Below are positions 1 to 64,000 of a stretch of 64,000 bases of DNA, one piece after another; positions within the stretch are counted from its first letter, which is position 1; the number at the start of each line of letters is the position of its first letter. Source of the DNA: Sulfurimonas marina (GTDB taxonomy: Bacteria; Campylobacterota; Campylobacteria; Campylobacterales; Sulfurimonadaceae). The notes beneath the pieces are model-generated. The model did not search any database. It had not been told where the DNA came from and saw nothing but the letters and a program-made list of their open reading frames with translations. The stretch covers positions 62,001-126,000 of the forward strand of contig NZ_CP041165.1 of assembly GCF_014905095.1 (NCBI RefSeq), in the 5' to 3' direction. Made by a program: the position numbers and the translations under genes.

Positions 1-1947
1 GAGCTGTTGATCGAAGTTGTCCAGAGCTTGGAGCTACCAAACTCTCAAAGAGTTGTGGAGTACAATTTAGACCTTCACGTAGAGTTAAACGGTGTACTAG
101 AAGAGATCTGGAACGCACGCGGTTTTAATTTCGATCAAATTTTAAATGAGTATAAAAGTGAGTTTGAGAAAGCTTTTCTTGAAGAGCTTGAAGCACTTGT
201 AGCTGAATGTGCTTCATATGCAAATCTGTTAAATTACGAAAAAGAGGAGATCTACAATAAGGTTTATGACTTTTTACTCGATCAGCTCGGGATTCATCTA
301 ACTATTACACCGAAGATCTACAGAAAAACCGTTCGCAGGTTCCTCTACTCTATTCAAGAGGAGTTGATTAAAAAGCAACGTCAAGAACTTCTGGCACGTA
401 CGATTCGTGATTTTAAAAATCTTTTCCCGATTGCACGTGACATGAAAAGAAAGCTTACTTTACACATAGGACCTACAAACAGCGGGAAAACATATACTGC
501 TATGCAAAGATTAAAAGATGCAGATACGGGATATTATCTAGCACCTCTTAGACTTTTAGCGCTGGAGGGGTATGAGAATTTAAATTCTATGGGAGTTGAT
601 TGCTCGCTTATTACGGGTGAGGAGCAGCTTATTAACGATGAAGCAACCCATATCAGCTCAACCATAGAGATGATGAACTTTGATGTTGATGTTGATGTAT
701 GTGTGATTGATGAGGTACAGATGATCGATGATAGAGATCGTGGCTGGGCATGGGCAAATGCGATTATCGGTGCTCCGGCAAAAGAGATCATTATGACCGG
801 TTCAGTCAACGCAAAAGAAGCAGTTATTGCACTTGCCGAGTATCTGGGTGAAGAGTTAGAGATTATTGAGTTTGAGAGAAAAAATCCGCTTGAAGTGTTA
901 GATCATCCTGTCCATATAGAAGATATAAAACCTTCTACGGCGGTAGTCGCTTTTAGTAGAAAAGATGTACTCAAGCTCAAACAAAGACTTTCAAAAACTT
1001 TTAGCGTAAGTGTTGTTTACGGAAACCTCTCTCCTGAGGTTAGGCGCGAAGAGGCAAGAAGATTCCGCGAGGGTGAGACGCAGGTATTGGTTGCAACTGA
1101 TGCGATTGCAATGGGGATGAATCTGCCGATCAAGACTATTTTATTCTCTAAAGCAGATAAGTTTGACGGGATCATTCAACGCGATCTTTTCCCTTCAGAG
1201 ATCCATCAGATCTCGGGACGTGCAGGAAGATACGGTCTTGAAGAGAAAGGATACGTGGGGGCTTTAAATAAAGAGACCCTCAAAGTGATTAAGAAAAACT
1301 TTCATAAAGAGGCCAGAAAAATAGCCACGCCGTTTAAAGTGATGGCAAATCTGGAGCATATTAAACTGGTAAGCTCAATCCTGGAAGAGAATTCACTCGA
1401 AGAGATTTTAAACTTCTTTATCAAAAACATGGAGTTTAGCGGACCATTTTATGCGGCAAGTTTGGATGATATGCTTGAGGCCTCAAAGATAGTTGACAGT
1501 TACAATCTTGATATTGCGACAAAGTATCATTTGGCGTGTGCACCGCTTACTCTGAAATCGCCTTATATCATTACGGCTTACGAGACCTATATTCATGCTT
1601 TAGAGAAGCAGGAACTGGTACATTACCAGCGTCCGAAACTAAACGGTGATTTTGCTCAAACATCTCAAGAGCTGTTGATGGCAGAAGATATGGTTAAAGA
1701 GATCTCATTGTATCTGTGGCTGAGCTACCGTTTTAGTGATTATTTCGTAGATGTCGACAAAGCGACGGAATCAAGATATATTTTAAACCGCTATATAGAA
1801 AAGACTCTTCAAAAAACAGAGCTTTCACAAACGTGTAAGTTATGCAGTGCGGTATTGCCGACCAATTCAAAATATAATATTTGTGAAAAGTGTTTTAGAA
1901 AGAACTATACGAGAAGGGGTACGGGTGGGAGACGACCTAGAAGCTGA
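1..1947 (+). CDS. SUV3-like DExH superfamily 2 helicase (5' end cut by window)
   Basis: The reading frame is open to the left edge, so the true start probably lies outside the window; the in-frame TTG at 7 need not be it. Counting from that TTG, residues 1-145 are an N-terminal helical region. The helicase core follows: Walker A GPTNSGKT (155-162), DEVQM as motif II (235-239), then a second RecA domain with VATDAIAMGMNLP and QISGRAGRYG (motif VI). The GPTNSGKT/DEVQM pair is typical of SUV3-type RNA helicases. The C-terminus carries a small zinc-ribbon-like pair, CKLC and CEKC (about 610-629), followed by a basic Arg/Gly tail suited to nucleic-acid binding. RNA unwinding in decay or maturation is inferred from the family. 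It converges end to end with the chemoreceptor gene, which begins on the other strand at the next base. Confidence 0.88.
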   Translation, partial: ELLIEVVQSLELPNSQRVVEYNLDLHVELNGVLEEIWNARGFNFDQILNEYKSEFEKAFLEELEALVAECASYANLLNYEKEEIYNKVYDFLLDQLGIHLTITPKIYRKTVRRFLYSIQEELIKKQRQELLARTIRDFKNLFPIARDMKRKLTLHIGPTNSGKTYTAMQRLKDADTGYYLAPLRLLALEGYENLNSMGVDCSLITGEEQLINDEATHISSTIEMMNFDVDVDVCVIDEVQMIDDRDRGWAWANAIIGAPAKEIIMTGSVNAKEAVIALAEYLGEELEIIEFERKNPLEVLDHPVHIEDIKPSTAVVAFSRKDVLKLKQRLSKTFSVSVVYGNLSPEVRREEARRFREGETQVLVATDAIAMGMNLPIKTILFSKADKFDGIIQRDLFPSEIHQISGRAGRYGLEEKGYVGALNKETLKVIKKNFHKEARKIATPFKVMANLEHIKLVSSILEENSLEEILNFFIKNMEFSGPFYAASLDDMLEASKIVDSYNLDIATKYHLACAPLTLKSPYIITAYETYIHALEKQELVHYQRPKLNGDFAQTSQELLMAEDMVKEISLYLWLSYRFSDYFVDVDKATESRYILNRYIEKTLQKTELSQTCKLCSAVLPTNSKYNICEKCFRKNYTRRGTGGRRPRS

Positions 1948-3537
1948 TTAGCTTCTAAATTCGTCGATCGTAGTTTGAAGTTTTGTTGCAACTTCCACTA
2001 ATCTTTTGAGATCAGTTTCTATGTGTTGTACACTTGAGTTGTTTTGAGAAGAGAGACTCTCAATCTGGTTAATATTTTCAAGAATCTCTTTTACGTTGTT
2101 AGAGATTTTGAGGCTATCCTCTTTTGATTTGTTTGCAACTGTTGTTGATGTCGCCATCGCATGTGAAGTAATATTGATCTTCTCTTCAACATCGTTAGAG
2201 ATCTCTGAAAGTGCTTCAATCTGTTTAGCATTTTTTGACATTTTATCTGTAGCATCATTGATCGATTGAACAATAGTACTTACAGTGATGTCGATCTCCG
2301 TTAAACTTTTTTGTGTGCGCTCTGCCAGTTTTCTAACTTCATCTGCAACTACCGCAAACCCGCGTCCATGCTCACCTGCACGAGCAGCCTCAATAGCGGC
2401 ATTAAGCGCTAAGAGATTTGTTTGATCTGCAATATCGTTGATCACGCTGAGTACATCTTTTACCTGTTCCGTATCGTTTTTGAGTGCTGAAAGCTCTTGG
2501 AGTAACTCCTCTTCACTTTGTACAAACCCTTCAACTTCATTGCTAAGTGTTGATAAAGAAGCTCTGGCATTGTTTAGTTCAGTATCAGCTTCTTGAATAG
2601 TTGCCTGTGTACTTGCAGCAGCCTCTAGAGTCTCTTCTAGAACATGTTGGATATCGATCCCTTTTTGTCCTGTAGCATCAACTAAGCTTTTCTCTTGTTG
2701 TGTCGCTTCTCTGATCACGTGTGAAGCGTGTTCAATCTCAGAAGCGATTTTAATGTTTTGCTTCCCTTGTGCTTTCACCTCATTGATAGTGCCTTGGATC
2801 ATCTCAATAAAGTTATTTACCTCATGAGCAGCTTCCCCGAACTCGTTCCCTTCTTTTACGGCAAGTCTTTTTGTAAGGTCTTTATCTCCGCTGATAAGGT
2901 CAGAAATTTTATCTTTTAGTGCCGTTAGCGGATGCATAATCTCATGCATAAAGAAAACAGAAGAAACAATCATAAAAATAACTACAACTACAATAAGTGT
3001 AATGATTAACGCTGTATTTGTTGCAGTGATCTCTTTATCGTTTTTATCTAGAGAGAGTACAAGGTCCATAGCACCTAAAACATCACCTACTTTTGCATTA
3101 TAGTGACACTGTAAACATCTCTCTTCGGCAATCATAGGTTTGATCTGTCTGATCGTATGATGACCATTATCTGTTTTTTCGATCAGTTTAGTTGCTTTAT
3201 TATTAAGTACATCGATTAAAAGAGGATCTGTTGTGAACTTTTCCCCTGGTGAATATACTTCAAGAACAGCTTTTGATTTTGCAATGTTTAAATCTTCAAT
3301 ACCGTCTATCTTCTTTGCAGAGTGAAACGTTTGTTCTACAATAGAAGGATCACCCATCATCATACTTGTTGTCATTGTTTGAAAAATAGATTCACTTAAC
3401 ATTTTCAGTGAACGCTTTGTTGTGCTGTTTGAAAGATCGTTGAGTGTATACGACAAATAATACGTGATTGATATCAATCCAACGATTGATAAAGAGAGTA
3501 TCGAGGCAATAACTTTTGACTTGACCGATTTAAACAT
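1948..3537 (-). CDS. Methyl-accepting chemotaxis protein with periplasmic c-type heme motif
   Basis: A 529-residue transmembrane chemoreceptor. TM1 is about residues 8-30 and TM2 about 174-198. Between them lies a periplasmic sensor of about 140 residues holding CLQCH (141-145), the CxxCH signature for covalent heme c attachment. It sits directly before a [10 protein letters not shown] segment, as in heme-binding Tll0287-like (DUF3365-type) sensor domains. A HAMP region (about 199-250) follows, then the cytoplasmic signalling domain with the conserved hairpin tip [21 protein letters not shown] (from about 368). Established: receptors such as DcrA of Desulfovibrio use a periplasmic heme c to sense redox or oxygen. 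Inference: this one senses redox state or a gas. The gene is monocistronic with a TATAAT-like box upstream (near 3575, minus strand). No methylation pentapeptide was checked in detail. Confidence 0.93.
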
Positions 3538-3579
3538 TATACCTACCTAATTATGTGGTTTGAATTAGAAAGCATTATA

Positions 3580-4116
3580 TCATAATAGTGTTTCAGTGAC
3601 TGATGAATATCTAATCGGTTTTGAAAAACTCTCTTCGAGTGTTTGATTGTTTAAAATTTGTAAAAGAGTTTTTATAACTCCAGAGTGGGTAACGATTAAA
3701 ACCGTTTTGAGATCTTTTTGCTTTTTAAGATAAGAGAGAAAGAAGTTCTCTATTCTATCGGTAAACTCCGTTACGCTCTCTCCATCAAGTTGTTCAATCC
3801 ATTCAGAAAATGTAGTATATTTTATTCCGCTTGCTTCGATCTCTTCAAAACTCATCCCCTCATGCTTCCCCCACGATTTCTCACGAAGCTCTTTTGAATA
3901 GAGAGGTTTTATAGGAAGATTAAACTGTGCAAGAGTCTCTTTTGTACGTGTAAGATCGGAACAGTATATGGCATCAAAATCATAACTTTGAAGCTGTTCT
4001 CCAAGCTCCTTGGCATCTTCAAGCCCCTTTTTTGAAAGAGGGATATCGATATGGCCGTTATATTTTCCCTGATACTCTTCAAGTACTTCTGAGTGGCGTA
4101 CTAGAACAAGATTCAT
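3580..4116 (-). CDS. cobC: Alpha-ribazole phosphatase (histidine phosphatase family)
   Basis: A 178-residue histidine phosphatase. The N-terminal LVRHSE carries the phospho-accepting His of the RHG-type motif, with Ser in place of Gly, and a second conserved His lies in VLIVTHSGV near residue 145. Family role: removes the phosphate from alpha-ribazole-5'-phosphate, or from adenosylcobalamin-5'-phosphate, at the end of nucleotide-loop assembly. The CobC assignment rests on context: it is the last gene of a tight minus-strand run cobT-cobU-cobS-cobC, and its ATG overlaps the cobS stop by 4 bases (4113-4116). Seen alone, the domain could be any phosphoglycerate-mutase-like phosphatase. Confidence 0.85.
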   Translation of the reverse strand: MNLVLVRHSEVLEEYQGKYNGHIDIPLSKKGLEDAKELGEQLQSYDFDAIYCSDLTRTKETLAQFNLPIKPLYSKELREKSWGKHEGMSFEEIEASGIKYTTFSEWIEQLDGESVTEFTDRIENFFLSYLKKQKDLKTVLIVTHSGVIKTLLQILNNQTLEESFSKPIRYSSVTETLL

Positions 4117-4826
4117 AGTATGATCAAATAGTTAAGTAAGATAAGTTCGCTGATCTCAATGATAAACCCGTACATATCACCGTTTAGCCCTTTGTATCTA
4201 CGTATGAGCAAGCCAGCTATTATAAACATACTTACAAGTGAGATTAAGAGCATCAGAGTAGAGCTAAAAAGATAGCTAAGCACTACACTATAAAGAAGTG
4301 CTATAACTACATAGGTTGTTTTTAGCTCCTGCTTTATCAGCGCTCCGACACCGCTGCTTATGTAGGGAAAAATGTATATAGCAAGAGTTGCATTAAGGCG
4401 AGAGAGCAGCATCACCAATGGTAAAAGGGCCCAGGCTTCAAAGTAGATAAATGAGGAGAGTTTCAAACTTAAAAATACAAAGGTAAAGATCATCCCCATC
4501 CCGCCGACATGGCTGTCTTTCATCACCTCTAATGCTTTTTCTTTATTAACAAAGAAACCATCGATCGTATCACTCAGACCGTCAAGATGAAGCGCACCCG
4601 TAAAAAGTATACTCAAACCAAAAAGCAGGACTGCAAGGTGTGGGGCAGGGAGATAGTCGTGAAGTAAAAGGTAAAGCCCGTAAACAGTAAAGCCGATAAT
4701 TAACCCTATAAACGGATAAAAAAGTGCAGATCTACCGTTTATTCCATCTTCATAGGTATGGATCTTAAAAAAGGGAAAGATGGTAAACATATTAAAGGCG
4801 AGGGCAAAGGCTTTGAAGTAACTCAT
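4113..4826 (-). CDS. cobS: Adenosylcobinamide-GDP ribazoletransferase (cobalamin synthase)
   Basis: A 237-residue polytopic inner-membrane protein that joins alpha-ribazole(-phosphate) to adenosylcobinamide-GDP, the last condensation in cobalamin synthesis. The family hallmark is the acidic segment GALHLDGLSDTIDGFF near residues 77-92, with its metal-binding Asp cluster, followed by DSHVGGMG. Length and about 6-7 hydrophobic segments match the family. It overlaps cobC downstream and cobU upstream (4823-4826) by 4 bases each, so translational coupling is likely. Confidence 0.95.
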   Translation of the reverse strand: MSYFKAFALAFNMFTIFPFFKIHTYEDGINGRSALFYPFIGLIIGFTVYGLYLLLHDYLPAPHLAVLLFGLSILFTGALHLDGLSDTIDGFFVNKEKALEVMKDSHVGGMGMIFTFVFLSLKLSSFIYFEAWALLPLVMLLSRLNATLAIYIFPYISSGVGALIKQELKTTYVVIALLYSVVLSYLFSSTLMLLISLVSMFIIAGLLIRRYKGLNGDMYGFIIEISELILLNYLIIL

Positions 4827-5323
4827 TTTATTTTCACACTTATTCCCGCAGTAACATGAAACACCTCTTTTGAGTGTTGGGCAATATACTGTGAGATAAT
4901 CCCATTGATATCTACAAATTTTCTTACCAGTTTGTTTTCGCTGATAACGGAATTACTAACATCATTGATAACAAAGATAACATCATTTTCCTGTTTGGAG
5001 ATATTTTCAAGTTGCGTCATCATCTCTTCAAGGGTTTTGTTGTGGTAGAGCATATTGTTGATCCACATACTTACACACTCTACTAAAACAGTTTTGTTTT
5101 GTTTTTGCAGTGCGTTATCGAGATTGAGAGATTCCTCAAGCGTTTCAAATTTGTCTGCACGTTGATCTTTATGTTTTTGCACACGTTCGTGCATCTCATC
5201 GTCAAAAAATTCTGTAGTTGCGAGGTAGAGAGGTTTTTGTTTTGCAAATTTGAGGGTATAGGTTTCGGCATTTTTACTTTTTCCCGATTTGATACCGCCG
5301 ATAAATAATGCTTGAAAACCCAT
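4823..5323 (-). CDS. cobU: Adenosylcobinamide kinase / adenosylcobinamide-phosphate guanylyltransferase
   Basis: A 166-residue bifunctional enzyme that phosphorylates adenosylcobinamide and then transfers GMP to give adenosylcobinamide-GDP. The N-terminal P-loop reads GGIKSGKS (about residues 8-15). The RVQKHKDQR stretch near residue 50 corresponds to the conserved His-containing RI..H..R motif that carries the covalent GMP in the family. The C-terminus ends in IAQHSKEVFHVTAGISVKIK, typical of CobU. It is slightly shorter than the usual 170-180 residues. It lies between cobT (11-base gap) and cobS (4-base overlap). Confidence 0.93.
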   Translation of the reverse strand: MGFQALFIGGIKSGKSKNAETYTLKFAKQKPLYLATTEFFDDEMHERVQKHKDQRADKFETLEESLNLDNALQKQNKTVLVECVSMWINNMLYHNKTLEEMMTQLENISKQENDVIFVINDVSNSVISENKLVRKFVDINGIISQYIAQHSKEVFHVTAGISVKIK

Positions 5324-5333
5324 ACTTTACCCC

Positions 5334-6392
5334 TTACATCATGTTGTACATTACAAGTTCAATAGCTTCAACTACCTGATCATTTTCCAGTGAATTGCTC
5401 ACACCGTATGCAAGTGCAGCTCCTGCACCAACACCCTCTTTAGCTTCACCCTCATCATATTTTTTCAAAACAGGGATCTCCGCATTTTCAAATGTGAAAG
5501 TTGTGTAAAGGGCATTTGGCGTGTAGCTTAGATGGGAGAGAATTTTTGCGATATCTGAAGCGGGATCTTTTGCTACCCACTGTGTCGTTGCCAGGGTAAC
5601 ATTGTTATGATTGAGTCTTTTTAGTATATCTTCACGTACTGCATCGGCGATAAGCAGACATGCAGCCATCTGTGTCCCGCCTGCTAAAACGATCTCAAAT
5701 CTTCTACTTGCTTCTACTAAAAAACCGGCACAAAACAGAAGCATATTGTCACTTACAACTCCAAGCTTCTCAAAGTTGGACATCTCAGGATTAATAAGAG
5801 AAAGTGCTTTATCGAGAGTCTCTTTTTTTATGTTTTTTGGAGCGTTTAGAAAGCTTGATGAAAAAGCATCTTCCAGCTCATACCCGAGGGCAAGTACGCT
5901 TGCCGCTGCAGTTGTTGTCCCTGCAGGAGTTGATTCACCTAAAATCAGGTAGTTTCCTTTGAGTTCATACTCCCTTCCAAACTTCATCCCTTTTGCAAAG
6001 ATCTCTTTTGCATCAATATTCGCCCCGTGATCGATAGACTCGGAAGGTTTTATATCGAAGTGATGTACAGGAACATTCTGCGGTTTTACCTCTAAGCCCA
6101 GATCTAAGATCTCTATTGTTTCAAACGGATCAAGGTTGTGAATGGCACGAGTGAGCAGTGCCGGTGTAGGTACACCGCTTGGAGTCTCTGCAATCTCAGG
6201 CATTGAATAGAGTTTTTCATTTACTATAAATTCCGCATCGAGTGTCGGCGTATAAGCAATTTTTCCAGGGATTCCAGCCTGAGTGATCCCCTCTATTTCA
6301 CATGTCTTTGTTACAGAGGCAGCGAGTAGAAAATCTGCCTTACCTCTTGGAAGAGAAGTTTGTTCATTGGTTAAGATGTTGTATGTATTCAT
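5334..6392 (-). CDS. cobT: Nicotinate-nucleotide:DMB phosphoribosyltransferase, TIGR00303/UPF0284 type
   Basis: A 352-residue protein resembling the UPF0284/TIGR00303 branch of the CobT fold, used by archaea, cyanobacteria and Campylobacterota, rather than the classical enterobacterial CobT. Visible family features are the Gly/Thr-rich GESTPAGTTTAAASVLALGY (about 152-171), AGGTQMAAC (about 239) and TTQWVAKDPASD. Family role: activates the lower-ligand base as alpha-ribazole phosphate from nicotinate mononucleotide. First gene of the cobT-U-S-C run. The base specificity cannot be read from sequence, but bluB in the third cobalamin block points to dimethylbenzimidazole. Confidence 0.85.
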   Translation of the reverse strand: MNTYNILTNEQTSLPRGKADFLLAASVTKTCEIEGITQAGIPGKIAYTPTLDAEFIVNEKLYSMPEIAETPSGVPTPALLTRAIHNLDPFETIEILDLGLEVKPQNVPVHHFDIKPSESIDHGANIDAKEIFAKGMKFGREYELKGNYLILGESTPAGTTTAAASVLALGYELEDAFSSSFLNAPKNIKKETLDKALSLINPEMSNFEKLGVVSDNMLLFCAGFLVEASRRFEIVLAGGTQMAACLLIADAVREDILKRLNHNNVTLATTQWVAKDPASDIAKILSHLSYTPNALYTTFTFENAEIPVLKKYDEGEAKEGVGAGAALAYGVSNSLENDQVVEAIELVMYNMM

Positions 6393-6406
6393 AGCTGAAA
6401 TTTTAG

Positions 6407-8233
6407 CTAAAAATAGTAATTTAGAAGAATTCGAAAGTTGTCTTCCTGTTTTTTCTCCCTAAGGATATATTTTTCTTTATATTCGTATTTCGCTTTTAAT
6501 TGGAAATTTTGTGCCATATTCACAGACTGTACAGCAGATATTAACAGTTGTTCATCTCCTGTGTCATAGTATCTTTGCGTAAACTCTACGTTTGTTTTAA
6601 AGGACTTATATTTGTCTATATCAAAACCAAAACTTGCACCAATTCCTCCGGCACTTTTATCTGCAACATAATAGATAGGGTCTACCATCATATAAAGATA
6701 TCCGAGCTCATTACCCCAGCTAAATCCCGCACCTACACTTGCACTAAAGTTTGCTTTTGTATCGACATAGTTTTTATCCCAGCCAAATTTTGTTCTCCAT
6801 GAAAACGGGGAGAAAAGTTTTGTTCTTTGGGCTATTGATTTAATCGATAGTACCGTCAGGTCTTCAATTTTTAGAGAATCTTCAGTAGCTCCAAGCTCTA
6901 TATTTAAAAACTCTATCTGTGTACCTCTTAAAAATCCGTACTGCGGATCTTCTAGGGTATGGTATGCCGGGCGGATACCTAAAACGGTATAGTAAGAGGA
7001 ATCTCTCATGGCACCCCCTACAGTAAATTTAACTGCGCGGTGAGATTTTAGAGGGTTTTCTGGGTTGGGAAAATTGAGTTTTTCCCCTTTGCCCAGTTTT
7101 GCTCTTGAAGAGGAGAGTTTGTAAAAAAGATCAAGATATTTCTCTTTTTTCATCTCGTTACGGGAAAATGAGTACTCTAAGTATTCAATTGCAGCTTCAT
7201 AGATATATTGTTTCTGCTGAGTAGAGATATTTTGATCTTCTAAGAGCGTTAGATTTAGCTTGTCATCCTCTTGGAGCTCTTTTACAAAGTGAATATTCTG
7301 ATCTTTTATAAGCTCCTCATATTTTAAAAGGATAGTACGTTTTGAAGGTCTGTAAAACTCTTTAGCGATAAGATCTTCCTCATTGGTTGCATGAACACTC
7401 TCCAATGGAATTACTTGATAGGCAAAATGCTCCCTGATATGAGTACTAGGACGTGCTATCTCCATAAGCCAGAGCATATTGTATGAGCAGTTTTCGGTGA
7501 AAAAGTAGTAGTAAGATTTTGTACCGTTTAACTCCCAGATATGGCGTACCATGCGCATCACTTCCTCTTGAGAAAGGTTTAAATCATACTCCCAGATATC
7601 ACGTCTCTCGGTATCTCTATACTCTTTTAATTTATCATAATAAGGTAAGAGCGAGTATTTTCCGAAATAGCCTCCAAATAGCCCTTTAAGAGCAAAACCG
7701 ACGGCATTTTCTTTATCAGGATCAGCATCAGCTGCATAGTTGATCGCATATGCTAATAGTTTTGAATTGTACTTGGAGTTAATACGCAAAAAAGTGTGCC
7801 CGAACATTGAAGCGGGAGAGTTTATATGTGCTGCGGGAAAAACCAAAGTTGCCGAAGTGGGAGAGAGTTTTTCGATTGTGTCGTCATACTCTTGGCACTT
7901 TACCTCAGGAAAATCATTAATATCAAGCTTCTCTTGCAGCCAGGCTTTTCTTGCAGGAAATTTACATGCCGATGAGTTATCATCAAAACGTGTTTCATTG
8001 AAGAGTGCATCGAGTGTAGCATCTAGTTCCGCTTCGGCATTCTCTTTACCGTTTTTTGCAAAGAAAAATCTTGGATCATCGATCTCACTTACACCGCCAT
8101 TGATATGGAGTAAAAGATGCCAGTAACGTTCGTCAGATAAATGGAGCTCTTTTGCTTTTGTTTTATATTCATCTACATTAGCATAGGCAATAGATGCAAA
8201 TAAAATAAAAAATAAAAATGATATTTTTAAAAT
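6407..8233 (-). CDS. DUF4105 / Lnb-like exported membrane-associated protein, probable ATT start
   Basis: The frame stays open from a stop at 8243-8245 down to 6407, but it contains no ATG, GTG or TTG upstream of a TTG at 7846, which lies inside the conserved domain. Reading from an ATT at 8231-8233 gives a 608-residue protein with a proper signal peptide (ILKISFLFFILFASIAYA) and the full N-terminal domain. AGGAA lies 6 bases upstream of this ATT. The core has the DUF4105 marks INSPASMFGHTFLRI and ENCSYNMLWLME, the latter with a possible catalytic Cys. The C-terminal 200 residues alternate like an outer-membrane barrel and end in ILLNYYF. Family knowledge: DUF4105 has been linked to lipoprotein N-acylation (Lnb); its role here is unproven. 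It follows the DUF3015 gene after a hairpin. Confidence 0.82.
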   Translation of the reverse strand: MLKISFLFFILFASIAYANVDEYKTKAKELHLSDERYWHLLLHINGGVSEIDDPRFFFAKNGKENAEAELDATLDALFNETRFDDNSSACKFPARKAWLQEKLDINDFPEVKCQEYDDTIEKLSPTSATLVFPAAHINSPASMFGHTFLRINSKYNSKLLAYAINYAADADPDKENAVGFALKGLFGGYFGKYSLLPYYDKLKEYRDTERRDIWEYDLNLSQEEVMRMVRHIWELNGTKSYYYFFTENCSYNMLWLMEIARPSTHIREHFAYQVIPLESVHATNEEDLIAKEFYRPSKRTILLKYEELIKDQNIHFVKELQEDDKLNLTLLEDQNISTQQKQYIYEAAIEYLEYSFSRNEMKKEKYLDLFYKLSSSRAKLGKGEKLNFPNPENPLKSHRAVKFTVGGAMRDSSYYTVLGIRPAYHTLEDPQYGFLRGTQIEFLNIELGATEDSLKIEDLTVLSIKSIAQRTKLFSPFSWRTKFGWDKNYVDTKANFSASVGAGFSWGNELGYLYMMVDPIYYVADKSAGGIGASFGFDIDKYKSFKTNVEFTQRYYDTGDEQLLISAVQSVNMAQNFQLKAKYEYKEKYILREKKQEDNFRILLNYYF

Positions 8234-8256
8234 GGGAAGTTCCTAAGATAGAAGAT

Positions 8257-8280
8257 AGAACAAGCATAAAAGCTTGTTCT
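8257..8280 (-). terminator. Perfect 9-bp hairpin between DUF3015 and DUF4105 genes
   Basis: AGAACAAGC (8257-8265) pairs exactly with GCTTGTTCT (8272-8280) around a 6-base loop. It lies just after the DUF3015 stop codon on the minus strand. Only a mixed T-rich tract follows (ATCTTCTATCTT), so it may be a leaky terminator or processing site that lowers expression of the downstream DUF4105 gene. Confidence 0.55.
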
Positions 8281-8288
8281 GTAAGTTA

Positions 8289-8735
8289 TTACATTGAAGT
8301 TTCAGAAATGTTGTCTAATACTTCGTTCATCTCTACATTTTTAGAAGTGTAGATTTTGTTGTAGTTTGCTTGAAGTGCAGATGCGAAAGTTTCTTTATCT
8401 TGAACATCTAAAAGCTCAGCTAAAGTATCAACAGATTCACCGTGACCAGCAGCAATCTCTTTTGCTAAAGTATCCATGTTAGATGCAACGAACTCTTCTG
8501 CTCTTTCATTCATAACAAACTTAGTTTTTTTACAACCAAGAGTCCCTGAAGTGATACCGAAAGTTTGGTTACCTAAAGTACCGTTTGTAGTAGCTTGTAG
8601 AGCTAAAAGAACTGCAGATGAATCATCTTTGATAATTACTGAACCAAGACCACAACCAGTTTGATTGTTTACACCTGCAAACGCTGTCGTTGCAATCATT
8701 ACAGCTGCTGCTGCACTTACTAAAATCTTTTTCAT
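8289..8735 (-). CDS. Secreted DUF3015 family protein
   Basis: A 148-residue exported protein with a cleavable signal peptide (MKKILVSAAAAVMIATTAFA, cleavage about residue 20). The mature N-terminus carries the family pattern TGCGLGSVI and NQTFGITSGTLGC, with two Cys likely to form a disulfide. The remainder is helical. The function of DUF3015 is not established. Codon choice looks like that of a well-expressed gene. An AAGGAG-like site precedes the ATG. It is separated from the downstream DUF4105 gene by a strong hairpin, so the two may share a transcript with read-through. Confidence 0.9.
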   Translation of the reverse strand: MKKILVSAAAAVMIATTAFAGVNNQTGCGLGSVIIKDDSSAVLLALQATTNGTLGNQTFGITSGTLGCKKTKFVMNERAEEFVASNMDTLAKEIAAGHGESVDTLAELLDVQDKETFASALQANYNKIYTSKNVEMNEVLDNISETSM

Positions 8736-8859
8736 AACTTGACTCCTTGAGTTTTGGTATCACACATTGTATGCAAAAGAAACTTAAAGAAAATATAAAA
8801 TGTTAAAGTTAGTATAGTTTTGTGATACAATATAATAACAAGGGAATTAAAGAGACAAT

Positions 8860-9645
8860 ATGATCAAAATAGTAGAGTATATCGGCGATAAAACACTTCA
8901 TGCCCTTAGCGCACTTAACGATATCTTTTATTTTACATTTCTTTGCAGTGTAAGTATGTTTCTCCCCTCCAGTTACAATCCTGCGATGCGTTCAGTCCTT
9001 ATAAAGCAGATCTATTTTACAGCTATTGAAATTTTACCCCTTTTTGCAATTCTCTCCATCTTATTCGGTACGGTTGTTATCGGTGTGGTTATTTCGGTAT
9101 CTGTGGAGTATGGTCTTCAAGAGCAGATGGGGTCTATCATTATTAAGTTTGTGGTTGACGAGTTCGCTCCCTTTTTTACCGCCTTGTTGATATCTCTGCG
9201 CTCCTCGGCGGCTGTGAATGCTGAGATAGCTGTGATGAAAGTAAATAAAGAGCTTAACACTTTAAAAGAGTACAAGGTAGATCTGGTAAGTTATCTCTTT
9301 ATTCCCAGAATTATCAGTGGAATACTCAGTGTAACAGCTTTGACTACGCTCTTTGCTATTATTATGCTTCTAGCAGGGTATGTATTTGTCTTTTTTTATA
9401 TGAGTTTCGATCTTCATTCCTATAAGATGCTTTTGCTTAATGCGATCGAGTTAAAAGATCTCTTGATACTTTTTGCCAAAGGGATCGCTTTTGGATTTAT
9501 GACTATGCTTATTCCTATCTATAGCGGTCTGCAGGCATTTAACAGTTACACAGCTATCCCTATATCGGTTTTAAAAGGGATGGTGAGGTTATTTATCTCT
9601 ATTTTTGTTATTGAGGTGTTATCATTACTAGTACAATTTCTATAA
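8860..9645 (+). CDS. mlaE: MlaE-type permease of an MCE lipid ABC transporter
   Basis: A 261-residue inner-membrane permease of the MlaE family with about five hydrophobic segments. Conserved features include FGTVVIGVVISV, LISLRSSAAVNAEIAVMKVNKEL (the coupling-helix region, normally R.G.A..AE.G.M) and the C-terminal G.......P...G. This subunit passes phospholipid between the inner membrane and the MCE ring. It is the first gene of an operon that continues with an ATPase-like protein, an MCE protein and a lipoprotein. A TATAATA-like box lies about 30 bases upstream (near 8832), followed by AAAGAGA before the ATG. The same gene order, Cj1646-Cj1649, occurs in Campylobacter jejuni (iamB/iamA region). 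Confidence 0.9.
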   Translation: MIKIVEYIGDKTLHALSALNDIFYFTFLCSVSMFLPSSYNPAMRSVLIKQIYFTAIEILPLFAILSILFGTVVIGVVISVSVEYGLQEQMGSIIIKFVVDEFAPFFTALLISLRSSAAVNAEIAVMKVNKELNTLKEYKVDLVSYLFIPRIISGILSVTALTTLFAIIMLLAGYVFVFFYMSFDLHSYKMLLLNAIELKDLLILFAKGIAFGFMTMLIPIYSGLQAFNSYTAIPISVLKGMVRLFISIFVIEVLSLLVQFL

Positions 9646-10109
9646 AACTTTTTCATCATTATTATGAGATTGATAACCATATAAAAACTTACAGGTTATC
9701 TACACTGATTTCAAAAGATACTCCTTTACTTTCAAATCTCGATATGAAGGAGAACATCGCCTTAATAAGAGAGGTTCATCATAACCTTGATCTTCGTTTG
9801 GCAGAAGAAGAGGCTGTAGCGATGTTAAAAAAGATAGAACTAGAGCAGCTAGCCGATAAACGCCAGCGGGATTGTTCCAATTTGGAGAAGTTTTACGTAA
9901 TGCTCATTCGTGCAGTGATGTGTGACGCTCAAAAGATTCTTATTCGACTTCCTTTTTCAATAATAGACTCGATCGTAGATCCAAACGAACTGCTTGATAA
10001 TATTAAAAAGCTGGAAGTTCAAAAAGAGTTTATATTCTTAGATACTATCGCAAACAAGTCACATTATGATAAGATAAGTGATCAAAAGGTTGTAATCGAT
10101 GCGTTATGA
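9624..10109 (+). CDS. Degenerate ABC ATPase-like subunit of the MCE transporter
   Basis: The first in-frame ATG (9744) leaves 121 residues, but the frame is open back to 9612 and the residues before the ATG match an ABC ATPase Q-loop region (TPLLSNLDMKENIAL). An ATT at 9624, 7 bases after GAGG (9613-9616) and overlapping the mlaE end, would give 161 residues. Aligned by eye to MlaF-type ATPases, the Walker A segment is missing. The signature LSGGQ is CSNLE, and the Walker B aspartate and glutamate of the usual DEPFS are replaced (ILIRLPFS). The H-loop lacks the usual TH.D. ATP binding or hydrolysis therefore looks impossible. The frame is intact and overlaps mlaD by 11 bases, which argues for a retained structural subunit rather than fresh decay. 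The start is uncertain. Confidence 0.72.
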   Translation: MTSTISIKLFHHYYEIDNHIKTYRLSTLISKDTPLLSNLDMKENIALIREVHHNLDLRLAEEEAVAMLKKIELEQLADKRQRDCSNLEKFYVMLIRAVMCDAQKILIRLPFSIIDSIVDPNELLDNIKKLEVQKEFIFLDTIANKSHYDKISDQKVVIDAL

Positions 10110-11013
10110 AAATATGAAACTCTCTGTCGGTATTTTTGTTCTTGTTCTTGTGTTTAGTTTAAGCGGGTTTACCTACTTTTTACTTGATGCAAAAGGGGTT
10201 TTTGAAAAGCAGTATCGATACTATTTCGTCACCGAATCAGCCGCATTTTTTACTATCGGTATGCCTTTAAAATTTTCCGGATTTGCCATAGGTAACATAG
10301 ACGACATAGAACTAAAAGATGACGGTGACGTACTTATTCACTTTGCCGTGACAAATGAAAACAGAAAGTGGATCAACCGCTACACCCATCTGATGTTAAA
10401 AAAGCCCCTTATCGGTTCTGCACATATTGAAGTATACGCTACAAGTGAAAAAGAGTATTTGGAAGTTGATTCGCGTTTACCTATCGTGATAACGGATGAT
10501 ATCAATGACCTTGTAACAAAGTTTGAGCCGGTTGTTGAGAGACTTCTGCATATTATTGAGAATATTGAGACCATGACAAATGAACTCTCTAAAGGGGACT
10601 CTTCATTTAACAAAACGATCAAAAACCTTGAACTTTTCAGTGAAAAACTTGCGAAAAATGATGCTCTTTTAACTACTGTGACAGGGGATAAAAAAGCGAC
10701 ACAAGCTATGATCGACTCTGTTAATGAGTTAAATCAGATATTACAAAACATTAACGGGGCAACAAAAGATCTCAAACGTGATATTATCGAGCCCACATCT
10801 TTAAGTATTAAAGAGTTTTACAATATTTTGAATGATGTGAATAAAAAACTAAAGACACTTGAGCCGCTTATACAAAATATGGGTGAATCGGGAAGCGATA
10901 TCAAAGTGATGCGTCAAAGTATAAAACATACTATAGAAAAGACCGATGCACTTATGGAGAAGATAGATACCCTTTTACAAGACCAATCCAAAAATGAGGT
11001 GGAGTTACCATGA
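10099..11013 (+). CDS. mlaD: MlaD family MCE-domain protein
   Basis: A 304-residue single-pass protein. One TM helix (about residues 8-30) is followed by an MCE domain (about 36-115) with GMPLKFSGFAIGNIDDIEL and KPLIGSAHIEVY. A long periplasmic helical region (about 140-300) has heptad-like spacing and reads like the tail of a multimeric MCE ring. Family role: forms a hexameric conduit that carries phospholipid between the membranes. The ATG lies inside the end of the ATPase-like gene (GCGTTATGAAA), so coupling is likely. It overlaps the next lipoprotein gene by 4 bases (11010-11013). Confidence 0.92.
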   Translation: MRYENMKLSVGIFVLVLVFSLSGFTYFLLDAKGVFEKQYRYYFVTESAAFFTIGMPLKFSGFAIGNIDDIELKDDGDVLIHFAVTNENRKWINRYTHLMLKKPLIGSAHIEVYATSEKEYLEVDSRLPIVITDDINDLVTKFEPVVERLLHIIENIETMTNELSKGDSSFNKTIKNLELFSEKLAKNDALLTTVTGDKKATQAMIDSVNELNQILQNINGATKDLKRDIIEPTSLSIKEFYNILNDVNKKLKTLEPLIQNMGESGSDIKVMRQSIKHTIEKTDALMEKIDTLLQDQSKNEVELP

Positions 11014-11654
11014 TAAAAGCGTTCCTGATTGTTTCACTATTATTATTCACATCTTGTAGTATGGAGCCTGCACCAAATAGTTGGGAGTATAAAAGCAGCG
11101 CCTATTTTGAGAGTTACAAAAAAAACTTCCTTTACGACAAAGAGATTTTGGCAGAGTCTGATCTGCAATCTGCACGCTCTTTTGCAAAAAGGGGCGGTGA
11201 TGTTACACAACTTGCTTCTATAGAGCTTGGAAAGTGTGCACTGAATATTGCAGTTGGGATTGAAGATAAATGTGCAGAGTATCAAGAGATGGAGGAGTTG
11301 GTAACTTGTCCAAGGATAAAAAACTACAACAAAATGCTTCAAAAAGAGTGGGATGATATAGACCTTTCTATGGTACCCTCTAAATACAAAGATTTTGTCG
11401 AGGCTATGAAAAAAGGGGATTTAAGTGGAGCAGATACAACTGTACAAAAGATAGATGACCCCGTTTCAAAGCTTTTAGCACTTGCTTTGCTCGGAGATGA
11501 GGTTTCAAAAGAGACACTGAATGGTTCTATAGAAATAATGTCGTTTTACGGGTATAAAAAAGGGATTGTATCTCTACTTAAAAAACTCAGAGATAAGATA
11601 GAAGATCCTCAAGCTAAAAGATTATTAATCAAGAAGCTTGAGTTATTAGATTAA
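11010..11654 (+). CDS. Putative lipoprotein of the MCE operon
   Basis: A 214-residue lipoprotein with a short signal peptide and lipobox LFTSC (acylated Cys 16). The rest is alpha-helical with no domain I recognise. Residues 60-100 contain four Cys that may form disulfides in the periplasm. It is the last gene of the MCE operon and overlaps mlaD by 4 bases. The same position in the C. jejuni cluster also holds a lipoprotein (Cj1649). Inference: an outer-membrane anchored partner of the MCE conduit, analogous in placement to PqiC or MlaA, without clear sequence similarity to either. Confidence 0.82.
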   Translation: MIKAFLIVSLLLFTSCSMEPAPNSWEYKSSAYFESYKKNFLYDKEILAESDLQSARSFAKRGGDVTQLASIELGKCALNIAVGIEDKCAEYQEMEELVTCPRIKNYNKMLQKEWDDIDLSMVPSKYKDFVEAMKKGDLSGADTTVQKIDDPVSKLLALALLGDEVSKETLNGSIEIMSFYGYKKGIVSLLKKLRDKIEDPQAKRLLIKKLELLD

Positions 11655-11657
11655 AAG

Positions 11658-12359
11658 TTATTGATCTTTTGGTGTTTGGTCAACCAGTTTAACAGTTTGA
11701 TCTCGCATATATGCTTCATGATATGGACCCATAGGAAGCGAGTAGATTAGTCTAGAATTTGCCTGACGTGCATATGTAACATAATCTGCAGCAGCACTGT
11801 TTACGGCAGTCGCAACAACTTTTACTAGTAATCCCGCCATACTACCGCCTGTATCACCGCCGCCGCTAAGATCTACTCTAACCATTCCCGTATATCTCCA
11901 TAACTCCTGCGAAGTTTTTGTAGAGACTATTTTTGCTTCTATAGCTACGGTGAGTGTTGATGCTAAGACCATGTATGAGAGATCCCATTTTGTGATCTTG
12001 GTAAAAAGTACTGCATCTGCACCGAAATAGTCGTAAAATTTATTTGCAGGAAGGTTATAGAGAATCTCCGTGTCGTATACACCCTCTTGCTTCATAACAT
12101 CACCCACCATTTCAACAGGGAAAGTGTAATAACCCATCATCGCAAAAGGGATCTCAACAGTAGTCATATAATAGTCTTTTGCTTCGGCATCGGTACTTGC
12201 ATTCATCGGTGGAAGTATCAGAAGTGAACGGGGTTGTTCTTCATACATTTTAGGAAATTCCGAGCCTTTTGTAACATAGGTTGGTCCCGCTGTACAACCG
12301 CCTAAAACAAATGTGAGTGTTAGTAGTGCTATATATAGTGCTGATTTTTTACTTATCAT
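11658..12359 (-). CDS. GNA1162-like DUF799 lipoprotein
   Basis: A 233-residue lipoprotein with lipobox LGGC (Cys 22). The mature part carries the DUF799 pattern: SLLILPPMNASTDAEAKDYYMTT, then YDYFGADAVLFTKITKWDLSY and SGGGDTGG. The family includes the neisserial surface antigen GNA1162; the cellular role is not settled. It is the last of four lipoprotein genes (CsgG-like, small PEGA-like, DUF4810, DUF799) packed with 1-11 base overlaps on the minus strand. In other bacteria CsgG/HfaB, DUF4810 and DUF799 genes also travel together, which suggests one outer-membrane complex. Confidence 0.9.
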   Translation of the reverse strand: MISKKSALYIALLTLTFVLGGCTAGPTYVTKGSEFPKMYEEQPRSLLILPPMNASTDAEAKDYYMTTVEIPFAMMGYYTFPVEMVGDVMKQEGVYDTEILYNLPANKFYDYFGADAVLFTKITKWDLSYMVLASTLTVAIEAKIVSTKTSQELWRYTGMVRVDLSGGGDTGGSMAGLLVKVVATAVNSAAADYVTYARQANSRLIYSLPMGPYHEAYMRDQTVKLVDQTPKDQ

Positions 12360-12732
12360 CTTCTTGCTCCAGTGCCTCTACTTTATTGATCATTTTGTCC
12401 ATAAAAAATGTCGCTTCGGGATAGATAGTTTTCTCTTTAGTAAAGTTTTCTATCGCCTTTTTGTTTTGTCCCGCTTTGAGATAGAGATATCCTAAGTTTG
12501 CATATATCCCCGGCGGAACTCTTCCTGAACGGCTCTCTTTGGCATTTTCTATACAGTACTCTAAAGATTTTTGGTACTCAAGAGCTGTTTCTTGCGTAGC
12601 CTCTTTTTTAAGGGAATAGTAGTTTTCACTATATTCACCGTAGTTATAGAGTGGCGTATGTGTTGAACAGCCACTCATGGCAAGCGTGATAAGGGCAAAT
12701 GTAGAAAGTGTCAGTAATTTCAATCTCTTCAT
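12349..12732 (-). CDS. DUF4810 family lipoprotein
   Basis: A 127-residue lipoprotein with lipobox MSGC (Cys 22). The start of the mature region (LYNYGEYSENYY) and the TPR-like segment PPGIYANLGYLYLKAGQNKKAIENFTKEK are typical of DUF4810. The TPR-like pair suggests protein binding at the outer membrane. It overlaps the DUF799 gene by 11 bases and abuts the small lipoprotein gene upstream, so the three are probably translated together. Function unknown beyond this association. Confidence 0.88.
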   Translation of the reverse strand: MKRLKLLTLSTFALITLAMSGCSTHTPLYNYGEYSENYYSLKKEATQETALEYQKSLEYCIENAKESRSGRVPPGIYANLGYLYLKAGQNKKAIENFTKEKTIYPEATFFMDKMINKVEALEQEDDK

Positions 12733-13028
12733 TATCGTACCTCTATCTCTTTGGCAATACCGTCACCTACATATATCTCCCTTTTGATAATGAGATTGCC
12801 CTCTTTTGAGATCTCAATAAGGTGTTTTCCCGGTTTTATAGAGTACTGGTTCTCTCTTCCCTCTTTTACTTCAAAAGGTTCACCGTTGTCAATTGAGACC
12901 GTAATATCATCAGTATCTCCGCTAAAGTAAAGATACGCTTTTTGTGCTGAAGTCTCAACACCTTGTTTTAATCCGCATCCAGATAATAAAAGGGTGATTG
13001 TTATTAATAATGTGGCTAAAGTTTTCAT
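12732..13028 (-). CDS. Small PEGA-like lipoprotein
   Basis: A 98-residue lipoprotein with lipobox LLSGC (Cys 18). The mature part of about 80 residues is predicted beta: AYLYFSGDTDDITVSIDNGEPF, then a KPGKHLIEISKEG turn and a short final strand. This looks like a PEGA-type surface beta-domain in which a basic GKH loop follows two strands. It shares single-base junctions with the CsgG-like gene (13028) and the DUF4810 gene (12732). A role as an accessory of the CsgG-like complex is inferred from position only. Confidence 0.8.
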   Translation of the reverse strand: MKTLATLLITITLLLSGCGLKQGVETSAQKAYLYFSGDTDDITVSIDNGEPFEVKEGRENQYSIKPGKHLIEISKEGNLIIKREIYVGDGIAKEIEVR

Positions 13029-14005
13029 TATTTATCTCCTACTTGAATATATAAGTTTGAAAAATCTTTACTTGAAATATATGAAGAGAGATCACCCTGT
13101 GTAATCTCTGCTAAAGAGACTTCACTCTCAGGTGTATCTCCAAGTGTAGCAACGATAGATACAGTTGCCAGCTTTTTCCCTGGAAGAGTGATCATCATAT
13201 TTGTTTGAGGATTTTTAACCTGTTTCCCTTTTTTATATACATCAAAAATATCACCAACCATTATGTTCTGGCTTTTTCCTCCGGAAGTTATAAGGGTTCC
13301 GTTTTCATATCCGAGTATATAGCCTCTCCAAGGTTTGTCGGTCATGTTTTCAATAATATTTGATGTCAGATCAGAGATAGCCGCATCGATGGCAAGGTCA
13401 TTAAGCTGTGCGTTGTAGCCCGCTTTTCCCCCGATACCCATTACCGTTCCGGCTTCAGCAGATGAGGTTCCTTTCCCCTCTTCAGAGTATATGATCTGTC
13501 CCGTACTTACATCGACGATTCTAATGTGAACTCTTGCAAAAGCTTCCTGCTTTTTAACACGGCTGAAAATACCCACGTCACTTACCTCTTTACGGCCAAA
13601 TTCGGTGATCGAACCTAGTATGAGATAATCGGCTGCATTGGCAAGTGTTTTTGAATTACCGATTTGTAACTCTTTTTCTATTTTTGCAAGATCGGCACGC
13701 TCAAGCATGATAAACTTGCCGGATTGGAAAAGTTTTGCGGAAAGAATATCCATTGCCTGCTTACCGATCTTATCGTTGTTTTTATCTATAAAAAAACTTT
13801 GACCGTATTTCGTCTCGTTTGTAAATCTTCCGATCGCAACTTTACGTTTTAAGCCTTTTGGTTGCATATTGTCAACCTGTAACGACTTACTAACAACTGG
13901 TTGAGTACTTTGAGGTGTTTCATGCGTTTTCGTTTTTTGCATAGTTGCACAACCGCCGAGCAGCAATGATAACCCAAGTGTAAGATAGGTAGTTTTTAAC
14001 AACAT
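13028..14005 (-). CDS. CsgG/HfaB-family lipoprotein
   Basis: A 325-residue lipoprotein with lipobox LLGGC (Cys 19). The conserved domain starts KVAIGRFTNETKYGQ and runs through KQAMDILSAKLFQSGKFIMLERADLAKIEKE, LILGSITEFGRKEV and VDVSTGQIIYSEEGKG, as in CsgG and HfaB. The C-terminal 100 residues look like a separate FlgT-type beta domain. Family role: CsgG forms an outer-membrane secretion channel for curli, and HfaB takes part in holdfast anchoring. No curli subunit genes are visible here, so the substrate is unknown. First gene of the four-lipoprotein operon. Confidence 0.9.
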   Translation of the reverse strand: MLLKTTYLTLGLSLLLGGCATMQKTKTHETPQSTQPVVSKSLQVDNMQPKGLKRKVAIGRFTNETKYGQSFFIDKNNDKIGKQAMDILSAKLFQSGKFIMLERADLAKIEKELQIGNSKTLANAADYLILGSITEFGRKEVSDVGIFSRVKKQEAFARVHIRIVDVSTGQIIYSEEGKGTSSAEAGTVMGIGGKAGYNAQLNDLAIDAAISDLTSNIIENMTDKPWRGYILGYENGTLITSGGKSQNIMVGDIFDVYKKGKQVKNPQTNMMITLPGKKLATVSIVATLGDTPESEVSLAEITQGDLSSYISSKDFSNLYIQVGDK

Positions 14006-14042
14006 CTATTCCTCCTAAATAATTGAGAATAGATTATTATAA

Positions 14043-14912
14043 CTAAAAACTAAGAGATAACATTTGTTTTAGATCTGTTTTTGAGATGGTGCTTTTACCG
14101 TCTCCGAAAAACGGCTTTTTTTTGATTTTTCCGAAGTAGGATGTATCGCCGCCGAGTTGCAGGTCTAGCACCTGCGCCATCGCAGATATAGGGTAACCTG
14201 CATTTGGGCTCTCATGAAGCTTAGCAGTTTTAAGATAGCTGAGATCAAACTTCTTTTGGTATAGCAGTACAATTAAAAGAGCGGTGATTCTTGCAGGTAT
14301 AAAGTTCGCGATATCATCAAGACGTGCCGCCACTTTTCCAAACTTCTCGTAACGCTCATTTTTATATCCTATCATAGAATCCATAGTGTTGATCGCTTTG
14401 TAGATGATAATTCCCGGAAGTCCGAAAACTATAAGATAAAACAGCGGTGCGATAACCCCGTCACTAAGATTCTCCGCGTATGTCTCAATAGCAGCTTTGT
14501 AGATATCGCTCTCGCTGAGATCTTTAGTATCACGGGAGACTAACATAGAGACAGCTTCTCTTTTTTCTTCGATAGTCTCTAAAAAGATGATCTCTTTTAC
14601 GGAGTCTTTTAACATTCTATGGGCTATAAATATTGAAGCGATAACTGCATCGATAATAAAGTGTATGTAAAAGTTGAAATGGGCAAGATAAATCTCTAAC
14701 ACATAACTCACGAAACCTATAACACCTAACACACAGAGTACAAGGAAAAAGCCTCTAAGGATTGAATCACTGTAGAGTTTTTTTTCAAAGAATGTGATGA
14801 GATCCCCCATAAGTATTACGGGGTGTTTGATAAAAGTGAATTCACCGAACCTTTTGTCGATCATGTAGGCAAAAAGAGCGACAAATATATTAGTGATAAA
14901 GAGCATCGACAA
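14043..14912 (-). CDS. cbiB: Adenosylcobinamide-phosphate synthase
   Basis: A 289-residue polytopic membrane protein that attaches aminopropanol phosphate (or ethanolamine phosphate) to adenosylcobyric acid. Family marks are MIDKRFGEFTFIKHPVILMG near the N-terminus, ETYAENLSDGVIAPLFYL (about 146-163) and NTMDSMIGYKNERYEKFGKVAARLDD (about 183-208), the usual CbiB core. The C-terminal SPNAGYPISAMAQVLDLQLGG is also conserved. Its start lies 23 bases inside the end of cobQ. The product of the neighbouring cobD is its amino-alcohol substrate. Confidence 0.95.
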   Translation of the reverse strand: MSMLFITNIFVALFAYMIDKRFGEFTFIKHPVILMGDLITFFEKKLYSDSILRGFFLVLCVLGVIGFVSYVLEIYLAHFNFYIHFIIDAVIASIFIAHRMLKDSVKEIIFLETIEEKREAVSMLVSRDTKDLSESDIYKAAIETYAENLSDGVIAPLFYLIVFGLPGIIIYKAINTMDSMIGYKNERYEKFGKVAARLDDIANFIPARITALLIVLLYQKKFDLSYLKTAKLHESPNAGYPISAMAQVLDLQLGGDTSYFGKIKKKPFFGDGKSTISKTDLKQMLSLSF

Positions 14913-16278
14913 TCCTGTCTAAGTCTATATGTTCCTGAACATGCATTGCAAAGAGATCGATAGACTTGGCTTTGTATTTGTTAAAATTGTACCCTCTATA
15001 TGTTACATCTATGTTAGTAAAAAGTGCTTTTCTAAAATTGTCATTTTCAAAAATGCCGTGTATAAAAGTTCCGTAGAGATTTTTTTTACGTTTTGCATTT
15101 TTCTTGGCAATGCCGTTGTGGATCTCATACCCGCTGCCCATTACCCCAAAAAGGTTGTAGCACCCTTGTTTTACGATCTTCTCTTTTTGAAATACAACTT
15201 CCCCTTTAAAACGTCCAAAACCTAAGATATTCTCTATCTTCGATTCTACCTGCTGCGGATCGCGTATGTTTTCAAACATCATCTCATAGCCGCCGCAAAT
15301 AGCGAAGATTTTGCGTTTTTTATCTTGAAGAATTGCTTCAAAACCTCTCTGGCGCAACCACATCAGATCATCAACGACCCTTTTTGAACCGGGTACTATA
15401 AGGAGATCATAACTATCTGCCTGAGCAGGATTTGATATGAAGTTTAATTCAATTTCTGGGTCAATTACAAGCGGTTCAAAATCTGTGAAATTACTGATAT
15501 GCGGCAGGTTTATCACTGCAACTTTTATGATCGCATCTTGCGTGTTTTGTCTGTAGTTCATTAGTGAAGCGGAGTCTTCAAAACCGAGGTTAAACGGTTT
15601 GTAGGGAACAAGTCCAAGAACAGGGATCTTAAACTCCTCTTCTATGATTCTGACCCCTTCGTCAAAAAGGGTAATATCCCCGCGAAATTTATTTACAATC
15701 ACTCCGATCACATTTTTACGAAGCTTTTTTGGAAGAAGATTATAAACTCCGTAGATCGAAGCAAATACACCCCCGCGCTCAATGTCCGCGACAAGGATAA
15801 TTTTCGTGTTAAACTCCTGGGCTACGTAGATATTGCTGAGATCTTTCTCCATAAGGTTAAGCTCAACGGGACTTCCCGCACCCTCGGCAACGATACACTC
15901 ATACTCATTTTTTAAGCTCTCGTAAGCCTCTTTTACGACAGGTTTTAATTTGTCGAGATTTTTATAGTATTCACGTACATCGGTATTTGATACGCTTTTA
16001 CCGTTTATGATCATATGGGCTTTGTTTTTCCCTCCTGATTTTAGCAGGATTGGATTCATTGCAGGTTTTGTGTCAAGCCCAATCGCTTTTGCGGCAAAGG
16101 CCTGAGGGATTGCTATCTCCCCCGCATCAATATCAGTCACAACTGAATTGTTTGAGACGTTTTGGGCTTTAAAGGGAGCTACTTTGATTCCCCGTTTGTG
16201 CAGCAGATATGTAAGGGCAAAGCTTAGTGTTGATTTGCCAGCATCACTGCTTGTTCCGAAGATACTAAGGGAGTTCAT
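14890..16278 (-). CDS. cobQ: Cobyric acid synthase (glutamine-hydrolysing)
   Basis: A 462-residue enzyme that amidates four carboxylates (b, d, e, g) of adenosylcobyrinic acid a,c-diamide. The N-terminal dethiobiotin-synthetase-like domain has the P-loop FGTSSDAGKSTL and EGAGSPVELNLMEKDLSN. The C-terminal class I glutaminase-like domain contains the nucleophile in KIFAICGGYEMM (Cys near residue 330) and ends with a YGTFIHGIFEND His segment. It overlaps cobD upstream by 14 bases and cbiB downstream by 23, indicating a single transcription unit. Confidence 0.95.
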   Translation of the reverse strand: MNSLSIFGTSSDAGKSTLSFALTYLLHKRGIKVAPFKAQNVSNNSVVTDIDAGEIAIPQAFAAKAIGLDTKPAMNPILLKSGGKNKAHMIINGKSVSNTDVREYYKNLDKLKPVVKEAYESLKNEYECIVAEGAGSPVELNLMEKDLSNIYVAQEFNTKIILVADIERGGVFASIYGVYNLLPKKLRKNVIGVIVNKFRGDITLFDEGVRIIEEEFKIPVLGLVPYKPFNLGFEDSASLMNYRQNTQDAIIKVAVINLPHISNFTDFEPLVIDPEIELNFISNPAQADSYDLLIVPGSKRVVDDLMWLRQRGFEAILQDKKRKIFAICGGYEMMFENIRDPQQVESKIENILGFGRFKGEVVFQKEKIVKQGCYNLFGVMGSGYEIHNGIAKKNAKRKKNLYGTFIHGIFENDNFRKALFTNIDVTYRGYNFNKYKAKSIDLFAMHVQEHIDLDRIVDALYH

Positions 16279-17308
16279 CTGTTTGTACTTCTACAGTTTG
16301 AGGAAGTGTTGCAAGTGCATCTCTCAGCTTTTGGTGTGCAGCTGAATCTTTTACGGCAAAACGTAAAAAGGTGTTATCAAGATAATCAAAACTAAAACAG
16401 CGTCTTGTTAGGATCTTCTCCTCTAAAAGATGGTTGAAGATCTCTGCTGCACGTTCTGATTTTGTTAGAAAGAAGTTTGCATCGCTCTCAAACACCTGCT
16501 CAAACACTCCAGAGTTTTCCAAGATCTCAAACAGTTCGCTTTTTTGTTTTTTGTGGAACTCTTTTGAAGTAGTTTTAAACTCCTCATCATTCAGACGCTG
16601 TTTTAAAAACTCCACATCGAGCGAAGAGATGTTCCAGATACTGGGCTCAAGTTTTTTAATGTTCTTTTTGCTTGAGAAAACGGCTCCGATTCTCACTCCT
16701 GCACATGCATAAAACTTTGAGAAAGACTGGATGATATAGAGTTTTTTATATTCGTTGATTTTGTGACGAATAGATGGAAGAGCCTCAAACTCTAAAAAAC
16801 TTTCATCGATGATGATCGTACACTCTTTTTCTATCCACATTGAAAAAAGCTCTTCAAGCTCTTCTTCGTCATAATAAGTTCCATCAGGCGTAGCAGGATT
16901 TACAAAGACGACAATCGATTTCTCCAAAACTTCATCTTCCATATCACCGCCTAAACGGCTTACTTTGAAGACAGCTTTTTTTGTTTTTTGGGCAGCTTTC
17001 TCATACTCGCTGTACAGGGGTGCATAGAGAAAAACTCTTTTTTGTTTAATGCTGCGAAACAGCTCATAAATGGCAGTCGTAGCACCGTTATAGAGAGCTA
17101 TCTGGGAAGGTTTTACGTTGTAGTTTTGCGAGATTACTGTTTTTAATTCTTTATATCTAAAATCTGCATATTGTGTAATAGTTTTGTTTGTTAGTGTTAG
17201 CTTGTTTTCTGTTTCATAACAGTTGATATTTGATGAGAAGTCGATTATCTCATCGCTTGAACACTCTAAAATTTTTGCGTATTTGTAGATATCTCCGCCG
17301 TGGCTCAT
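16265..17308 (-). CDS. cobD: Threonine-phosphate decarboxylase-like PLP enzyme
   Basis: A 347-residue fold-type I PLP enzyme of the histidinol-phosphate aminotransferase group. It opens with SHGGDIYKYAK and IIDFSSNINCY, which are characteristic of CobD. The PLP lysine is in SFSKFYACAGVRIG (Lys 198), and NPATPDGTYY (about 137-146) corresponds to the NP.NPTG cofactor motif. Family role: decarboxylates L-threonine O-3-phosphate to (R)-1-amino-2-propanol phosphate for CbiB. Some Campylobacterota CobD proteins instead use serine phosphate, as in Sulfurospirillum norcobamides; this cannot be decided here. It sits between the RHH-like gene (4-base overlap) and cobQ. Confidence 0.9.
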   Translation of the reverse strand: MSHGGDIYKYAKILECSSDEIIDFSSNINCYETENKLTLTNKTITQYADFRYKELKTVISQNYNVKPSQIALYNGATTAIYELFRSIKQKRVFLYAPLYSEYEKAAQKTKKAVFKVSRLGGDMEDEVLEKSIVVFVNPATPDGTYYDEEELEELFSMWIEKECTIIIDESFLEFEALPSIRHKINEYKKLYIIQSFSKFYACAGVRIGAVFSSKKNIKKLEPSIWNISSLDVEFLKQRLNDEEFKTTSKEFHKKQKSELFEILENSGVFEQVFESDANFFLTKSERAAEIFNHLLEEKILTRRCFSFDYLDNTFLRFAVKDSAAHQKLRDALATLPQTVEVQTDELP

Positions 17309-17511
17309 AGATCAACCCCGTCCCAAAATTCATCATAGTCCAAGTTGGTCATACTGTTGTCATCTTCAAGATTTTTTTCAACCAGCTTTTTATGTTGATA
17401 TTCAAAGTAGCTCTGCAGCGCTTCATTGATCATCTCTGAAGGCTCTTTTTTGAGCAGTTGGGCAAAGTTTTCCAGGTTTTCGTAATTATCTTCTGTAAGT
17501 TTTATTTCCAT
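17305..17511 (-). CDS. Small ribbon-helix-helix-like protein heading the cobD operon
   Basis: A 68-residue acidic protein. Residues 1-45 have the beta-helix-helix rhythm of MetJ/Arc-type DNA-binding proteins: a short strand with MEIKLTED, a helix around NYENLENFAQLLKK, a turn at EPSEM, then a helix through the Tyr-rich part. The C-terminal 20 residues are acidic and look like an antitoxin tail, but no toxin gene is adjacent; the next gene is cobD, overlapping by 4 bases. It could regulate the cobD-cobQ-cbiB genes or be an orphan antitoxin. The assignment rests on pattern alone. Confidence 0.6.
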   Translation of the reverse strand: MEIKLTEDNYENLENFAQLLKKEPSEMINEALQSYFEYQHKKLVEKNLEDDNSMTNLDYDEFWDGVDL

Positions 17512-17557
17512 AGTGTAATTTTATCCAAATGTGGGAAATAAAAATGTAAAATAAATT

Positions 17558-18184
17558 ATGAGAAAAGATTTAGAACTAGATAACATTTTTATACCCTCCA
17601 AAATTCCTTCCAAAAAGCTGATGATAGTATTACACGGCAGAGGGGATTCCTCTGAGGGTTTTGAGGGTTTGCCTCAGTTTTTAGAGCTTGAAGATATGAA
17701 CTATATCCTCTTTGACGCACCGTTTGAATACTATGGCGGTTTTTCATGGTATAACCTCCCTCCGGATCAATATCCCGGGATCCAGTACTCATCGGAACTT
17801 CTGACAAAATGTCTCGATATTTTATTTGAAGAGGAGTTTGATCCTACGCAGAGCTATCTCTTTGGTTTCTCGCAAGGCTCACTCCTTACTTTTGAATTTG
17901 GAGCAAGATATAATAAAACACTTGCCGGTTATATCGCTATAAGCGGGTATATTTATGATGTAGAAAAGCTTTTAGCTGAGATGAACACCGATGTGAGACA
18001 AGCTAAATGGCTCTGTACACATGGAACATATGATGGAGTCCTACCTTTTGAAGAGAGTAAAAATCAAATAGAACAACTTATAGAAGGCGGATTTGAGATA
18101 GAGTTTAGAGCTATTGAGAAAGATCACAGCATTCATCAGGATGAAATAACGATCGTAAAACAACTGTGCGATAAAAATTTATAA
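17558..18184 (+). CDS. Phospholipase/carboxylesterase-type alpha/beta hydrolase
   Basis: A 208-residue single-domain serine hydrolase. VLHGRGDSSEGF supplies the oxyanion-hole HG segment, GFSQG holds the nucleophile Ser 105, GTYDGVLPF the acid Asp 159, and KDHSIH the catalytic His (190 or 193). This arrangement fits the PF02230 family, which hydrolyses short acyl esters or thioesters. There is no signal peptide, so it is cytosolic. It is transcribed divergently from the cobD operon with about 45 bases between them. Its substrate is not evident. Confidence 0.87.
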   Translation: MRKDLELDNIFIPSKIPSKKLMIVLHGRGDSSEGFEGLPQFLELEDMNYILFDAPFEYYGGFSWYNLPPDQYPGIQYSSELLTKCLDILFEEEFDPTQSYLFGFSQGSLLTFEFGARYNKTLAGYIAISGYIYDVEKLLAEMNTDVRQAKWLCTHGTYDGVLPFEESKNQIEQLIEGGFEIEFRAIEKDHSIHQDEITIVKQLCDKNL

Positions 18185-18273
18185 AATATTTTACCTACTC
18201 TTATAGAGCAAGCAGAGTTTGTGTTTTACTTGATATAGTGCCAAATATAGAACAAGATCCTTAAGGAAGATAT

Positions 18274-19959
18274 ATGAAGGTAAAAACACTTGACGAGCTT
18301 TCCAAACTTGCTGATTATTCACTTGTAGATACACTTACACCCGATCCGGATGCTACACATGACGGCGTTGATCACTATCCAAGAGAGGTATTTAGCGGGC
18401 ATTACGTCCCTGTCAAGCCTACACCTATAGAAAATCCTACATACATTGCACATAGCAAGCAGTTTTTTGAAGAGCTTGGTTTTGATGATGATTTGGCTAC
18501 TTCAGAAGATTTTATGAAGATGTTTTCAGGGGATAGTTCCGGGTTCCCTGAACCACTCAAAAAGCAAGGATGGGCAACGGGTTATGCACTCTCTATCTAT
18601 GGAACTGAGTATTATGAGCAGTGCCCTTTTAGAACAGGTAACGGCTATGGAGACGGGCGTGCAGTCTCTATTTTAGAAGCTGTTATAAATGGCAAACGCT
18701 GGGAGATGCAGCTCAAAGGGGGCGGACGCACACCTTATTGTCGAGGAGCTGACGGTCGTGCGGTACTTCGCTCAAGTATTCGTGAATTTTTGGCACAGGA
18801 GCATATGCACGCTTTAGGTGTACCTACATCGAGATCTTTAACTCTTTATACATCCAAAACAGAAAAAGTAAGACGCCCTTGGTTTAGAAATGGTTCATAC
18901 TCAAGAGATCCTGAGGTGATGATTGAAGAAGATGTTGCAATTACGACACGTGTCGCACCCTCATTTTTAAGAGTGGGGCAGGTAGAACTTTTTGGTCGCC
19001 GTGCACGTAAAAAAGAGCATACCAGGGCGATGGAGGAGTTAGAGCAGATCGTTTTACATGTAATTGAGCGTGAGTATAAAGATGAGATTGAAGAAAGTTT
19101 GCCGCTTGAGCAAAAAGTGGTGTTACTTGCAAAAGCATTTCAAAACCGTCTGACTTCTTTGGTTGCAGATTGGATCCGTATCGGGTATTGTCAAGGGAAT
19201 TTTAACAGCGATAATACTGCGGTAGGCGGTTTTACTCTGGATTATGGTCCTTTTGGATTTATGGATATGTTTGACCCCCGCTATCAGCCATGGACGGGCG
19301 GGGGTGCACATTTTTCGTTTTTAAATCAGCCCCAGGCTGCCGAGCGTAACTTTGGGATGTTTATAGCAGCACTTAAGCCTTTATTGGATGCAGATAAGGA
19401 AGCTGGGCAGCAATTGGAGATGATTGAAAAACAGTTTCCAAGAGTGATGCAGGGAAAAATGATCAAGATGTGGGGAGCAAAACTAGGTTTAGAGCATTTT
19501 GATGCTGAGCTGTTTAATGATCTTGTGACATTGATGGTGGAGAGTTCAGTTGACTATACGATCTTTTTTCGTGAACTCTCAAATATTCCTGAAGATATCT
19601 CGACTCTCAAAAAAAGCTTTTATGGCGATGCAAACTACAATGAAAAACTTTTAGTGCGATGGATTGAGTGGTTAGAGAGATGGAAAACGCTTATTGATGT
19701 AAAAACGGTGCCAGAGCGTGAAAAACTTTCCCAAAAGATGAAAAAAGTTAATCCAAAATACACACTTAGAGAGTGGTTTTTAGTCCCTGCATATCAGGCA
19801 GCCCAGAGAGAGGACTATACCCTTATGCACGAACTCCTAGAGGTGATGAACAATCCTTATGCAGAACTCTCAAAAGAGATGGAGGAGAAATACTATAGAC
19901 TCAAACCTGACGAGTTATTTAGAGTAGCGGGTATTTCGCACGTGAGCTGTTCATCATGA
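18274..19959 (+). CDS. selO: SelO/YdiU family protein adenylyltransferase
   Basis: A 561-residue pseudokinase-fold enzyme. The lysine-bearing [27 protein letters not shown] region spans about 148-173, followed by [16 protein letters not shown]. The metal-binding site [22 protein letters not shown] is near 308-329. SelO proteins transfer AMP from ATP to Ser/Thr/Tyr of target proteins and are linked to redox stress responses. The C-terminus ends VSCSS, close to the CSS-type tail that holds selenocysteine in eukaryotic SelO; here it is an ordinary TGT cysteine codon. It has its own leader after the hydrolase gene (89-base gap) with GGAAG before the ATG. Confidence 0.93.
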
Positions 19960-19962
19960 TAC

Positions 19963-20775
19963 TTAGCATAGCTTGAGAAGCTCATTTGCTCTTTGAGTGT
20001 TTTTGTTTCGTGTGAGGCGAAGCAGTGCATAAAACTGTGCAGCTGTTTTGATCATTGCTTTGAGCTCTTTTTCTTTTATCTTGTTCGAGCTAAAACGGTT
20101 GTAGGTGTTGATGAAGAGATTGAGATCTGAAGGTTTTTGTTTTGGTGAAAAGGATAGCAATGCCACGGCAATGTCAAATAAAAACTCTCCGCATCCCCCG
20201 TCTATAAAGTCAAAAACGCCTATTTTATTTTTTTTAAAAACTGTATTGTCTGTAAAAATATCTCCGTGGATAAACCCCTCATTTTTTGGTTTATAGCGTT
20301 TAAGCGGTTCTAACTTTTTGTAGTGGAGATAGAAATTTTTTTTCAGAAAGTAAAGTTTTTCATCAATGTTGTATGGGGCAAAAAAAGAGTTTGCACAGTG
20401 GTGGCTTTTTGTGTATGAATGGTACTTTGCCATAAAACGGGCAAGTGCTTGGATGTGAAAAAGGTGTATGTTTTTTGGGCTCGAGCCTTTCAGGCGTTTA
20501 AAAAGGTACCAGCCTTTTTTCTCATCGAGATATAAAGGAACATTAAGACCTGCTTGATGAAGAGTTGAAAGCAGTTGTTTATCTTGCTTGATCTGTTGAG
20601 AGATATCTCTGTCAAAATATTTTAAAATATAACTCTCTTGTTTGTTTGTTATGATGTAAGTGGTGTCTATAACCCCATCAGAGGTTGGGTGCAGCTCTGT
20701 AAAATTGTACTTAGGAAACAGAGTGTTTAAGGTTGTTAAATCTATATGAGTGTTTACTCCCATTAAAGGATACAC
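19963..20775 (-). CDS. APH-type small-molecule kinase in the cobalamin block
   Basis: A 270-residue kinase of the aminoglycoside phosphotransferase/homoserine kinase II group. The N-lobe has SDGVIDTTYIIT and SYILKYFD with the ATP-binding Lys. The catalytic loop is FIHGDIFTDNTVF (about 168-180) and the metal-binding DFIDGG follows. Substrates of this fold include homoserine, choline, ethanolamine and sugars. It is the last gene of the minus-strand string btuB-btuF-btuD-btuC-cbiA-bluB-(Cys-rich)-kinase and overlaps the Cys-rich gene by 13 bases. From context it could phosphorylate threonine, serine or an amino alcohol for the nucleotide-loop linker, but a plain homoserine kinase (ThrB-type) cannot be excluded. 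Confidence 0.8.
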   Translation of the reverse strand: MYPLMGVNTHIDLTTLNTLFPKYNFTELHPTSDGVIDTTYIITNKQESYILKYFDRDISQQIKQDKQLLSTLHQAGLNVPLYLDEKKGWYLFKRLKGSSPKNIHLFHIQALARFMAKYHSYTKSHHCANSFFAPYNIDEKLYFLKKNFYLHYKKLEPLKRYKPKNEGFIHGDIFTDNTVFKKNKIGVFDFIDGGCGEFLFDIAVALLSFSPKQKPSDLNLFINTYNRFSSNKIKEKELKAMIKTAAQFYALLRLTRNKNTQRANELLKLC

Positions 20776-21188
20776 TCCTGCATAATCTTTTTCCAGTCGA
20801 GGTCAAAATGTTTTTCAACATAGCTTTTGTGATGCGGGACTGTACATTTTGAGCAGTCTTGGTGGATCTTTTCCCCATATACACCTTGACGCCCGTCTTT
20901 TGACTCGATCGAGCAGAAGCTGTACTGTGTTTTGTCATCTACTTTTTTAATGCCGTCATCTTTGAAGCGGAAATTTGGGCAGGCACACAGGTAACAGTTT
21001 AATTTTTCCATGTCGTGACATTTACGGTTCTCTTTATAAAGGGGACAAAAATCCTGCTCTTTTTCAACCATATTTTCAAACTCAAAATAATCGATAATCT
21101 CCTCTTTAGTTTTCCCCTCGGCAACCAAACGATCAACGATCTCTTTATGCATCTTTGCATGTTCATCAAACCATGAGCTATATCCCAT
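20763..21188 (-). CDS. Cysteine-rich small domain protein
   Basis: A 141-residue protein with about nine Cys, arranged as FCPLY, RKCHDM, LNCYLCACPNF, FCSI and QDCSKC. This matches the Cys-rich small domain (PF04071) and suggests a zinc or iron-sulfur site. The first 45 residues are helical. Related domains are found fused to CobD in methanogens; for Methanosarcina mazei CobD, L-threonine kinase activity was reported to depend on the C-terminal domain. It lies between bluB (1-base gap) and the APH-type kinase, within the cobalamin string. A role in making or handling threonine phosphate is inferred from that precedent. Confidence 0.82.
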   Translation of the reverse strand: MGYSSWFDEHAKMHKEIVDRLVAEGKTKEEIIDYFEFENMVEKEQDFCPLYKENRKCHDMEKLNCYLCACPNFRFKDDGIKKVDDKTQYSFCSIESKDGRQGVYGEKIHQDCSKCTVPHHKSYVEKHFDLDWKKIMQECIL

Positions 21189-21189
21189 C

Positions 21190-21816
21190 TTATCTCCTAT
21201 ATGTTACACACTGTGTAAGTTGTTTTTCTTGTTCCCAGCCGAGCGTTTTTAATTCACTCTCTTCGTAAAACTTATCGACATAGCCGACACAAAGGTAGGC
21301 TATCAGTTTTGCATGTTTCGGGGCTTCAAGTGTTTGGAGTACCTTATTTTCATCCAAGATGCTCACCCATCCGATCCCGATATTTAGGCTTCTTGCAAGC
21401 AGCCACATATTTTGTACTGCACACACTACACTGTATTCACCCATCTGCTCCATGCTTGTCATCCCAAGCACATCTTCACCGTTTGGCTCGTAAAGTACGG
21501 CGATGTTGATTGGAGCTTCTTTTATTCCTTCCAGTTTTAGTTTTTGATAGAGCTCTCGTGAGGCAAACAGTGTTTTTGCTTTTTCATTTTCCCCGTCAAA
21601 ATTCTCCAAGATCGTATCTTTTGTCTGCTCATCTTCGATAACTATAAACTTCCATGGTTGTGAATAACCGACCGATGGTGCCAAAAGGGCAGCTTCCAAA
21701 ATAAGGGAGAGTTTTTCATCCTCCACTTTTTTGTCTATAAAGCGGTTGCCTCGAACATCGCGTCTTGCTTTCATAATCTCCAAAAGTTTTTGAGTGTCGT
21801 TTTCGCAAAATCTCAT
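21190..21816 (-). CDS. bluB: 5,6-dimethylbenzimidazole synthase
   Basis: A 208-residue flavodoxin-reductase-like nitroreductase-fold enzyme. ARRDVRGNRF near residue 17 and LLAPSVGYSQPWKFIVI (about 45-61) are the diagnostic BluB stretches, and IGWVSILDENKVLQTL and LIAYLCVGY are conserved further on. BluB cuts reduced FMN with molecular oxygen to give dimethylbenzimidazole, the lower ligand of B12. Its presence implies at least microaerobic B12 synthesis. It overlaps cbiA by 4 bases (21813-21816). Confidence 0.94.
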   Translation of the reverse strand: MRFCENDTQKLLEIMKARRDVRGNRFIDKKVEDEKLSLILEAALLAPSVGYSQPWKFIVIEDEQTKDTILENFDGENEKAKTLFASRELYQKLKLEGIKEAPINIAVLYEPNGEDVLGMTSMEQMGEYSVVCAVQNMWLLARSLNIGIGWVSILDENKVLQTLEAPKHAKLIAYLCVGYVDKFYEESELKTLGWEQEKQLTQCVTYRR

Positions 21817-23165
21817 AGAAATCTTCTTTTAACAAGTTCGCCGTTTGGACGCAGCATTATATGCAGATAGGTTCCAAAAACATCACCTTTTTCCCAAGAG
21901 CCGATTTGCCCTTCACCCGCTTTGGTTTTAGAGAGTATTTCCGTGCCCTCTTTAGGATCTATGACATTGGTATAGTGAAACGAATGCCCTTTTGTATGCT
22001 CCTTATTGGCGTAATAATACCCCATACGCTGAAACCGCTTATGCAGTGTAAAATCAAGATCCAAAATCCCGCTCATTGCTTTTTCGTCAACTCGGTTTCC
22101 AAGATACAAAAGCCCTGCACACTCCGCATAGACCTTTTTTGTTTTGGCGTGCTCTATTAGGGAGTTTTTGAAGTTGTTGGAATCTTTTAGATTGGCATAG
22201 TTATGTTCACTCTCCACATAACCGCCCGGAATATATACAACATCTGCATCACTAGGAATCTGCTCATCTTTTGTAGCATTAACAAACACCACATCGCTAA
22301 AGAGCTCCTGTAAAAACTGTGCGTTGTCGTGGTAGAGAAACGAGAAGTTCTCATCGTTTACGATCGCTATTTTTTTCTCCACTTTTTCTAATGTTTCAAA
22401 CGGGTAGTTTGGGGTAGTTTGGGGTGTGAAACTAGATGCGATCTGCTCAAGTTTAGTTAGATCGATATGCTCTAACACCTCGTTTGCGATCGTCTCTATT
22501 TTGTTAGTATCTTTTAGATCAAGTCCCAGATGGGTGTCAGCTAAGGTGTTTAGCCCTTTTTTGATCCACCCTAGAACTTCGATCTCATTAAAGTCACTCT
22601 CTATTTGTTTTTTAATCAGCTCATAATGGGACTCAGAGGAGAGCTTGTTAAGAACTACACCTTTGATCGTGTTATCCTCCTTATAAGTTGCAAGCCCTTT
22701 TAAAACCGCCGAGACGGTGATGTAGCTTGAACTTCCGTCTAAGAGTAAAATAGTAGGAATTTGCAAAAGTTTTGAGAGATCGTAAGCACTGCTCCCCTTA
22801 TCCATCCCATCGTAAAAGCCCATTACCCCTTCGCAGATTGAGATTGCTTTATCGGAATAGTGGTTAAAAAGCCACTTTAACTGCTCATCATTCATCATAA
22901 ACCTATCAAGGTTGATCGAAGGGGTTTTACAGATCGATTCATGAAACTGCGGATCGATAAAGTCAGGCCCTATTTTAAACGGACGGACCGAGTCTCTAAA
23001 ATGGTGTAAAAGTGCTGTTGTTAGCACTGTCTTTCCCTGATTTGATGCGATAGCGCTTATACAAAGAGCGCCAAGGGCGCGAGGGCTTTCTGCCGAAGAA
23101 AACTCAGCGTTAGCGTAGTCTGAGGGGCTTTGCTCCTTGGACGTATATAAACAATGGTCTTTCAA
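21813..23165 (-). CDS. cbiA: Cobyrinate a,c-diamide synthase with GC-rich N-terminal insertion
   Basis: A 450-residue glutamine-dependent amidase acting on cobyrinate. The normal family N-terminus, ALCISAIASNQGKT (P-loop), appears only at about residue 32. The glutaminase Cys is in YAECAGLLYLG. Before the domain is an extension of about 31 residues (KEQSPSDYANAEFSSAESPR and following). It is encoded by a GC-rich, hairpin-containing stretch (about 23066-23140) unlike the rest of the gene. The TTG start at 23163-23165 is supported by AAGGAG six bases upstream and a 4-base overlap with the btuC stop, so the extension is probably translated. See findings. Confidence 0.93.
   Translation of the reverse strand: MKDHCLYTSKEQSPSDYANAEFSSAESPRALGALCISAIASNQGKTVLTTALLHHFRDSVRPFKIGPDFIDPQFHESICKTPSINLDRFMMNDEQLKWLFNHYSDKAISICEGVMGFYDGMDKGSSAYDLSKLLQIPTILLLDGSSSYITVSAVLKGLATYKEDNTIKGVVLNKLSSESHYELIKKQIESDFNEIEVLGWIKKGLNTLADTHLGLDLKDTNKIETIANEVLEHIDLTKLEQIASSFTPQTTPNYPFETLEKVEKKIAIVNDENFSFLYHDNAQFLQELFSDVVFVNATKDEQIPSDADVVYIPGGYVESEHNYANLKDSNNFKNSLIEHAKTKKVYAECAGLLYLGNRVDEKAMSGILDLDFTLHKRFQRMGYYYANKEHTKGHSFHYTNVIDPKEGTEILSKTKAGEGQIGSWEKGDVFGTYLHIMLRPNGELVKRRFL
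23066..23140. repeat. GC-rich palindromic insertion inside the 5' end of cbiA
   Basis: This segment contains GCGCC-AAG-GGCGC (23068-23080), CTCAG (23103-23107) pairing with CTGAG (23120-23124), and a duplicated AGCGT. It is visibly richer in G and C than the AT-rich surroundings. It adds residues in frame and lies exactly between a good ribosome binding site and the conserved start of the CbiA domain. It looks like an in-frame intragenic repeat of the kind known as protein-coding palindromic elements. No second copy was found in this window. Confidence 0.5.
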
Positions 23166-24106
23166 CTTCTTCTCCTTGAGACTAACAGATAGATAAAAAA
23201 CGGGCCCCCTAAAAACGATGTTATAACACCTATGGGGATATCTGAAGAGGCCCCGAGGTTTCTCGCAATAAGATCACATAAAACCAAAAAGATACCGCTG
23301 TAAAAAAATGTCACTCCAAGGAGTTTATCGGCACTTTTTTTGTAGATAATTTTTAAGATGTGGGGGACGATCAGACCGACAAACCCGATAGGCCCGACTA
23401 CACTCACGGTAACACCGATGGCGATAGAGACCACAAGAAGTAAGATCGAGCTTACTTTTTTGACCTCGATCCCCTTTAAAAAAGCGTTATCGTAAGAGGT
23501 GAGGAGGATCTGTATCTCTTTTTTGAATTTTACGGCAATTCCAAGAAGTATAAGTGATGCGATCACAACAGGCAGGGTGCTTTTTAGCCCGACGATATCC
23601 AAACTTCCCATGGTAAAACGGACAATTTCATAACTTTGAGTTTCATCACTGAGATAAAAAAGTATCATAAGTGCCGCAGAGTAAAAAAACGACAGTGCAA
23701 TTCCTACGAGTAAAAGTGTCGAGATCTCATAGTTTTTCAGTCGTGAGGTGATCGCAAATAGGATCACGATTGTCATAATGGCACCAACAAATCCAAAGAG
23801 TGCCGCAAAGCTTACAAAACCAAAGACGATCGCAAAAGCGGTTCCGAGCGTAGCACCGCTGGCCACTCCTAACGTAAATGGGGTACTCATAGGATTTCTA
23901 AACAGAGATTGGAAGATCAAACCGCTCAGCCCCAGCAGTGCACCGCTGAAAAATGCGATGATAACACGCGGCAGGCGCAGATCGAAAAAGAGCATATGAT
24001 CAACAGTGCTGAGTTCGTTGAGTTTATCAAAGTGAAGCTCGATCTGTCCGAAAAATGGTGCGAGGGCCAAAACAATTAAAGATAGGAGTATAAATAGCGT
24101 TTTCAT
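23162..24106 (-). CDS. btuC: FecCD-type ABC permease, probable vitamin B12 importer
   Basis: A 314-residue permease with about 9-10 TM segments and family marks RLPRVIIAFFSGALLGLSG near residue 50 and GPIGFVGLIVPHILK near 240. Such permeases import B12, heme or siderophores. B12 is the best call because the gene lies between cbiA and btuD/btuF/btuB in a cobalamin string. Its start overlaps btuD by 4 bases (24103-24106). Confidence 0.87.
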   Translation of the reverse strand: MKTLFILLSLIVLALAPFFGQIELHFDKLNELSTVDHMLFFDLRLPRVIIAFFSGALLGLSGLIFQSLFRNPMSTPFTLGVASGATLGTAFAIVFGFVSFAALFGFVGAIMTIVILFAITSRLKNYEISTLLLVGIALSFFYSAALMILFYLSDETQSYEIVRFTMGSLDIVGLKSTLPVVIASLILLGIAVKFKKEIQILLTSYDNAFLKGIEVKKVSSILLLVVSIAIGVTVSVVGPIGFVGLIVPHILKIIYKKSADKLLGVTFFYSGIFLVLCDLIARNLGASSDIPIGVITSFLGGPFFIYLLVSRRRS

Positions 24107-24807
24107 AGATTCACCATAAAATAGCCTGCAACTGTTTTAAGGCTTGAGCCGAAAATGTTTTGGAGGTTTCCTTCCTCAAAAAAATCTTCATTCTTTCCGA
24201 AAAACGTAACAGCTCCATCTTCCATATAGAGGATTTTAAATCCAAGTTTATGCGCAATATTCAAGTCGTGCGTGATGATGATCTTTTGTTGTATATGATC
24301 GTTTTGTAAAAAGTGAAAAACCTGTTTGGTTTTTTTCGGATCGAGATTTGCCGTAGGTTCATCAAAGATCGTGATCTTAGCATTGTGTAAAAGCGCGCTG
24401 CACAACATTGTAAGTTGCGCTTCTCCGCTACTGAGATTTTTGCAACTTTTTTCCTGCAGATCTTCAAGCGCTAAAAGTTTGAGCGCTTGATCTACATTAA
24501 ATTCCGAATAGAGACGACTCAGTTCAAGATACTCCCTCATAGAGATATATTCATCGAAAATATCGAGTTTCGCAGGGACGTAGTTAATAAGTTGTGCTCT
24601 TTGTTTGGCACTAAGACGAGAGAGCTTTTTAGAGAAAATCTCCACATCTTCAGAGGGGGTGAGTCCGCATAAAACTTTTGCAAGTGTAGATTTTCCTGCA
24701 CCGTTGGAACCAAGGATAATAAGGTTCTCGCCATCTTCAAGGGAGAAGTTGATATTACGCAGAATATGGTTTGAAAAGCGGTTTACTTTGAGCATCTTAC
24801 CACTCAC
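24103..24807 (-). CDS. btuD: ABC transporter ATPase, probable vitamin B12 importer
   Basis: A 234-residue FepC/BtuD-type ATPase with all motifs intact: Walker A GSNGAGKST (about 34-42), signature LSSGEAQLT, Walker B ITIFDEPTANLD and the H-loop ITHDLN. It powers the btuC permease. It overlaps btuF by 11 bases (24797-24807) and btuC by 4. Substrate is inferred from neighbours. Confidence 0.9.
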   Translation of the reverse strand: MSGKMLKVNRFSNHILRNINFSLEDGENLIILGSNGAGKSTLAKVLCGLTPSEDVEIFSKKLSRLSAKQRAQLINYVPAKLDIFDEYISMREYLELSRLYSEFNVDQALKLLALEDLQEKSCKNLSSGEAQLTMLCSALLHNAKITIFDEPTANLDPKKTKQVFHFLQNDHIQQKIIITHDLNIAHKLGFKILYMEDGAVTFFGKNEDFFEEGNLQNIFGSSLKTVAGYFMVNL

Positions 24808-26377
24808 TCTCTTTTGATTGTAACTCTTGTAACCCTTTTAACAGTGTAGCAGGGGCTGGGTGCATAAAATTATCGCCGTTAAGATAGACAATCGGTAATC
24901 TTTTTTGGGTTTCTAACACCTGACACGTTGTTGCTTTTGTGTAAGGGACAAACCCGAAAATAAAGTCTATTCTTTCCTCTTTTATAAACTGGTCAAGCTC
25001 TGTTTGTGTGAAGTGTCGTACTTTCTTCGCATTATCGGGAACAATGAATCCCACTTTAGAAAAGAGATCCCCAAGATAGGTGTTTTGCCCGTAAGAGTAA
25101 GTCTCTTTTGAACATGCCGAAAGCAGCAGAACACGTTTATTTTTCGGGTCTATCTCTTTTGCGATCTGCTGCCATTTTTCATTAAAAGTTTTTATCTTTG
25201 TTTTTGCATCCGGAACTTGTAACGCTTTTGCGATTGTTTTAAGATTGTTGTCAAGTTGTGCCATAGAATCGAAACTTTTTAAACGTAACGCTTGAGTCTT
25301 TTTTGGCGTAATTGTTTGCAATGTTTCCTGTGGAGTCCAGTCCGATGTGAAAAGAAAATCTGCGTGCAGTTTTTTGAGTGCTTGTTTGTCGGGGTCTATC
25401 ACTTTTCCAGTTCTAGGAAGCTCTGTTTCCACCTGTGTATCGTAGATACTAGCACCCACTATGCACTCTTTCATTCCAAAAAAGTCAATAAGGTAAGTGA
25501 TGTAAGGTGATTGTGAAATGATACTGCGATCAGAACACAGCTCTTTTGTGCGAAAATCTTCTAAAATGGTTTTAAAATCTTTGATGAAATAGACAAGGCG
25601 ATCGCTTGGAATCCCCGCATATTTTTTATCTATAATGTAGATAGCATCTGTCTTTGCAACATTGATAGGAAGTGCTTTCCACGGATTTATAAGATCTTCT
25701 CTTGAAATAGAGCGCTCTTTCATAGAGTGAGCAAGTAAGATCACGATGTCCGGATTTGTCGCCACTATGTTTTCGGCATTTAAAATCGGCTGCCCTTTGC
25801 GTGAGCTTTGCAGGGCATTTGTATTGCCGCTTGCCACAATGATATCATCAAAGTAAAGGTTTTGTCCCGCTACGAAAACTCTTGAAGCTAACGATGTATT
25901 ATGCCCGATAACAACTAACACTTTTTTGTTAGCAGTTATGTTTTTAAGGCTTTGAAGGGCTTCGTTTATATCCTGAATGATCTTATCTGCTTGCTCCTGC
26001 TTTTGAAGTAACGCTCCAAGTTCAACAATGGAGTGTTTGATATTTTGCAAAGTATCTATCTTTACAGTTTTTGTTTTGATTCCAAGTTGTTTCAGTTTTT
26101 GACCAAGCTTGTAGTTGTTTTTCTGCATAATCACAACAGTCGGATGCAGTGAAACAATCTTCTCTAAAGAGGGGGAAAAATATCCCCCCACCTTTGCCAC
26201 TTTTTTTGACTGCTCTGGATATGTACAGTACTCGGTATTGCCTACCACCTCACCTCCGCTTCCAAGAGCGAAGATGATCTCGTTGATCGAAGGAGATAGT
26301 GCGATAATACGCTCAGCTCCAAAGAGGTTAAGGGTAAAAACAACCAATAGCACTGCAAATATTTTCAATCGTTTCAT
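24797..26377 (-). CDS. btuF: Tandem two-domain periplasmic binding protein, BtuF-like
   Basis: A 526-residue exported protein (signal peptide about 1-20) made of two cobalamin/siderophore-type binding domains. Domain 1 covers about 23-275, starting RIIALSPSINEIIFALG with VVGNTEYCTYP. Domain 2 covers about 284-520, starting RSIISQSPYITYLIDFFG with IVGASIYDT. The second repeats the first in the order of motifs, including an acidic/hydrophobic PDIVILLAH-like strand matched by ADFLFTSDW. Single BtuF proteins are about 250-270 residues, so this is a fusion or duplication. It sits 5 bases after btuB and overlaps btuD. Substrate B12 is inferred from the operon. Confidence 0.88.
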   Translation of the reverse strand: MKRLKIFAVLLVVFTLNLFGAERIIALSPSINEIIFALGSGGEVVGNTEYCTYPEQSKKVAKVGGYFSPSLEKIVSLHPTVVIMQKNNYKLGQKLKQLGIKTKTVKIDTLQNIKHSIVELGALLQKQEQADKIIQDINEALQSLKNITANKKVLVVIGHNTSLASRVFVAGQNLYFDDIIVASGNTNALQSSRKGQPILNAENIVATNPDIVILLAHSMKERSISREDLINPWKALPINVAKTDAIYIIDKKYAGIPSDRLVYFIKDFKTILEDFRTKELCSDRSIISQSPYITYLIDFFGMKECIVGASIYDTQVETELPRTGKVIDPDKQALKKLHADFLFTSDWTPQETLQTITPKKTQALRLKSFDSMAQLDNNLKTIAKALQVPDAKTKIKTFNEKWQQIAKEIDPKNKRVLLLSACSKETYSYGQNTYLGDLFSKVGFIVPDNAKKVRHFTQTELDQFIKEERIDFIFGFVPYTKATTCQVLETQKRLPIVYLNGDNFMHPAPATLLKGLQELQSKESEW

Positions 26378-26382
26378 CCTCT

Positions 26383-28209
26383 TTAGTATCTATAACTTAC
26401 ACCGAGATATGTGCTTCTCTGGGCTGTTGCATACCCGTCAACCACTTGATAATCAGTATCTGCTATATTATCGACTTTGAAGTAAGTTGTAAAGTTTTTG
26501 TCTATTTTGTAATTTGCTACGAAATTTACCAGAGTATAGTAGCCTGTTTGTACCCCCTGGTTATTGTCTCTGTCAAAACGTGAACCGATATACTCCCCGT
26601 CAACTCCAAGTTGCAGTTTTTGCGTCGGATAGTATGCAAATGCAAATTTAATCGTATCCTGCGGTCTTCTTCTTAAAGCCTCTTTATCTTCGTTCTTTGC
26701 ATCGAGGTAGGTATAACTGATATCTGCTAAGATCTCATCTGTAAGGTACTCTTTGTATCCAAGCTCAAAACCTTTGAGAATAGAAGTACCTTGAATGTTA
26801 TTGTATTTACTGATCGTAAAATCATAGTCGATCATGTTTTTTACTCTGTTATAAAAGTAAGTCGCTTTAAACCCTTTGTACTCAATTGTCGCATCGAAAG
26901 ATGTCGTATCTTCGGGTTTGAGGTTTTCATTTCCGTAGTATGAGTAGAGGTTGTAGAGAGTAGGAACATTATACGCTGAACCGATATTTGTAGAGAATGA
27001 GAGAGTTTTATATTTTTTAGAGTTGTATTTTACCCCCGCTTTTCCCGTTGTTTTATCATCAAACATATCGTAGTGATCGTAACGCAGCGCTTCAGTCAAG
27101 ATAATTTCGCCACTGTCGATTTTAAAAATATTTGAGTTTGTGATCGTACCTGCCTGGTTTTTATACTTTTCATTTAGAGCATTTTCATGCTCAAACGTTT
27201 TATAATCAAATGCAATTAGTACAAAATCTTTCTCATCATAGCCGATTTTTGAATTTGCTCCATATTCATAGACACTCCCGTTATAGTGAGAAGTTGGATT
27301 GTCTGTCAGATATTGTCTGTTAAATATTGAACGTTTTGCATAGAGTTTAAACTCGTTAAAACTGTCAATATGATTGAAATTGATCTGTCCGAATGAATCG
27401 TGTGTTTCATCTTCACCGTATTTATTTGCTTCGATTGTATCGTTAGAATCGTAAGGATCGTACTCTGAATAGGCATCAATGCGAGTATAAGAGAAGTCAA
27501 CTTTATTTGTCTCATTAATTTGAAAACCGAGCTTTAGATCAGATGTGATGTTCTTATAGCCGTCAGCTTCATAGTCATCTACATTTTCGCCCTTTGGTAC
27601 TTTTGTTGAAAAACCGTCACTTGTAAGGAGCTGCGAAGCTGCTTTTACATAGTAAGTGTCAGTTTTGTAAGAGAGGTTCAGGGCGTGTTTTTGCGTGTTG
27701 TAGTTGCCGTATTCTACATCAGCACCTGCATGGAACCCTTTTTCTGCCGACTTTGTGATGATGTTGATAACACCCGCACTTGCATCAGCTCCCCAGATAC
27801 CGGATTGTGCCCCTTTGATCACTTCGATTCTCTCAATATCGGAGATCATTAAATGTCCAAAAGGTGCACCGTCAAGTCCTGTTAAGTCGTTGTAACGGAT
27901 TCCGTCTATTAAAACTAAAACTCTTTTAGAATCAAAACCTCTAAGATAAACAGAGGTTGCTTTTCCGAGTCCGCCGTTGCTTGAAAAATTGATCCCTGAG
28001 AGAGAGTTTAGCGCTTGTGTGACGGTTGTAAAACGGCGTTCTTCGATCTCTTCAGCTGTGATCACCTCAGTATTTGCCGTGACGTCATGAAGTTTTTGAT
28101 CAGTATTGGCCACAGATGTAACTGTGATAGATTCTAGGTTTATATCTTGAGCGTTTAGTTGGCTTGTTAAAGCGATACATAGTAGTGATAGTTGTAGTTT
28201 TTTTTGCAT
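26383..28209 (-). CDS. btuB: TonB-dependent outer-membrane receptor, BtuB-like
   Basis: A 608-residue outer-membrane receptor. Signal peptide residues 1-20 (ends LNA) are followed by a TonB-box-like ESITVTSV. The plug domain spans about 40-155 and includes TQALNSLSGINF, VLVLIDGIRYND and DIERIEVIKGAQSGIWGADASAGVINIIT. A 22-stranded barrel ends in Tyr-Arg-Tyr. Length and plug are close to BtuB. It is the first of the btuB-F-D-C string and is followed by cbiA and bluB, so B12 or a corrinoid precursor is the likely ligand. I see no consensus B12 riboswitch in its leader. Confidence 0.87.
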   Translation of the reverse strand: MQKKLQLSLLCIALTSQLNAQDINLESITVTSVANTDQKLHDVTANTEVITAEEIEERRFTTVTQALNSLSGINFSSNGGLGKATSVYLRGFDSKRVLVLIDGIRYNDLTGLDGAPFGHLMISDIERIEVIKGAQSGIWGADASAGVINIITKSAEKGFHAGADVEYGNYNTQKHALNLSYKTDTYYVKAASQLLTSDGFSTKVPKGENVDDYEADGYKNITSDLKLGFQINETNKVDFSYTRIDAYSEYDPYDSNDTIEANKYGEDETHDSFGQINFNHIDSFNEFKLYAKRSIFNRQYLTDNPTSHYNGSVYEYGANSKIGYDEKDFVLIAFDYKTFEHENALNEKYKNQAGTITNSNIFKIDSGEIILTEALRYDHYDMFDDKTTGKAGVKYNSKKYKTLSFSTNIGSAYNVPTLYNLYSYYGNENLKPEDTTSFDATIEYKGFKATYFYNRVKNMIDYDFTISKYNNIQGTSILKGFELGYKEYLTDEILADISYTYLDAKNEDKEALRRRPQDTIKFAFAYYPTQKLQLGVDGEYIGSRFDRDNNQGVQTGYYTLVNFVANYKIDKNFTTYFKVDNIADTDYQVVDGYATAQRSTYLGVSYRY

Positions 28210-28251
28210 AATAGTTCCATATTTAATTTAATTTATTTTATAAGGATTACA

Positions 28252-28317
28252 CAGTAAAATCTGATTTATTTCCGGCTACACATTTTGCAAATGTGTGCTC
28301 GTCAATAAGATTTTCTG
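28252..28317. repeat. Structured element copy A (two-stem motif)
   Basis: On the plus strand, CAGTAAAATCT (28252-28262) pairs with AGATTTTCTG (28308-28317) as an outer stem with one bulged T. An inner perfect 8-bp hairpin is ACACATTT-TGC-AAATGTGT (28278-28296). The single-stranded flanks CCGGCT (28272-28277) and TCGTCAA are identical to copy B at 29870-29934. It lies between the 51-residue open frame and btuB. Which strand is functional is unknown. Confidence 0.6.
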
Positions 28318-28320
28318 CGC

Positions 28321-28476
28321 CTAGAATGCAGGAGGAGAGGCGATTTGTACACGTAAGGGTTTCCCGTTTAGCGTACAAACAGAAGAAACAAGAGCAATGA
28401 TCTTCAGCTGTGATATGTATGCTTGAATCGCTGCTAATGTAAAATAGTTTTTACCAAAGCCTTTAGGTCTATACAT
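28321..28476 (-). CDS. Possible 51-residue protein upstream of btuB
   Basis: An ATG at 28474-28476, preceded by GAGGAGGGAGCT, an unusually strong ribosome binding site. It opens a frame encoding a short N-terminal basic part (MYRPKGFGKNYF), a hydrophobic middle (IIALVSSVC) and the tail PLRVQIASPPAF. The tail recalls the ..R.PP.. endings of small DUF2946-type proteins often found before TonB receptors, but this is only a resemblance. It could also be a leader peptide controlling btuB, which begins 112 bases downstream. The other parts of the 28210-28532 gap hold structured element A and promoter-like AT-rich sequence. Confidence 0.45.
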   Translation of the reverse strand: MYRPKGFGKNYFTLAAIQAYISQLKIIALVSSVCTLNGKPLRVQIASPPAF

Positions 28477-28532
28477 AGCTCCCTCCTCATTGTTTTTCGA
28501 ATTATAACGAAAATCTTCGCTAAAATGTCATT

Positions 28533-29861
28533 ATGAAATTATCGCACCTCAAGCAGATCGTAGAGTATCTCAAACAATTTAAAAAAATAGCAGCTATCCA
28601 TCGTGTGAACGACACAATTATCAAGATCGCTTTTGACAGAGATGATGAGATCTATTTTAATATGACCCGTTCAAACTCCAGCATTTTTAAATGTAAAGAG
28701 TACCCTAGAAGTAAGGTTTATAACGCTCCTTTTGACGTTATCCTTGCAAAACGGTTTAACCGCTCAAACATTTTAGGTGTAGAACTACTTAATGATGACA
28801 AAATTATCCGTTTTAAAACATCGATTGCTTCAGCATATAAAGAAGAACTCACTTATCTGCAGCTAGAATTTACAGGAAAATACACCAATATCATCGTTTT
28901 AGATGAGAATAATATTGTTTTAGAGGCACTGCGACATATTGACCTTTTCTCATCATTCCGTGAAGTAAGAGTGGGGCAAAAACTTCTAGATATTCCACAG
29001 GCACCGTTTATTGCAAAAGAGTATCCGATTGAGGATGTAGAGAGCTTTTTATATGGAGTGTACAATAAAGAACAAGAGCAAAAATTAGCATCTTTGAAAA
29101 AACAAAAGATCAGCTCTTTAGAGAAAAAACTCAAAAAACTTGAAAAGCTTTATAAAAAACTTGACTCTGAAGAACTTTTGCAGGCTCAGGCAAGTGAGTT
29201 TGAACATCTGGGGAACTTGGTTCTTGCCAATGCGCAAAACATCAAGCCTTATGTGAAAAAACTAGAGCTTAACGATTATGACGGAAGTGTCAAAGAGGTA
29301 GTTTTAGAGAAGCAGTATCCAAATGCATTTTTAATCAGCGAATCGTTCTTTACAAAGAGTAAAAAAGCGAAGCAAAGAGCAAGACATCTTCACATTGAAG
29401 AGGAGTCTTTAAGAAGCAAGATAGAGCATACAAAACTCTTTATCAATACCGTTGCCGAAGCAAAAGATACGGCAAAAATAGAGTTGCTCTTTCCAAAACA
29501 GATACAAAACAAAAAGATAAAAAAAGATGAATCTATCGAGACTTTTTGGATCGAGGGTTATAAAGTGCAGTTGGGGAAAAATGAAAAGGGTAATATCAAG
29601 CTGTTAGAGAGTGCTAAAGCAAAAGATATCTGGCTCCATTTAAAAGAGAGACCTTCAACTCATGTTATAATAACTACAGATAAACAAAGTCTTCCTGAGC
29701 GGATCATTAAATCGGCGGCAAGATTATGCGTAGATTTCTCAACCGCTTCAAAAGATAAGTTTTTGGTCGATTATACTCCTCGTAGGGAAGTAAACATCCA
29801 AAAGGGGGCAAATGTTCTCTACAATAAGTATAAAACGGTAGAGATAGATACTCGAGAATAA
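28533..29861 (+). CDS. NFACT family protein (RqcH/FbpA-like, DUF814)
   Basis: A 442-residue protein with an N-terminal NFACT-N domain (about 1-170, including TRSNSSIFKCKEYPR and YLQLEFTGKYTNIIVLDE), a Lys-rich helical coiled-coil (about 185-225) and a C-terminal NFACT-R/DUF814 domain (about 315-430, including ETFWIEGYKVQLGKNEKGN and DIWLHLKERPSTHVII). In bacteria with full RqcH (about 560 residues) the protein adds alanine tails to stalled nascent chains; this version is shorter. The older label fibronectin-binding protein comes from Gram-positive homologs. The order NFACT-small protein-cdsA-dxr-...-tsaD is conserved in Campylobacter (Cj1349-Cj1344). It is bracketed by structured elements A and B. 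Confidence 0.9.
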   Translation: MKLSHLKQIVEYLKQFKKIAAIHRVNDTIIKIAFDRDDEIYFNMTRSNSSIFKCKEYPRSKVYNAPFDVILAKRFNRSNILGVELLNDDKIIRFKTSIASAYKEELTYLQLEFTGKYTNIIVLDENNIVLEALRHIDLFSSFREVRVGQKLLDIPQAPFIAKEYPIEDVESFLYGVYNKEQEQKLASLKKQKISSLEKKLKKLEKLYKKLDSEELLQAQASEFEHLGNLVLANAQNIKPYVKKLELNDYDGSVKEVVLEKQYPNAFLISESFFTKSKKAKQRARHLHIEEESLRSKIEHTKLFINTVAEAKDTAKIELLFPKQIQNKKIKKDESIETFWIEGYKVQLGKNEKGNIKLLESAKAKDIWLHLKERPSTHVIITTDKQSLPERIIKSAARLCVDFSTASKDKFLVDYTPRREVNIQKGANVLYNKYKTVEIDTRE

Positions 29862-29869
29862 TGATTATA

Positions 29870-29934
29870 CTGAGAATTTTATTCTTTTCCGGCTACACAT
29901 TCTTAAAATATGTGTTCGTCAAAGAGATTCTCAG
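29870..29934. repeat. Structured element copy B (two-stem motif)
   Basis: CTGAGAAT (29870-29877) pairs perfectly with ATTCTCAG (29927-29934) as the outer stem. The inner hairpin is ACACAT (29895-29900) with ATGTGT (29910-29915). The flanks CCGGCT (29889-29894) and TCGTCAA (29916-29922) match copy A. The outer-stem bases differ from copy A yet still pair. In the plus direction it forms the 5' leader of the small acidic protein gene, ending beside its AGGAAAGGAG site, so it could control translation. Confidence 0.6.
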
Positions 29935-29954
29935 CAGGAAAGGAGACCTTTCAC

Positions 29955-30266
29955 ATGGCAGTTGGACCGATAGGAAACGCAATCTTTGTCAATCAGATGA
30001 CACCGGCAGCGACTACTGTGCAAAATGCACACAATAATCGTGTGGACTTTCAAAATATGATTGCCCAGTCTCAAGTACAAGATAAAGAAAAAGAGGTACT
30101 TGAAGTACGTCCTACAGAAGAGAATCAAGCAGTTGATCCCGATCGCGAACATACAAAAGAGGAAGCGGATCAACAAAATAAAAGAAGTGAAAAACGTCTA
30201 ATAGAGGATGAGGAAGAGGAAGAAACATCACCACCTCCAATCCATAAATTAGATATTAAAGTGTGA
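29955..30266 (+). CDS. Small acidic/charged protein conserved between NFACT and cdsA
   Basis: A 103-residue protein of unknown function. The ATG at 29955 is chosen because GGAAAGGAG lies 8-9 bases upstream; an in-frame upstream ATG at 29910 falls inside structured element B. The N-terminal 35 residues are hydrophobic and polar (AVGPIGNAIFVNQMTPAATT). The rest is highly charged with runs of Glu/Lys/Arg and the poly-acidic EDEEEEETSPPP, suggesting a disordered or coiled protein. There is no signal peptide or TM helix. Campylobacter has a coiled-coil protein gene at the same place (Cj1348). Confidence 0.75.
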   Translation: MAVGPIGNAIFVNQMTPAATTVQNAHNNRVDFQNMIAQSQVQDKEKEVLEVRPTEENQAVDPDREHTKEEADQQNKRSEKRLIEDEEEEETSPPPIHKLDIKV

Positions 30267-30305
30267 TAGGATATAATCAGTCATATTTTTTATAGGATAT
30301 CTTTT

Positions 30306-31064
30306 ATGGTAAGTATATTTGAAGAGCATAGAGAACGTATAGTAACCGGTTTAGCCCTTTTAGCAGCAGTATTGCTCATAGGGTTTATAGATAACTTTTT
30401 CTTAATGTGGCTAGTTCTTGGTGGTGTCTATATTCTAGCATTTAACGAAGCGATCAAGCTTTTTGGTGTTGAAAAAGATGGTTTGCTAATTTATGCAATA
30501 GGTATCTGGTTAGTTGCAGGTGTATATCCGTACGGGGATGACCTTTTTGTTTTAGCCGGTGTAGCATATGCAGGAGCTGTAGCATACAATAAAGAGCTTC
30601 CATGGAAAGACTTCTTACCGTTTATCTATCCAACTGCAGGGATGCTTTTTATACTTACTATGTATCAAGAGTACGGTGTTCTTGCACTCCTTTGGCTTTT
30701 AGCAGTTGTAGCTCTTACTGATGTAGGTGCATATGCAGTGGGTAAAAGTATCGGTCATACACAGTTTTGTGAAACATCTCCAAACAAAACGATGGAAGGT
30801 GTAGTAGGCGGCATAACGGTTGCTACTTTCGGCGGGCTTTTCTTCGGTTTAACTATTGTTGATTTTACGGTAGCGTTTTTTATCTCATTTTTTGTAGCAG
30901 TATCTTCTATCTTCGGAGATCTTTTTGAATCTTCTTTAAAACGTGCAGCAGGCGTAAAAGACAGCGGAGATATATTACCGGGTCACGGCGGAGTACTTGA
31001 CAGAATAGACGGTTACCTTTTCGGTGCAATCGTGATGTTGGTATTACTGCGCGGCTTAGTATAG
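30306..31064 (+). CDS. cdsA: Phosphatidate cytidylyltransferase
   Basis: A 252-residue polytopic membrane enzyme making CDP-diacylglycerol from phosphatidate and CTP, the branch point for all phospholipids. The C-terminal CDS signature is complete: SSLKRAAGVKDSGDILPGHG followed by GVLDRIDG (about 214-240). About seven hydrophobic segments precede and surround it. Three bases separate it from dxr, so the two are cotranscribed. Confidence 0.96.
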   Translation: MVSIFEEHRERIVTGLALLAAVLLIGFIDNFFLMWLVLGGVYILAFNEAIKLFGVEKDGLLIYAIGIWLVAGVYPYGDDLFVLAGVAYAGAVAYNKELPWKDFLPFIYPTAGMLFILTMYQEYGVLALLWLLAVVALTDVGAYAVGKSIGHTQFCETSPNKTMEGVVGGITVATFGGLFFGLTIVDFTVAFFISFFVAVSSIFGDLFESSLKRAAGVKDSGDILPGHGGVLDRIDGYLFGAIVMLVLLRGLV

Positions 31065-31067
31065 TAG

Positions 31068-32138
31068 ATGGTACTTTTAGGCTCAACAGGCTCGATAGGG
31101 GTTAATGCCCTCATTGTTGCTAAAAAGTTTGGTATCGAAGTTGAGGTACTAGTTTGCGGCAATAACATACAACTTCTTAACGAGCAGATACAAGAGCATA
31201 ACCCTAAAGTGGTAGTTGTTGGGAATCAAGATGCAGTTAAAGATGTTAGGCATTCGAATGTTCTTTGGGGTGAAGATGCCATCTTAGAGGTGATCGAAGC
31301 TTCAAAAAGTGAATTGGTAGTCAATGCCCTTGTAGGTTTTTTAGGGCTGCGTCCAACGTTAAAAGCATTAGAATGCGGGAAAAAAGTTGCATTAGCAAAC
31401 AAGGAATCTCTTGTTGCGGGTGGAGCTTTTATAGATACTGCGAAAATTCAACCGATTGACAGTGAACATTTCGGGCTTTGGTATCTGTTGCAGGATAGAG
31501 CTGTAGAGAAGATGACTATTACGGCAAGCGGCGGAGCTTTTCGTGACTGGGTGATCGAAGATATTCACAATGCTACTTTAGAAGATACACAAAGACATCC
31601 AAACTGGTCTATGGGACAGAAAATCACGATCGACAGTGCTACAATGGTGAACAAGATGTTTGAACTTCTTGAAGCAAGATGGCTCTTTGGTGAAGGGCAA
31701 TATGATGCAATCATTGAAACAAAGTCGCTTATCCATGCATTAATAGACTATAAAGACGGCTCAACCACTGCACACTTTGCAAATGCTTCTATGCAATTGC
31801 CGATAGCGTATGCGTTAAACAAGAACTGCAATGAGAAGATCTTGGACCATGTTAATCTTCTTGAAGTGGGAAGTTTAGAGTTTAGAAAGATTACACCTGA
31901 GCGTTATCCTGTTTGGGAGATAAAAGAGGATCTGCTGAAAAATCCGGAATACGGTGTAGTAGTAAATGCTGCAAACGAAGCATCAATCGAGCGTTTTATT
32001 GCTAAAGAGATATGTTTTACCGATATTAGTAAAAATATTATCAAAGCATATAATCACTTTAAAGTAAAACCGAAAAGTATTGAAGATGTATTTGCTTTAG
32101 ATAAAGAAGTTCGAGCGTTTATCCACGCTAATTGTTAG
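31068..32138 (+). CDS. dxr: 1-deoxy-D-xylulose 5-phosphate reductoisomerase
   Basis: A 356-residue NADPH enzyme of the MEP isoprenoid route. [15 protein letters not shown] at the N-terminus is the NADPH loop. [11 protein letters not shown] (about 108) and IDSEHFGLW (about 124-132, metal-binding Asp/Glu) follow. TASGGAFRD (about 152) and [24 protein letters not shown] (about 181-204) complete the active site. It is a little shorter than the usual 390 residues, typical for Campylobacterota. It lies directly after cdsA and 10 bases before tsaD. Confidence 0.95.
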
Positions 32139-32148
32139 GGAAAAAGAG

Positions 32149-33132
32149 ATGATTTTAAGTATAGAAAGCAGTTGTGACGACAGTGCTATAGCGATCACTG
32201 AGATCGAAACAGGGAAACTGGTTTTTCATAAAAAGATCAGCCAAGAGATAGAACACAGTGTCTACGGCGGAGTAGTTCCTGAACTAGCAGCGCGTCTACA
32301 TGCCGAGACACTGCCGAAAATTTTGGAGCAAACAAAGCCGTACTTTTCACAACTTAAAGCTGTAGCCGTAACATCTTCACCCGGACTTGCAGTTACTTTG
32401 ATCGAGGGTGTGACGATGGCAAAAGCTATCTCGATCGCACTTGGTATTCCAATCATTGGAGTAAATCATCTTGTGGGGCATATCTACTCGTTATTTATAG
32501 AGAAAGAGACAACTTTTCCTTTAACTGTTTTACTTGTTTCAGGCGGACATACGCAAGTGATGGAAGTAAAAAGTCTGACTGATATCAAGACTGTCGCAAA
32601 ATCTATGGATGACAGTTTCGGTGAGAGTTTTGACAAAGTCGCAAAAATGATGGGACTGGGCTATCCTGGAGGGCCGCTTATTCAAGAGTTGGCAAAAGAT
32701 GGTGATAGACTAAAGTACAACTTTACGGTACCGCTTCATCAATCTCCTCTTATCGCTTTTAGTTACTCGGGACTCAAAAATGCAGTAAGACTTGCAGTGG
32801 AAGAAGCCGGGGAAAATAAAGAACTTTATAAGGATATTGCAGCATCTTTTGAGCATATTGCAACAAAACATCTGACTATGAAGCTCAAAAAATATTTTAA
32901 AACAAACCCTCCTCAAAGGTTGGCAATAGTTGGAGGGGCTAGTGCAAATTTATACCTTCGTTCCCAAATTGAAGAGCTTTTAAAACCGTATAATGCAGAG
33001 TTGCTTTTAAGTGAACTTCAATATTGTTCAGATAATGCGGCAATGATCGGAAGAGTTGCACTTGATATGTATAAGCAAGGGGATTTTTCAGAACTAAAAG
33101 AGTTAAATATTTCTCCAAAGAGTCAATTATAG
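32149..33132 (+). CDS. tsaD: tRNA N6-threonylcarbamoyladenosine transferase subunit
   Basis: A 327-residue ASKHA-fold ATPase that transfers the threonylcarbamoyl group to A37 of ANN-decoding tRNAs with TsaB/TsaE. It opens [14 protein letters not shown]. The iron/zinc-binding pair is in [11 protein letters not shown] (about 104-114), and [10 protein letters not shown] and [16 protein letters not shown] are the phosphate loops. The C-terminus has VGGASAN and CSDNAAMIG. Its stop overlaps the GTG start of the following diguanylate cyclase gene (TAGTG). Confidence 0.96.
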
Positions 33133-34727
33133 TGAATCTGTTACAATTCTTTTCAAAAAACAGATATATGTTCTTAGTAGCACTAAGTTTCTTCTTTCTA
33201 TTAGAGATAGTAATTATTTCAACCGTGAAATATTTAGAAAATATCGACAAGTCACACTTTTTGGAAAATAAGGCAAAAGAACTTAATGTTCAAATGCAGA
33301 TGGGGAAACACTATCTCAACGAGATGGCAGAAGTACTTTACGATACGATGCTAAATGATCCGAAAATTTCAGAGATTATGTACCAGGCTACCCAAACGAC
33401 AGACCTTCAAAAAGAGGCCTTATTAAGGGCAGAACTTTATAAAACACTTCAAGAAAAATACAAATATATGAAAAAGCTTGGTGTTAGACAACTCCATTTT
33501 CATGTACCGGGAGCTGTTAGCTTTTTACGATTTCACAGAGTTGAAAAATTTGGAGATTCTTTGGCAGCTGTAAGAGAATCTCTTATGTATGTGAACAAAT
33601 ATAAAGAACCTATAGAGTGTTTTGAAGAGGGGAGGATCTTTAACGGTTTCCGTCATGTCTATCCGCTCTTTTATAACAAAGAATTTGTCGGCAGTGTAGA
33701 GATCTCTTACTCTTTTAAAGCATTTTTAGATCATATGTTGGAGATAAACCCAAATGCCTCTTATATTTTTCTGATGAATAATGAAGTTATTGACACTAAA
33801 GTATTTGATGATGAAAAAAGCAACTATATGAAAAGTGATTTTGATAGTTACAGCATAGATAAAAATACATTGAGTAACAGTATGGGTATCTCTTTAGATG
33901 AGATCTTTACCATTAATAAAAAGATAAAAAAACATATTTTGAAAAATCTTGAAAATCAAGAAGACTTTACGGTTGATACATTTATAGGTCAATCGCAAAA
34001 TAAAAGTATTATAGTAAGTTTTATAGGGATTAAAAACTTTGAAGAGAAAAAAGTAGCATATATGATTGGCTACAGTTACAGTATGACAATGGATATATTT
34101 AACAAAAGAGCTACACAAATGGCATTGATTTTAACTTTTGTCAATTTTGTTTTAACTCTTTTGCTGATTATACTTTTTAGAAAAGAGAAACTAAAAGCGC
34201 AACGTGCTTCAGAAGAAGCGATTCGCGATCCGCTTACAGGGGTACTCAACAGAAGAGGTTTTAATAATATTTTAGACTATAAGATATCGATCTCAAGAAG
34301 ATATGACTCAGATATGAGTGTAATGTTTTTTGATATTGATCATTTCAAAGATGTAAACGATAATTACGGGCATGATGTTGGAGATACTATCTTACAAGAG
34401 TTAAGTAATGTAATCAAAGCATGTATACGAGAGAGTGATATATTTGCAAGATGGGGTGGTGAAGAGTTTATTATTGTACTGCCGCAAACATCTATGAAAG
34501 ACGCTGTAGTGTTGGCTGAGAAATTACAAAAAGAGATTAAAAAATATAATTTTACAAAAGTTGAAACACTTACATGTAGTTTCGGTGTTACACAATTACA
34601 AGATGATGAATCGTCAGATGAATTGCTAAAACGTGTAGATGAACTTTTATATCTTGCCAAAACCACGGGAAGAGACAGAGTTATTAGTGATACGGAAAGA
34701 AGCACTAACCTTAAATATAGCTTATGA
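33132..34727 (+). CDS. Membrane diguanylate cyclase with Cache-type sensor
   Basis: A 531-residue GGDEF protein. TM1 is about residues 12-32 and TM2 about 331-351. Between them a large periplasmic sensor holds QLHFHVPGAVSFLRFHRVEKFGD and GRIFNGFRHVYPLFYN, resembling double-Cache (dCache_3-like) ligand domains of Campylobacterota. The C-terminal GGDEF domain has FFDIDHFKDVND, the active A-site GGEEF, and an RESD I-site five residues before it, so it is probably active and product-inhibited. The GTG start overlaps the tsaD stop. It makes c-di-GMP in response to an unknown signal. Confidence 0.92.
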   Translation: MNLLQFFSKNRYMFLVALSFFFLLEIVIISTVKYLENIDKSHFLENKAKELNVQMQMGKHYLNEMAEVLYDTMLNDPKISEIMYQATQTTDLQKEALLRAELYKTLQEKYKYMKKLGVRQLHFHVPGAVSFLRFHRVEKFGDSLAAVRESLMYVNKYKEPIECFEEGRIFNGFRHVYPLFYNKEFVGSVEISYSFKAFLDHMLEINPNASYIFLMNNEVIDTKVFDDEKSNYMKSDFDSYSIDKNTLSNSMGISLDEIFTINKKIKKHILKNLENQEDFTVDTFIGQSQNKSIIVSFIGIKNFEEKKVAYMIGYSYSMTMDIFNKRATQMALILTFVNFVLTLLLIILFRKEKLKAQRASEEAIRDPLTGVLNRRGFNNILDYKISISRRYDSDMSVMFFDIDHFKDVNDNYGHDVGDTILQELSNVIKACIRESDIFARWGGEEFIIVLPQTSMKDAVVLAEKLQKEIKKYNFTKVETLTCSFGVTQLQDDESSDELLKRVDELLYLAKTTGRDRVISDTERSTNLKYSL

Positions 34728-34830
34728 AGAACTATTCTATTTTTTAATAAGAGTAAAATTATCCTATATAAAATATACTTCTCATACAAAACGCAAAGAG
34801 CGTGAAAAATTAAAAGAATAAGGGGTCGTA

Positions 34831-35337
34831 ATGGCAACTACAAAATTTAAAGGTACAGACGTAGAGTTATTAGGTAATCAAGTAAATGTTGGAGATAAAG
34901 CTCCAGAGGTAACAGTTGTTAATTCAGATGGTTTAGGTGATGTTGTAGTTGGTGGTGCACAAGGTGTAAAACAACTTATCATCGTTGTTCCTTCATTAGA
35001 TACTGGTGTATGTGCTACTGAAACTCGTAACTTCAATGCAAAAGCTGCTGATTTAGAAGGTGTTAAAACTACTGTTGTTTCTATGGACCTTCCATTTGCT
35101 GCTGGTAGATTCTGTTCAGCTGAAGGTATCGACAAATTAACTGTTGCTTCTGACTTCAGAAACAAAGATTTCGCTAACGCTTACGGAGTACTTTTAGGTG
35201 GTTCTGTATTAGCTGGTGTAACTTGTCGTGCTATCTTCGTTGTTGATGAAAACGGTGTTGTAACTTACAAAGAAATCGTTCCAGAAATTACTGAAGAACC
35301 AGCATACGATGCAGCTTTAGAAGCAGCACAAAAATAA
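34831..35337 (+). CDS. tpx: Thiol peroxidase (2-Cys peroxiredoxin)
   Basis: A 168-residue Tpx. The peroxidatic Cys 61 is in SLDTGVCATETR and the resolving Cys 95 in AGRFCSAEG, the usual atypical 2-Cys spacing. A third Cys (132) in AGVTCRAIF is unusual for the family. Tpx reduces peroxides with thioredoxin in the periplasm or cytosol; no signal peptide is present here. Codon use (GGT, GTT, GCT, ATC) suggests high expression. AAGGGG precedes the ATG, and a strong rho-independent terminator follows. Monocistronic. Confidence 0.95.
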   Translation: MATTKFKGTDVELLGNQVNVGDKAPEVTVVNSDGLGDVVVGGAQGVKQLIIVVPSLDTGVCATETRNFNAKAADLEGVKTTVVSMDLPFAAGRFCSAEGIDKLTVASDFRNKDFANAYGVLLGGSVLAGVTCRAIFVVDENGVVTYKEIVPEITEEPAYDAALEAAQK

Positions 35338-35367
35338 TTTTCTTTTATTAGAAATTCCCTCCTATTT

Positions 35368-35392
35368 GGGGTCTTTTTTAAAGACCCCTTTT
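35368..35392 (+). terminator. Rho-independent terminator of tpx
   Basis: GGGGTCTTT (35368-35376) pairs perfectly with AAAGACCCC (35380-35388) around a short T loop and is followed by TTTT (35389-35392). It lies 31 bases after the tpx stop. Confidence 0.88.
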
Positions 35393-35468
35393 CCCATCTA
35401 AATTTTAAAATTAAGCAATCCAGTTTTAAACTCTGATATAATAGTGACAAATTTTTAAAAGGTTTGTT

Positions 35469-36233
35469 ATGAAAAAAATCATATCTACTTTAGCGATGGT
35501 ATCTACTTTGGCTACTGTTGCAAGTGCAGATTTTACTAGAGTTGAAATGGGTGTAGGTGTTTGGAGTCAAGAGCCTACTGGAAACATTACATATAAAGAT
35601 GGTGCTACAACAGGTTCATATGCAAGTGATGAAACAAAAAAAACATCAGCTTATGCATGGATGCTTATAAAACATCCTATTCCGGTAGTTCCAAATTTAA
35701 GACTTGAGTATGCAAGTGTTGAAGATAAAGGTAGTGTAGATGGAACTTTCAAGGACTTTACTGCTAGTAGTGTTACAACAGGTTCATTTAAAGTAGATCA
35801 ATATGATGTAATCCCGTACTATAATATCCTTGACAATACTGCTTGGATCACATTAGATTTAGGGTTAGATATTAAAGTATTAGACTCTTCATTTAAAGCT
35901 GAAGGTGTAAATGTAAATGGTGTTGTGGGACTTAGTGATTATGAAGATAGTACATTATTAGCAGTACCGATGGGATATGCAAGAGCACGCGTAGAGATTC
36001 CTGCTACAGATATCGGTATAGAATCAGATATAAAATATATCACGTACAGCGGTTCAACTTTATCTGATTTTAGAGTAAAAGTTGATTATACTTTTGATAT
36101 CACTCCTGTTGTACAACCTGCTATAGAAGTTGGTTATAGAACACAAAGTTATGTAATAGAAACAGATGATGACAAAACAAAAGTAGATATGAAGTTTTCT
36201 GGCGTTTACGGTGGTTTAATGCTACGCTTCTAA
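35469..36233 (+). CDS. TIGR04219-type outer-membrane beta-barrel protein
   Basis: A 254-residue exported protein with signal peptide MKKIISTLAMVSTLATVASA. The mature part starts DFTRVEMGVGVW and alternates polar and hydrophobic residues in strand-length blocks. It ends in FSGVYGGLMLRF with a C-terminal Phe, as expected for an outer-membrane barrel. The pattern fits the TIGR04219 family common in Campylobacterota. Function unknown. A TATAATA-like box lies at about 35436, with AAAAGG before the ATG. Confidence 0.82.
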   Translation: MKKIISTLAMVSTLATVASADFTRVEMGVGVWSQEPTGNITYKDGATTGSYASDETKKTSAYAWMLIKHPIPVVPNLRLEYASVEDKGSVDGTFKDFTASSVTTGSFKVDQYDVIPYYNILDNTAWITLDLGLDIKVLDSSFKAEGVNVNGVVGLSDYEDSTLLAVPMGYARARVEIPATDIGIESDIKYITYSGSTLSDFRVKVDYTFDITPVVQPAIEVGYRTQSYVIETDDDKTKVDMKFSGVYGGLMLRF

Positions 36234-36236
36234 TTT

Positions 36237-37043
36237 TTAGAGTATCTTTTTCCCAAGATACTCTTGATCGAGGATTATTATTTCACATTCAAGTGAGATA
36301 TCAAACTCCTCTTTTACCCTTTTTTGTGCCTCTTTTATTAGGTGTATTGCATCTTCAAATTTTCCATCACCATAGTTTACTAAGAAGTTAGCATGTTCAT
36401 CACTAAATGCCATATCTCCTACACGTACACCTTTTAGTCCTACCGCTTCGATCAGTCGCCCTGCATAATCACCTTGGGGATTTTTGAAACAGCTTCCTGC
36501 TGAAGGGGTAGAGGGTTGGTTTGAACGCATCTTTTTAAACATCTCTACTTTCTTTTCATCAAAACCGTATTTAAGTTCAAAAGTTGCCTCTAAAATAGGT
36601 TCATTAATATTTGTATTTCTGTAGCCATATTTGATCTCATCTTTTGTTTTCACTCCGTTAGGTGTAGTGATATCAATTAGATAGTTAAAGATCTCATACT
36701 CCTTAAGACCTGCATTCATATAAACAAGACCTCCGAGTTTCCCGGGAAGATGTGAAACAAATTCAAAGTTGGCAATATTGTTTTTTTTGCAATATGAAGC
36801 AATTTTCCCCGATGGAGTAGCACCACCTATTTTTAGAGTATTGTCCTCAATCTTTATATAATCAAAATCTTTGCCAAGAATCATAAGTGGGGGAGGATTA
36901 TTGCCGACAAGTGTGTTGTTGCACGAGCCGATAAGGTAAAAATCTTTATAAGAGCTATCCCCTTTTTCAAAAACAGCAACATCAAACGAGCTGCCTATTT
37001 TAAAAGAGGAATAGTTTTTAAAGTTTATAGTTTTGTGTTGCAT
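36237..37043 (-). CDS. murB: UDP-N-acetylenolpyruvoylglucosamine reductase
   Basis: A 268-residue FAD enzyme of peptidoglycan precursor synthesis, of the short type found in Campylobacterota. Visible motifs: FKIGSSFDVAVF (N-terminal FAD domain), LPGKLGGLVYMNAGLKEYEIF, the SCFKNPQGDYAGRLIEAVGLKG active-site stretch (about 196-218) and FSDEHANFLVN. It overlaps fliQ by 1 base. The order murB-fliQ is conserved in C. jejuni near recA. Confidence 0.95.
   Translation of the reverse strand: MQHKTINFKNYSSFKIGSSFDVAVFEKGDSSYKDFYLIGSCNNTLVGNNPPPLMILGKDFDYIKIEDNTLKIGGATPSGKIASYCKKNNIANFEFVSHLPGKLGGLVYMNAGLKEYEIFNYLIDITTPNGVKTKDEIKYGYRNTNINEPILEATFELKYGFDEKKVEMFKKMRSNQPSTPSAGSCFKNPQGDYAGRLIEAVGLKGVRVGDMAFSDEHANFLVNYGDGKFEDAIHLIKEAQKRVKEEFDISLECEIIILDQEYLGKKIL
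36239..36264. terminator. Convergent 10-bp hairpin at murB / outer-membrane protein 3' ends
   Basis: AGAGTATCTT (36239-36248) pairs perfectly with AAGATACTCT (36255-36264) around a 6-base loop. It lies just after the TIGR04219 gene and overlaps the last codons of murB. A T-run (36234-36238) precedes it on the plus strand and none follows, so termination is not assured; it may stabilise the convergent 3' ends. Confidence 0.45.
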
Positions 37044-37309
37044 TACTCTACAAAGTTAGGGATGAGATTAAAAACGTGTAAAGAGAAGTCACGCATCTCA
37101 TTGATCATCCAAGGCATAGTTAAAACGATGATAATAACAACACCGAGAATTTTAGGAATAAAAGAGAGTGTCATCTCATTGATCTGCGTTGTTGCTTGAA
37201 AAATGGAAACTATAAGCCCGAGAAGCATACCTACAAGTAGAGCAGGGAGTGCCAAAATAAGTGCAATTTTAAAAGTTTCAACACCGAGGGCTATGAGTTT
37301 TGCTTCCAT
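37043..37309 (-). CDS. fliQ: Flagellar export apparatus protein FliQ
   Basis: An 88-residue protein with two TM hairpin segments (about 12-37 and 50-72) and the FliQ/SctS pattern ALPALLVGMLLGLIVSIFQATTQI followed by LSFIPKILGV. It is part of the FliPQR gate of the flagellar type III export machine. It sits between mqnD (1-base gap) and murB (1-base overlap), away from other export genes, as in related genomes. Confidence 0.95.
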   Translation of the reverse strand: MEAKLIALGVETFKIALILALPALLVGMLLGLIVSIFQATTQINEMTLSFIPKILGVVIIIVLTMPWMINEMRDFSLHVFNLIPNFVE

Positions 37310-37310
37310 T

Positions 37311-38174
37311 TTATGAGTACCTTAACTCTTTATATTCCGTAGGGATAAGATAATCTTCTACTTTCACTAGTTTATCATAAAAACCGTGTTTATAACCGAT
37401 TTCAAAAAGTTTATTGATCGCTTTGTACTGAACCTCGCTCAAACTTACACTTTCATCATTTGCATAAAGTTCAAGATACTGATCAAGTGTCGGAGCATCT
37501 ATTCTTACAAGATCACGCTCTAACAACATTTTTGAGAGCTTGTCTTTGTGTTTACGCGCTACATCAACCGCTTTTGTAAGTGTTGCTTCGTATTCGATTG
37601 CTTTATTTAGAGGGATTGAACGGCGAATAGCCATCCCTCCAAGAGGTAGTGGTAAATCACCCCCTGAGAGTTCCTGCCAAATATCCCACATCTCACGTTC
37701 AACTTCTAACTCTGCATCATATGTAAGAATAGACTCGTGAATAAGTACACCTGCATCAACTTTTCCATCAAGGACTGCTTGTTCTATCTCTAAAAAGTTC
37801 ATATATGTGATGCGGGCATCAGGATAGGCGATACGAAACAGCATTGCATTTGTAGTATGTTTTCCGCTCAGTGCTACTTTGAAATTTCGTTTGAGTTTTG
37901 TCCCTTTTTTCTTAATAATTTTAGGACCGTACCCCTCTCCAAAGCTTACAGCAGTACGAAGCGGTGCGTACTCCTCTGAGATATGTGGATAGAGTGCGAA
38001 GCTTATAGCTACTATGTCATATACGCCGCTTAAAGCATCCTCATTAAGAGTTTGAATATCTTTTGCAATATTGTCAAAATGAGTATCTTTCATATCTATC
38101 CAGCCAAATTTTATGGCGTAGTACATAAAGATATCGTCGGCGTCAGGTGAATGTGCTATAAGTGTTTTTTTCAT
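37311..38174 (-). CDS. mqnD: 1,4-dihydroxy-6-naphthoate synthase (futalosine menaquinone pathway)
   Basis: A 287-residue periplasmic-binding-protein-fold enzyme without a signal peptide. It opens LIAHSPDADDIFMYYAIKFG, matching the HSPD(P/A)DD(I/A)F start of MqnD, and contains VALSGKHTTNAMLFRIAYPDA, DAGVLIHESILTY and LPLPLGGMAIRR. It converts cyclic dehypoxanthinyl futalosine to dihydroxynaphthoate. Campylobacterota make menaquinone by this route. Likely first gene of mqnD-fliQ-murB. MqnA shares the fold, but the motifs favour MqnD. Confidence 0.9.
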   Translation of the reverse strand: MKKTLIAHSPDADDIFMYYAIKFGWIDMKDTHFDNIAKDIQTLNEDALSGVYDIVAISFALYPHISEEYAPLRTAVSFGEGYGPKIIKKKGTKLKRNFKVALSGKHTTNAMLFRIAYPDARITYMNFLEIEQAVLDGKVDAGVLIHESILTYDAELEVEREMWDIWQELSGGDLPLPLGGMAIRRSIPLNKAIEYEATLTKAVDVARKHKDKLSKMLLERDLVRIDAPTLDQYLELYANDESVSLSEVQYKAINKLFEIGYKHGFYDKLVKVEDYLIPTEYKELRYS

Positions 38175-38220
38175 AAAAAAGATTTTAGCCCAATCAGACT
38201 AAAAAAGCACTTACGTTAAA

Positions 38221-38457
38221 CTATTTCGTACAATATATTTTGGCTCTTTTTTTATACGATTCCAATGTAGTTTTTGCATATGCATCATCACGCATTTTCT
38301 CTTTATAAACCTTTATCTTCTCTTGGAACACTTTACATAATGCTGCATCGTATTTTGGGTTTTTTGTCTCTGAAGCTAAGAGAACAAGCGGGGCAAGAAC
38401 TAGAAGAGCAACTAAGTATTTTTTTATAATGAGTCCTTTGATGAAAATATACCTCAA
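38221..38457 (-). CDS. Small exported protein, start uncertain
   Basis: The longest frame begins with TTG at 38455-38457 (78 residues), without a visible ribosome binding site. An ATT at 38428-38430, preceded by AAAGGA, would instead give a clean signal peptide (IKKYLVALLVLAPLVLLA). The mature part of about 47 residues is basic and helical, with two Cys (ALCKVF and KIYCTK) that could form a disulfide. No family recognised. It lies 47 bases upstream of mqnD on the same strand. Confidence 0.6.
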   Translation of the reverse strand: MRYIFIKGLIIKKYLVALLVLAPLVLLASETKNPKYDAALCKVFQEKIKVYKEKMRDDAYAKTTLESYKKRAKIYCTK

Positions 38458-38485
38458 TAGTACATCAAATAAAAAGATAAGTCAA

Positions 38486-38508
38486 ATTAATAATAATTAT
38501 CATAAAAA
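38486..38508. promoter_or_regulatory. Fur-box-like palindromic AT sequence between small exported protein and recA
   Basis: TAATAATAATTATCATAA (from about 38489) resembles repeats of the Fur hexamer NATWAT. It lies in the divergent region upstream of recA and the small exported protein gene. AT-rich sequence makes chance matches common. Confidence 0.25.
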
Positions 38509-38567
38509 ATATTATTTTAAAAATATGACAATTTGCCATATTAATCGTAAAACAAAAAAACTTTTAC

Positions 38568-38573
38568 TATAAT
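38568..38573 (+). promoter_or_regulatory. Sigma-70 -10 box of recA
   Basis: TATAAT at 38568-38573, 31 bases before the recA ATG, preceded by T/A-rich tracts as is usual for Campylobacterota promoters that lack a clear -35 box. Confidence 0.6.
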
Positions 38574-38604
38574 TTCTCAAATTTCAAAAATAAGTGAGCA
38601 TAAG

Positions 38605-39651
38605 ATGGATGCAAACAAACAAAAATCACTAGACTTAGCAATCAAACAAATAGATAAAGCATTTGGTAAGGGTGCTTTAATGCGTCTGGGAGATAAAGAG
38701 ATTGAACCTGTTCAAGCGATCTCTACAGGTTCTTTAGGCCTTGACCTTGCTTTAGGTATTAACGGTGTACCTCAAGGAAGAGTTATAGAAGTTTACGGAC
38801 CGGAGAGTTCAGGTAAAACTACTTTAGCACTACAAATCACTGCTGAATGTCAAAAGAACGGCGGAGTATGTGCCTTTATTGATGCGGAGCATGCTTTGGA
38901 TGTTGTATATGCAAAAAATCTTGGTGTGGATATAGACAACTTACTTGTATCTCAACCCGATTACGGTGAGCAGGCTTTAGATATTGTTGAAACAGTGGCA
39001 CGTAGTGGTGCAGTTGATCTAATTGTTGTTGACTCTGTTGCAGCACTTACACCGAAAGTAGAGCTTGAAGGTGAGATGAATGATCAGCAAGTGGGTGTTC
39101 AAGCACGTCTTATGTCAAAAGCATTAAGAAAGCTTACTGGTGTTCTTAATAAAATGAACTGTACAGTTATCTTTATCAACCAAATCCGTATGAAAATCGG
39201 TATGATGGGATACGGTTCACCTGAAACAACTACAGGTGGTAATGCTTTAAAATTCTATGCATCTGTAAGAATTGATGTTCGTCGTATAGCTTCACTAAAA
39301 CAAGGAGAAGCTCAAATAGGTAACCGTGTAAAAGCGAAAGTTATTAAAAATAAAGTTGCTCCTCCATTCCGTCAAGCTGAATTTGATATTATGTTCGGTG
39401 AGGGGATCTCTAAAGAGGGTGAACTTGTAGACTACGGTGTGAAACTAGACATAATCGACAAAAGTGGGGCATGGTTCTCTTACGGTGAAACAAAACTCGG
39501 ACAAGGTCGTGAGAACGTAAAACTGAAGTTTAAAGAGGAGCCTGAACTAGCAAAAGAGATCGAAGATAAGATCAGAGTTGCAATGGGAATGAGCTCTCTA
39601 ATGACTATGGATACCTCAGAGATAGCTGAAGTAACAGAGGATGATTCATAG
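38605..39651 (+). CDS. recA: Recombinase RecA
   Basis: A 348-residue RecA. Walker [10 protein letters not shown] (about 66-74), the [22 protein letters not shown] region with Walker B and loop L1, and the L2 region [32 protein letters not shown] are all intact. It forms filaments for homologous recombination and SOS induction. The C-terminal tail is acidic (EVTEDDS). Monocistronic leader with a TATAAT box. It is followed by eno, the conserved Campylobacterota order. Confidence 0.98.
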
Positions 39652-39669
39652 GTATAAACTAAGATTTAA

Positions 39670-40983
<1,314 letters not shown>

Positions 40984-40992
40984 GAGTTTGTT

Positions 40993-41271
40993 ATGCAAAA
41001 TGAGGAACTTTTTGAAGAGATAGATAATGAGCAGAATGTTGTTCAAAGATATCTGGGATTGTCTTTAAAAAAGTTCTTTATACTTGTATTTCTAGTAATA
41101 GCTTTTGGTATATATTTAGGTATTATCCTCTATGGGACTAACTCCGTAGAGGTTTTGCTTAATCTCCAAGATTATGAAACTTATTTACAAAATGAAGTTG
41201 TCCGACTCAAATCTGAAAACGCTGAACTGCAACGTGAATATTTTGAACTCAAAGAGATTTCTGCGCAGTAA
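40993..41271 (+). CDS. FtsB/DivIC-like small membrane coiled-coil protein
   Basis: A 92-residue protein: cytoplasmic N-terminus, one TM helix (about 30-52) and a periplasmic leucine-zipper-like helix (about 60-90, YETYLQNEVVRLKSENAELQ). This is the architecture of FtsB/DivIC septum proteins, though sequence similarity is weak. The same place after eno is held by a small protein in C. jejuni (Cj1671). Division role inferred. Confidence 0.75.
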   Translation: MQNEELFEEIDNEQNVVQRYLGLSLKKFFILVFLVIAFGIYLGIILYGTNSVEVLLNLQDYETYLQNEVVRLKSENAELQREYFELKEISAQ

Positions 41272-41318
41272 AAGTTAGATTTGTGATATAATATTTACAA
41301 AAAACAGGCTTTTGATAA

Positions 41319-41957
41319 ATGTATAGGTATATTCTTCTTTTTTCACTTTTATTTTCTACCCTTTATTCACGAGAAAACCCTTTTTTCCCAATTGAATCTG
41401 ATGATATCCCTCTTACAACAAATCAACTGGAAAAAGATACTCCTCTTAAACGTGCAAGTATGAAACTTCCTTCAACTGCAAGAACTATTGAGAGTGTAAC
41501 TGTTAGTTATAAAAATCTTGATGGAAGTATTCAGGAAAAAACAATCGATCTGCAAAACAGTATAGATTGGCATTTGCCGGTGTTTATTACGCAACACTAT
41601 CAAGATGAAAAAGTAAACAGTGTTCAAAAAACAGAAGAGATAAAAAGTAAAAAAATCTTTAAAGAGATCGTTTCACTCCCTTTTATAAAATTTAAAATAT
41701 ATAAAAATGAGATAATACTAGTTACTAAAGATAAAATGCTTAGAAAGTTTTTACTAGTAAAACCTCAAAGAATAGTGTGTGATTTCAAAAGAGAGACAAG
41801 CATTAGAAGTTATGTAAAAAAAATTCATAATGAAGATGTTACACAAATTAAAGTAGGTACCCATAAAGGGTACTATAGAGTTGTAATTGAGTTAGACGGG
41901 AATTATAGATATAAAGTTACTTCTGAGAAAAATGGATACCGTTTTACCCTTAATTGA
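41319..41957 (+). CDS. AMIN-domain periplasmic protein
   Basis: A 212-residue exported protein with a signal peptide of about 17 residues. The C-terminal 90 residues (FKIYKNEIILVT, FLLVKPQRIVCDFKR, TQIKVGTHKGYYRVVIELDG) form an AMIN domain, a beta module that targets envelope proteins to peptidoglycan or secretin complexes. It corresponds in position to Cj1670 of C. jejuni. It precedes a Bax-like glucosaminidase by 10 bases, which fits a cell-wall task. Confidence 0.85.
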   Translation: MYRYILLFSLLFSTLYSRENPFFPIESDDIPLTTNQLEKDTPLKRASMKLPSTARTIESVTVSYKNLDGSIQEKTIDLQNSIDWHLPVFITQHYQDEKVNSVQKTEEIKSKKIFKEIVSLPFIKFKIYKNEIILVTKDKMLRKFLLVKPQRIVCDFKRETSIRSYVKKIHNEDVTQIKVGTHKGYYRVVIELDGNYRYKVTSEKNGYRFTLN

Positions 41958-41967
41958 GATGGATTAA

Positions 41968-42618
41968 ATGAAATATATTATTTTTATTGCTCTTTTTTTA
42001 ACAGTTAGTTTATTTGCAGATGATAATCTGAAAAAAATGAGTGTTAAAGAGAAGAAAAAAAGGTTTTATTCTCTTGTAATACCTGTAGTTGATAAAGTTT
42101 ATGAACAAAGATACAAGCTTTACGAAGATGTTAGCGAAGAGTTAAACAGTAGTAAAAAAAGTGTTCAAATTGAAGAACTAAAACAATACTACAAAGTAGA
42201 GACGGATCAAGAGTTACTGATGTCTTTAAAGCCGCAACCGAAAAGCATGGCAATAGCTCAGGCTGCAATGGAGAGTGCATGGGGGACTTCCCGCTTTTTT
42301 AACTTGGGAAATAACCTTTTTGGAATGTGGAGCATAAGTTCTAAAGAGAATAGAATAGCAGCAAATGTGAAAAGAGACAACAATACAACGGTTTGGGTAA
42401 AGAAATATGATTCGTTAGAGGAATCAGTTCGCGGATATTATATCACCTTATCCAAAGGGAAGCAGTATAAAAAACTGCGTGAACTTAACTATAACACTGA
42501 TGATGTTTACGAGGTGATTCAAGGTCTGGATAGATACTCAGAACGTAAAGAGGCTTATGTAGATGAAATAGGCAGTATTATAAGATACAACAAGCTGACA
42601 AAATATGATAGAAAGTAA
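41968..42618 (+). CDS. Bax-like N-acetylglucosaminidase
   Basis: A 216-residue exported protein (signal peptide about 1-17). The glucosaminidase domain has PKSMAIAQAAMESAWGTSRFF with the catalytic Glu 102, and NLGNNLFGMWS. The architecture matches Bax proteins, which resemble the FlgJ muramidase domain and cut glycan strands. The C-terminal RYSERKEAYVDEIGSII is conserved too. It lies in the same string as the AMIN protein. Confidence 0.9.
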   Translation: MKYIIFIALFLTVSLFADDNLKKMSVKEKKKRFYSLVIPVVDKVYEQRYKLYEDVSEELNSSKKSVQIEELKQYYKVETDQELLMSLKPQPKSMAIAQAAMESAWGTSRFFNLGNNLFGMWSISSKENRIAANVKRDNNTTVWVKKYDSLEESVRGYYITLSKGKQYKKLRELNYNTDDVYEVIQGLDRYSERKEAYVDEIGSIIRYNKLTKYDRK

Positions 42619-42633
42619 GAGTAGTCTGTTATA

Positions 42634-43971
42634 ATGACATCAATGGAAGAGATAAAACATTATTTAAGTACACATGAAGACACAGAGATGCATCCATCGG
42701 AGATCGCTAAGCTTTTAAAAGAGCTAAGTGATGACGAATTTAGTGAAGCTATTAAATTTGTCCCTAAAGATCTTGTAGGGGATGTAGCACTAGCATTACC
42801 CGATAGATATTTTGAAGATGTTGTTGAAAACCTAAGCGTTGATGACCTTAGTTATGCCGTAACGGAACTGGAATCGGACGATCAGCTAGAGTTTATGCAG
42901 GAACTTGAAGATGTTGATGAAAAAGTAGCAGCTGAAGTTTTTAAAAAGCTTGATGAAGAAGATAAAGAAGAGATTGAAACACTTCAAAAGTATGATGAGG
43001 ATGAAGCCGGTGCATATATGCAGCTGGAGGTATTTACATCTTACGAAGATGAAGTTGTTCAGGATGTGATCAAAAGATTTGCACGTCTTAGAAAAGAGAA
43101 TGAACTCGAAAACGTACAAAATCTCTTTATTGTTGATAGAAGAGATAAACTACTTTATACGGTAGGACTCGATGAGCTTTTAATATTTGACTTTACAAAA
43201 ACAATCAAAGAAAATATAGTATCGAGTGAAGATTCGTTTGAGCCGAAAATTGCGCGTGATAATGAGGATATCAAAGAAGTTGTTCATTACTTTGAAGAGT
43301 ATGATCTCTCTGTTATGCCTGTTGTAGACGGTGATGGAACACTTCTTGGACGTATAACGTCAGACGACATTTATGATATCATTAATGAACATGCAACTGA
43401 GCAAATGTATCACTTGGCCGGGGTCGATGATGATGCAGAAGAGGATGAAGATGTCTTAAAAGCGGGAAGAAAACGTGCTTCGTGGTTAGGTGTAAACCTT
43501 TTAACAGCAATTGCAGCTTCTTTTGTGATTGGAATGTTTGAACAAACACTGCAAAGTTTGGTGGCACTTGCTATTTTGATGCCGATAGTAGCATCTATGG
43601 GTGGAAATGCCGGAACACAGACGCTTACGGTTGTTGTACGTCAGTTAGCCTTAGGGGATATCTCCAACGGGGATGCTTTGAGGATACTTAAAAAAGAGAT
43701 TTTTATTGCACTTATGAATGGACTTATTTTTGCTATTGTTATGGGAATGATAGCATGGGTTTGGTTTGATATAAGTATGTTAGGGCTTGTAATAGGGCTC
43801 AGTATGATTATAAACCTGTTTATGGCAGGTTTTTTTGGTGCCGTGGTACCACTTGGACTAAAGATGTTAAAAATAGATCCTGCGATCGGAAGTACGGTAA
43901 TTTTAACTACCGTTACAGATGTGGTGGGCTTTTTTAGCTTTTTAGGCTTAGCAACATATATTTTATTATAA
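42634..43971 (+). CDS. mgtE: Magnesium transporter MgtE
   Basis: A 445-residue magnesium channel. The helical superhelix N domain (about 1-125) has the repeats DLVGDVALALPDRYFEDVVENL and EKVAAEVFKKLDEEDKEEI. Tandem CBS domains (about 130-250) sense cytosolic Mg. The C-terminal 170 residues have five TM segments with GGNAGTQTLTVVVRQLALG, the pore motif. It precedes a CNNM-type gene by 15 bases, so both divalent-cation proteins are co-expressed. Confidence 0.95.
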   Translation: MTSMEEIKHYLSTHEDTEMHPSEIAKLLKELSDDEFSEAIKFVPKDLVGDVALALPDRYFEDVVENLSVDDLSYAVTELESDDQLEFMQELEDVDEKVAAEVFKKLDEEDKEEIETLQKYDEDEAGAYMQLEVFTSYEDEVVQDVIKRFARLRKENELENVQNLFIVDRRDKLLYTVGLDELLIFDFTKTIKENIVSSEDSFEPKIARDNEDIKEVVHYFEEYDLSVMPVVDGDGTLLGRITSDDIYDIINEHATEQMYHLAGVDDDAEEDEDVLKAGRKRASWLGVNLLTAIAASFVIGMFEQTLQSLVALAILMPIVASMGGNAGTQTLTVVVRQLALGDISNGDALRILKKEIFIALMNGLIFAIVMGMIAWVWFDISMLGLVIGLSMIINLFMAGFFGAVVPLGLKMLKIDPAIGSTVILTTVTDVVGFFSFLGLATYILL

Positions 43972-43986
43972 AGAGGAAATAAACAC

Positions 43987-45030
43987 TTGGATCTATTGAT
44001 ACTGTTTTTCTTGTTATCGGTTGGTATATCGTTTTTATGTTCAGTATTAGAATCAGTACTATTATCTATTAATATGTCATTCGTGGCAGTATTGGAGAAG
44101 GAAAGACCTGCTGTAGGAAAAATACTTCGCGTGCAAAAAGAGAATATTAACAAATCTATTGCATCTATTTTGATTTTAAATACTATAGCAAACACTTTAG
44201 GTGCGGCGGCAGTCGGTGCACAAGCAGCAAAACTGTTTGGTAATGATGCTGTTGTATATGTATCTGTTGTTCTTACATTTGCAATTTTATTTTTCTCGGA
44301 AATTATTCCTAAAACTATCGGGGCGATTTACTGGAAACAGTTAGCTCCAATTGCGGCTTATTTTATTCGTGCATTTATCTGGTTAACATACCCGATTATT
44401 ATCTTTACATTAGCTGTAACAAACAAAATCTCTAAAGGGAAAACTGATGCTCACTCTATGACAAAAGAGGAGCTTTTAGAGAGTATGCTTATGAGTGAGG
44501 ATGAAGGTGTCATTGATGAGAAAGAATCTGATGTAATTGAAAATATTTTAAAGCTTCGCGAGATCAAGGTTTCAGAAGTTTTAACACCTAGAAGCGTTAT
44601 CTTTGCGCTAGATGAGACGATGACTATTAAAGAGGTTATGGAAACTCAGCCTGCTATCTTTAAATTTTCACGTATCCCAATCTATAAAGACTCTATAGAA
44701 GATGTAACCGGGTTAGTTCTGACTAAAAAGATCTTTAAGCAGGCACTTAAAGATGACACTGTGTATCTTAGAACAATTAAAAAAGATATCTTTGCGATCA
44801 ATGAAAACATCCCTGTATCAAAAGCACTCGATCTGTTTATATCTAAAAAAGATCATATGTTCTTGGTTCGTGATAATTACGATCAAACTGAAGGGATTGT
44901 AACTCTGGAGGATTGTGTTGAAACAATTTTAGGGGTTGAAATCATGGATGAAAGTGATACGACTGAGGATATGCGAGAGCTTGCAAAACGTAAAATGAAG
45001 CTCAAGCGAAGGTTAGAAGAGGAGAAGTGA
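43987..45030 (+). CDS. CNNM/CorC-type DUF21-CBS membrane protein
   Basis: A 347-residue protein starting with TTG at 43987, supported by AGAGGA about 10 bases upstream. Residues 1-140 are a DUF21 domain with about three TM helices plus a re-entrant part. TKEELLESMLMSEDEGVIDEKESDVIENIL leads into a CBS pair (about 190-325). The C-terminal CorC/HlyC domain of full-length homologs (about 420 residues) is absent, ending in a basic helix. CNNM/CorB relatives export Mg. It is cotranscribed with mgtE. Confidence 0.88.
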   Translation: MDLLILFFLLSVGISFLCSVLESVLLSINMSFVAVLEKERPAVGKILRVQKENINKSIASILILNTIANTLGAAAVGAQAAKLFGNDAVVYVSVVLTFAILFFSEIIPKTIGAIYWKQLAPIAAYFIRAFIWLTYPIIIFTLAVTNKISKGKTDAHSMTKEELLESMLMSEDEGVIDEKESDVIENILKLREIKVSEVLTPRSVIFALDETMTIKEVMETQPAIFKFSRIPIYKDSIEDVTGLVLTKKIFKQALKDDTVYLRTIKKDIFAINENIPVSKALDLFISKKDHMFLVRDNYDQTEGIVTLEDCVETILGVEIMDESDTTEDMRELAKRKMKLKRRLEEEK

Positions 45031-45050
45031 CTTCTTATTCCTCTTTTTTT
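45018..45050 (+). terminator. Rho-independent terminator of the mgtE string
   Basis: AGAGGA (45018-45023) and GAAG (45024-45027) pair with CTTC (45031-45034) and TCCTCT (45039-45044), with TTAT bulged on the 3' side, followed by TTTTTTT to 45050. It includes the stop codon of the CNNM-type gene. Confidence 0.65.
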
Positions 45051-46230
45051 ACATACCCGGAATTCTCGGAATTTTTCCGAGTTTCGAATTACGACAATAA
45101 AATCCCCACCCTTTTTTAAGCCAGTGACCGATAAACGGCATTGGGAACATAAAGGCACGTTTCTCATCTCTATAGACAAATGCAGCACCGTCACCGCTAT
45201 CCATTACACATAAGATATTTAGATGCTCATTGTAGCCTTTAAAGTCAAAACCGCCGTTATCTCTTTGGTCAATATTATGTACAGCATTTTTTGCCATTAC
45301 TTCAGCTATATGACCCTGTTTTGCACGCCATTCATAACCCTCTAAGGCTGCAACGTCACCTACTGCATATACATTTGTCATTTCGCCGTTTTCATCAAGT
45401 ACACAAGAGTAATCGTCAGTTTTTACAAATCCTGCTTCATTTTGTGGAAGATCAGAGTTTTTAATCACTTCATGACCATCACCTGCAGGGATAAACATTG
45501 TAAAATCAGCTTCAAGTTTACTCTCATCTTCAAACACTACACCATCCGCTTCAAAGTTTGTGATCTTTTTGCCGAACTGTTTTTTTATACTTAATCTTTT
45601 GAAAAACATATCCATTGTATCGAGAGCTTTTGGTCCCATACGTTTTCCCGGTTCAGCCATCGGTGCAAAAAAAGTGAGTTCAAAGTTTTGGCGAATCCCT
45701 TTTTGTTTGAGAAGGTTATGGACATTAAACATCAATTCAAATCCAGGGCCTCCGCGAACTGCAGAAGTGTCTTTCGGATTGCCTCCAAATCCCATGGCAA
45801 TCTTTCCGCTCCCTTTTGCGATCAGTTCGTCAAGCTTATCTCTGATTAGAAGAGACTGTTCAGGTGCTCCACATATTGAAAGAGTGTTTTCAACACCTTT
45901 AGGTTTCATTTTTGAAGCTCCTATAGCAAGGATGAGATAATCATAATCATCAAGTACTTTCCCGCTTTGAAGAGTGACTTTGTTTTCTTTGTACGAGATA
46001 GATGAAACACTATCGATGATGAGTTCAAAACTGTGTGCCTGTTGCAGCTCTTTTAGATCTACACACATATCTTTAAACTCTTTTTCTCTTGTTGGGACCC
46101 ATATAGAAGTTGGATAGATGTAAAAATAATCTCTGTCACTTACAAGTGTAACTTCGTACCCTTTTTTTCTTAGGTGAGCTGCTGCATCAACTCCTGCAAA
46201 TCCTCCACCAAGAACTAAAATCTTTTTCAT
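45049..46230 (-). CDS. SQR-like FAD-dependent oxidoreductase
   Basis: A 393-residue two-Rossmann flavoprotein opening with KKILVLGGGFAGVDAA. Sequence and C-terminal NILCVMDSGDGAAFVYRDEKRA and MPFIGHWLKKGWG place it near sulfide:quinone oxidoreductases. Cysteines at 120 (SICGAPEQ) and 341 (NILCVMD) match two of the three redox Cys of SQR. The middle one (usually in a C.GPAYE-like stretch) is absent: DTSAVRGGPGFELMFN has Ser/Thr instead. It may be one of the divergent SQR types, or another quinone-linked sulfur or flavocytochrome-type enzyme. Peripheral membrane location expected. Monocistronic. Confidence 0.8.
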   Translation of the reverse strand: MKKILVLGGGFAGVDAAAHLRKKGYEVTLVSDRDYFYIYPTSIWVPTREKEFKDMCVDLKELQQAHSFELIIDSVSSISYKENKVTLQSGKVLDDYDYLILAIGASKMKPKGVENTLSICGAPEQSLLIRDKLDELIAKGSGKIAMGFGGNPKDTSAVRGGPGFELMFNVHNLLKQKGIRQNFELTFFAPMAEPGKRMGPKALDTMDMFFKRLSIKKQFGKKITNFEADGVVFEDESKLEADFTMFIPAGDGHEVIKNSDLPQNEAGFVKTDDYSCVLDENGEMTNVYAVGDVAALEGYEWRAKQGHIAEVMAKNAVHNIDQRDNGGFDFKGYNEHLNILCVMDSGDGAAFVYRDEKRAFMFPMPFIGHWLKKGWGFYCRNSKLGKIPRIPGM

Positions 46231-46301
46231 CTTATACCTTTCAGAAACTAATTAAATAAAGTTTATCTAAACTTATATAAAAGATAGCTTTTGCTTATAG
46301 A

Positions 46302-47147
46302 TTACTTTTTGTTGATAAAATATACAGCTACCATACTGATAATACCACCAATTATAACATGAATTTGCATAGGCTCACCTAGTAATATAGCAGCACTAAA
46401 GAGGGCAAAAACAGGGACTAAGAACATATAAGAACTGGTCTTTTCACTTCCAAGCTTGCCACTGGCGATAAAAAAGATGGTTGTTGCTATAGTTTGTCCA
46501 AATACTGCAAGGTAAATCATAGAAAGCCAAAATTTTAGGTCCTGATCAAATACGACCATCAGATCGGAATCATAGGAGTAAAAAAACATAAACAGTGTCG
46601 CTACTACAGAGATGAAAAAGCTGTAATGGATCGGATGGATATGTTTTTGGGAGTGCTGCGAAAGTACGGTTACTCCCGCCCATATAGTTGCACAAAACAA
46701 AAAGTAGAGATTTGCCGAGTTTAAAAAGAGACTAAAATCGTTAAGTTGTAGGAGTATGTATCCTCCTACAAGACCAAGTAGCAGGCCAAAATATTGTCTC
46801 GTTTGGAGTTTGTTACGAAATAAAATCGCTACAAGTAAAAATGTCATTATCGGACTGAACGTGGTAATAATTACACTTCCTGCACCTGCTAAACCATACT
46901 TGATTCCGTAAAAAGATGAGAACATAAAACTTACATTGAGTACAGAACTAGACATGATATATTTGAGTGAGTCTTTGTTTAATACAAGAGGTCTTTTAAA
47001 GAATATCAGTATCGGTATAAAGGTAAGTGACATAAAGAAAAAACGCCAAAAAACAACTACGTCCATAGGAAGTTCATATGTGAGAACTTTGAGTGCACTC
47101 CAGCCGCTTCCCCATAAAAACATAGCCAGAATCATCAGCTTATTCAT
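46302..47147 (-). CDS. EamA/DMT family permease
   Basis: A 281-residue inner-membrane protein with ten hydrophobic segments in two EamA halves. LWGSGWSALKVLTYELP starts the first, and the second ends with AILLGEPMQIHVIIGGIISMVAVYFI. Substrates of this family are metabolites or amino acids. The start overlaps the asnB stop by 4 bases, making a string methyltransferase-asnB-permease. Confidence 0.88.
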   Translation of the reverse strand: MNKLMILAMFLWGSGWSALKVLTYELPMDVVVFWRFFFMSLTFIPILIFFKRPLVLNKDSLKYIMSSSVLNVSFMFSSFYGIKYGLAGAGSVIITTFSPIMTFLLVAILFRNKLQTRQYFGLLLGLVGGYILLQLNDFSLFLNSANLYFLFCATIWAGVTVLSQHSQKHIHPIHYSFFISVVATLFMFFYSYDSDLMVVFDQDLKFWLSMIYLAVFGQTIATTIFFIASGKLGSEKTSSYMFLVPVFALFSAAILLGEPMQIHVIIGGIISMVAVYFINKK

Positions 47148-48949
47148 AAAAACTCTCTTTTCATAAAGTGGCTTAGGACATACAATCCCCAGATATGTTG
47201 TTTAAAAGTACCGCGTTTTGCAGTGGCTATGTAGCGCTCTAAAACATCTTTTTTAAACATGCCTGTTTGTTCATTTACCTCTTCGATCAAAGAGATTTTC
47301 CCACTTGAGATGAGATACTCCATATAAGGGTTAGAGAACCCTTTTTTCTTTCTGTTGATGATAGTTTCTGGAAGTTTATTTGCCATCGTTTTTTTCAATA
47401 GGGATTTTGTAACAGCGTCCCTGTAACGAATTATTGGATCGATGGAAAATATAAGTTCCGTAAATTTATGATCTAAAAACGGTGTACGTGACTCTATTGA
47501 GTGTGCCATTGAGATCCGATCGAGTTTTGTTAGGAAATGCTCACTTTGAAAATGATTAAGATCGATATAACTAAACCAGATCGACTCATCCTTATGGGCT
47601 GAGGCTTCATAACGATTTCGATACGCCTGAATATATCCCATACTCTCACCATCACGTATATTTCGGCGAAGAAGTTGGTTTTTTTGCATATCGGTAAACT
47701 TTTCACTACTGCATCGAAATACCACCTCATTCTCAAAAGCACGTTTGTACCACTCCCACTCACGGTTCATCGAAAAGTTTGAGCGGAAATATTTTTTGAG
47801 CCAGTTGGCATGGTAAAGTCCTTTTGCCTTTTCAAGCTCAATATACTCAAAATATTGTCTATAGCCTAAGAAAAGTTCATCACTCCCTTCACCGCTGAGC
47901 ACAACTTTATAGCCATCTTTTTTGACCTCTTCAAGTAGGATGTAAAGGGGGATCGCGGCAGGATCGTTTAGGGGTTCATCAAGTGCATAGAGCACAGGGT
48001 CAAAACTCTCGATAAACTTCTCTTTAGTAGCAATGACCGCTTTATTGCGAACCCCTAAAAGTCTTGCACTCTCTTTTGCCTCGTCAAGCTCGTCATATTT
48101 TCTATACTCTTCAAATCCTAGGGAGTAGCTGAGCAAGTCTTTGCCGCTGTTTTTAGCATAGTAGTTAATCGTAGCAGAGTCTATTCCTCCGCTTAGAAGT
48201 GTAGCCATAGGCACTTCACTGCCGCTTAAACGCAGCTCTATTGATTCTTGGAGTAACTCTTCGATCTTTGCAATCGCTTCTGTTTCACTTGTAATAATAT
48301 TTGGGGTTGTATCCAGTAGATCAAAGTAGCGTTTTACCTCCACTGTGTCATTTTTAAAAACAAGGTACTCACTAGGTGCAAGCTTTTTTATCCCTTGAAA
48401 AAAGGTGTGTGGAGATGTGGGTGCAAGATATGTGAGATAACTGAGCATCGCATCTTGATTGAGCTCTTTGTTTTTTAGAAATGGCTTGAGTGCTTTGAGT
48501 TCAGATGAAAAATAAAAAGCCTCTTTATTGTGCAGATAAAAAACAGGCTTTTTCCCGAGACGATCGCGAAATAGGTAGAGATTGTCCCCATCTTTTAAAG
48601 CTATTGCAAACATTCCTCGCAGGTGTTGCACAAAGTTTACACCCCATTTTAAATATGCAGCGAGAATTACCTCTGTATCGCCCTCTGTTTGAAACTTAAA
48701 ATCAAGCTCTTTTTTTAACTCCTGAAAGTTATAGATCTCACCGTTGAAAGATAGTAGAATATTTTTATATTGTAAAGGTTGGTTACTTCTGTGGTGGGTA
48801 TCGTTAATGCTTAAACGCTGGTGTGCAAAAAAAAGGTTTTTCTCTTCGGTAATACCGCAAAAATCAGGTCCGCGGTGAGCAAGAAGTGCAAGGGCTGAGC
48901 GAGCCTGTTTTTGATTGTATTGGCCTAAAATTCCAAAAATTGCACACAT
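47144..48949 (-). CDS. asnB: Asparagine synthase (glutamine-hydrolysing)
   Basis: A 601-residue enzyme. Cys 2 (MCAIFGILG) is the glutaminase nucleophile, followed by LAHRGPDF, SFNGEIYNFQEL and EGDTEV of the N-terminal domain. The synthetase domain has the PP-loop LLSGGIDSATI (about 250-260), SGEGSDELFLGYRQY and SRTPFLDHKFTELIF. It makes asparagine from aspartate; relatives also amidate cell-surface sugars, and the flanking methyltransferase and permease leave that open. The stop of the upstream methyltransferase gene shares its first base. Confidence 0.9.
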   Translation of the reverse strand: MCAIFGILGQYNQKQARSALALLAHRGPDFCGITEEKNLFFAHQRLSINDTHHRSNQPLQYKNILLSFNGEIYNFQELKKELDFKFQTEGDTEVILAAYLKWGVNFVQHLRGMFAIALKDGDNLYLFRDRLGKKPVFYLHNKEAFYFSSELKALKPFLKNKELNQDAMLSYLTYLAPTSPHTFFQGIKKLAPSEYLVFKNDTVEVKRYFDLLDTTPNIITSETEAIAKIEELLQESIELRLSGSEVPMATLLSGGIDSATINYYAKNSGKDLLSYSLGFEEYRKYDELDEAKESARLLGVRNKAVIATKEKFIESFDPVLYALDEPLNDPAAIPLYILLEEVKKDGYKVVLSGEGSDELFLGYRQYFEYIELEKAKGLYHANWLKKYFRSNFSMNREWEWYKRAFENEVVFRCSSEKFTDMQKNQLLRRNIRDGESMGYIQAYRNRYEASAHKDESIWFSYIDLNHFQSEHFLTKLDRISMAHSIESRTPFLDHKFTELIFSIDPIIRYRDAVTKSLLKKTMANKLPETIINRKKKGFSNPYMEYLISSGKISLIEEVNEQTGMFKKDVLERYIATAKRGTFKQHIWGLYVLSHFMKREFL

Positions 48950-49518
48950 TATCTAAAAAATCCTATTGTTAAGTCGTTTGGTATATAATCTTCGATGTAT
49001 TTTACCCTATTTACCCCTAAAGAGCAGGCAATTTCCTCTATAAATTTTTGATCGAGATAATTAAAAGTTTCACTATCCCGTCCAACCAAGCAGTTAAAGA
49101 GAAACCCTTTTCGAGCAGAGTTGTAACAGTTTTGTAAAAACATCGTAGTCTCAAACTTTGTCAGTATATTTAACGCCCCGCTGCAAACAATGTAATCAGA
49201 GACTTGCGGAGCACTTTTGATTAAATCTTGTCGGATGATCTCCTGAGCTGTATTTTCTCTAGCAATTAAGACCATCTCTTCTAAAATATCAATACCGGTA
49301 TATTTCTTCGGTTTATAAGATAGATAGTTATAAAAATCCCCAAAACCGCATCCTACATCTGTAAGGGTATAGTTATCGATATCGTTTGGCAGAAGTTTTA
49401 TGAGTTGATCGAAGCGTAAAACCTGATAAAGTTCAGAGTTCCAGTTTAAACCTTTTGCACTCTGTCCATGTTTTTTAATGGCATTGGCATAAAATTTTTG
49501 ATTGTCGATTGTAGGCAT
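48949..49518 (-). CDS. Class I SAM-dependent methyltransferase
   Basis: Start chosen at the ATG 49516-49518, preceded by AGGGATCA; the longer frame up to 49629 would run into the divergent msrA start and adds an unlikely hydrophobic segment. The 189-residue product has motif I TDVGCGFGDFYNYL and GIDILEEMVLIARENT, the SAM-binding core. DYIVCSGALNILT follows as motif IV. Its substrate is not known. It is cotranscribed with asnB. Confidence 0.83.
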   Translation of the reverse strand: MPTIDNQKFYANAIKKHGQSAKGLNWNSELYQVLRFDQLIKLLPNDIDNYTLTDVGCGFGDFYNYLSYKPKKYTGIDILEEMVLIARENTAQEIIRQDLIKSAPQVSDYIVCSGALNILTKFETTMFLQNCYNSARKGFLFNCLVGRDSETFNYLDQKFIEEIACSLGVNRVKYIEDYIPNDLTIGFFR

Positions 49519-49627
49519 TGATCCCTGCTTTGATTGTAAAATACTTAATTTTTTAAGATAAATATTGTTCACGAAAACTTTAAAAGAATAATGTGCAATA
49601 ATAACATAAAAAACAAGAGGAAAAAGC

Positions 49628-50155
49628 ATGGCAAAAGAGAGAATAGTATTAGGTGGTGGATGCTTTTGGTGTGTTGAAGCGGTATATAGAAACGTTAAGG
49701 GTGTTTTATTTGCAGTCAGCGGCTATACAGGTGGTGCACGTCCAAATCCTACATATGAGAACGTTTGTTCAGGTGCGACTGGTCATGCCGAGATCGTGGA
49801 CATTGCTTACGATAATGAGATCATTACGTTAGAGGAGATTTTGGATATCTTTTTTGCAGTACACAATCCAACTACACTTAACCAACAAGGTGCCGATAAA
49901 GGGACGCAATACCGTTCTGTAATATACTATGCCAATGATGATGAAAAGAAAATTATTGAAGATTCAATCACAAAACATCAAGCAGATTTTAGCGATCCTA
50001 TTGTAACTGAAGTGAGCCCGTTAGGTGATGTATATCCGGCAGAAGCTTACCATCAAAACTACTATAATTTAAATCCGATGCAAGGGTATTGTCAAGTGGT
50101 GATTGCACCGAAACTACAAAAGTTTATGACCTATTTTCCTGAGAAACTAGCCTAA
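49628..50155 (+). CDS. msrA: Peptide methionine-S-sulfoxide reductase A
   Basis: A 175-residue MsrA with the catalytic GGCFWCVEAVYR near the N-terminus, GYTGGARPNPTYENVCSGATGHAE and the substrate pocket THLNQQGADKGTQYRS-like segment (here TTLNQQGADKGTQYRS). It repairs oxidised methionine S-sulfoxides in proteins using thioredoxin. AAGAGG precedes the ATG. Its end overlaps the convergent AMMECR1-like gene by 9 bases. Confidence 0.96.
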   Translation: MAKERIVLGGGCFWCVEAVYRNVKGVLFAVSGYTGGARPNPTYENVCSGATGHAEIVDIAYDNEIITLEEILDIFFAVHNPTTLNQQGADKGTQYRSVIYYANDDEKKIIEDSITKHQADFSDPIVTEVSPLGDVYPAEAYHQNYYNLNPMQGYCQVVIAPKLQKFMTYFPEKLA

Positions 50156-50494
50156 TATAGGCTCATCTTTTTGCGATATTACACCCTCTGGAGTATCTAG
50201 CGTAATCTCTAGATAACAGCGAAGATACTCAGAAGTAGTGAGAGGTGTGAAATTCTTATCTTCAAAAGCGGCTTTTTTTGCAGCGATGATTACGTTTTCT
50301 AAAAGAGAACGTGCTTCATCTATTTTGTGAGCACCGCGAAGTTCATTTTCAATAAATATTTTTATCTCTGTAGAGATTTTTTGGCTAAGTAGAGGATGCT
50401 CCTCTAAGAGTAAAGCATGATCGATTGTATTGTTTGCTTCTATAACCTCTTGGATAGAATCACGGGCAAGTTGCAATAACACAGAACGACTCAT
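50147..50494 (-). CDS. Truncated AMMECR1-like protein
   Basis: A 115-residue protein. The N-terminal LLQLARDSIQEVIE, central IENELRGAHK and C-terminal IIAAKKAAFEDKNFTPLTTSEYLRCYLEITLDTP line up with the AMMECR1 domain (usually about 180 residues: LL.LAR..I, LRGCIG, AA.DPRF.PL...EL....IEVS.L..P). The hallmark LRGCIG is LRGAHK, without the conserved Cys. The last part of the domain is missing. Function of the family is unclear. The frame is intact and it is followed 3 bases upstream by the antiporter gene. Confidence 0.65.
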   Translation of the reverse strand: MSRSVLLQLARDSIQEVIEANNTIDHALLLEEHPLLSQKISTEIKIFIENELRGAHKIDEARSLLENVIIAAKKAAFEDKNFTPLTTSEYLRCYLEITLDTPEGVISQKDEPILG

Positions 50495-50497
50495 ATC

Positions 50498-51676
50498 TTA
50501 CTCCTTTACTTCTACCTCTTTTTTCTCTTTATAAATATTTATAAGCTTGATAATTATCATAACAGATATAACCTGAAACAACGCCGCCAAGATAAACGCA
50601 AAGTAGTGCAGTTTATCTATAGAGTGAGCATTGAAAGCAAGTGTAGCCATTGCAATTAAAAGAGTCAGAGGCATAGAGTGTGAAAGCCCCATAAGTACAG
50701 AATCTACAAATCCAAGATTTTTAATAAATACCAGCGAAGCAATAACACGCATTAGGATCATAACGCCTGTGATCACTAGTGCTTTTACAACCAATCCATC
50801 TATAAAGAGTGCATCAAGATTAAAGATTGTCCCGATGTGAATAAAAAATATAGGGATTAAAAATCCAAAACCGTAAGAGGAAAGTTTTTCAGGAAGTTCA
50901 TGTTTGTGCTCAAAGAAACTAGGAATAAAGATACCCGCTAGAAACGCTCCAAATGCGAGTTCAAGATCAAGATAAAGCATAGCACCTATCAAAAGGAAAA
51001 AGATCCCCATAGATAAACGGATATCCTGCTCCTTATTGTCTTCATGCGGCATAAGGGCTGTCGAGATTGCAGGGAACCACCAAAATACAAGCTGCATTGC
51101 ACGAAAAACAAGAAACATGATAAAGATAAATACAATAAGTGCAAAGATAGTTTGAAAAAGTCCCAGTCCTATCCCTGACTGTAGAGCCGCAGAGGTGAGG
51201 GTAAGGATAAAGATAGAGGCAACTTCTCCAATTCCACCAACCGTCATGGAGAGCTCAAGCCAAGAGGTTTTCCCGTACTCTTTTGAGAGGGAGGCTACAA
51301 GTCCCACCGAGATAAGTGGGAGGAGCACCATAAAGACGTTGCCTAGATCAAACTGAAATGAAAAAGCGATAGAAAATGCATATAAAAAGACGAGGTATAG
51401 AACAGTCTTTTTAATAATACTTGTAGGGGTTTTGAGAACATTTTTGAGGTTGATCTCAGTCCCTGCAATAAACATAAGGTATAAAAACCCAAACTCCGCT
51501 ACAAGTTCAAAGAGGTGTTCGTCGTGTATAAGTCCAATATATCCGAAAATAGAACCAAGAATAATCTCAATTGGGGTTGTAGGGAGTTTTACAACACGTG
51601 CAATAAATGGAGAAAAGATGATGATAAGTGATATTGTTATGATTAAAACAACATTATCACCTACACCATGAGTCAT
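50498..51676 (-). CDS. CPA2-type cation:proton antiporter
   Basis: A 392-residue inner-membrane antiporter with about 12 TM segments, of the KefB/NapA-like group. PTTPIEIILGSIFGYIGLI and FGFLYLMFIAGTEINLKNVLK are the N-terminal helices, and FGAFLAGIFIPSFFEHKHELPEKLSSYGFGFLIPIFFIHIGT is the conserved core. No TrkA-N domain follows, so it is not a full Kef channel. It probably exchanges Na or K for protons. One base separates it from bioB. Confidence 0.9.
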   Translation of the reverse strand: MTHGVGDNVVLIITISLIIIFSPFIARVVKLPTTPIEIILGSIFGYIGLIHDEHLFELVAEFGFLYLMFIAGTEINLKNVLKTPTSIIKKTVLYLVFLYAFSIAFSFQFDLGNVFMVLLPLISVGLVASLSKEYGKTSWLELSMTVGGIGEVASIFILTLTSAALQSGIGLGLFQTIFALIVFIFIMFLVFRAMQLVFWWFPAISTALMPHEDNKEQDIRLSMGIFFLLIGAMLYLDLELAFGAFLAGIFIPSFFEHKHELPEKLSSYGFGFLIPIFFIHIGTIFNLDALFIDGLVVKALVITGVMILMRVIASLVFIKNLGFVDSVLMGLSHSMPLTLLIAMATLAFNAHSIDKLHYFAFILAALFQVISVMIIIKLINIYKEKKEVEVKE

Positions 51677-51677
51677 C

Positions 51678-52526
51678 TTATTTTCCTACTTTTGTTGCTA
51701 CTTCAAGATGTAGAGATTTGAGCATCTCCAGATCTTTATTCATCTCACGACCTGCAGTTGTAAGATAGTTACCGATAACTATCGAGTTTGCACCGTATTT
51801 AAAGATCTCCGTTTGTCTCTCACCAAACATCAATTCACGTCCACCTGCAACCATGATACGCTCGGCATCAGGGAGTGTCTCTCGTGTTAGTTTTATTAAT
51901 TCTAACGCTTCTTCTATTTTTAGAGGATTTGGCTGGAGTTCAAGTGCCGGATTGTGATGGTAAAAGTTTATTGGTACACTTGTAGGGTTTAATGCTTTAA
52001 GTGAAGCGAGCATACTTTCACGATCGGCTTGCGTTTCACCAAGGCCGAAGATCCCCCCGCTGATAAGTACCATTCCAACTTCATTAACATTTTGACATGT
52101 TTCAAAGCGCTCACTCCAAGGGTGAGTTGTACAGATTTGCGGGTAAAACGCTTCACTAGTTTCTAGGTTATGGTTATACGCTTTAATACCCGCTTTTTTT
52201 AACTCTTTTAACTGTTCAACAGAAGCTGTACCGTTACATGCGATGAGACGAAGCTCAGGTGCAACTTTTTGCACCTCTTTGGCAGTTGAGCATACAAACT
52301 CTAATGTTTTGTCATTAAGCCCTTTATCAGCCGTTACCAGACAAAAACCAAGTGCTCCGTTATCACGAGCTGCGATCGCTTCTTTTTTGATCTCTTCAAT
52401 AGGTTTTTGTTTATAACGTTCAATATCAGCTTTATATCTGACACTTTGAGAACAAAATTTACAATCCTCTTTACATGTACCGCTGTTAATATTACAAATA
52501 GAGCATAAAAAGATCTTTTGATTCAC
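51678..52526 (-). CDS. bioB: Biotin synthase
   Basis: A 282-residue radical-SAM enzyme. TCKEDCKFCSQS provides the CxxxCxxC 4Fe-4S ligands. RLIACNGTAS, AYNHNLETSEAFYPQICTTH and NPTSVPINFYHHNP are BioB segments, including Cys and Arg ligands for the second cluster. It inserts sulfur into dethiobiotin. It is short for the family, as in other Campylobacterota. The topA-bioB neighbourhood is conserved in C. jejuni. Confidence 0.93.
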   Translation of the reverse strand: MNQKIFLCSICNINSGTCKEDCKFCSQSVRYKADIERYKQKPIEEIKKEAIAARDNGALGFCLVTADKGLNDKTLEFVCSTAKEVQKVAPELRLIACNGTASVEQLKELKKAGIKAYNHNLETSEAFYPQICTTHPWSERFETCQNVNEVGMVLISGGIFGLGETQADRESMLASLKALNPTSVPINFYHHNPALELQPNPLKIEEALELIKLTRETLPDAERIMVAGGRELMFGERQTEIFKYGANSIVIGNYLTTAGREMNKDLEMLKSLHLEVATKVGK

Positions 52527-52527
52527 T

Positions 52528-53124
52528 TTATTTCCTCGTATAGGAGAACTCTTTTTTGAGTTGAAACTCCTCTTTTTTCTTTCTTGTGAAATATTTTACA
52601 TCAAACTGCTCAGGTGTTACCTCTAATAGGACACACTCTGAAAGCGGTTTGTTTCTTGCACACACTTCGCCCGGATTGAGATAGAGTGTTTCTCCCTTAT
52701 ATTCTACACTAAATTTGTGTGTATGCCCAAAAATTACCACTTCGGTATCGTTAGACATATAAAAAGGGAGGTGCATTAGTTTAAACGTTGTGTTAGCAAG
52801 TTTAAAATAGTTTGGTTCCTGAACTAAGTTATACCTGTTATGCAGGTGCACCAAATGAGCATCGTTGTTCCCGTATACGGCAACATACCGTTTACCTGTA
52901 TGCTCTAAATAGTCCAGCATCTCCTTCTCGACTATATCACCGGCATGGATAAAAAATTCAGCCCCTTTTTCCAAAAGCATATCGATAGCTTTAATAGCAC
53001 GGTTTGTTTTGGTATGGGAATCAGAAATAATACCTATCTTTACGGATGTTTTTGAAAGTTTTGAGGTTTTATTTCTGATCAATCTCTTCACGAGGTGTTT
53101 TTGTCTTACATTTAACACACTCAT
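52528..53124 (-). CDS. YfcE-type metallophosphoesterase
   Basis: Up to 198 residues. The catalytic domain starts at IGIISDSHTKTNRAI (metal-binding D and H), with FIHAGD, YGNNDAH, FGHTHKFSVEYKG and LNPGEVC completing the five calcineurin-like motifs. The first ~30 residues overlap the topA 3' end by 56 bases; an in-frame TTG at 53080-53082 is a possible shorter start. Such enzymes hydrolyse phosphodiesters of unknown nature. It sits between topA and bioB. Confidence 0.85.
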   Translation of the reverse strand: MSVLNVRQKHLVKRLIRNKTSKLSKTSVKIGIISDSHTKTNRAIKAIDMLLEKGAEFFIHAGDIVEKEMLDYLEHTGKRYVAVYGNNDAHLVHLHNRYNLVQEPNYFKLANTTFKLMHLPFYMSNDTEVVIFGHTHKFSVEYKGETLYLNPGEVCARNKPLSECVLLEVTPEQFDVKYFTRKKKEEFQLKKEFSYTRK

Positions 53125-55297
53125 ATACCTCTTTGTTTCTAAATGTACGTGGAGCTAGTACGCCGTCACAGCCATCTTGTGTACACTTAATAGTTGTCGG
53201 TTCAAATTTTGAAATAAACTTACAATCCGGATAGTTTTCACATCCCCAGAATGGCCCACGTCTTGAGTTTTTCAGGCTCAGTTTTCCTCCACAGTCCGGA
53301 CAAGGAGTCTCACTCACTTTTTCCTCAACCTGGATACTTTTCGTATTTTTACAATCAGGGTAGTTCGCACATGCTAAAAATTGACCGTTACGACCGTTTT
53401 TAATAACCATGTCGCCACCACATTTTTCACATTTGTCTTCTGCAACTTCCTCTTTCTTCTCTACTTTGTTGCCCTCTTCATCCACTTGTTCAGTGTATTT
53501 ACATTTAGGAAAGCCGCTACACGCAACAAACTGACCGAAACGTCCTGAACGAAGAAGAAGCTCGCTTCCACATTTAGGGCAGTTACGTCCAAGTGGTTTT
53601 GCCATTTTCAGTGAAACGATTTGCTCTTTACCGTCTGCGATCTGCTGCATAAACTTATCGTAAAAATCGATAAGCAGTTTTTCCCAGTCTATATCACCCT
53701 CTGCAATCTCATCGAGTTGTTCTTCCATATTTGCAGTGAAGTTGATATCTACAATGTTTGAGAAGTGTTTTTCCAGGATCTCTGTTACTGTAAAAGCGAT
53801 TTCAGTTGGAACGATCTGCTTTTTCTCAATGCTTACATATGTTCTGTTTGTCAGTGTTGCAATTGTAGGTGCATATGTAGATGGACGCCCGACACCCTCA
53901 GCCTCAAGTTTTTTAATCAGGCTTGCTTCAGAGTAACGTGAAGGTGGCTCTGTAAAGTGCTGTTCCGGCTTGATCTTCTCAATCTCTGCAGTATCACCCT
54001 CTTTTAAAGTTGGAAGCAGTTTGTCTTTATCTTCAGTCCCTGTTACTTTATAGAAACCTTCAAAGATCAGTTTTCTACCGCTTGCACGGTACTCGTTTTC
54101 ATCTCCTTTAAAGATGATCGATTGTTGCTCAAACACTGCATCTTCCATCTGACATGCCATAAAACGATCATAGATCAGACGGTAAAGTTTTAACTCATCA
54201 GCTTTAAGGTATTTGCTTGCTACTTCAGGAGTAAACTGCAGCATTGTAGGACGGATAGCTTCGTGAGCTTCTTGTGCCCCTTTTGCTTTTTTCGTGTAAA
54301 CTTTGGCACTTTTCGGAAGATATTTTGCTCCGTAGCGGCTTTCTATAATTCCGCGAACAGCATCAACTGCTTCTTTTGCAAGGTTGAGTGAGTCTGTTCT
54401 CATATAAGTGATAACCCCACTTGTCCCGTCTGGTGTCTTTACACCCTCATAAAGTGCTTGTGCCAGCATCATTGTCTTTTTCGGAGAAAAACCGAGTTTT
54501 GAAGAAGCTGTTTGTTGCAGAGTTGAAGTCATAAACGGTGGTGGAGTTGAACTTTTTCTCTGTTTTGTTTCAATCTTTGCAATTGTAAAGCTGTCGTTTT
54601 TTACACTTTCAACTATTGCAGATGCCTGATCTTTATTTTTAATTGTAAGTTTTTCTATTTTCTCATTTTTATGTTTGATGAGATTTGCTTCAATGTTTGT
54701 TTTAAAAGTTGTATCTATGCTCCAGTATTCTTCAGGAACAAATGCTCTGATCTCTTTTTCACGATCAACTACAAGTTTTAAAGTTGAACTCTGTACACGA
54801 CCGCCGCTTAAACCTTTTTGGATCTTTGAACTTAATAACGGAGAGAGCTTGTAACCAACAATACGGTCTAGTAAACGGCGTGCTTGTTGCGCATTTACCA
54901 TATCCATATCTATTTTACGAGCAGACTCAAGTGCATGTTTGATAGCATTTTTCGTGATCTCGTGAAATACGATACGCGGCAATTCCTGCGGATCTTTTTT
55001 GATAGCGTGGGCAATGTGCCACCCGATAGCTTCCCCTTCGCGGTCCTCATCGGTCGCGATATAGATAGTATCTGCTTTTTTGGCTTTCTCTTTTATCTCT
55101 TTTACAGTTGGAGCATTCTCTTTTGCCACAGAATATTTTGGAACGATAGTATGAGTCTCTTCATCTATCTCAATACCAAAACGTGATTTAGGAAGATCTC
55201 TAATGTGACCTTTTGATGCAATAACATCATAATCTTTCCCTAAAAAGTTTTTGATAGTTCTAGCTTTTGCTGGTGATTCGACGATAATTAAGTTCAA
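53069..55297 (-). CDS. topA: DNA topoisomerase I
   Basis: A 742-residue type IA topoisomerase relaxing negative supercoils. The Toprim domain (IVESPAKARTIKNFLG, ATDEDREGEAIGWHIAHAI) leads to the catalytic Tyr 298 in GVITYMRTDS. The C-terminus has three Topo_C zinc modules (from about 575; CPKCG, CEKCG, CPDCG) and a fourth Cys-rich segment (CTQDGC...CVKC). Ends with TAA at 53069-53071. An AT-rich divergent promoter region separates it from flagellin. Confidence 0.97.
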   Translation of the reverse strand: MNLIIVESPAKARTIKNFLGKDYDVIASKGHIRDLPKSRFGIEIDEETHTIVPKYSVAKENAPTVKEIKEKAKKADTIYIATDEDREGEAIGWHIAHAIKKDPQELPRIVFHEITKNAIKHALESARKIDMDMVNAQQARRLLDRIVGYKLSPLLSSKIQKGLSGGRVQSSTLKLVVDREKEIRAFVPEEYWSIDTTFKTNIEANLIKHKNEKIEKLTIKNKDQASAIVESVKNDSFTIAKIETKQRKSSTPPPFMTSTLQQTASSKLGFSPKKTMMLAQALYEGVKTPDGTSGVITYMRTDSLNLAKEAVDAVRGIIESRYGAKYLPKSAKVYTKKAKGAQEAHEAIRPTMLQFTPEVASKYLKADELKLYRLIYDRFMACQMEDAVFEQQSIIFKGDENEYRASGRKLIFEGFYKVTGTEDKDKLLPTLKEGDTAEIEKIKPEQHFTEPPSRYSEASLIKKLEAEGVGRPSTYAPTIATLTNRTYVSIEKKQIVPTEIAFTVTEILEKHFSNIVDINFTANMEEQLDEIAEGDIDWEKLLIDFYDKFMQQIADGKEQIVSLKMAKPLGRNCPKCGSELLLRSGRFGQFVACSGFPKCKYTEQVDEEGNKVEKKEEVAEDKCEKCGGDMVIKNGRNGQFLACANYPDCKNTKSIQVEEKVSETPCPDCGGKLSLKNSRRGPFWGCENYPDCKFISKFEPTTIKCTQDGCDGVLAPRTFRNKEVYECVKCKTKTPREEIDQK

Positions 55298-55394
55298 ATA
55301 TAATCCTATATAATATAGTATAGTGTTTTCAAGTGCGAAAGTTTAGCACAAAAAGTTTAAATATAAAAAAAGTGAAAAAAAAGATAAAATTTTC

Positions 55395-55421
55395 TAAAGT
55401 TATTTTTTTAGGTGTCGATTT
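55395..55421 (+). promoter_or_regulatory. Sigma-28 (FliA) promoter of flagellin
   Basis: TAAA at 55395-55398 and CGATTT at 55416-55421, 17 bases apart, match the flagellar sigma-28 consensus (TAAA-N15/17-CGATAT). It lies 82 bases before the flagellin ATG, leaving a leader with a GAAAAGGA-type ribosome binding site. Confidence 0.8.
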
Positions 55422-55503
55422 AGTTAACATCTAGGGCAAGGAAGCCTGAAGATAAACTTTAAATTACAAGAGCGAAAGGCTCTTCCATAGAAAAGGATTT
55501 ATT

Positions 55504-56313
55504 ATGGGTTTTAGAATTAATACTAACGTTGGTGCAATGACTGCACACAGAAATGCTACGTTAAACAATGTTCAATTAGATAACAGTTTAACAAAACTTT
55601 CTTCTGGTTTAAGAATTAACAAAGCTGCTGATGATTCAGCTGGTCTTGCTATTGCTGATAAACTAAAAGCACAAGCAAATGGTCTTGGTCAAGCAACAAA
55701 CAATGCAAATGATGCGATCGGTCTTATCCAAACTGCTGACGGTGCATTACAAGAGTATACAAATATCGTTCAACGTATTCGTACACTAGCGGTTCAATCT
55801 GCCAATGATACTCAAGACTCTGCTTCAAGAAGTTATATTCAGACTGAGGTTAACCGTCTTATCAGTTCTGCAAGTTTCATTAATACACAAACTAAATTCA
55901 ATGGTAAAACATTATTTACTAATAGTAGTTTTACATTCCATGTTGGTGCGTACTCTGGTGAAACAACTAAAACAACAATTGATTCTATGACTGCATCAAA
56001 TGTAATTGGTACTGCAGGTGTTTCTACTCAGTCTGCTGCTGAAGCTACAATCTCAGCGATGGATTCTGCACTTGGAACAATCGATACATTAAGAGCAAGT
56101 CTTGGTGCTGCACAAAACCAACTTGAATCAGTTATCAGAAACGTTACAACTGCACAAGTAAACGTAACAGCTGCTGAATCTCAAATTCGTGATGTTGACT
56201 TTGCTGCTGAGTCTGCAAACTTCAACAAAAGAAACATCTTAGCACAATCTGGTTCATATGCTATGAGTCAGTCTAATGCTGTTCAACAAAATGTACTAAG
56301 ATTATTACAGTAG
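55504..56313 (+). CDS. Flagellin
   Basis: A 269-residue flagellin made only of the conserved D0/D1 N- and C-terminal domains, with about 60 residues in the middle; the outer D2/D3 domains are absent. It starts MGFRINTNVGAM and ends VQQNVLRLLQ. Residues 90-97 read QRIRTLAV, close to the TLR5-recognised consensus and unlike the altered sequence in C. jejuni and H. pylori. It is exported through the flagellar type III system and transcribed from the sigma-28 promoter upstream. Confidence 0.97.
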   Translation: MGFRINTNVGAMTAHRNATLNNVQLDNSLTKLSSGLRINKAADDSAGLAIADKLKAQANGLGQATNNANDAIGLIQTADGALQEYTNIVQRIRTLAVQSANDTQDSASRSYIQTEVNRLISSASFINTQTKFNGKTLFTNSSFTFHVGAYSGETTKTTIDSMTASNVIGTAGVSTQSAAEATISAMDSALGTIDTLRASLGAAQNQLESVIRNVTTAQVNVTAAESQIRDVDFAAESANFNKRNILAQSGSYAMSQSNAVQQNVLRLLQ

Positions 56314-56341
56314 TTTTAATCTACAGTATTAACCTACTTTT

Positions 56342-56364
56342 CACTGGGAGATCTTCTCCTAGTG
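56342..56364 (+). terminator. Hairpin downstream of flagellin
   Basis: CACTGGGAGA (56342-56351) pairs with TCTCCTAGTG (56355-56364), one G-U pair, around TCT. It lies 29 bases after the flagellin stop and overlaps the end of the convergent Maf gene. No T-run follows, so it may act as a stabiliser or bidirectional 3' end. Confidence 0.5.
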
Positions 56365-58392
56365 ATGCTCTACAGACTTTAAAAAGTTCTCCAAAAACTC
56401 TTCATAGTATGTTACAACACGTGTTAATTGTGTAACAAGCAGTTTATTTAATTTTTTGATATGTCTTTTTGGATTATCAATCTCTTTCGTATTTATAAAG
56501 TCAAACAGATATCCGCTTATCATTTGAATATAAAGTGTAATAATATTATTCGTATCTTTTGCTTCTTCAACATCATGTTCTGTCAGTATATCTATAAACA
56601 ATCCTAAAAGATCGTAGTGATATTGGTCTATAGAACTAAACTTAAGTGTTTTAAATTCCTCTATACGTTTTAAGATGTTTTTTGCATGTATAACACGTTG
56701 TTCTATATCTTGATATTCCTCTTGAGTAAGTCCAATATCAGAGGCATCTTCAAAAGTTGCTTTTAAATCTTTAAAGAGTTTTTGTTTATCAAGAACCGGA
56801 AGTGACTGAGGATCGAAATCTTCACTTTTTAGTGGCGTAGTATTTGAGATGTATGCCCCGTCTGAAAGGTTAAAAGAGTGTTGATCATCTTTTTGGAGGT
56901 TTCGTACTATTCCTTTAATCTCCATAAGTGAAGCGATAAAGTGTGGAGTAGTAGGAATTTCGTCTAAAAAGTTTCCTTTAGTTGAAAGAACCGTTTCATG
57001 ATAGTTAATATCCTCTTCTAAATCGAGTTCATGCTTAATATCAAGTGCTTTACTATGGAGATGTCCTTCAAGGTGTGTTTGCCCTGTTTCAGCATCCAGC
57101 GCCATATCAAGACCAAGCGTATAGATCTGTTTTGCTCCAAAATATATAGATAACACATAACTCATAATACCAACATTTGAAGCTGTAATATGTCCATAAT
57201 TTTTTTTGATTGAAGCTGCCGCTTGGAAGATGTACATATTCTCTTTTTTGAAAGCTTGTGCAAATTCAGGGTATGTGAAAGAGGCAAAAAGAGTAATACT
57301 TTCGTCAAAGAACTCGATAGAAGAGACCTTTTCAAGGTGTTTCATACTTGCTTCAAATCCATCAACATGGATGATAATGTCTGGCTTTATATTATTTTTC
57401 TCCAATAAGCCTAAAGCAGCACTTACGGCAATAATAATAAACTGTCCCTTATTCTTTTTAACCCATTCTATATCTTTTTGTAAAGAGGGACCTGCCCCAA
57501 GAACTAAGATAGGATTTGTATGGAAAATGGAAGCTTTTTTTAATCCATTAATACTGACAAACTTATATTGTTCTTTGAGATATTCCAATGGTCTTAGATA
57601 TACCTGCATTACTGCCGAATGAGGGAACTTCAGGTAATCTTGAGAGATGATAGCACTATGCATAATCTTTAGTTTTTCTGTTGAATGGCTCAAAAGAGGG
57701 AAATATTTTAGATAGTGGTTATATACAGGCATTGTACGTAAGAAAGAGTAAACTTTATATCTGAATGCTTCTTCATCGTCAAAGATAGAAAAGATGATTG
57801 TTACGCCATCATCTTTAAGTAGTTGATAGTCTGTAACATAGAGTGATAGATAAAACAGTTCAAGGTCATCTTCTACTATAAAATATGTAGTAGCATGGAT
57901 TTTTTCATGCACTTTTATAAGGTGTAGTCCCAGTCCAACACCCATAAAGATAAACTTGTAAATCTTTTTCATAGTTGTTGTTTCTTTTGAAGCATACTGG
58001 TTCGTATAATGTACGATCGGAGCAATAGTTGAGAGTGAAGAATCTACGATATCCATCTCTTCATACTGCTTTAAACTCTCCTCTGAAAATGTTAAGTCTC
58101 TAAAAGTTTCAAAGAGGTTGTCTTGTTTTGAATAATCTATATTTTTAGCAATTATTTCGGCATGTTTGTCACTATTAACACCGTAAAGCCATTTTCCACT
58201 CTCTATCTCTTGGACATCAAAATATCCCTCTTTTGTATATTCTAAATTATACTTTTGTGTGTAGTAACCATTGGCGATTGCATTTTCAAAAGCCATTAAT
58301 TTCTCATATAGAACGGGTACTTCTTTTTGAAAATATAGTAAATTTTTTTGAAATTTCTCTTGTGCTTCTTGTTCTATGAGTTGATTATCCAT
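56359..58392 (-). CDS. Motility-associated factor (Maf) glycosyltransferase
   Basis: A 677-residue DUF115/MptE-like protein of the Maf family, thought to transfer nonulosonic acids such as pseudaminic or legionaminic acid to flagellin. The central domain has LVLGAGPSLQKDIEWVKKNKGQFIIIAVSAALG and PDIIIHVDGFEASM (about 295-350), which is the DUF115 core. Location between flagellin and a CMP-nonulosonate synthetase supports flagellin glycosylation. It overlaps the CMP-synthetase gene by 8 bases. Confidence 0.92.
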   Translation of the reverse strand: MDNQLIEQEAQEKFQKNLLYFQKEVPVLYEKLMAFENAIANGYYTQKYNLEYTKEGYFDVQEIESGKWLYGVNSDKHAEIIAKNIDYSKQDNLFETFRDLTFSEESLKQYEEMDIVDSSLSTIAPIVHYTNQYASKETTTMKKIYKFIFMGVGLGLHLIKVHEKIHATTYFIVEDDLELFYLSLYVTDYQLLKDDGVTIIFSIFDDEEAFRYKVYSFLRTMPVYNHYLKYFPLLSHSTEKLKIMHSAIISQDYLKFPHSAVMQVYLRPLEYLKEQYKFVSINGLKKASIFHTNPILVLGAGPSLQKDIEWVKKNKGQFIIIAVSAALGLLEKNNIKPDIIIHVDGFEASMKHLEKVSSIEFFDESITLFASFTYPEFAQAFKKENMYIFQAAASIKKNYGHITASNVGIMSYVLSIYFGAKQIYTLGLDMALDAETGQTHLEGHLHSKALDIKHELDLEEDINYHETVLSTKGNFLDEIPTTPHFIASLMEIKGIVRNLQKDDQHSFNLSDGAYISNTTPLKSEDFDPQSLPVLDKQKLFKDLKATFEDASDIGLTQEEYQDIEQRVIHAKNILKRIEEFKTLKFSSIDQYHYDLLGLFIDILTEHDVEEAKDTNNIITLYIQMISGYLFDFINTKEIDNPKRHIKKLNKLLVTQLTRVVTYYEEFLENFLKSVEHH

Positions 58393-59077
58393 TCTGTTCC
58401 TTTAGTAGAAGTTCTGCAAATAAAAAGTCGATCTTTGTATCTATATCGATTGAGTGTTGTTGCTCCATCTCGTAAGCGAAAATATTATTTTTTAGAAAAA
58501 AGCTGCCGTTTTCTAAAAATTTATCTATTTTGGCAATATATATTGCACCGTTGAGCCTGTAATATGTCTCTAAATCCTGACTCCGTTTGTTGAGCACTTC
58601 CTCGTTTAAAAAATGTTTCATTGACTTATCTTCCGATAGTGTATTGCTCCAAAGAGGACTATGCTCCATCTCACAAACAGAAATTATGCCATCAGCATCT
58701 TTGTTTATGAGGAGTTTTATCGCCTCATCTATATCCTGAGCCGTTCTTAAAGGACTTGTAGGTTGGAGTAAAACAATGTAGTCATATTCTTTTGAGTTCT
58801 CTATCGCATGTTTTAGCGTATCAAATGTAGTTGCCGTATCACTTGCCAACTCTTGCGGGCGAAGAAGTGTTGCCGCTCCGTAGTTTTTTGATAGCTCTAA
58901 GATCTCGCTATCATCACTGGAGACTAAAAGAGCATCTAGATACTTACTTTTTTGCGCTGCTTCAATGCTCCATCCTATCAGCGGTTTGCCTGCCAAATCT
59001 AAAACATTTTTTCGGGGCAAGCGTTTACTACCGCCTCGTGCAGGAATTACCGCTAGAAAAGTTTTCCCATTAAGCAT
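58385..59077 (-). CDS. Acylneuraminate cytidylyltransferase (NeuA/PseF/LegF family)
   Basis: A 230-residue CMP-nonulosonate synthetase. AVIPARGGSKRLPRKN is the CTP-binding motif, LLQPTSPLRTAQDIDEA and YYRLNGAIYIAK the sugar site. It activates pseudaminic or legionaminic acid, or sialic acid, with CTP; which one is not decidable by eye. Its product would be the donor for the neighbouring Maf protein. It is transcribed ahead of Maf and overlaps it by 8 bases. Confidence 0.88.
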   Translation of the reverse strand: MLNGKTFLAVIPARGGSKRLPRKNVLDLAGKPLIGWSIEAAQKSKYLDALLVSSDDSEILELSKNYGAATLLRPQELASDTATTFDTLKHAIENSKEYDYIVLLQPTSPLRTAQDIDEAIKLLINKDADGIISVCEMEHSPLWSNTLSEDKSMKHFLNEEVLNKRSQDLETYYRLNGAIYIAKIDKFLENGSFFLKNNIFAYEMEQQHSIDIDTKIDFLFAELLLKEQNG

Positions 59078-59200
59078 TAAAATATCTCATTGTATATATT
59101 GAGTATTTTATTTTGTGTTGAAAAAGTTCTTTATTTTTACCGATTAATCGTAATGCATTCATGCAAAGATTATAGCAAAAAAGATACCACAATATTTTGT

Positions 59201-59227
59201 TAAAGAATTTAATAAAAGTGTCGATAT
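59201..59227 (+). promoter_or_regulatory. Sigma-28 (FliA) promoter of fliD
   Basis: TAAA at 59201-59204 and CGATAT at 59222-59227, 17 bases apart, 40 bases before the fliD ATG. Same geometry as the flagellin and fliS promoters. Confidence 0.8.
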
Positions 59228-59267
59228 GATCCCTAAAGAATAATATATATAAGAAAAAGGATCTATC

Positions 59268-60647
59268 ATGGCAATTAGTTCATTAGGTTTAGGATCGGGT
59301 GTTTTAACGATGGATGTACTAGACCAACTAAAAGCTGCAGATGAAGCTGCAAGGATTAATCCGCTAGAAAGACAATTATTAACTATACAAGATAAACAAG
59401 CTGAATTCAATGTTCTAGATGCGACGATGACAAACTTATTCGATAGTATTTGGGAACTAAAATCACCAACTCTGTATGACGAACGTTCTACAAGTGTTAG
59501 TGGTACATCAGTAGAGGTAACGGCTTCTGCAAACAGTGATATTCAAAGTTTTACGTTAAATGTTCTCTCATTAGCTACAACTCAGATTGAGCAGTCTGGT
59601 TCATTTACAAGTGCAACAACTGCAGGTCTTGTAGCAACTGCTGCAGGGACTATGAATTTAAATGTAAACGGGACTGATTATACAATCAACTATGATGAAA
59701 CAATGACTTTAGATGATATAAAAGCAGAAATCAATAACGTTGCAGGAGCAGATGTAAACGCGACAGTTGTACAGGTTGCAAGTGGTGATTTCCGTTTATT
59801 CTTAAACTCTGTAAATACGGGAACTACTCAAGATATTACTATAACAGATACAACGGGAAATCTTGCAGGGACACAGTTAACTACAGGTATGACAGCTGTA
59901 CAAACAGGGAGTGATGCGCAGTTTGAGTTTAACGGACAATTGGTAACAAGAACTTCAAATAATGTAACTGACCTTATAACAGGTTACGATATCACTTTAA
60001 AAGAGGTTGGCAGTTCAACTGTAGACGTTACGCAAAATCGTGATGAGATTATGATGAGAATCGATAGTTTTGTAGAAAAGTATAATTCTGCGATGACTTA
60101 TTTAAACAAGGTGACAAAAAATAGTATAGAATCAGATGAACGTGGTCTTTTCTCTTCTGATAGTACTATTAGAAATATGCAGAATGCAATTAGAAATGCA
60201 ATGGATACTATTGGAGGTGGTGTTAGTAACCTTTATGAATATGGTTTTGATATCGATAAAGATGGAAAATTAACAATTGATAAAACTGTGTTGAATGACA
60301 AACTTGATACGAATGCCGGGAATGTAGAAGTTTTCTTCTCAGGCGGTGACTATGATAACGGTGATGGTACAACAACGGCGATTGATGGAGCATTTACTGA
60401 GCTATATAATGTTGTGGAAACTTATACAGGTCTTGGAAAAAGTTTAGATAATCTACAATCGAGTATCAGTGACTCTATCTCATCTTTAGAAGAGAGAAAA
60501 GCTACTGCAATTGAAAGATTGAATAATAAGTATGACACAATGGCTCAGCAATGGGGTGCTTACGATTCTCTTATAGCAAGATTTACGAGTTCAGCGAATG
60601 CATTTATTATGATGGTAAATGCACAAAGTGCTGCAAGTAGTAGCTAA
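59268..60647 (+). CDS. fliD: Flagellar hook-associated protein 2, filament cap
   Basis: A 459-residue cap protein. The N-terminal coiled coil (GSGVLTMDVLDQLKAADEAA, about 9-28) and the C-terminal coiled coil (SSLEERKATAIERLNNKYDTMAQQWGAYDSLIARF, about 400-440) frame a central domain of beta-rich repeats. Cap proteins of Campylobacterota are longer, so this is compact. It is exported and guides flagellin insertion. It is transcribed from its own sigma-28 promoter and its stop codon overlaps the fliS promoter. Confidence 0.95.
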   Translation: MAISSLGLGSGVLTMDVLDQLKAADEAARINPLERQLLTIQDKQAEFNVLDATMTNLFDSIWELKSPTLYDERSTSVSGTSVEVTASANSDIQSFTLNVLSLATTQIEQSGSFTSATTAGLVATAAGTMNLNVNGTDYTINYDETMTLDDIKAEINNVAGADVNATVVQVASGDFRLFLNSVNTGTTQDITITDTTGNLAGTQLTTGMTAVQTGSDAQFEFNGQLVTRTSNNVTDLITGYDITLKEVGSSTVDVTQNRDEIMMRIDSFVEKYNSAMTYLNKVTKNSIESDERGLFSSDSTIRNMQNAIRNAMDTIGGGVSNLYEYGFDIDKDGKLTIDKTVLNDKLDTNAGNVEVFFSGGDYDNGDGTTTAIDGAFTELYNVVETYTGLGKSLDNLQSSISDSISSLEERKATAIERLNNKYDTMAQQWGAYDSLIARFTSSANAFIMMVNAQSAASSS

Positions 60648-60671
60648 AGTTTTTCCTGAGATTGACGATAT
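60645..60671 (+). promoter_or_regulatory. Sigma-28 promoter of fliS overlapping the fliD stop
   Basis: TAAA at 60645-60648 (the first three bases are the fliD stop codon) and CGATAT at 60666-60671, 17 bases apart, 27 bases before the fliS ATG. It matches the other two flagellar promoters exactly in spacing. Confidence 0.72.
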
Positions 60672-60697
60672 ATAAATAATTAACAAAAGGATTTGAA

Positions 60698-61069
60698 ATG
60701 TATGGAAATGCGGCACATAATATTTATTCAGAAAACAATGTAGCAATTGAATCATCGGAAAAATTAGTAGAACTTATGTATGAAGGTGTTTTAAGATTTA
60801 ATACGTTGGCAAAAAAAGCGATGGATGCTGGTAATATAGAGAAAAAAGTGTACTGGATAAATCGTTCTATAGCCGTAATTGATGAGTTAGTAGCTATCTT
60901 AAACTTTGAAGGTGGGGCTGTTGCACACTATTTAAAAGGTTTATACAATTACCAAATTACGCTACTTTTAGATGTGAATATGCACGATGATGCAAAAAAA
61001 CTTGAAGAGTGTACAAACGTATTTAAAGAGTTGCTTGAAGCATGGAGAGATGCTACACATGTGGCTTAA
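60698..61069 (+). CDS. fliS: Flagellin chaperone FliS
   Basis: A 123-residue helical protein that keeps flagellin unpolymerised before export. ENNVAIESSEKLVELMYEGVLRFNTLAKKAM at the N-terminus and KKVYWINRSIAVIDELVAIL are the family marks. AAGG precedes the ATG. The next gene starts inside its 3' end. Confidence 0.93.
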   Translation: MYGNAAHNIYSENNVAIESSEKLVELMYEGVLRFNTLAKKAMDAGNIEKKVYWINRSIAVIDELVAILNFEGGAVAHYLKGLYNYQITLLLDVNMHDDAKKLEECTNVFKELLEAWRDATHVA

Positions 61070-61313
61070 TGAGCTTAAAGTTGCTATCATCCAAAAGGAT
61101 GTTGCGCAACTTGAAAAGCTTTTAGACGAGACTCCTCAACTCGAAAAAAAAGAGGATATAGAAAGTGCTATTTACCTTTTTAAGGCTGCTATAGAGCTTT
61201 TAGAGACACTCAAATCTGAAACAGCAACTTCTATGAAACAGATAAAAAAGAATATAGATTTTCTAAACTCTACTAAAAGAGATTCAATTAATAGCCTAGA
61301 TATTACCTCTTAG
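61059..61313 (+). CDS. FliT-like small flagellar chaperone
   Basis: Start chosen at 61059 (GGAGAG 9 bases upstream, overlapping the fliS stop); ATGs at 61050 and 60987 are also in frame. The 84-residue product is all helical and opens MWLNELKVAIIQKDVAQLEKLLDETP, resembling FliT-type chaperones of the cap protein by size, fold and position after fliD-fliS. Sequence similarity is weak, so the role is inferred from context. Confidence 0.7.
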   Translation: MWLNELKVAIIQKDVAQLEKLLDETPQLEKKEDIESAIYLFKAAIELLETLKSETATSMKQIKKNIDFLNSTKRDSINSLDITS

Positions 61314-61321
61314 GCTTTTTA
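61293..61321 (+). terminator. Possible terminator after the fliS string
   Basis: AGCCTA (61293-61298) pairs with TAGGCT (61311-61316) across a 12-base loop, followed by TTTTTA. It includes the end of the FliT-like gene and of the convergent SDR gene. Confidence 0.5.
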
Positions 61322-62001
61322 TTTATCCCAAAGTGTAAACTTCTAATAGTATAGTCACTAATAACTGCCCCTTTTCTCATTCTCAGGATATGTTCCAGGG
61401 CATCGGCAATATCCTCGGCTAAAAGTTTCGAGTTCTCATTATCACTGACATCAAAATGCAGATCATCGTAAAAAGAGCTTTGGGTCATGTCCGGGTTAAT
61501 ATTTGTGATGCTGAGCTCAGACTTTCTTGTTTCTTCAAAGAGTGCATCACTAAACGCTTTGAGTCCTGATTTTGTAGCGCTGTATACTCCGGCAAATTTA
61601 CTCGATCGAAGCGCTTCAATAGAGTTGATATTGAGGAGGTAGCCTTTGTTTTGTTTCAGTGATCGCAAAGTTGCGTTTGTAAGAAGCATCGGAGCTGTGA
61701 GATTTAAAAAAGTCATTTGCGTTATTGTTTTGGAACTTAACTCTTCATGAGGGGCAAATTCTCCAAATCCTGCACAATTAATCAATATAAAGATCTCCTC
61801 TTTTTTTAACTTTTCGATCAGTTGGAGTGTTTGTTTTTCATCGCTCAAGTCACACTGCATAGCTTTAAAATTTGGCTCTTCAAAAAGAGTCTCATCAACA
61901 CTGCGGCTAACACCGATAACACTATAACCTAGTGCTAACAACCGTTTTGTTAGTGCATAACCTATCCCGCTGCTTGCACCTGTAACTATTGCGTTTTTCA
62001 T
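61303..62001 (-). CDS. Short-chain dehydrogenase/reductase
   Basis: A 232-residue classical SDR. TGASSGIGYALT (7-18) binds NAD(P), NCAG (about 75-78) follows, and the catalytic set is Ser 127, Tyr 140 and Lys 144 (YSATK). Substrate unknown. Its start is divergent from the HAD gene, with only about 22 bases between them. Confidence 0.9.
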   Translation of the reverse strand: MKNAIVTGASSGIGYALTKRLLALGYSVIGVSRSVDETLFEEPNFKAMQCDLSDEKQTLQLIEKLKKEEIFILINCAGFGEFAPHEELSSKTITQMTFLNLTAPMLLTNATLRSLKQNKGYLLNINSIEALRSSKFAGVYSATKSGLKAFSDALFEETRKSELSITNINPDMTQSSFYDDLHFDVSDNENSKLLAEDIADALEHILRMRKGAVISDYTIRSLHFGINKKPKR

Positions 62002-62023
62002 GAAAACTCCCTATACTATACCT

Positions 62024-62851
62024 ATGAAAAAAATATATATAACTGACCTTGATCATACATTTTTGCGCACAGATTTATCTGTAAGTGATTATACTAAAAA
62101 AATATGGAACTCTTATGAAAAAGATTCCGTTATTTCGATAGCTACAGCGAGAACTTATAAAAAGACGATGCAGTTTTTAAAGGGTGTAAGTATCAATGCA
62201 CCGATGATATTACTTGATGGGGCATTGATCGCAACAACTGATAAAAAGATTGTAGATACTAAGTTCGTCTCAAAAGAGATGGCCGATGAGATCATCGAAG
62301 AGGGTGGAAAACTTGGAATCTATCCCTTTGTCCTCTCTTTAGTGGATCAAGAGCTCAATGAAGCGTTTACTTACTCAACGACGCTCAATAACTATCAAAC
62401 AGAGATTTTAAAACGTTATGCTAACGACGACCACACACAAGGTTTTAAAAACCTTCGTGCAATGGATGATAATTTTAAGATCGTTTATATGGCTGATGAA
62501 GCGATACTTATTGAACTGGAAGAAAGAATTAAGAAGATATTTGGTGATGAACTCAAATATATCCTGGCACCGGAAGCGTATATGGGATGCTACTTTTTAA
62601 CTATTTTACATAAAGATGCAGATAAGGCTCACGGTATTACAAGTGTGAGTGAATCAGCAGGATTTGATCTGAATAATTTGAGTGTTTTTGGGGATAACCT
62701 TAACGATATAGGAATGTTTAATCTAGCTAACACTTCCGTAGCAGTTGCAAATGCCCATGACGATGTGAAAAAAATGGCAGATATCGTTTTACAACATAGT
62801 AACGATGAAGACGGTGTTGCAAAATATCTTGAGGGGTTAAGAGATGGATAG
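62024..62851 (+). CDS. Cof-type HAD-IIB phosphatase
   Basis: Start chosen at the ATG 62024 (MKKIYITDLDHTFL), because the upstream ATG at 62000 overlaps the divergent SDR start. The 275-residue product has the nucleophile DLDHTFL, ATARTYKK (motif II), a C2 cap in the middle and FGDNLNDIGMF (motif IV). Cof-type enzymes dephosphorylate sugar phosphates or FMN/PLP. Its stop overlaps the next gene start by 8 bases, suggesting a joint role with the sugar transporter. Confidence 0.9.
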   Translation: MKKIYITDLDHTFLRTDLSVSDYTKKIWNSYEKDSVISIATARTYKKTMQFLKGVSINAPMILLDGALIATTDKKIVDTKFVSKEMADEIIEEGGKLGIYPFVLSLVDQELNEAFTYSTTLNNYQTEILKRYANDDHTQGFKNLRAMDDNFKIVYMADEAILIELEERIKKIFGDELKYILAPEAYMGCYFLTILHKDADKAHGITSVSESAGFDLNNLSVFGDNLNDIGMFNLANTSVAVANAHDDVKKMADIVLQHSNDEDGVAKYLEGLRDG

Positions 62852-64000
62852 AAGTGCAACAATTCTCTCTATGAGTATCATAGCGGTTTTATTTTTTATA
62901 TTTGGATTCGTGACGTGGTTAAACGGTTCGCTGATCCCGTTTTTAAAAGTGTTATGCGATCTCAATGAATTTGAAGCACTGTTTGTTACTTTTGCATTTT
63001 ATATCTCTTATACGGTGATGGCATATCCTATGTCATATCTTTTGGAACTTACAGGTTATAAGAAGGGGATGAGTTTAGGTTTATTGGTGATGGCGGTTGG
63101 AAGTTTACTTTTTATCCCTGCTGCTTTTATGAGAGAGTTTGGAATCTTTTTGCTCGCTCTTTTTGTATTAGGTACGGGACTGACTATCTTACAGAGTGCT
63201 TCAAACCCTTATATCGTTTTACTCGGACCTATTGAGAGTGCAGCACGTCGTATCAGTATCATGGGGCTTATAAATAAATCTGCGGGAGTTCTCGCACCTA
63301 TTGTATTTACTGCATTAATTTTATCAGATATCCCCGTACTTCAAGAGTTGCAAGAGAGTAATTTAGATCTATTATCGCAGAAGCTGGTTACACCCTATCT
63401 TGTTATGGCCTCTATTTTATTGGCACTGATCTTATTTGTCCATTTTTCCCCTTTAAAAGAGGTGGAATATGAGGAGGATGATGTTTATGATCATGTAAGT
63501 ATTTTTAGATTTCCTCATGTAGTTTTAGGTGCAATTGCACTGTTTTTTTACGTAGGTATCGAAGTGATTGCAGGGGATACTATCGGGCTTTATGCACAAA
63601 GTTTGGGGCTTGAAGATGTCACTATACTCACATCTTATACAATGGCATGTATGGTCTCTGCATACCTAGTCGGTGTTATAGCAATTCCAAAATTCCTCTC
63701 TCAAAAAAGTGCACTTGCATTCTCATCACTCTTAGGAATTGTATTTATTTTTTTAATTGTTTTTACTCCAAAAGAGAGCCATATATTTATGGAAACAATC
63801 CCTGATACAGTGCTGTTTGTAGCACTTCTTGGGCTTTCAAATGCTTTGGTATGGCCGACTATCTGGCCTTTGGTGTTAGAGGGCTTAGGGCGACATACTC
63901 CCAAAGCGAGTGCACTTTTAATTATGTCTATTGCAGGGGGAGCACTCTTACCGCTTCTTTTTGGGCGTATCTCTCTTTATACGAATGATATGCAGTTGAG
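62844..64000 (+). CDS. FucP-type MFS sugar transporter (3' end cut by window)
   Basis: ATG at 62844, frame open to the right edge (about 385 residues seen). GFVTWLNGSLIPFLK (about 22-36) is the FucP/GluP-family start; PMSYLLELTGYKKGMSLGL and LGTGLTILQSASNPYIVLLGP are conserved MFS helices. About ten TM segments are visible. Substrates of the family are fucose, glucose/galactose or N-acetylglucosamine. It is coupled with the HAD phosphatase by overlap. Confidence 0.88.
   Translation, partial: MDRSATILSMSIIAVLFFIFGFVTWLNGSLIPFLKVLCDLNEFEALFVTFAFYISYTVMAYPMSYLLELTGYKKGMSLGLLVMAVGSLLFIPAAFMREFGIFLLALFVLGTGLTILQSASNPYIVLLGPIESAARRISIMGLINKSAGVLAPIVFTALILSDIPVLQELQESNLDLLSQKLVTPYLVMASILLALILFVHFSPLKEVEYEEDDVYDHVSIFRFPHVVLGAIALFFYVGIEVIAGDTIGLYAQSLGLEDVTILTSYTMACMVSAYLVGVIAIPKFLSQKSALAFSSLLGIVFIFLIVFTPKESHIFMETIPDTVLFVALLGLSNALVWPTIWPLVLEGLGRHTPKASALLIMSIAGGALLPLLFGRISLYTNDMQL

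Follow-up and report, generated by a model that had tools for sequence, protein, structure and literature searches.

A dispersed hairpin repeat of Sulfurimonas with covarying stems, very probably mobile and often placed just before Shine-Dalgarno sites

The window analyzed here, a 64,000-nt stretch of Sulfurimonas marina contig NZ_CP041165.1, holds two direct copies of a short structured element, one on each side of an NFACT-like gene (28533-29861, forward strand; the names of this open reading frame and of the btuB-like one come from an earlier reading). Copy A, 66 nt long (28252-28317, forward), lies upstream of a btuB-like gene (26383-28209, reverse) in antisense orientation, and begins directly past the stop of a conserved 51-aa ORF (MYRPKGFGKNYFTLAAIQAYISQ...; 28321-28476, reverse) that runs in the same direction as btuB. 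Copy B, 65 nt long (29870-29934, forward), is directly followed by the ribosome-binding site and start codon (29938-29957, forward) of a small acidic protein gene, with AAGGAG at 29940-29945 and the start codon at 29955-29957. The original prediction had put the end of copy B beside this ribosome-binding site, as we find it, and copy A between the 51-aa ORF and btuB; copy A is in fact antisense to both, and only copy B stands in sense before a gene.

The NFACT-like gene is unrelated to the hairpin element; its orthologues, present in 113 of the 120 genus genomes, were used for locating orthologous sites. The 51-aa ORF between btuB and NFACT has a strong ribosome-binding site, and DNA resembling it occupies the same place in loci L371, L372, L379, L382, L392, L393 and L396 and in genomes G047, G129, G158, G037, G009, G033 and G125. 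Because similar DNA recurs at the same place in the loci of seven relatives, the ORF is probably a real gene. The small acidic protein (MAVGPIGNAIFVNQMTPA...; 29955-30266, forward) is encoded 3' of NFACT in most of the Sulfurimonas loci read. In other species, further unrelated insertions, some of them repeated, follow the NFACT stop (L379, L380, L382, L384, L387, L388), which makes the junction look like a hot spot for repeats of the intercistronic kind.

The conserved plan, somewhat more elaborate than the original prediction had it, begins with an outer stem, whose 5' strand is followed by a 4-nt bulge; then come a 4-bp inner helix, an asymmetric core and, at the tip, a terminal hairpin. 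In the core, TTCCGGCTA stands opposite GCTCGTCAA, with four base pairs between them and two single-T bulges offset from each other; the terminal hairpin varies among copies in both sequence and length. Most elements are 63-72 nt long, with consensus ends AG[AT]GTAAATCT...AGATTTACACT. In copy A, the outer stem (28252-28262/28308-28317) encloses the bulge GATT (28263-28266), the inner helix TATT/AATA (28267-28270/28304-28307), the core TTCCGGCT / GCTCGTCAA (28270-28277 / 28297-28305) and the terminal hairpin ACACATTT/AAATGTGT (28278-28285/28289-28296). Copy B has the outer stem CTGAGAAT/ATTCTCAG (29870-29877/29927-29934), the core TTCCGGCT / TCGTCAA (29887-29894 / 29916-29922) and the terminal hairpin ACACAT/ATGTGT (29895-29900/29910-29915). 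Both copies are thus present on the strand originally given, each with CCGGCT, ACACAT/ATGTGT, TCGTCAA and an outer stem, and the claim that the outer stems are unlike in sequence yet both paired, as expected of compensatory change, is borne out. Folds of both strands of both copies were all below those of shuffled sequences, whether computed as RNA (z from -2.2 to -5.4) or as DNA (z from -2.4 to -5.1).

The pattern CCGGCT-N10-40-CGTCAA was found twice in the window against an expectation of 0.05. By pattern, the source genome has a third copy and its relatives have more, among them an orthologue of the third (L011, in G047). A covariance model built from eight copies was then run on genomes of the genus, family and order; copies A and B match it at 74.7 and 77.1 bits. 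Once duplicates were removed, 100 matches were left, with up to 21 per genome and 8-9 in the source genome. Carriers number 19 of the 120 genus genomes and 21 of the 228 Sulfurimonadaceae genomes, all of them Sulfurimonas (one of 18 genera) and including Sulfurimonas sp. NORP168 and Candidatus Sulfurimonas ponti. With the same model, the element was not found in the 17 other Sulfurimonadaceae genera among the 228 family genomes, nor was any copy seen outside Sulfurimonas in a 299-genome sample of Campylobacterales. Rfam gave no match at its gathering score and only chance matches below it, in agreement with the original failure to recognize a known riboswitch. Plasmid and phage BLAST gave short chance matches only. 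Initial pattern scans of the genome and viral collections lacked stringency, most of their matches being due to chance; a stricter pattern search of the viral collections found no copies. One candidate copy, L003, was rejected as a chance match inside pgk. The open-access papers searched contained no description of such a repeat in Sulfurimonas or Epsilonproteobacteria; RepRanger gives repeat counts for S. gotlandica in a table only (PMC12306157).

That the structure is maintained, as the original prediction had proposed, is confirmed by strong covariation across some 100 copies. In an alignment of all matches, which was fitted to the covariance model and hence favours structure, and in which a few copies appear a second time as read on the reverse strand, 91.5% of paired cells can pair, 24 of the 26 pairs show change on both sides, and 393 cells carry double changes, where shuffles gave 112 and sliding of the partners no more than 74. 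The eight founding copies, aligned by themselves, show the same pattern. The 4-bp helix between the two asymmetric loops covaries too. The 5' bulge is exactly 4 nt long in 88 of the 103 alignment rows, and both single-base bulges are T in 100-101 of the 103. Departures from the usual core also occur. At L333:1470-1538 (G120), the 3' core has been swapped for the exact complement of the 5' core, while the orthologue L037 has a normal core; the change was probably made by quasipalindrome (template-switch) correction. At one site shared by three species (L352, L361, L364), in the ruvB-permease gap directly 5' of the ATG, the core has the variant form TCGGGCTA/GCTCC; this is likely an old fixed copy.

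The element is very probably a mobile repeat. The site of copy B is empty in G047, where NFACT is 98.6% identical, in G129 and in the other NFACT loci read, so copy B was most likely inserted in the source lineage. Copy A is common to the source genome and G047 (L312), with two compensatory double changes, and is absent from the site in G129. A search with the joined flanks of ten other copies revealed filled and empty orthologous sites for L316, L369, L309, L305 and L047, as well as copies shared between relatives (L311/L310, L315/L308) and, for L314/L401, a truncated remnant in the source genome (G000). In having sites that are filled in some relatives and empty in others, this short non-autonomous insertion is like a MITE. 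Tandem arrays also exist, of three copies 74 bp apart in L324 (G063) and of two copies in L057 (G051).

In joined-flank alignments the net insert varies in length and is longer than the hairpin, the surplus being about 4 to 19 nt or more. Direct repeats of 4-5 bp flank a minority of copies (for example ACTTT, GCTTC; ATAAC/ATAAA). Flanks of 5 bp are exactly repeated in 5 cases against 0.45 expected, and at least four of the five positions are identical in 16 against 4.1 expected (maximum 11 in 2000 shuffles), counts that take in some related copies, such as the three tandem copies in L324. Exact identity of 2-bp flanks occurs in 8 cases against 14.7 expected, which gives no sign of a TA duplication. 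Some copies are older: at the uvrB-dedA and spoT-tyrS sites, and at that of copy A, the element has been kept at one site across species with its fold held by compensatory double changes. Because orthologous copies keep the fold in this way, there is room for use after insertion. The compensatory changes at conserved sites suggest that some selection has acted after insertion, which pure mobility would not predict, and the older, site-stable copies may have a use as well, for instance as mRNA hairpins between cistrons.

Among 94 copies with clear neighbours, as judged from approximate gene calls by simple ORF rules, 62 lie in sense and 16 in antisense between co-directional genes, 10 between convergent genes and 6 between divergent genes. 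The ratio of 62:16 between co-directional genes (n = 78) becomes 51:14 in the non-redundant set (p = 4e-6). Sense copies usually end 2-6 nt 5' of the Shine-Dalgarno of unrelated housekeeping genes, and in 50 of the 51 sense copies with a recognizable Shine-Dalgarno and start, 10-24 nt separate the element from the start codon. A Shine-Dalgarno-like motif occurs within 14 nt on the right side in 40 of 53 cases (2-8 in control windows), mostly at about +3 to +7; unexpectedly, one also occurs within 14 nt on the left in 17 of 53 (1-4 in control windows), at -10 to -5. Four copies, before trpC-, purA-, truD- and pgk-like genes (L326, L321, L047 and L335), have the left motif only. In these the hairpin separates the Shine-Dalgarno from the start codon, and ribosomes must either get past it or begin translation in some other way. 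The motifs suggest, without proving it, that insertion duplicates the Shine-Dalgarno motif and that one copy later decays. The downstream genes, which from reading their sequences we take to be dedA, tyrS, ridA, truD, asd, nuoA, purA, rpsP, infA, pgk, clpB, der and others, have no functional theme.

The way in which pairs break bears on whether the structure is kept as DNA or as RNA. Were a transcript under selection, G.U pairs would be expected to be tolerated and A.C pairs not. Among the broken inner-stem pairs of all copies, 47 are A.C and 32 G.U, and in 61 sense copies the counts are 29 and 20, a comparison possibly diluted by decaying copies; by contrast, three stems of 31 tRNAs from the same genome, used as a control, have 38 G.U and 2 A.C. 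Because A.C breaks are as frequent as G.U, we consider it rather probable that what is conserved is a hairpin of DNA and not of RNA. Strong selection on the opposite transcript is disfavoured too, since neither strand has an excess of G.U. The mismatch spectrum agrees better with a DNA hairpin, or with a mutational correction of palindromes, than with RNA.

We think it likely that these copies form a new, genus-restricted family of short non-autonomous mobile DNA hairpins, REP- or MITE-like, whose asymmetric core is conserved. They would be moved by a recombinase or transposase whose gene lies elsewhere, and this enzyme would recognize the core TTCCGGCTA/GCTCGTCAA and the shape of the folded DNA, single-stranded or cruciform. 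Insertion would be into A/G-rich intercistronic stretches, and a retained or duplicated Shine-Dalgarno would keep the downstream gene translated. We infer that a recombinase acting on the folded strand is most likely. The Y1 transposase (PF01797) is absent from G000, G047, G129, G002 and G026, all carriers, and present in 8 of the 19 carriers; because carriers of about 99% completeness, the source genome among them, lack it, the mover is not a resident Y1 transposase. Searches of limited sensitivity found no helper gene and no larger element with the same ends, and no half-elements were seen. Candidates for longer elements with the same left end were rejected, as none of the 11 extra matches had the remainder of the element and all resemble chance matches. 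In four genomes, inverted pairs of ends were about as numerous as in a reversed-pattern control, with no obvious close pairs among the matches listed. A bolder and rather doubtful version sees the element as selfish DNA, a hairpin with ribosome-binding sites as its homing target, inserting by a Shine-Dalgarno and leaving one on each side at least early on. It would then spread at low cost through operons of essential genes, moved by an enzyme that reads DNA shape.

The sense bias and the position 2-6 nt 5' of the Shine-Dalgarno, together with the fold held at orthologous sites by compensatory double changes, are what one would expect if the element were a cis-acting RNA (a riboswitch-like leader, a protein-binding site, or an mRNA stabilizer or processing site) under selection for what it does to the downstream gene, with mobility secondary. 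However, the downstream genes lack a common theme, antisense and convergent copies exist, the same genes occur in close relatives without the element, G.U pairs are not in excess and Rfam is silent, so we regard this as unlikely. A riboswitch in particular is improbable because the sense copies precede the Shine-Dalgarno of unrelated housekeeping genes; neither a consistent orientation nor functionally linked downstream genes were found. The original prediction had offered a riboswitch-like leader, an sRNA or a dispersed structured repeat. The last of these stands; the leader fails on the unrelated genes, the two orientations, the empty sites and the missing G.U excess. Intrinsic terminators or attenuators that share sequence by chance would also be hairpins in intergenic regions, but the stem has no T-run on its 3' side and sits just 5' of Shine-Dalgarno sites, and a conserved asymmetric core and recent insertions speak against them as well. 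This explanation, which the original prediction had named as one that could undo it, is scarcely credible.

The covariation might instead be mainly mutational, produced by quasipalindrome correction in a decaying MITE under no structural selection. L333, with its normally built orthologue L037, is a visible case of such correction, and A.C and G.U mismatches are tolerated alike. Correction thus occurs, yet it leaves the constant bulges unexplained: it would erase both the 4-nt bulge and the single-base pair of bulges, but these persist in most copies, and the 4-bp helix between the asymmetric loops covaries as well. We therefore find this reading quite improbable. Very improbable is an integron attC-type single-strand recombination site, or a REP element moved by a RAYT. 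Their architecture is similar, with a variable terminal hairpin, extrahelical bases and a folded single strand, and with dispersed palindromes, but five carriers are without Y1 transposase, and the two window copies have neither an attC R-box nor a REP foot.

A family of mobile DNA hairpins would be of interest in several respects. Here, in a natural example, the types of broken pairs allow one to argue that a covarying hairpin is kept up at the level of DNA rather than RNA, a warning to pipelines for which covariation proves that an RNA is functional. Targeting of Shine-Dalgarno sites, if true, would show how a mobile element can safely enter operons of essential genes. The family is also a compact system for seeking a hairpin-recognizing recombinase in Campylobacterota.

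Among known systems, riboswitches and ribosomal-protein leaders are likewise structured elements before a ribosome-binding site, but the Sulfurimonas element is mobile, occurs in both orientations, and has no gene theme and no Rfam match. Integron attC sites have an R-box of the form GTTRRRY / RYYYAAC; inspection of the two window copies revealed none, no cassettes were seen, and the resemblance lies only in the folded strand, the variable end loop and the extrahelical bases. With the ERIC, Correia and NEMIS MITEs the element has in common that it is a palindromic non-autonomous insertion, present or absent between relatives. Unlike these, it has no TA duplication, its stems vary by compensation rather than being fixed terminal repeats, and we found no parent insertion sequence or autonomous transposon with the same ends, in a search of limited sensitivity. 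REP elements are palindromes of 20-40 nt with a GTAG/CTAG foot. Like REP and BIME sequences with their RAYT (IS200/IS605-like Y1) transposases, the element is a short dispersed extragenic palindrome, sometimes in tandem, for which structure is central; it differs in being about 70 bp long without that foot, in its long covarying stem and internal asymmetric core, in its sense bias before Shine-Dalgarno sites and in the lack of a Y1 transposase in several carriers. REP and MITE elements are thus its nearest kinds, with a common size class, dispersal and palindromy, and it is set apart from them by having no known transposase, by its covarying stems and fixed asymmetric core, and by its site before the Shine-Dalgarno.
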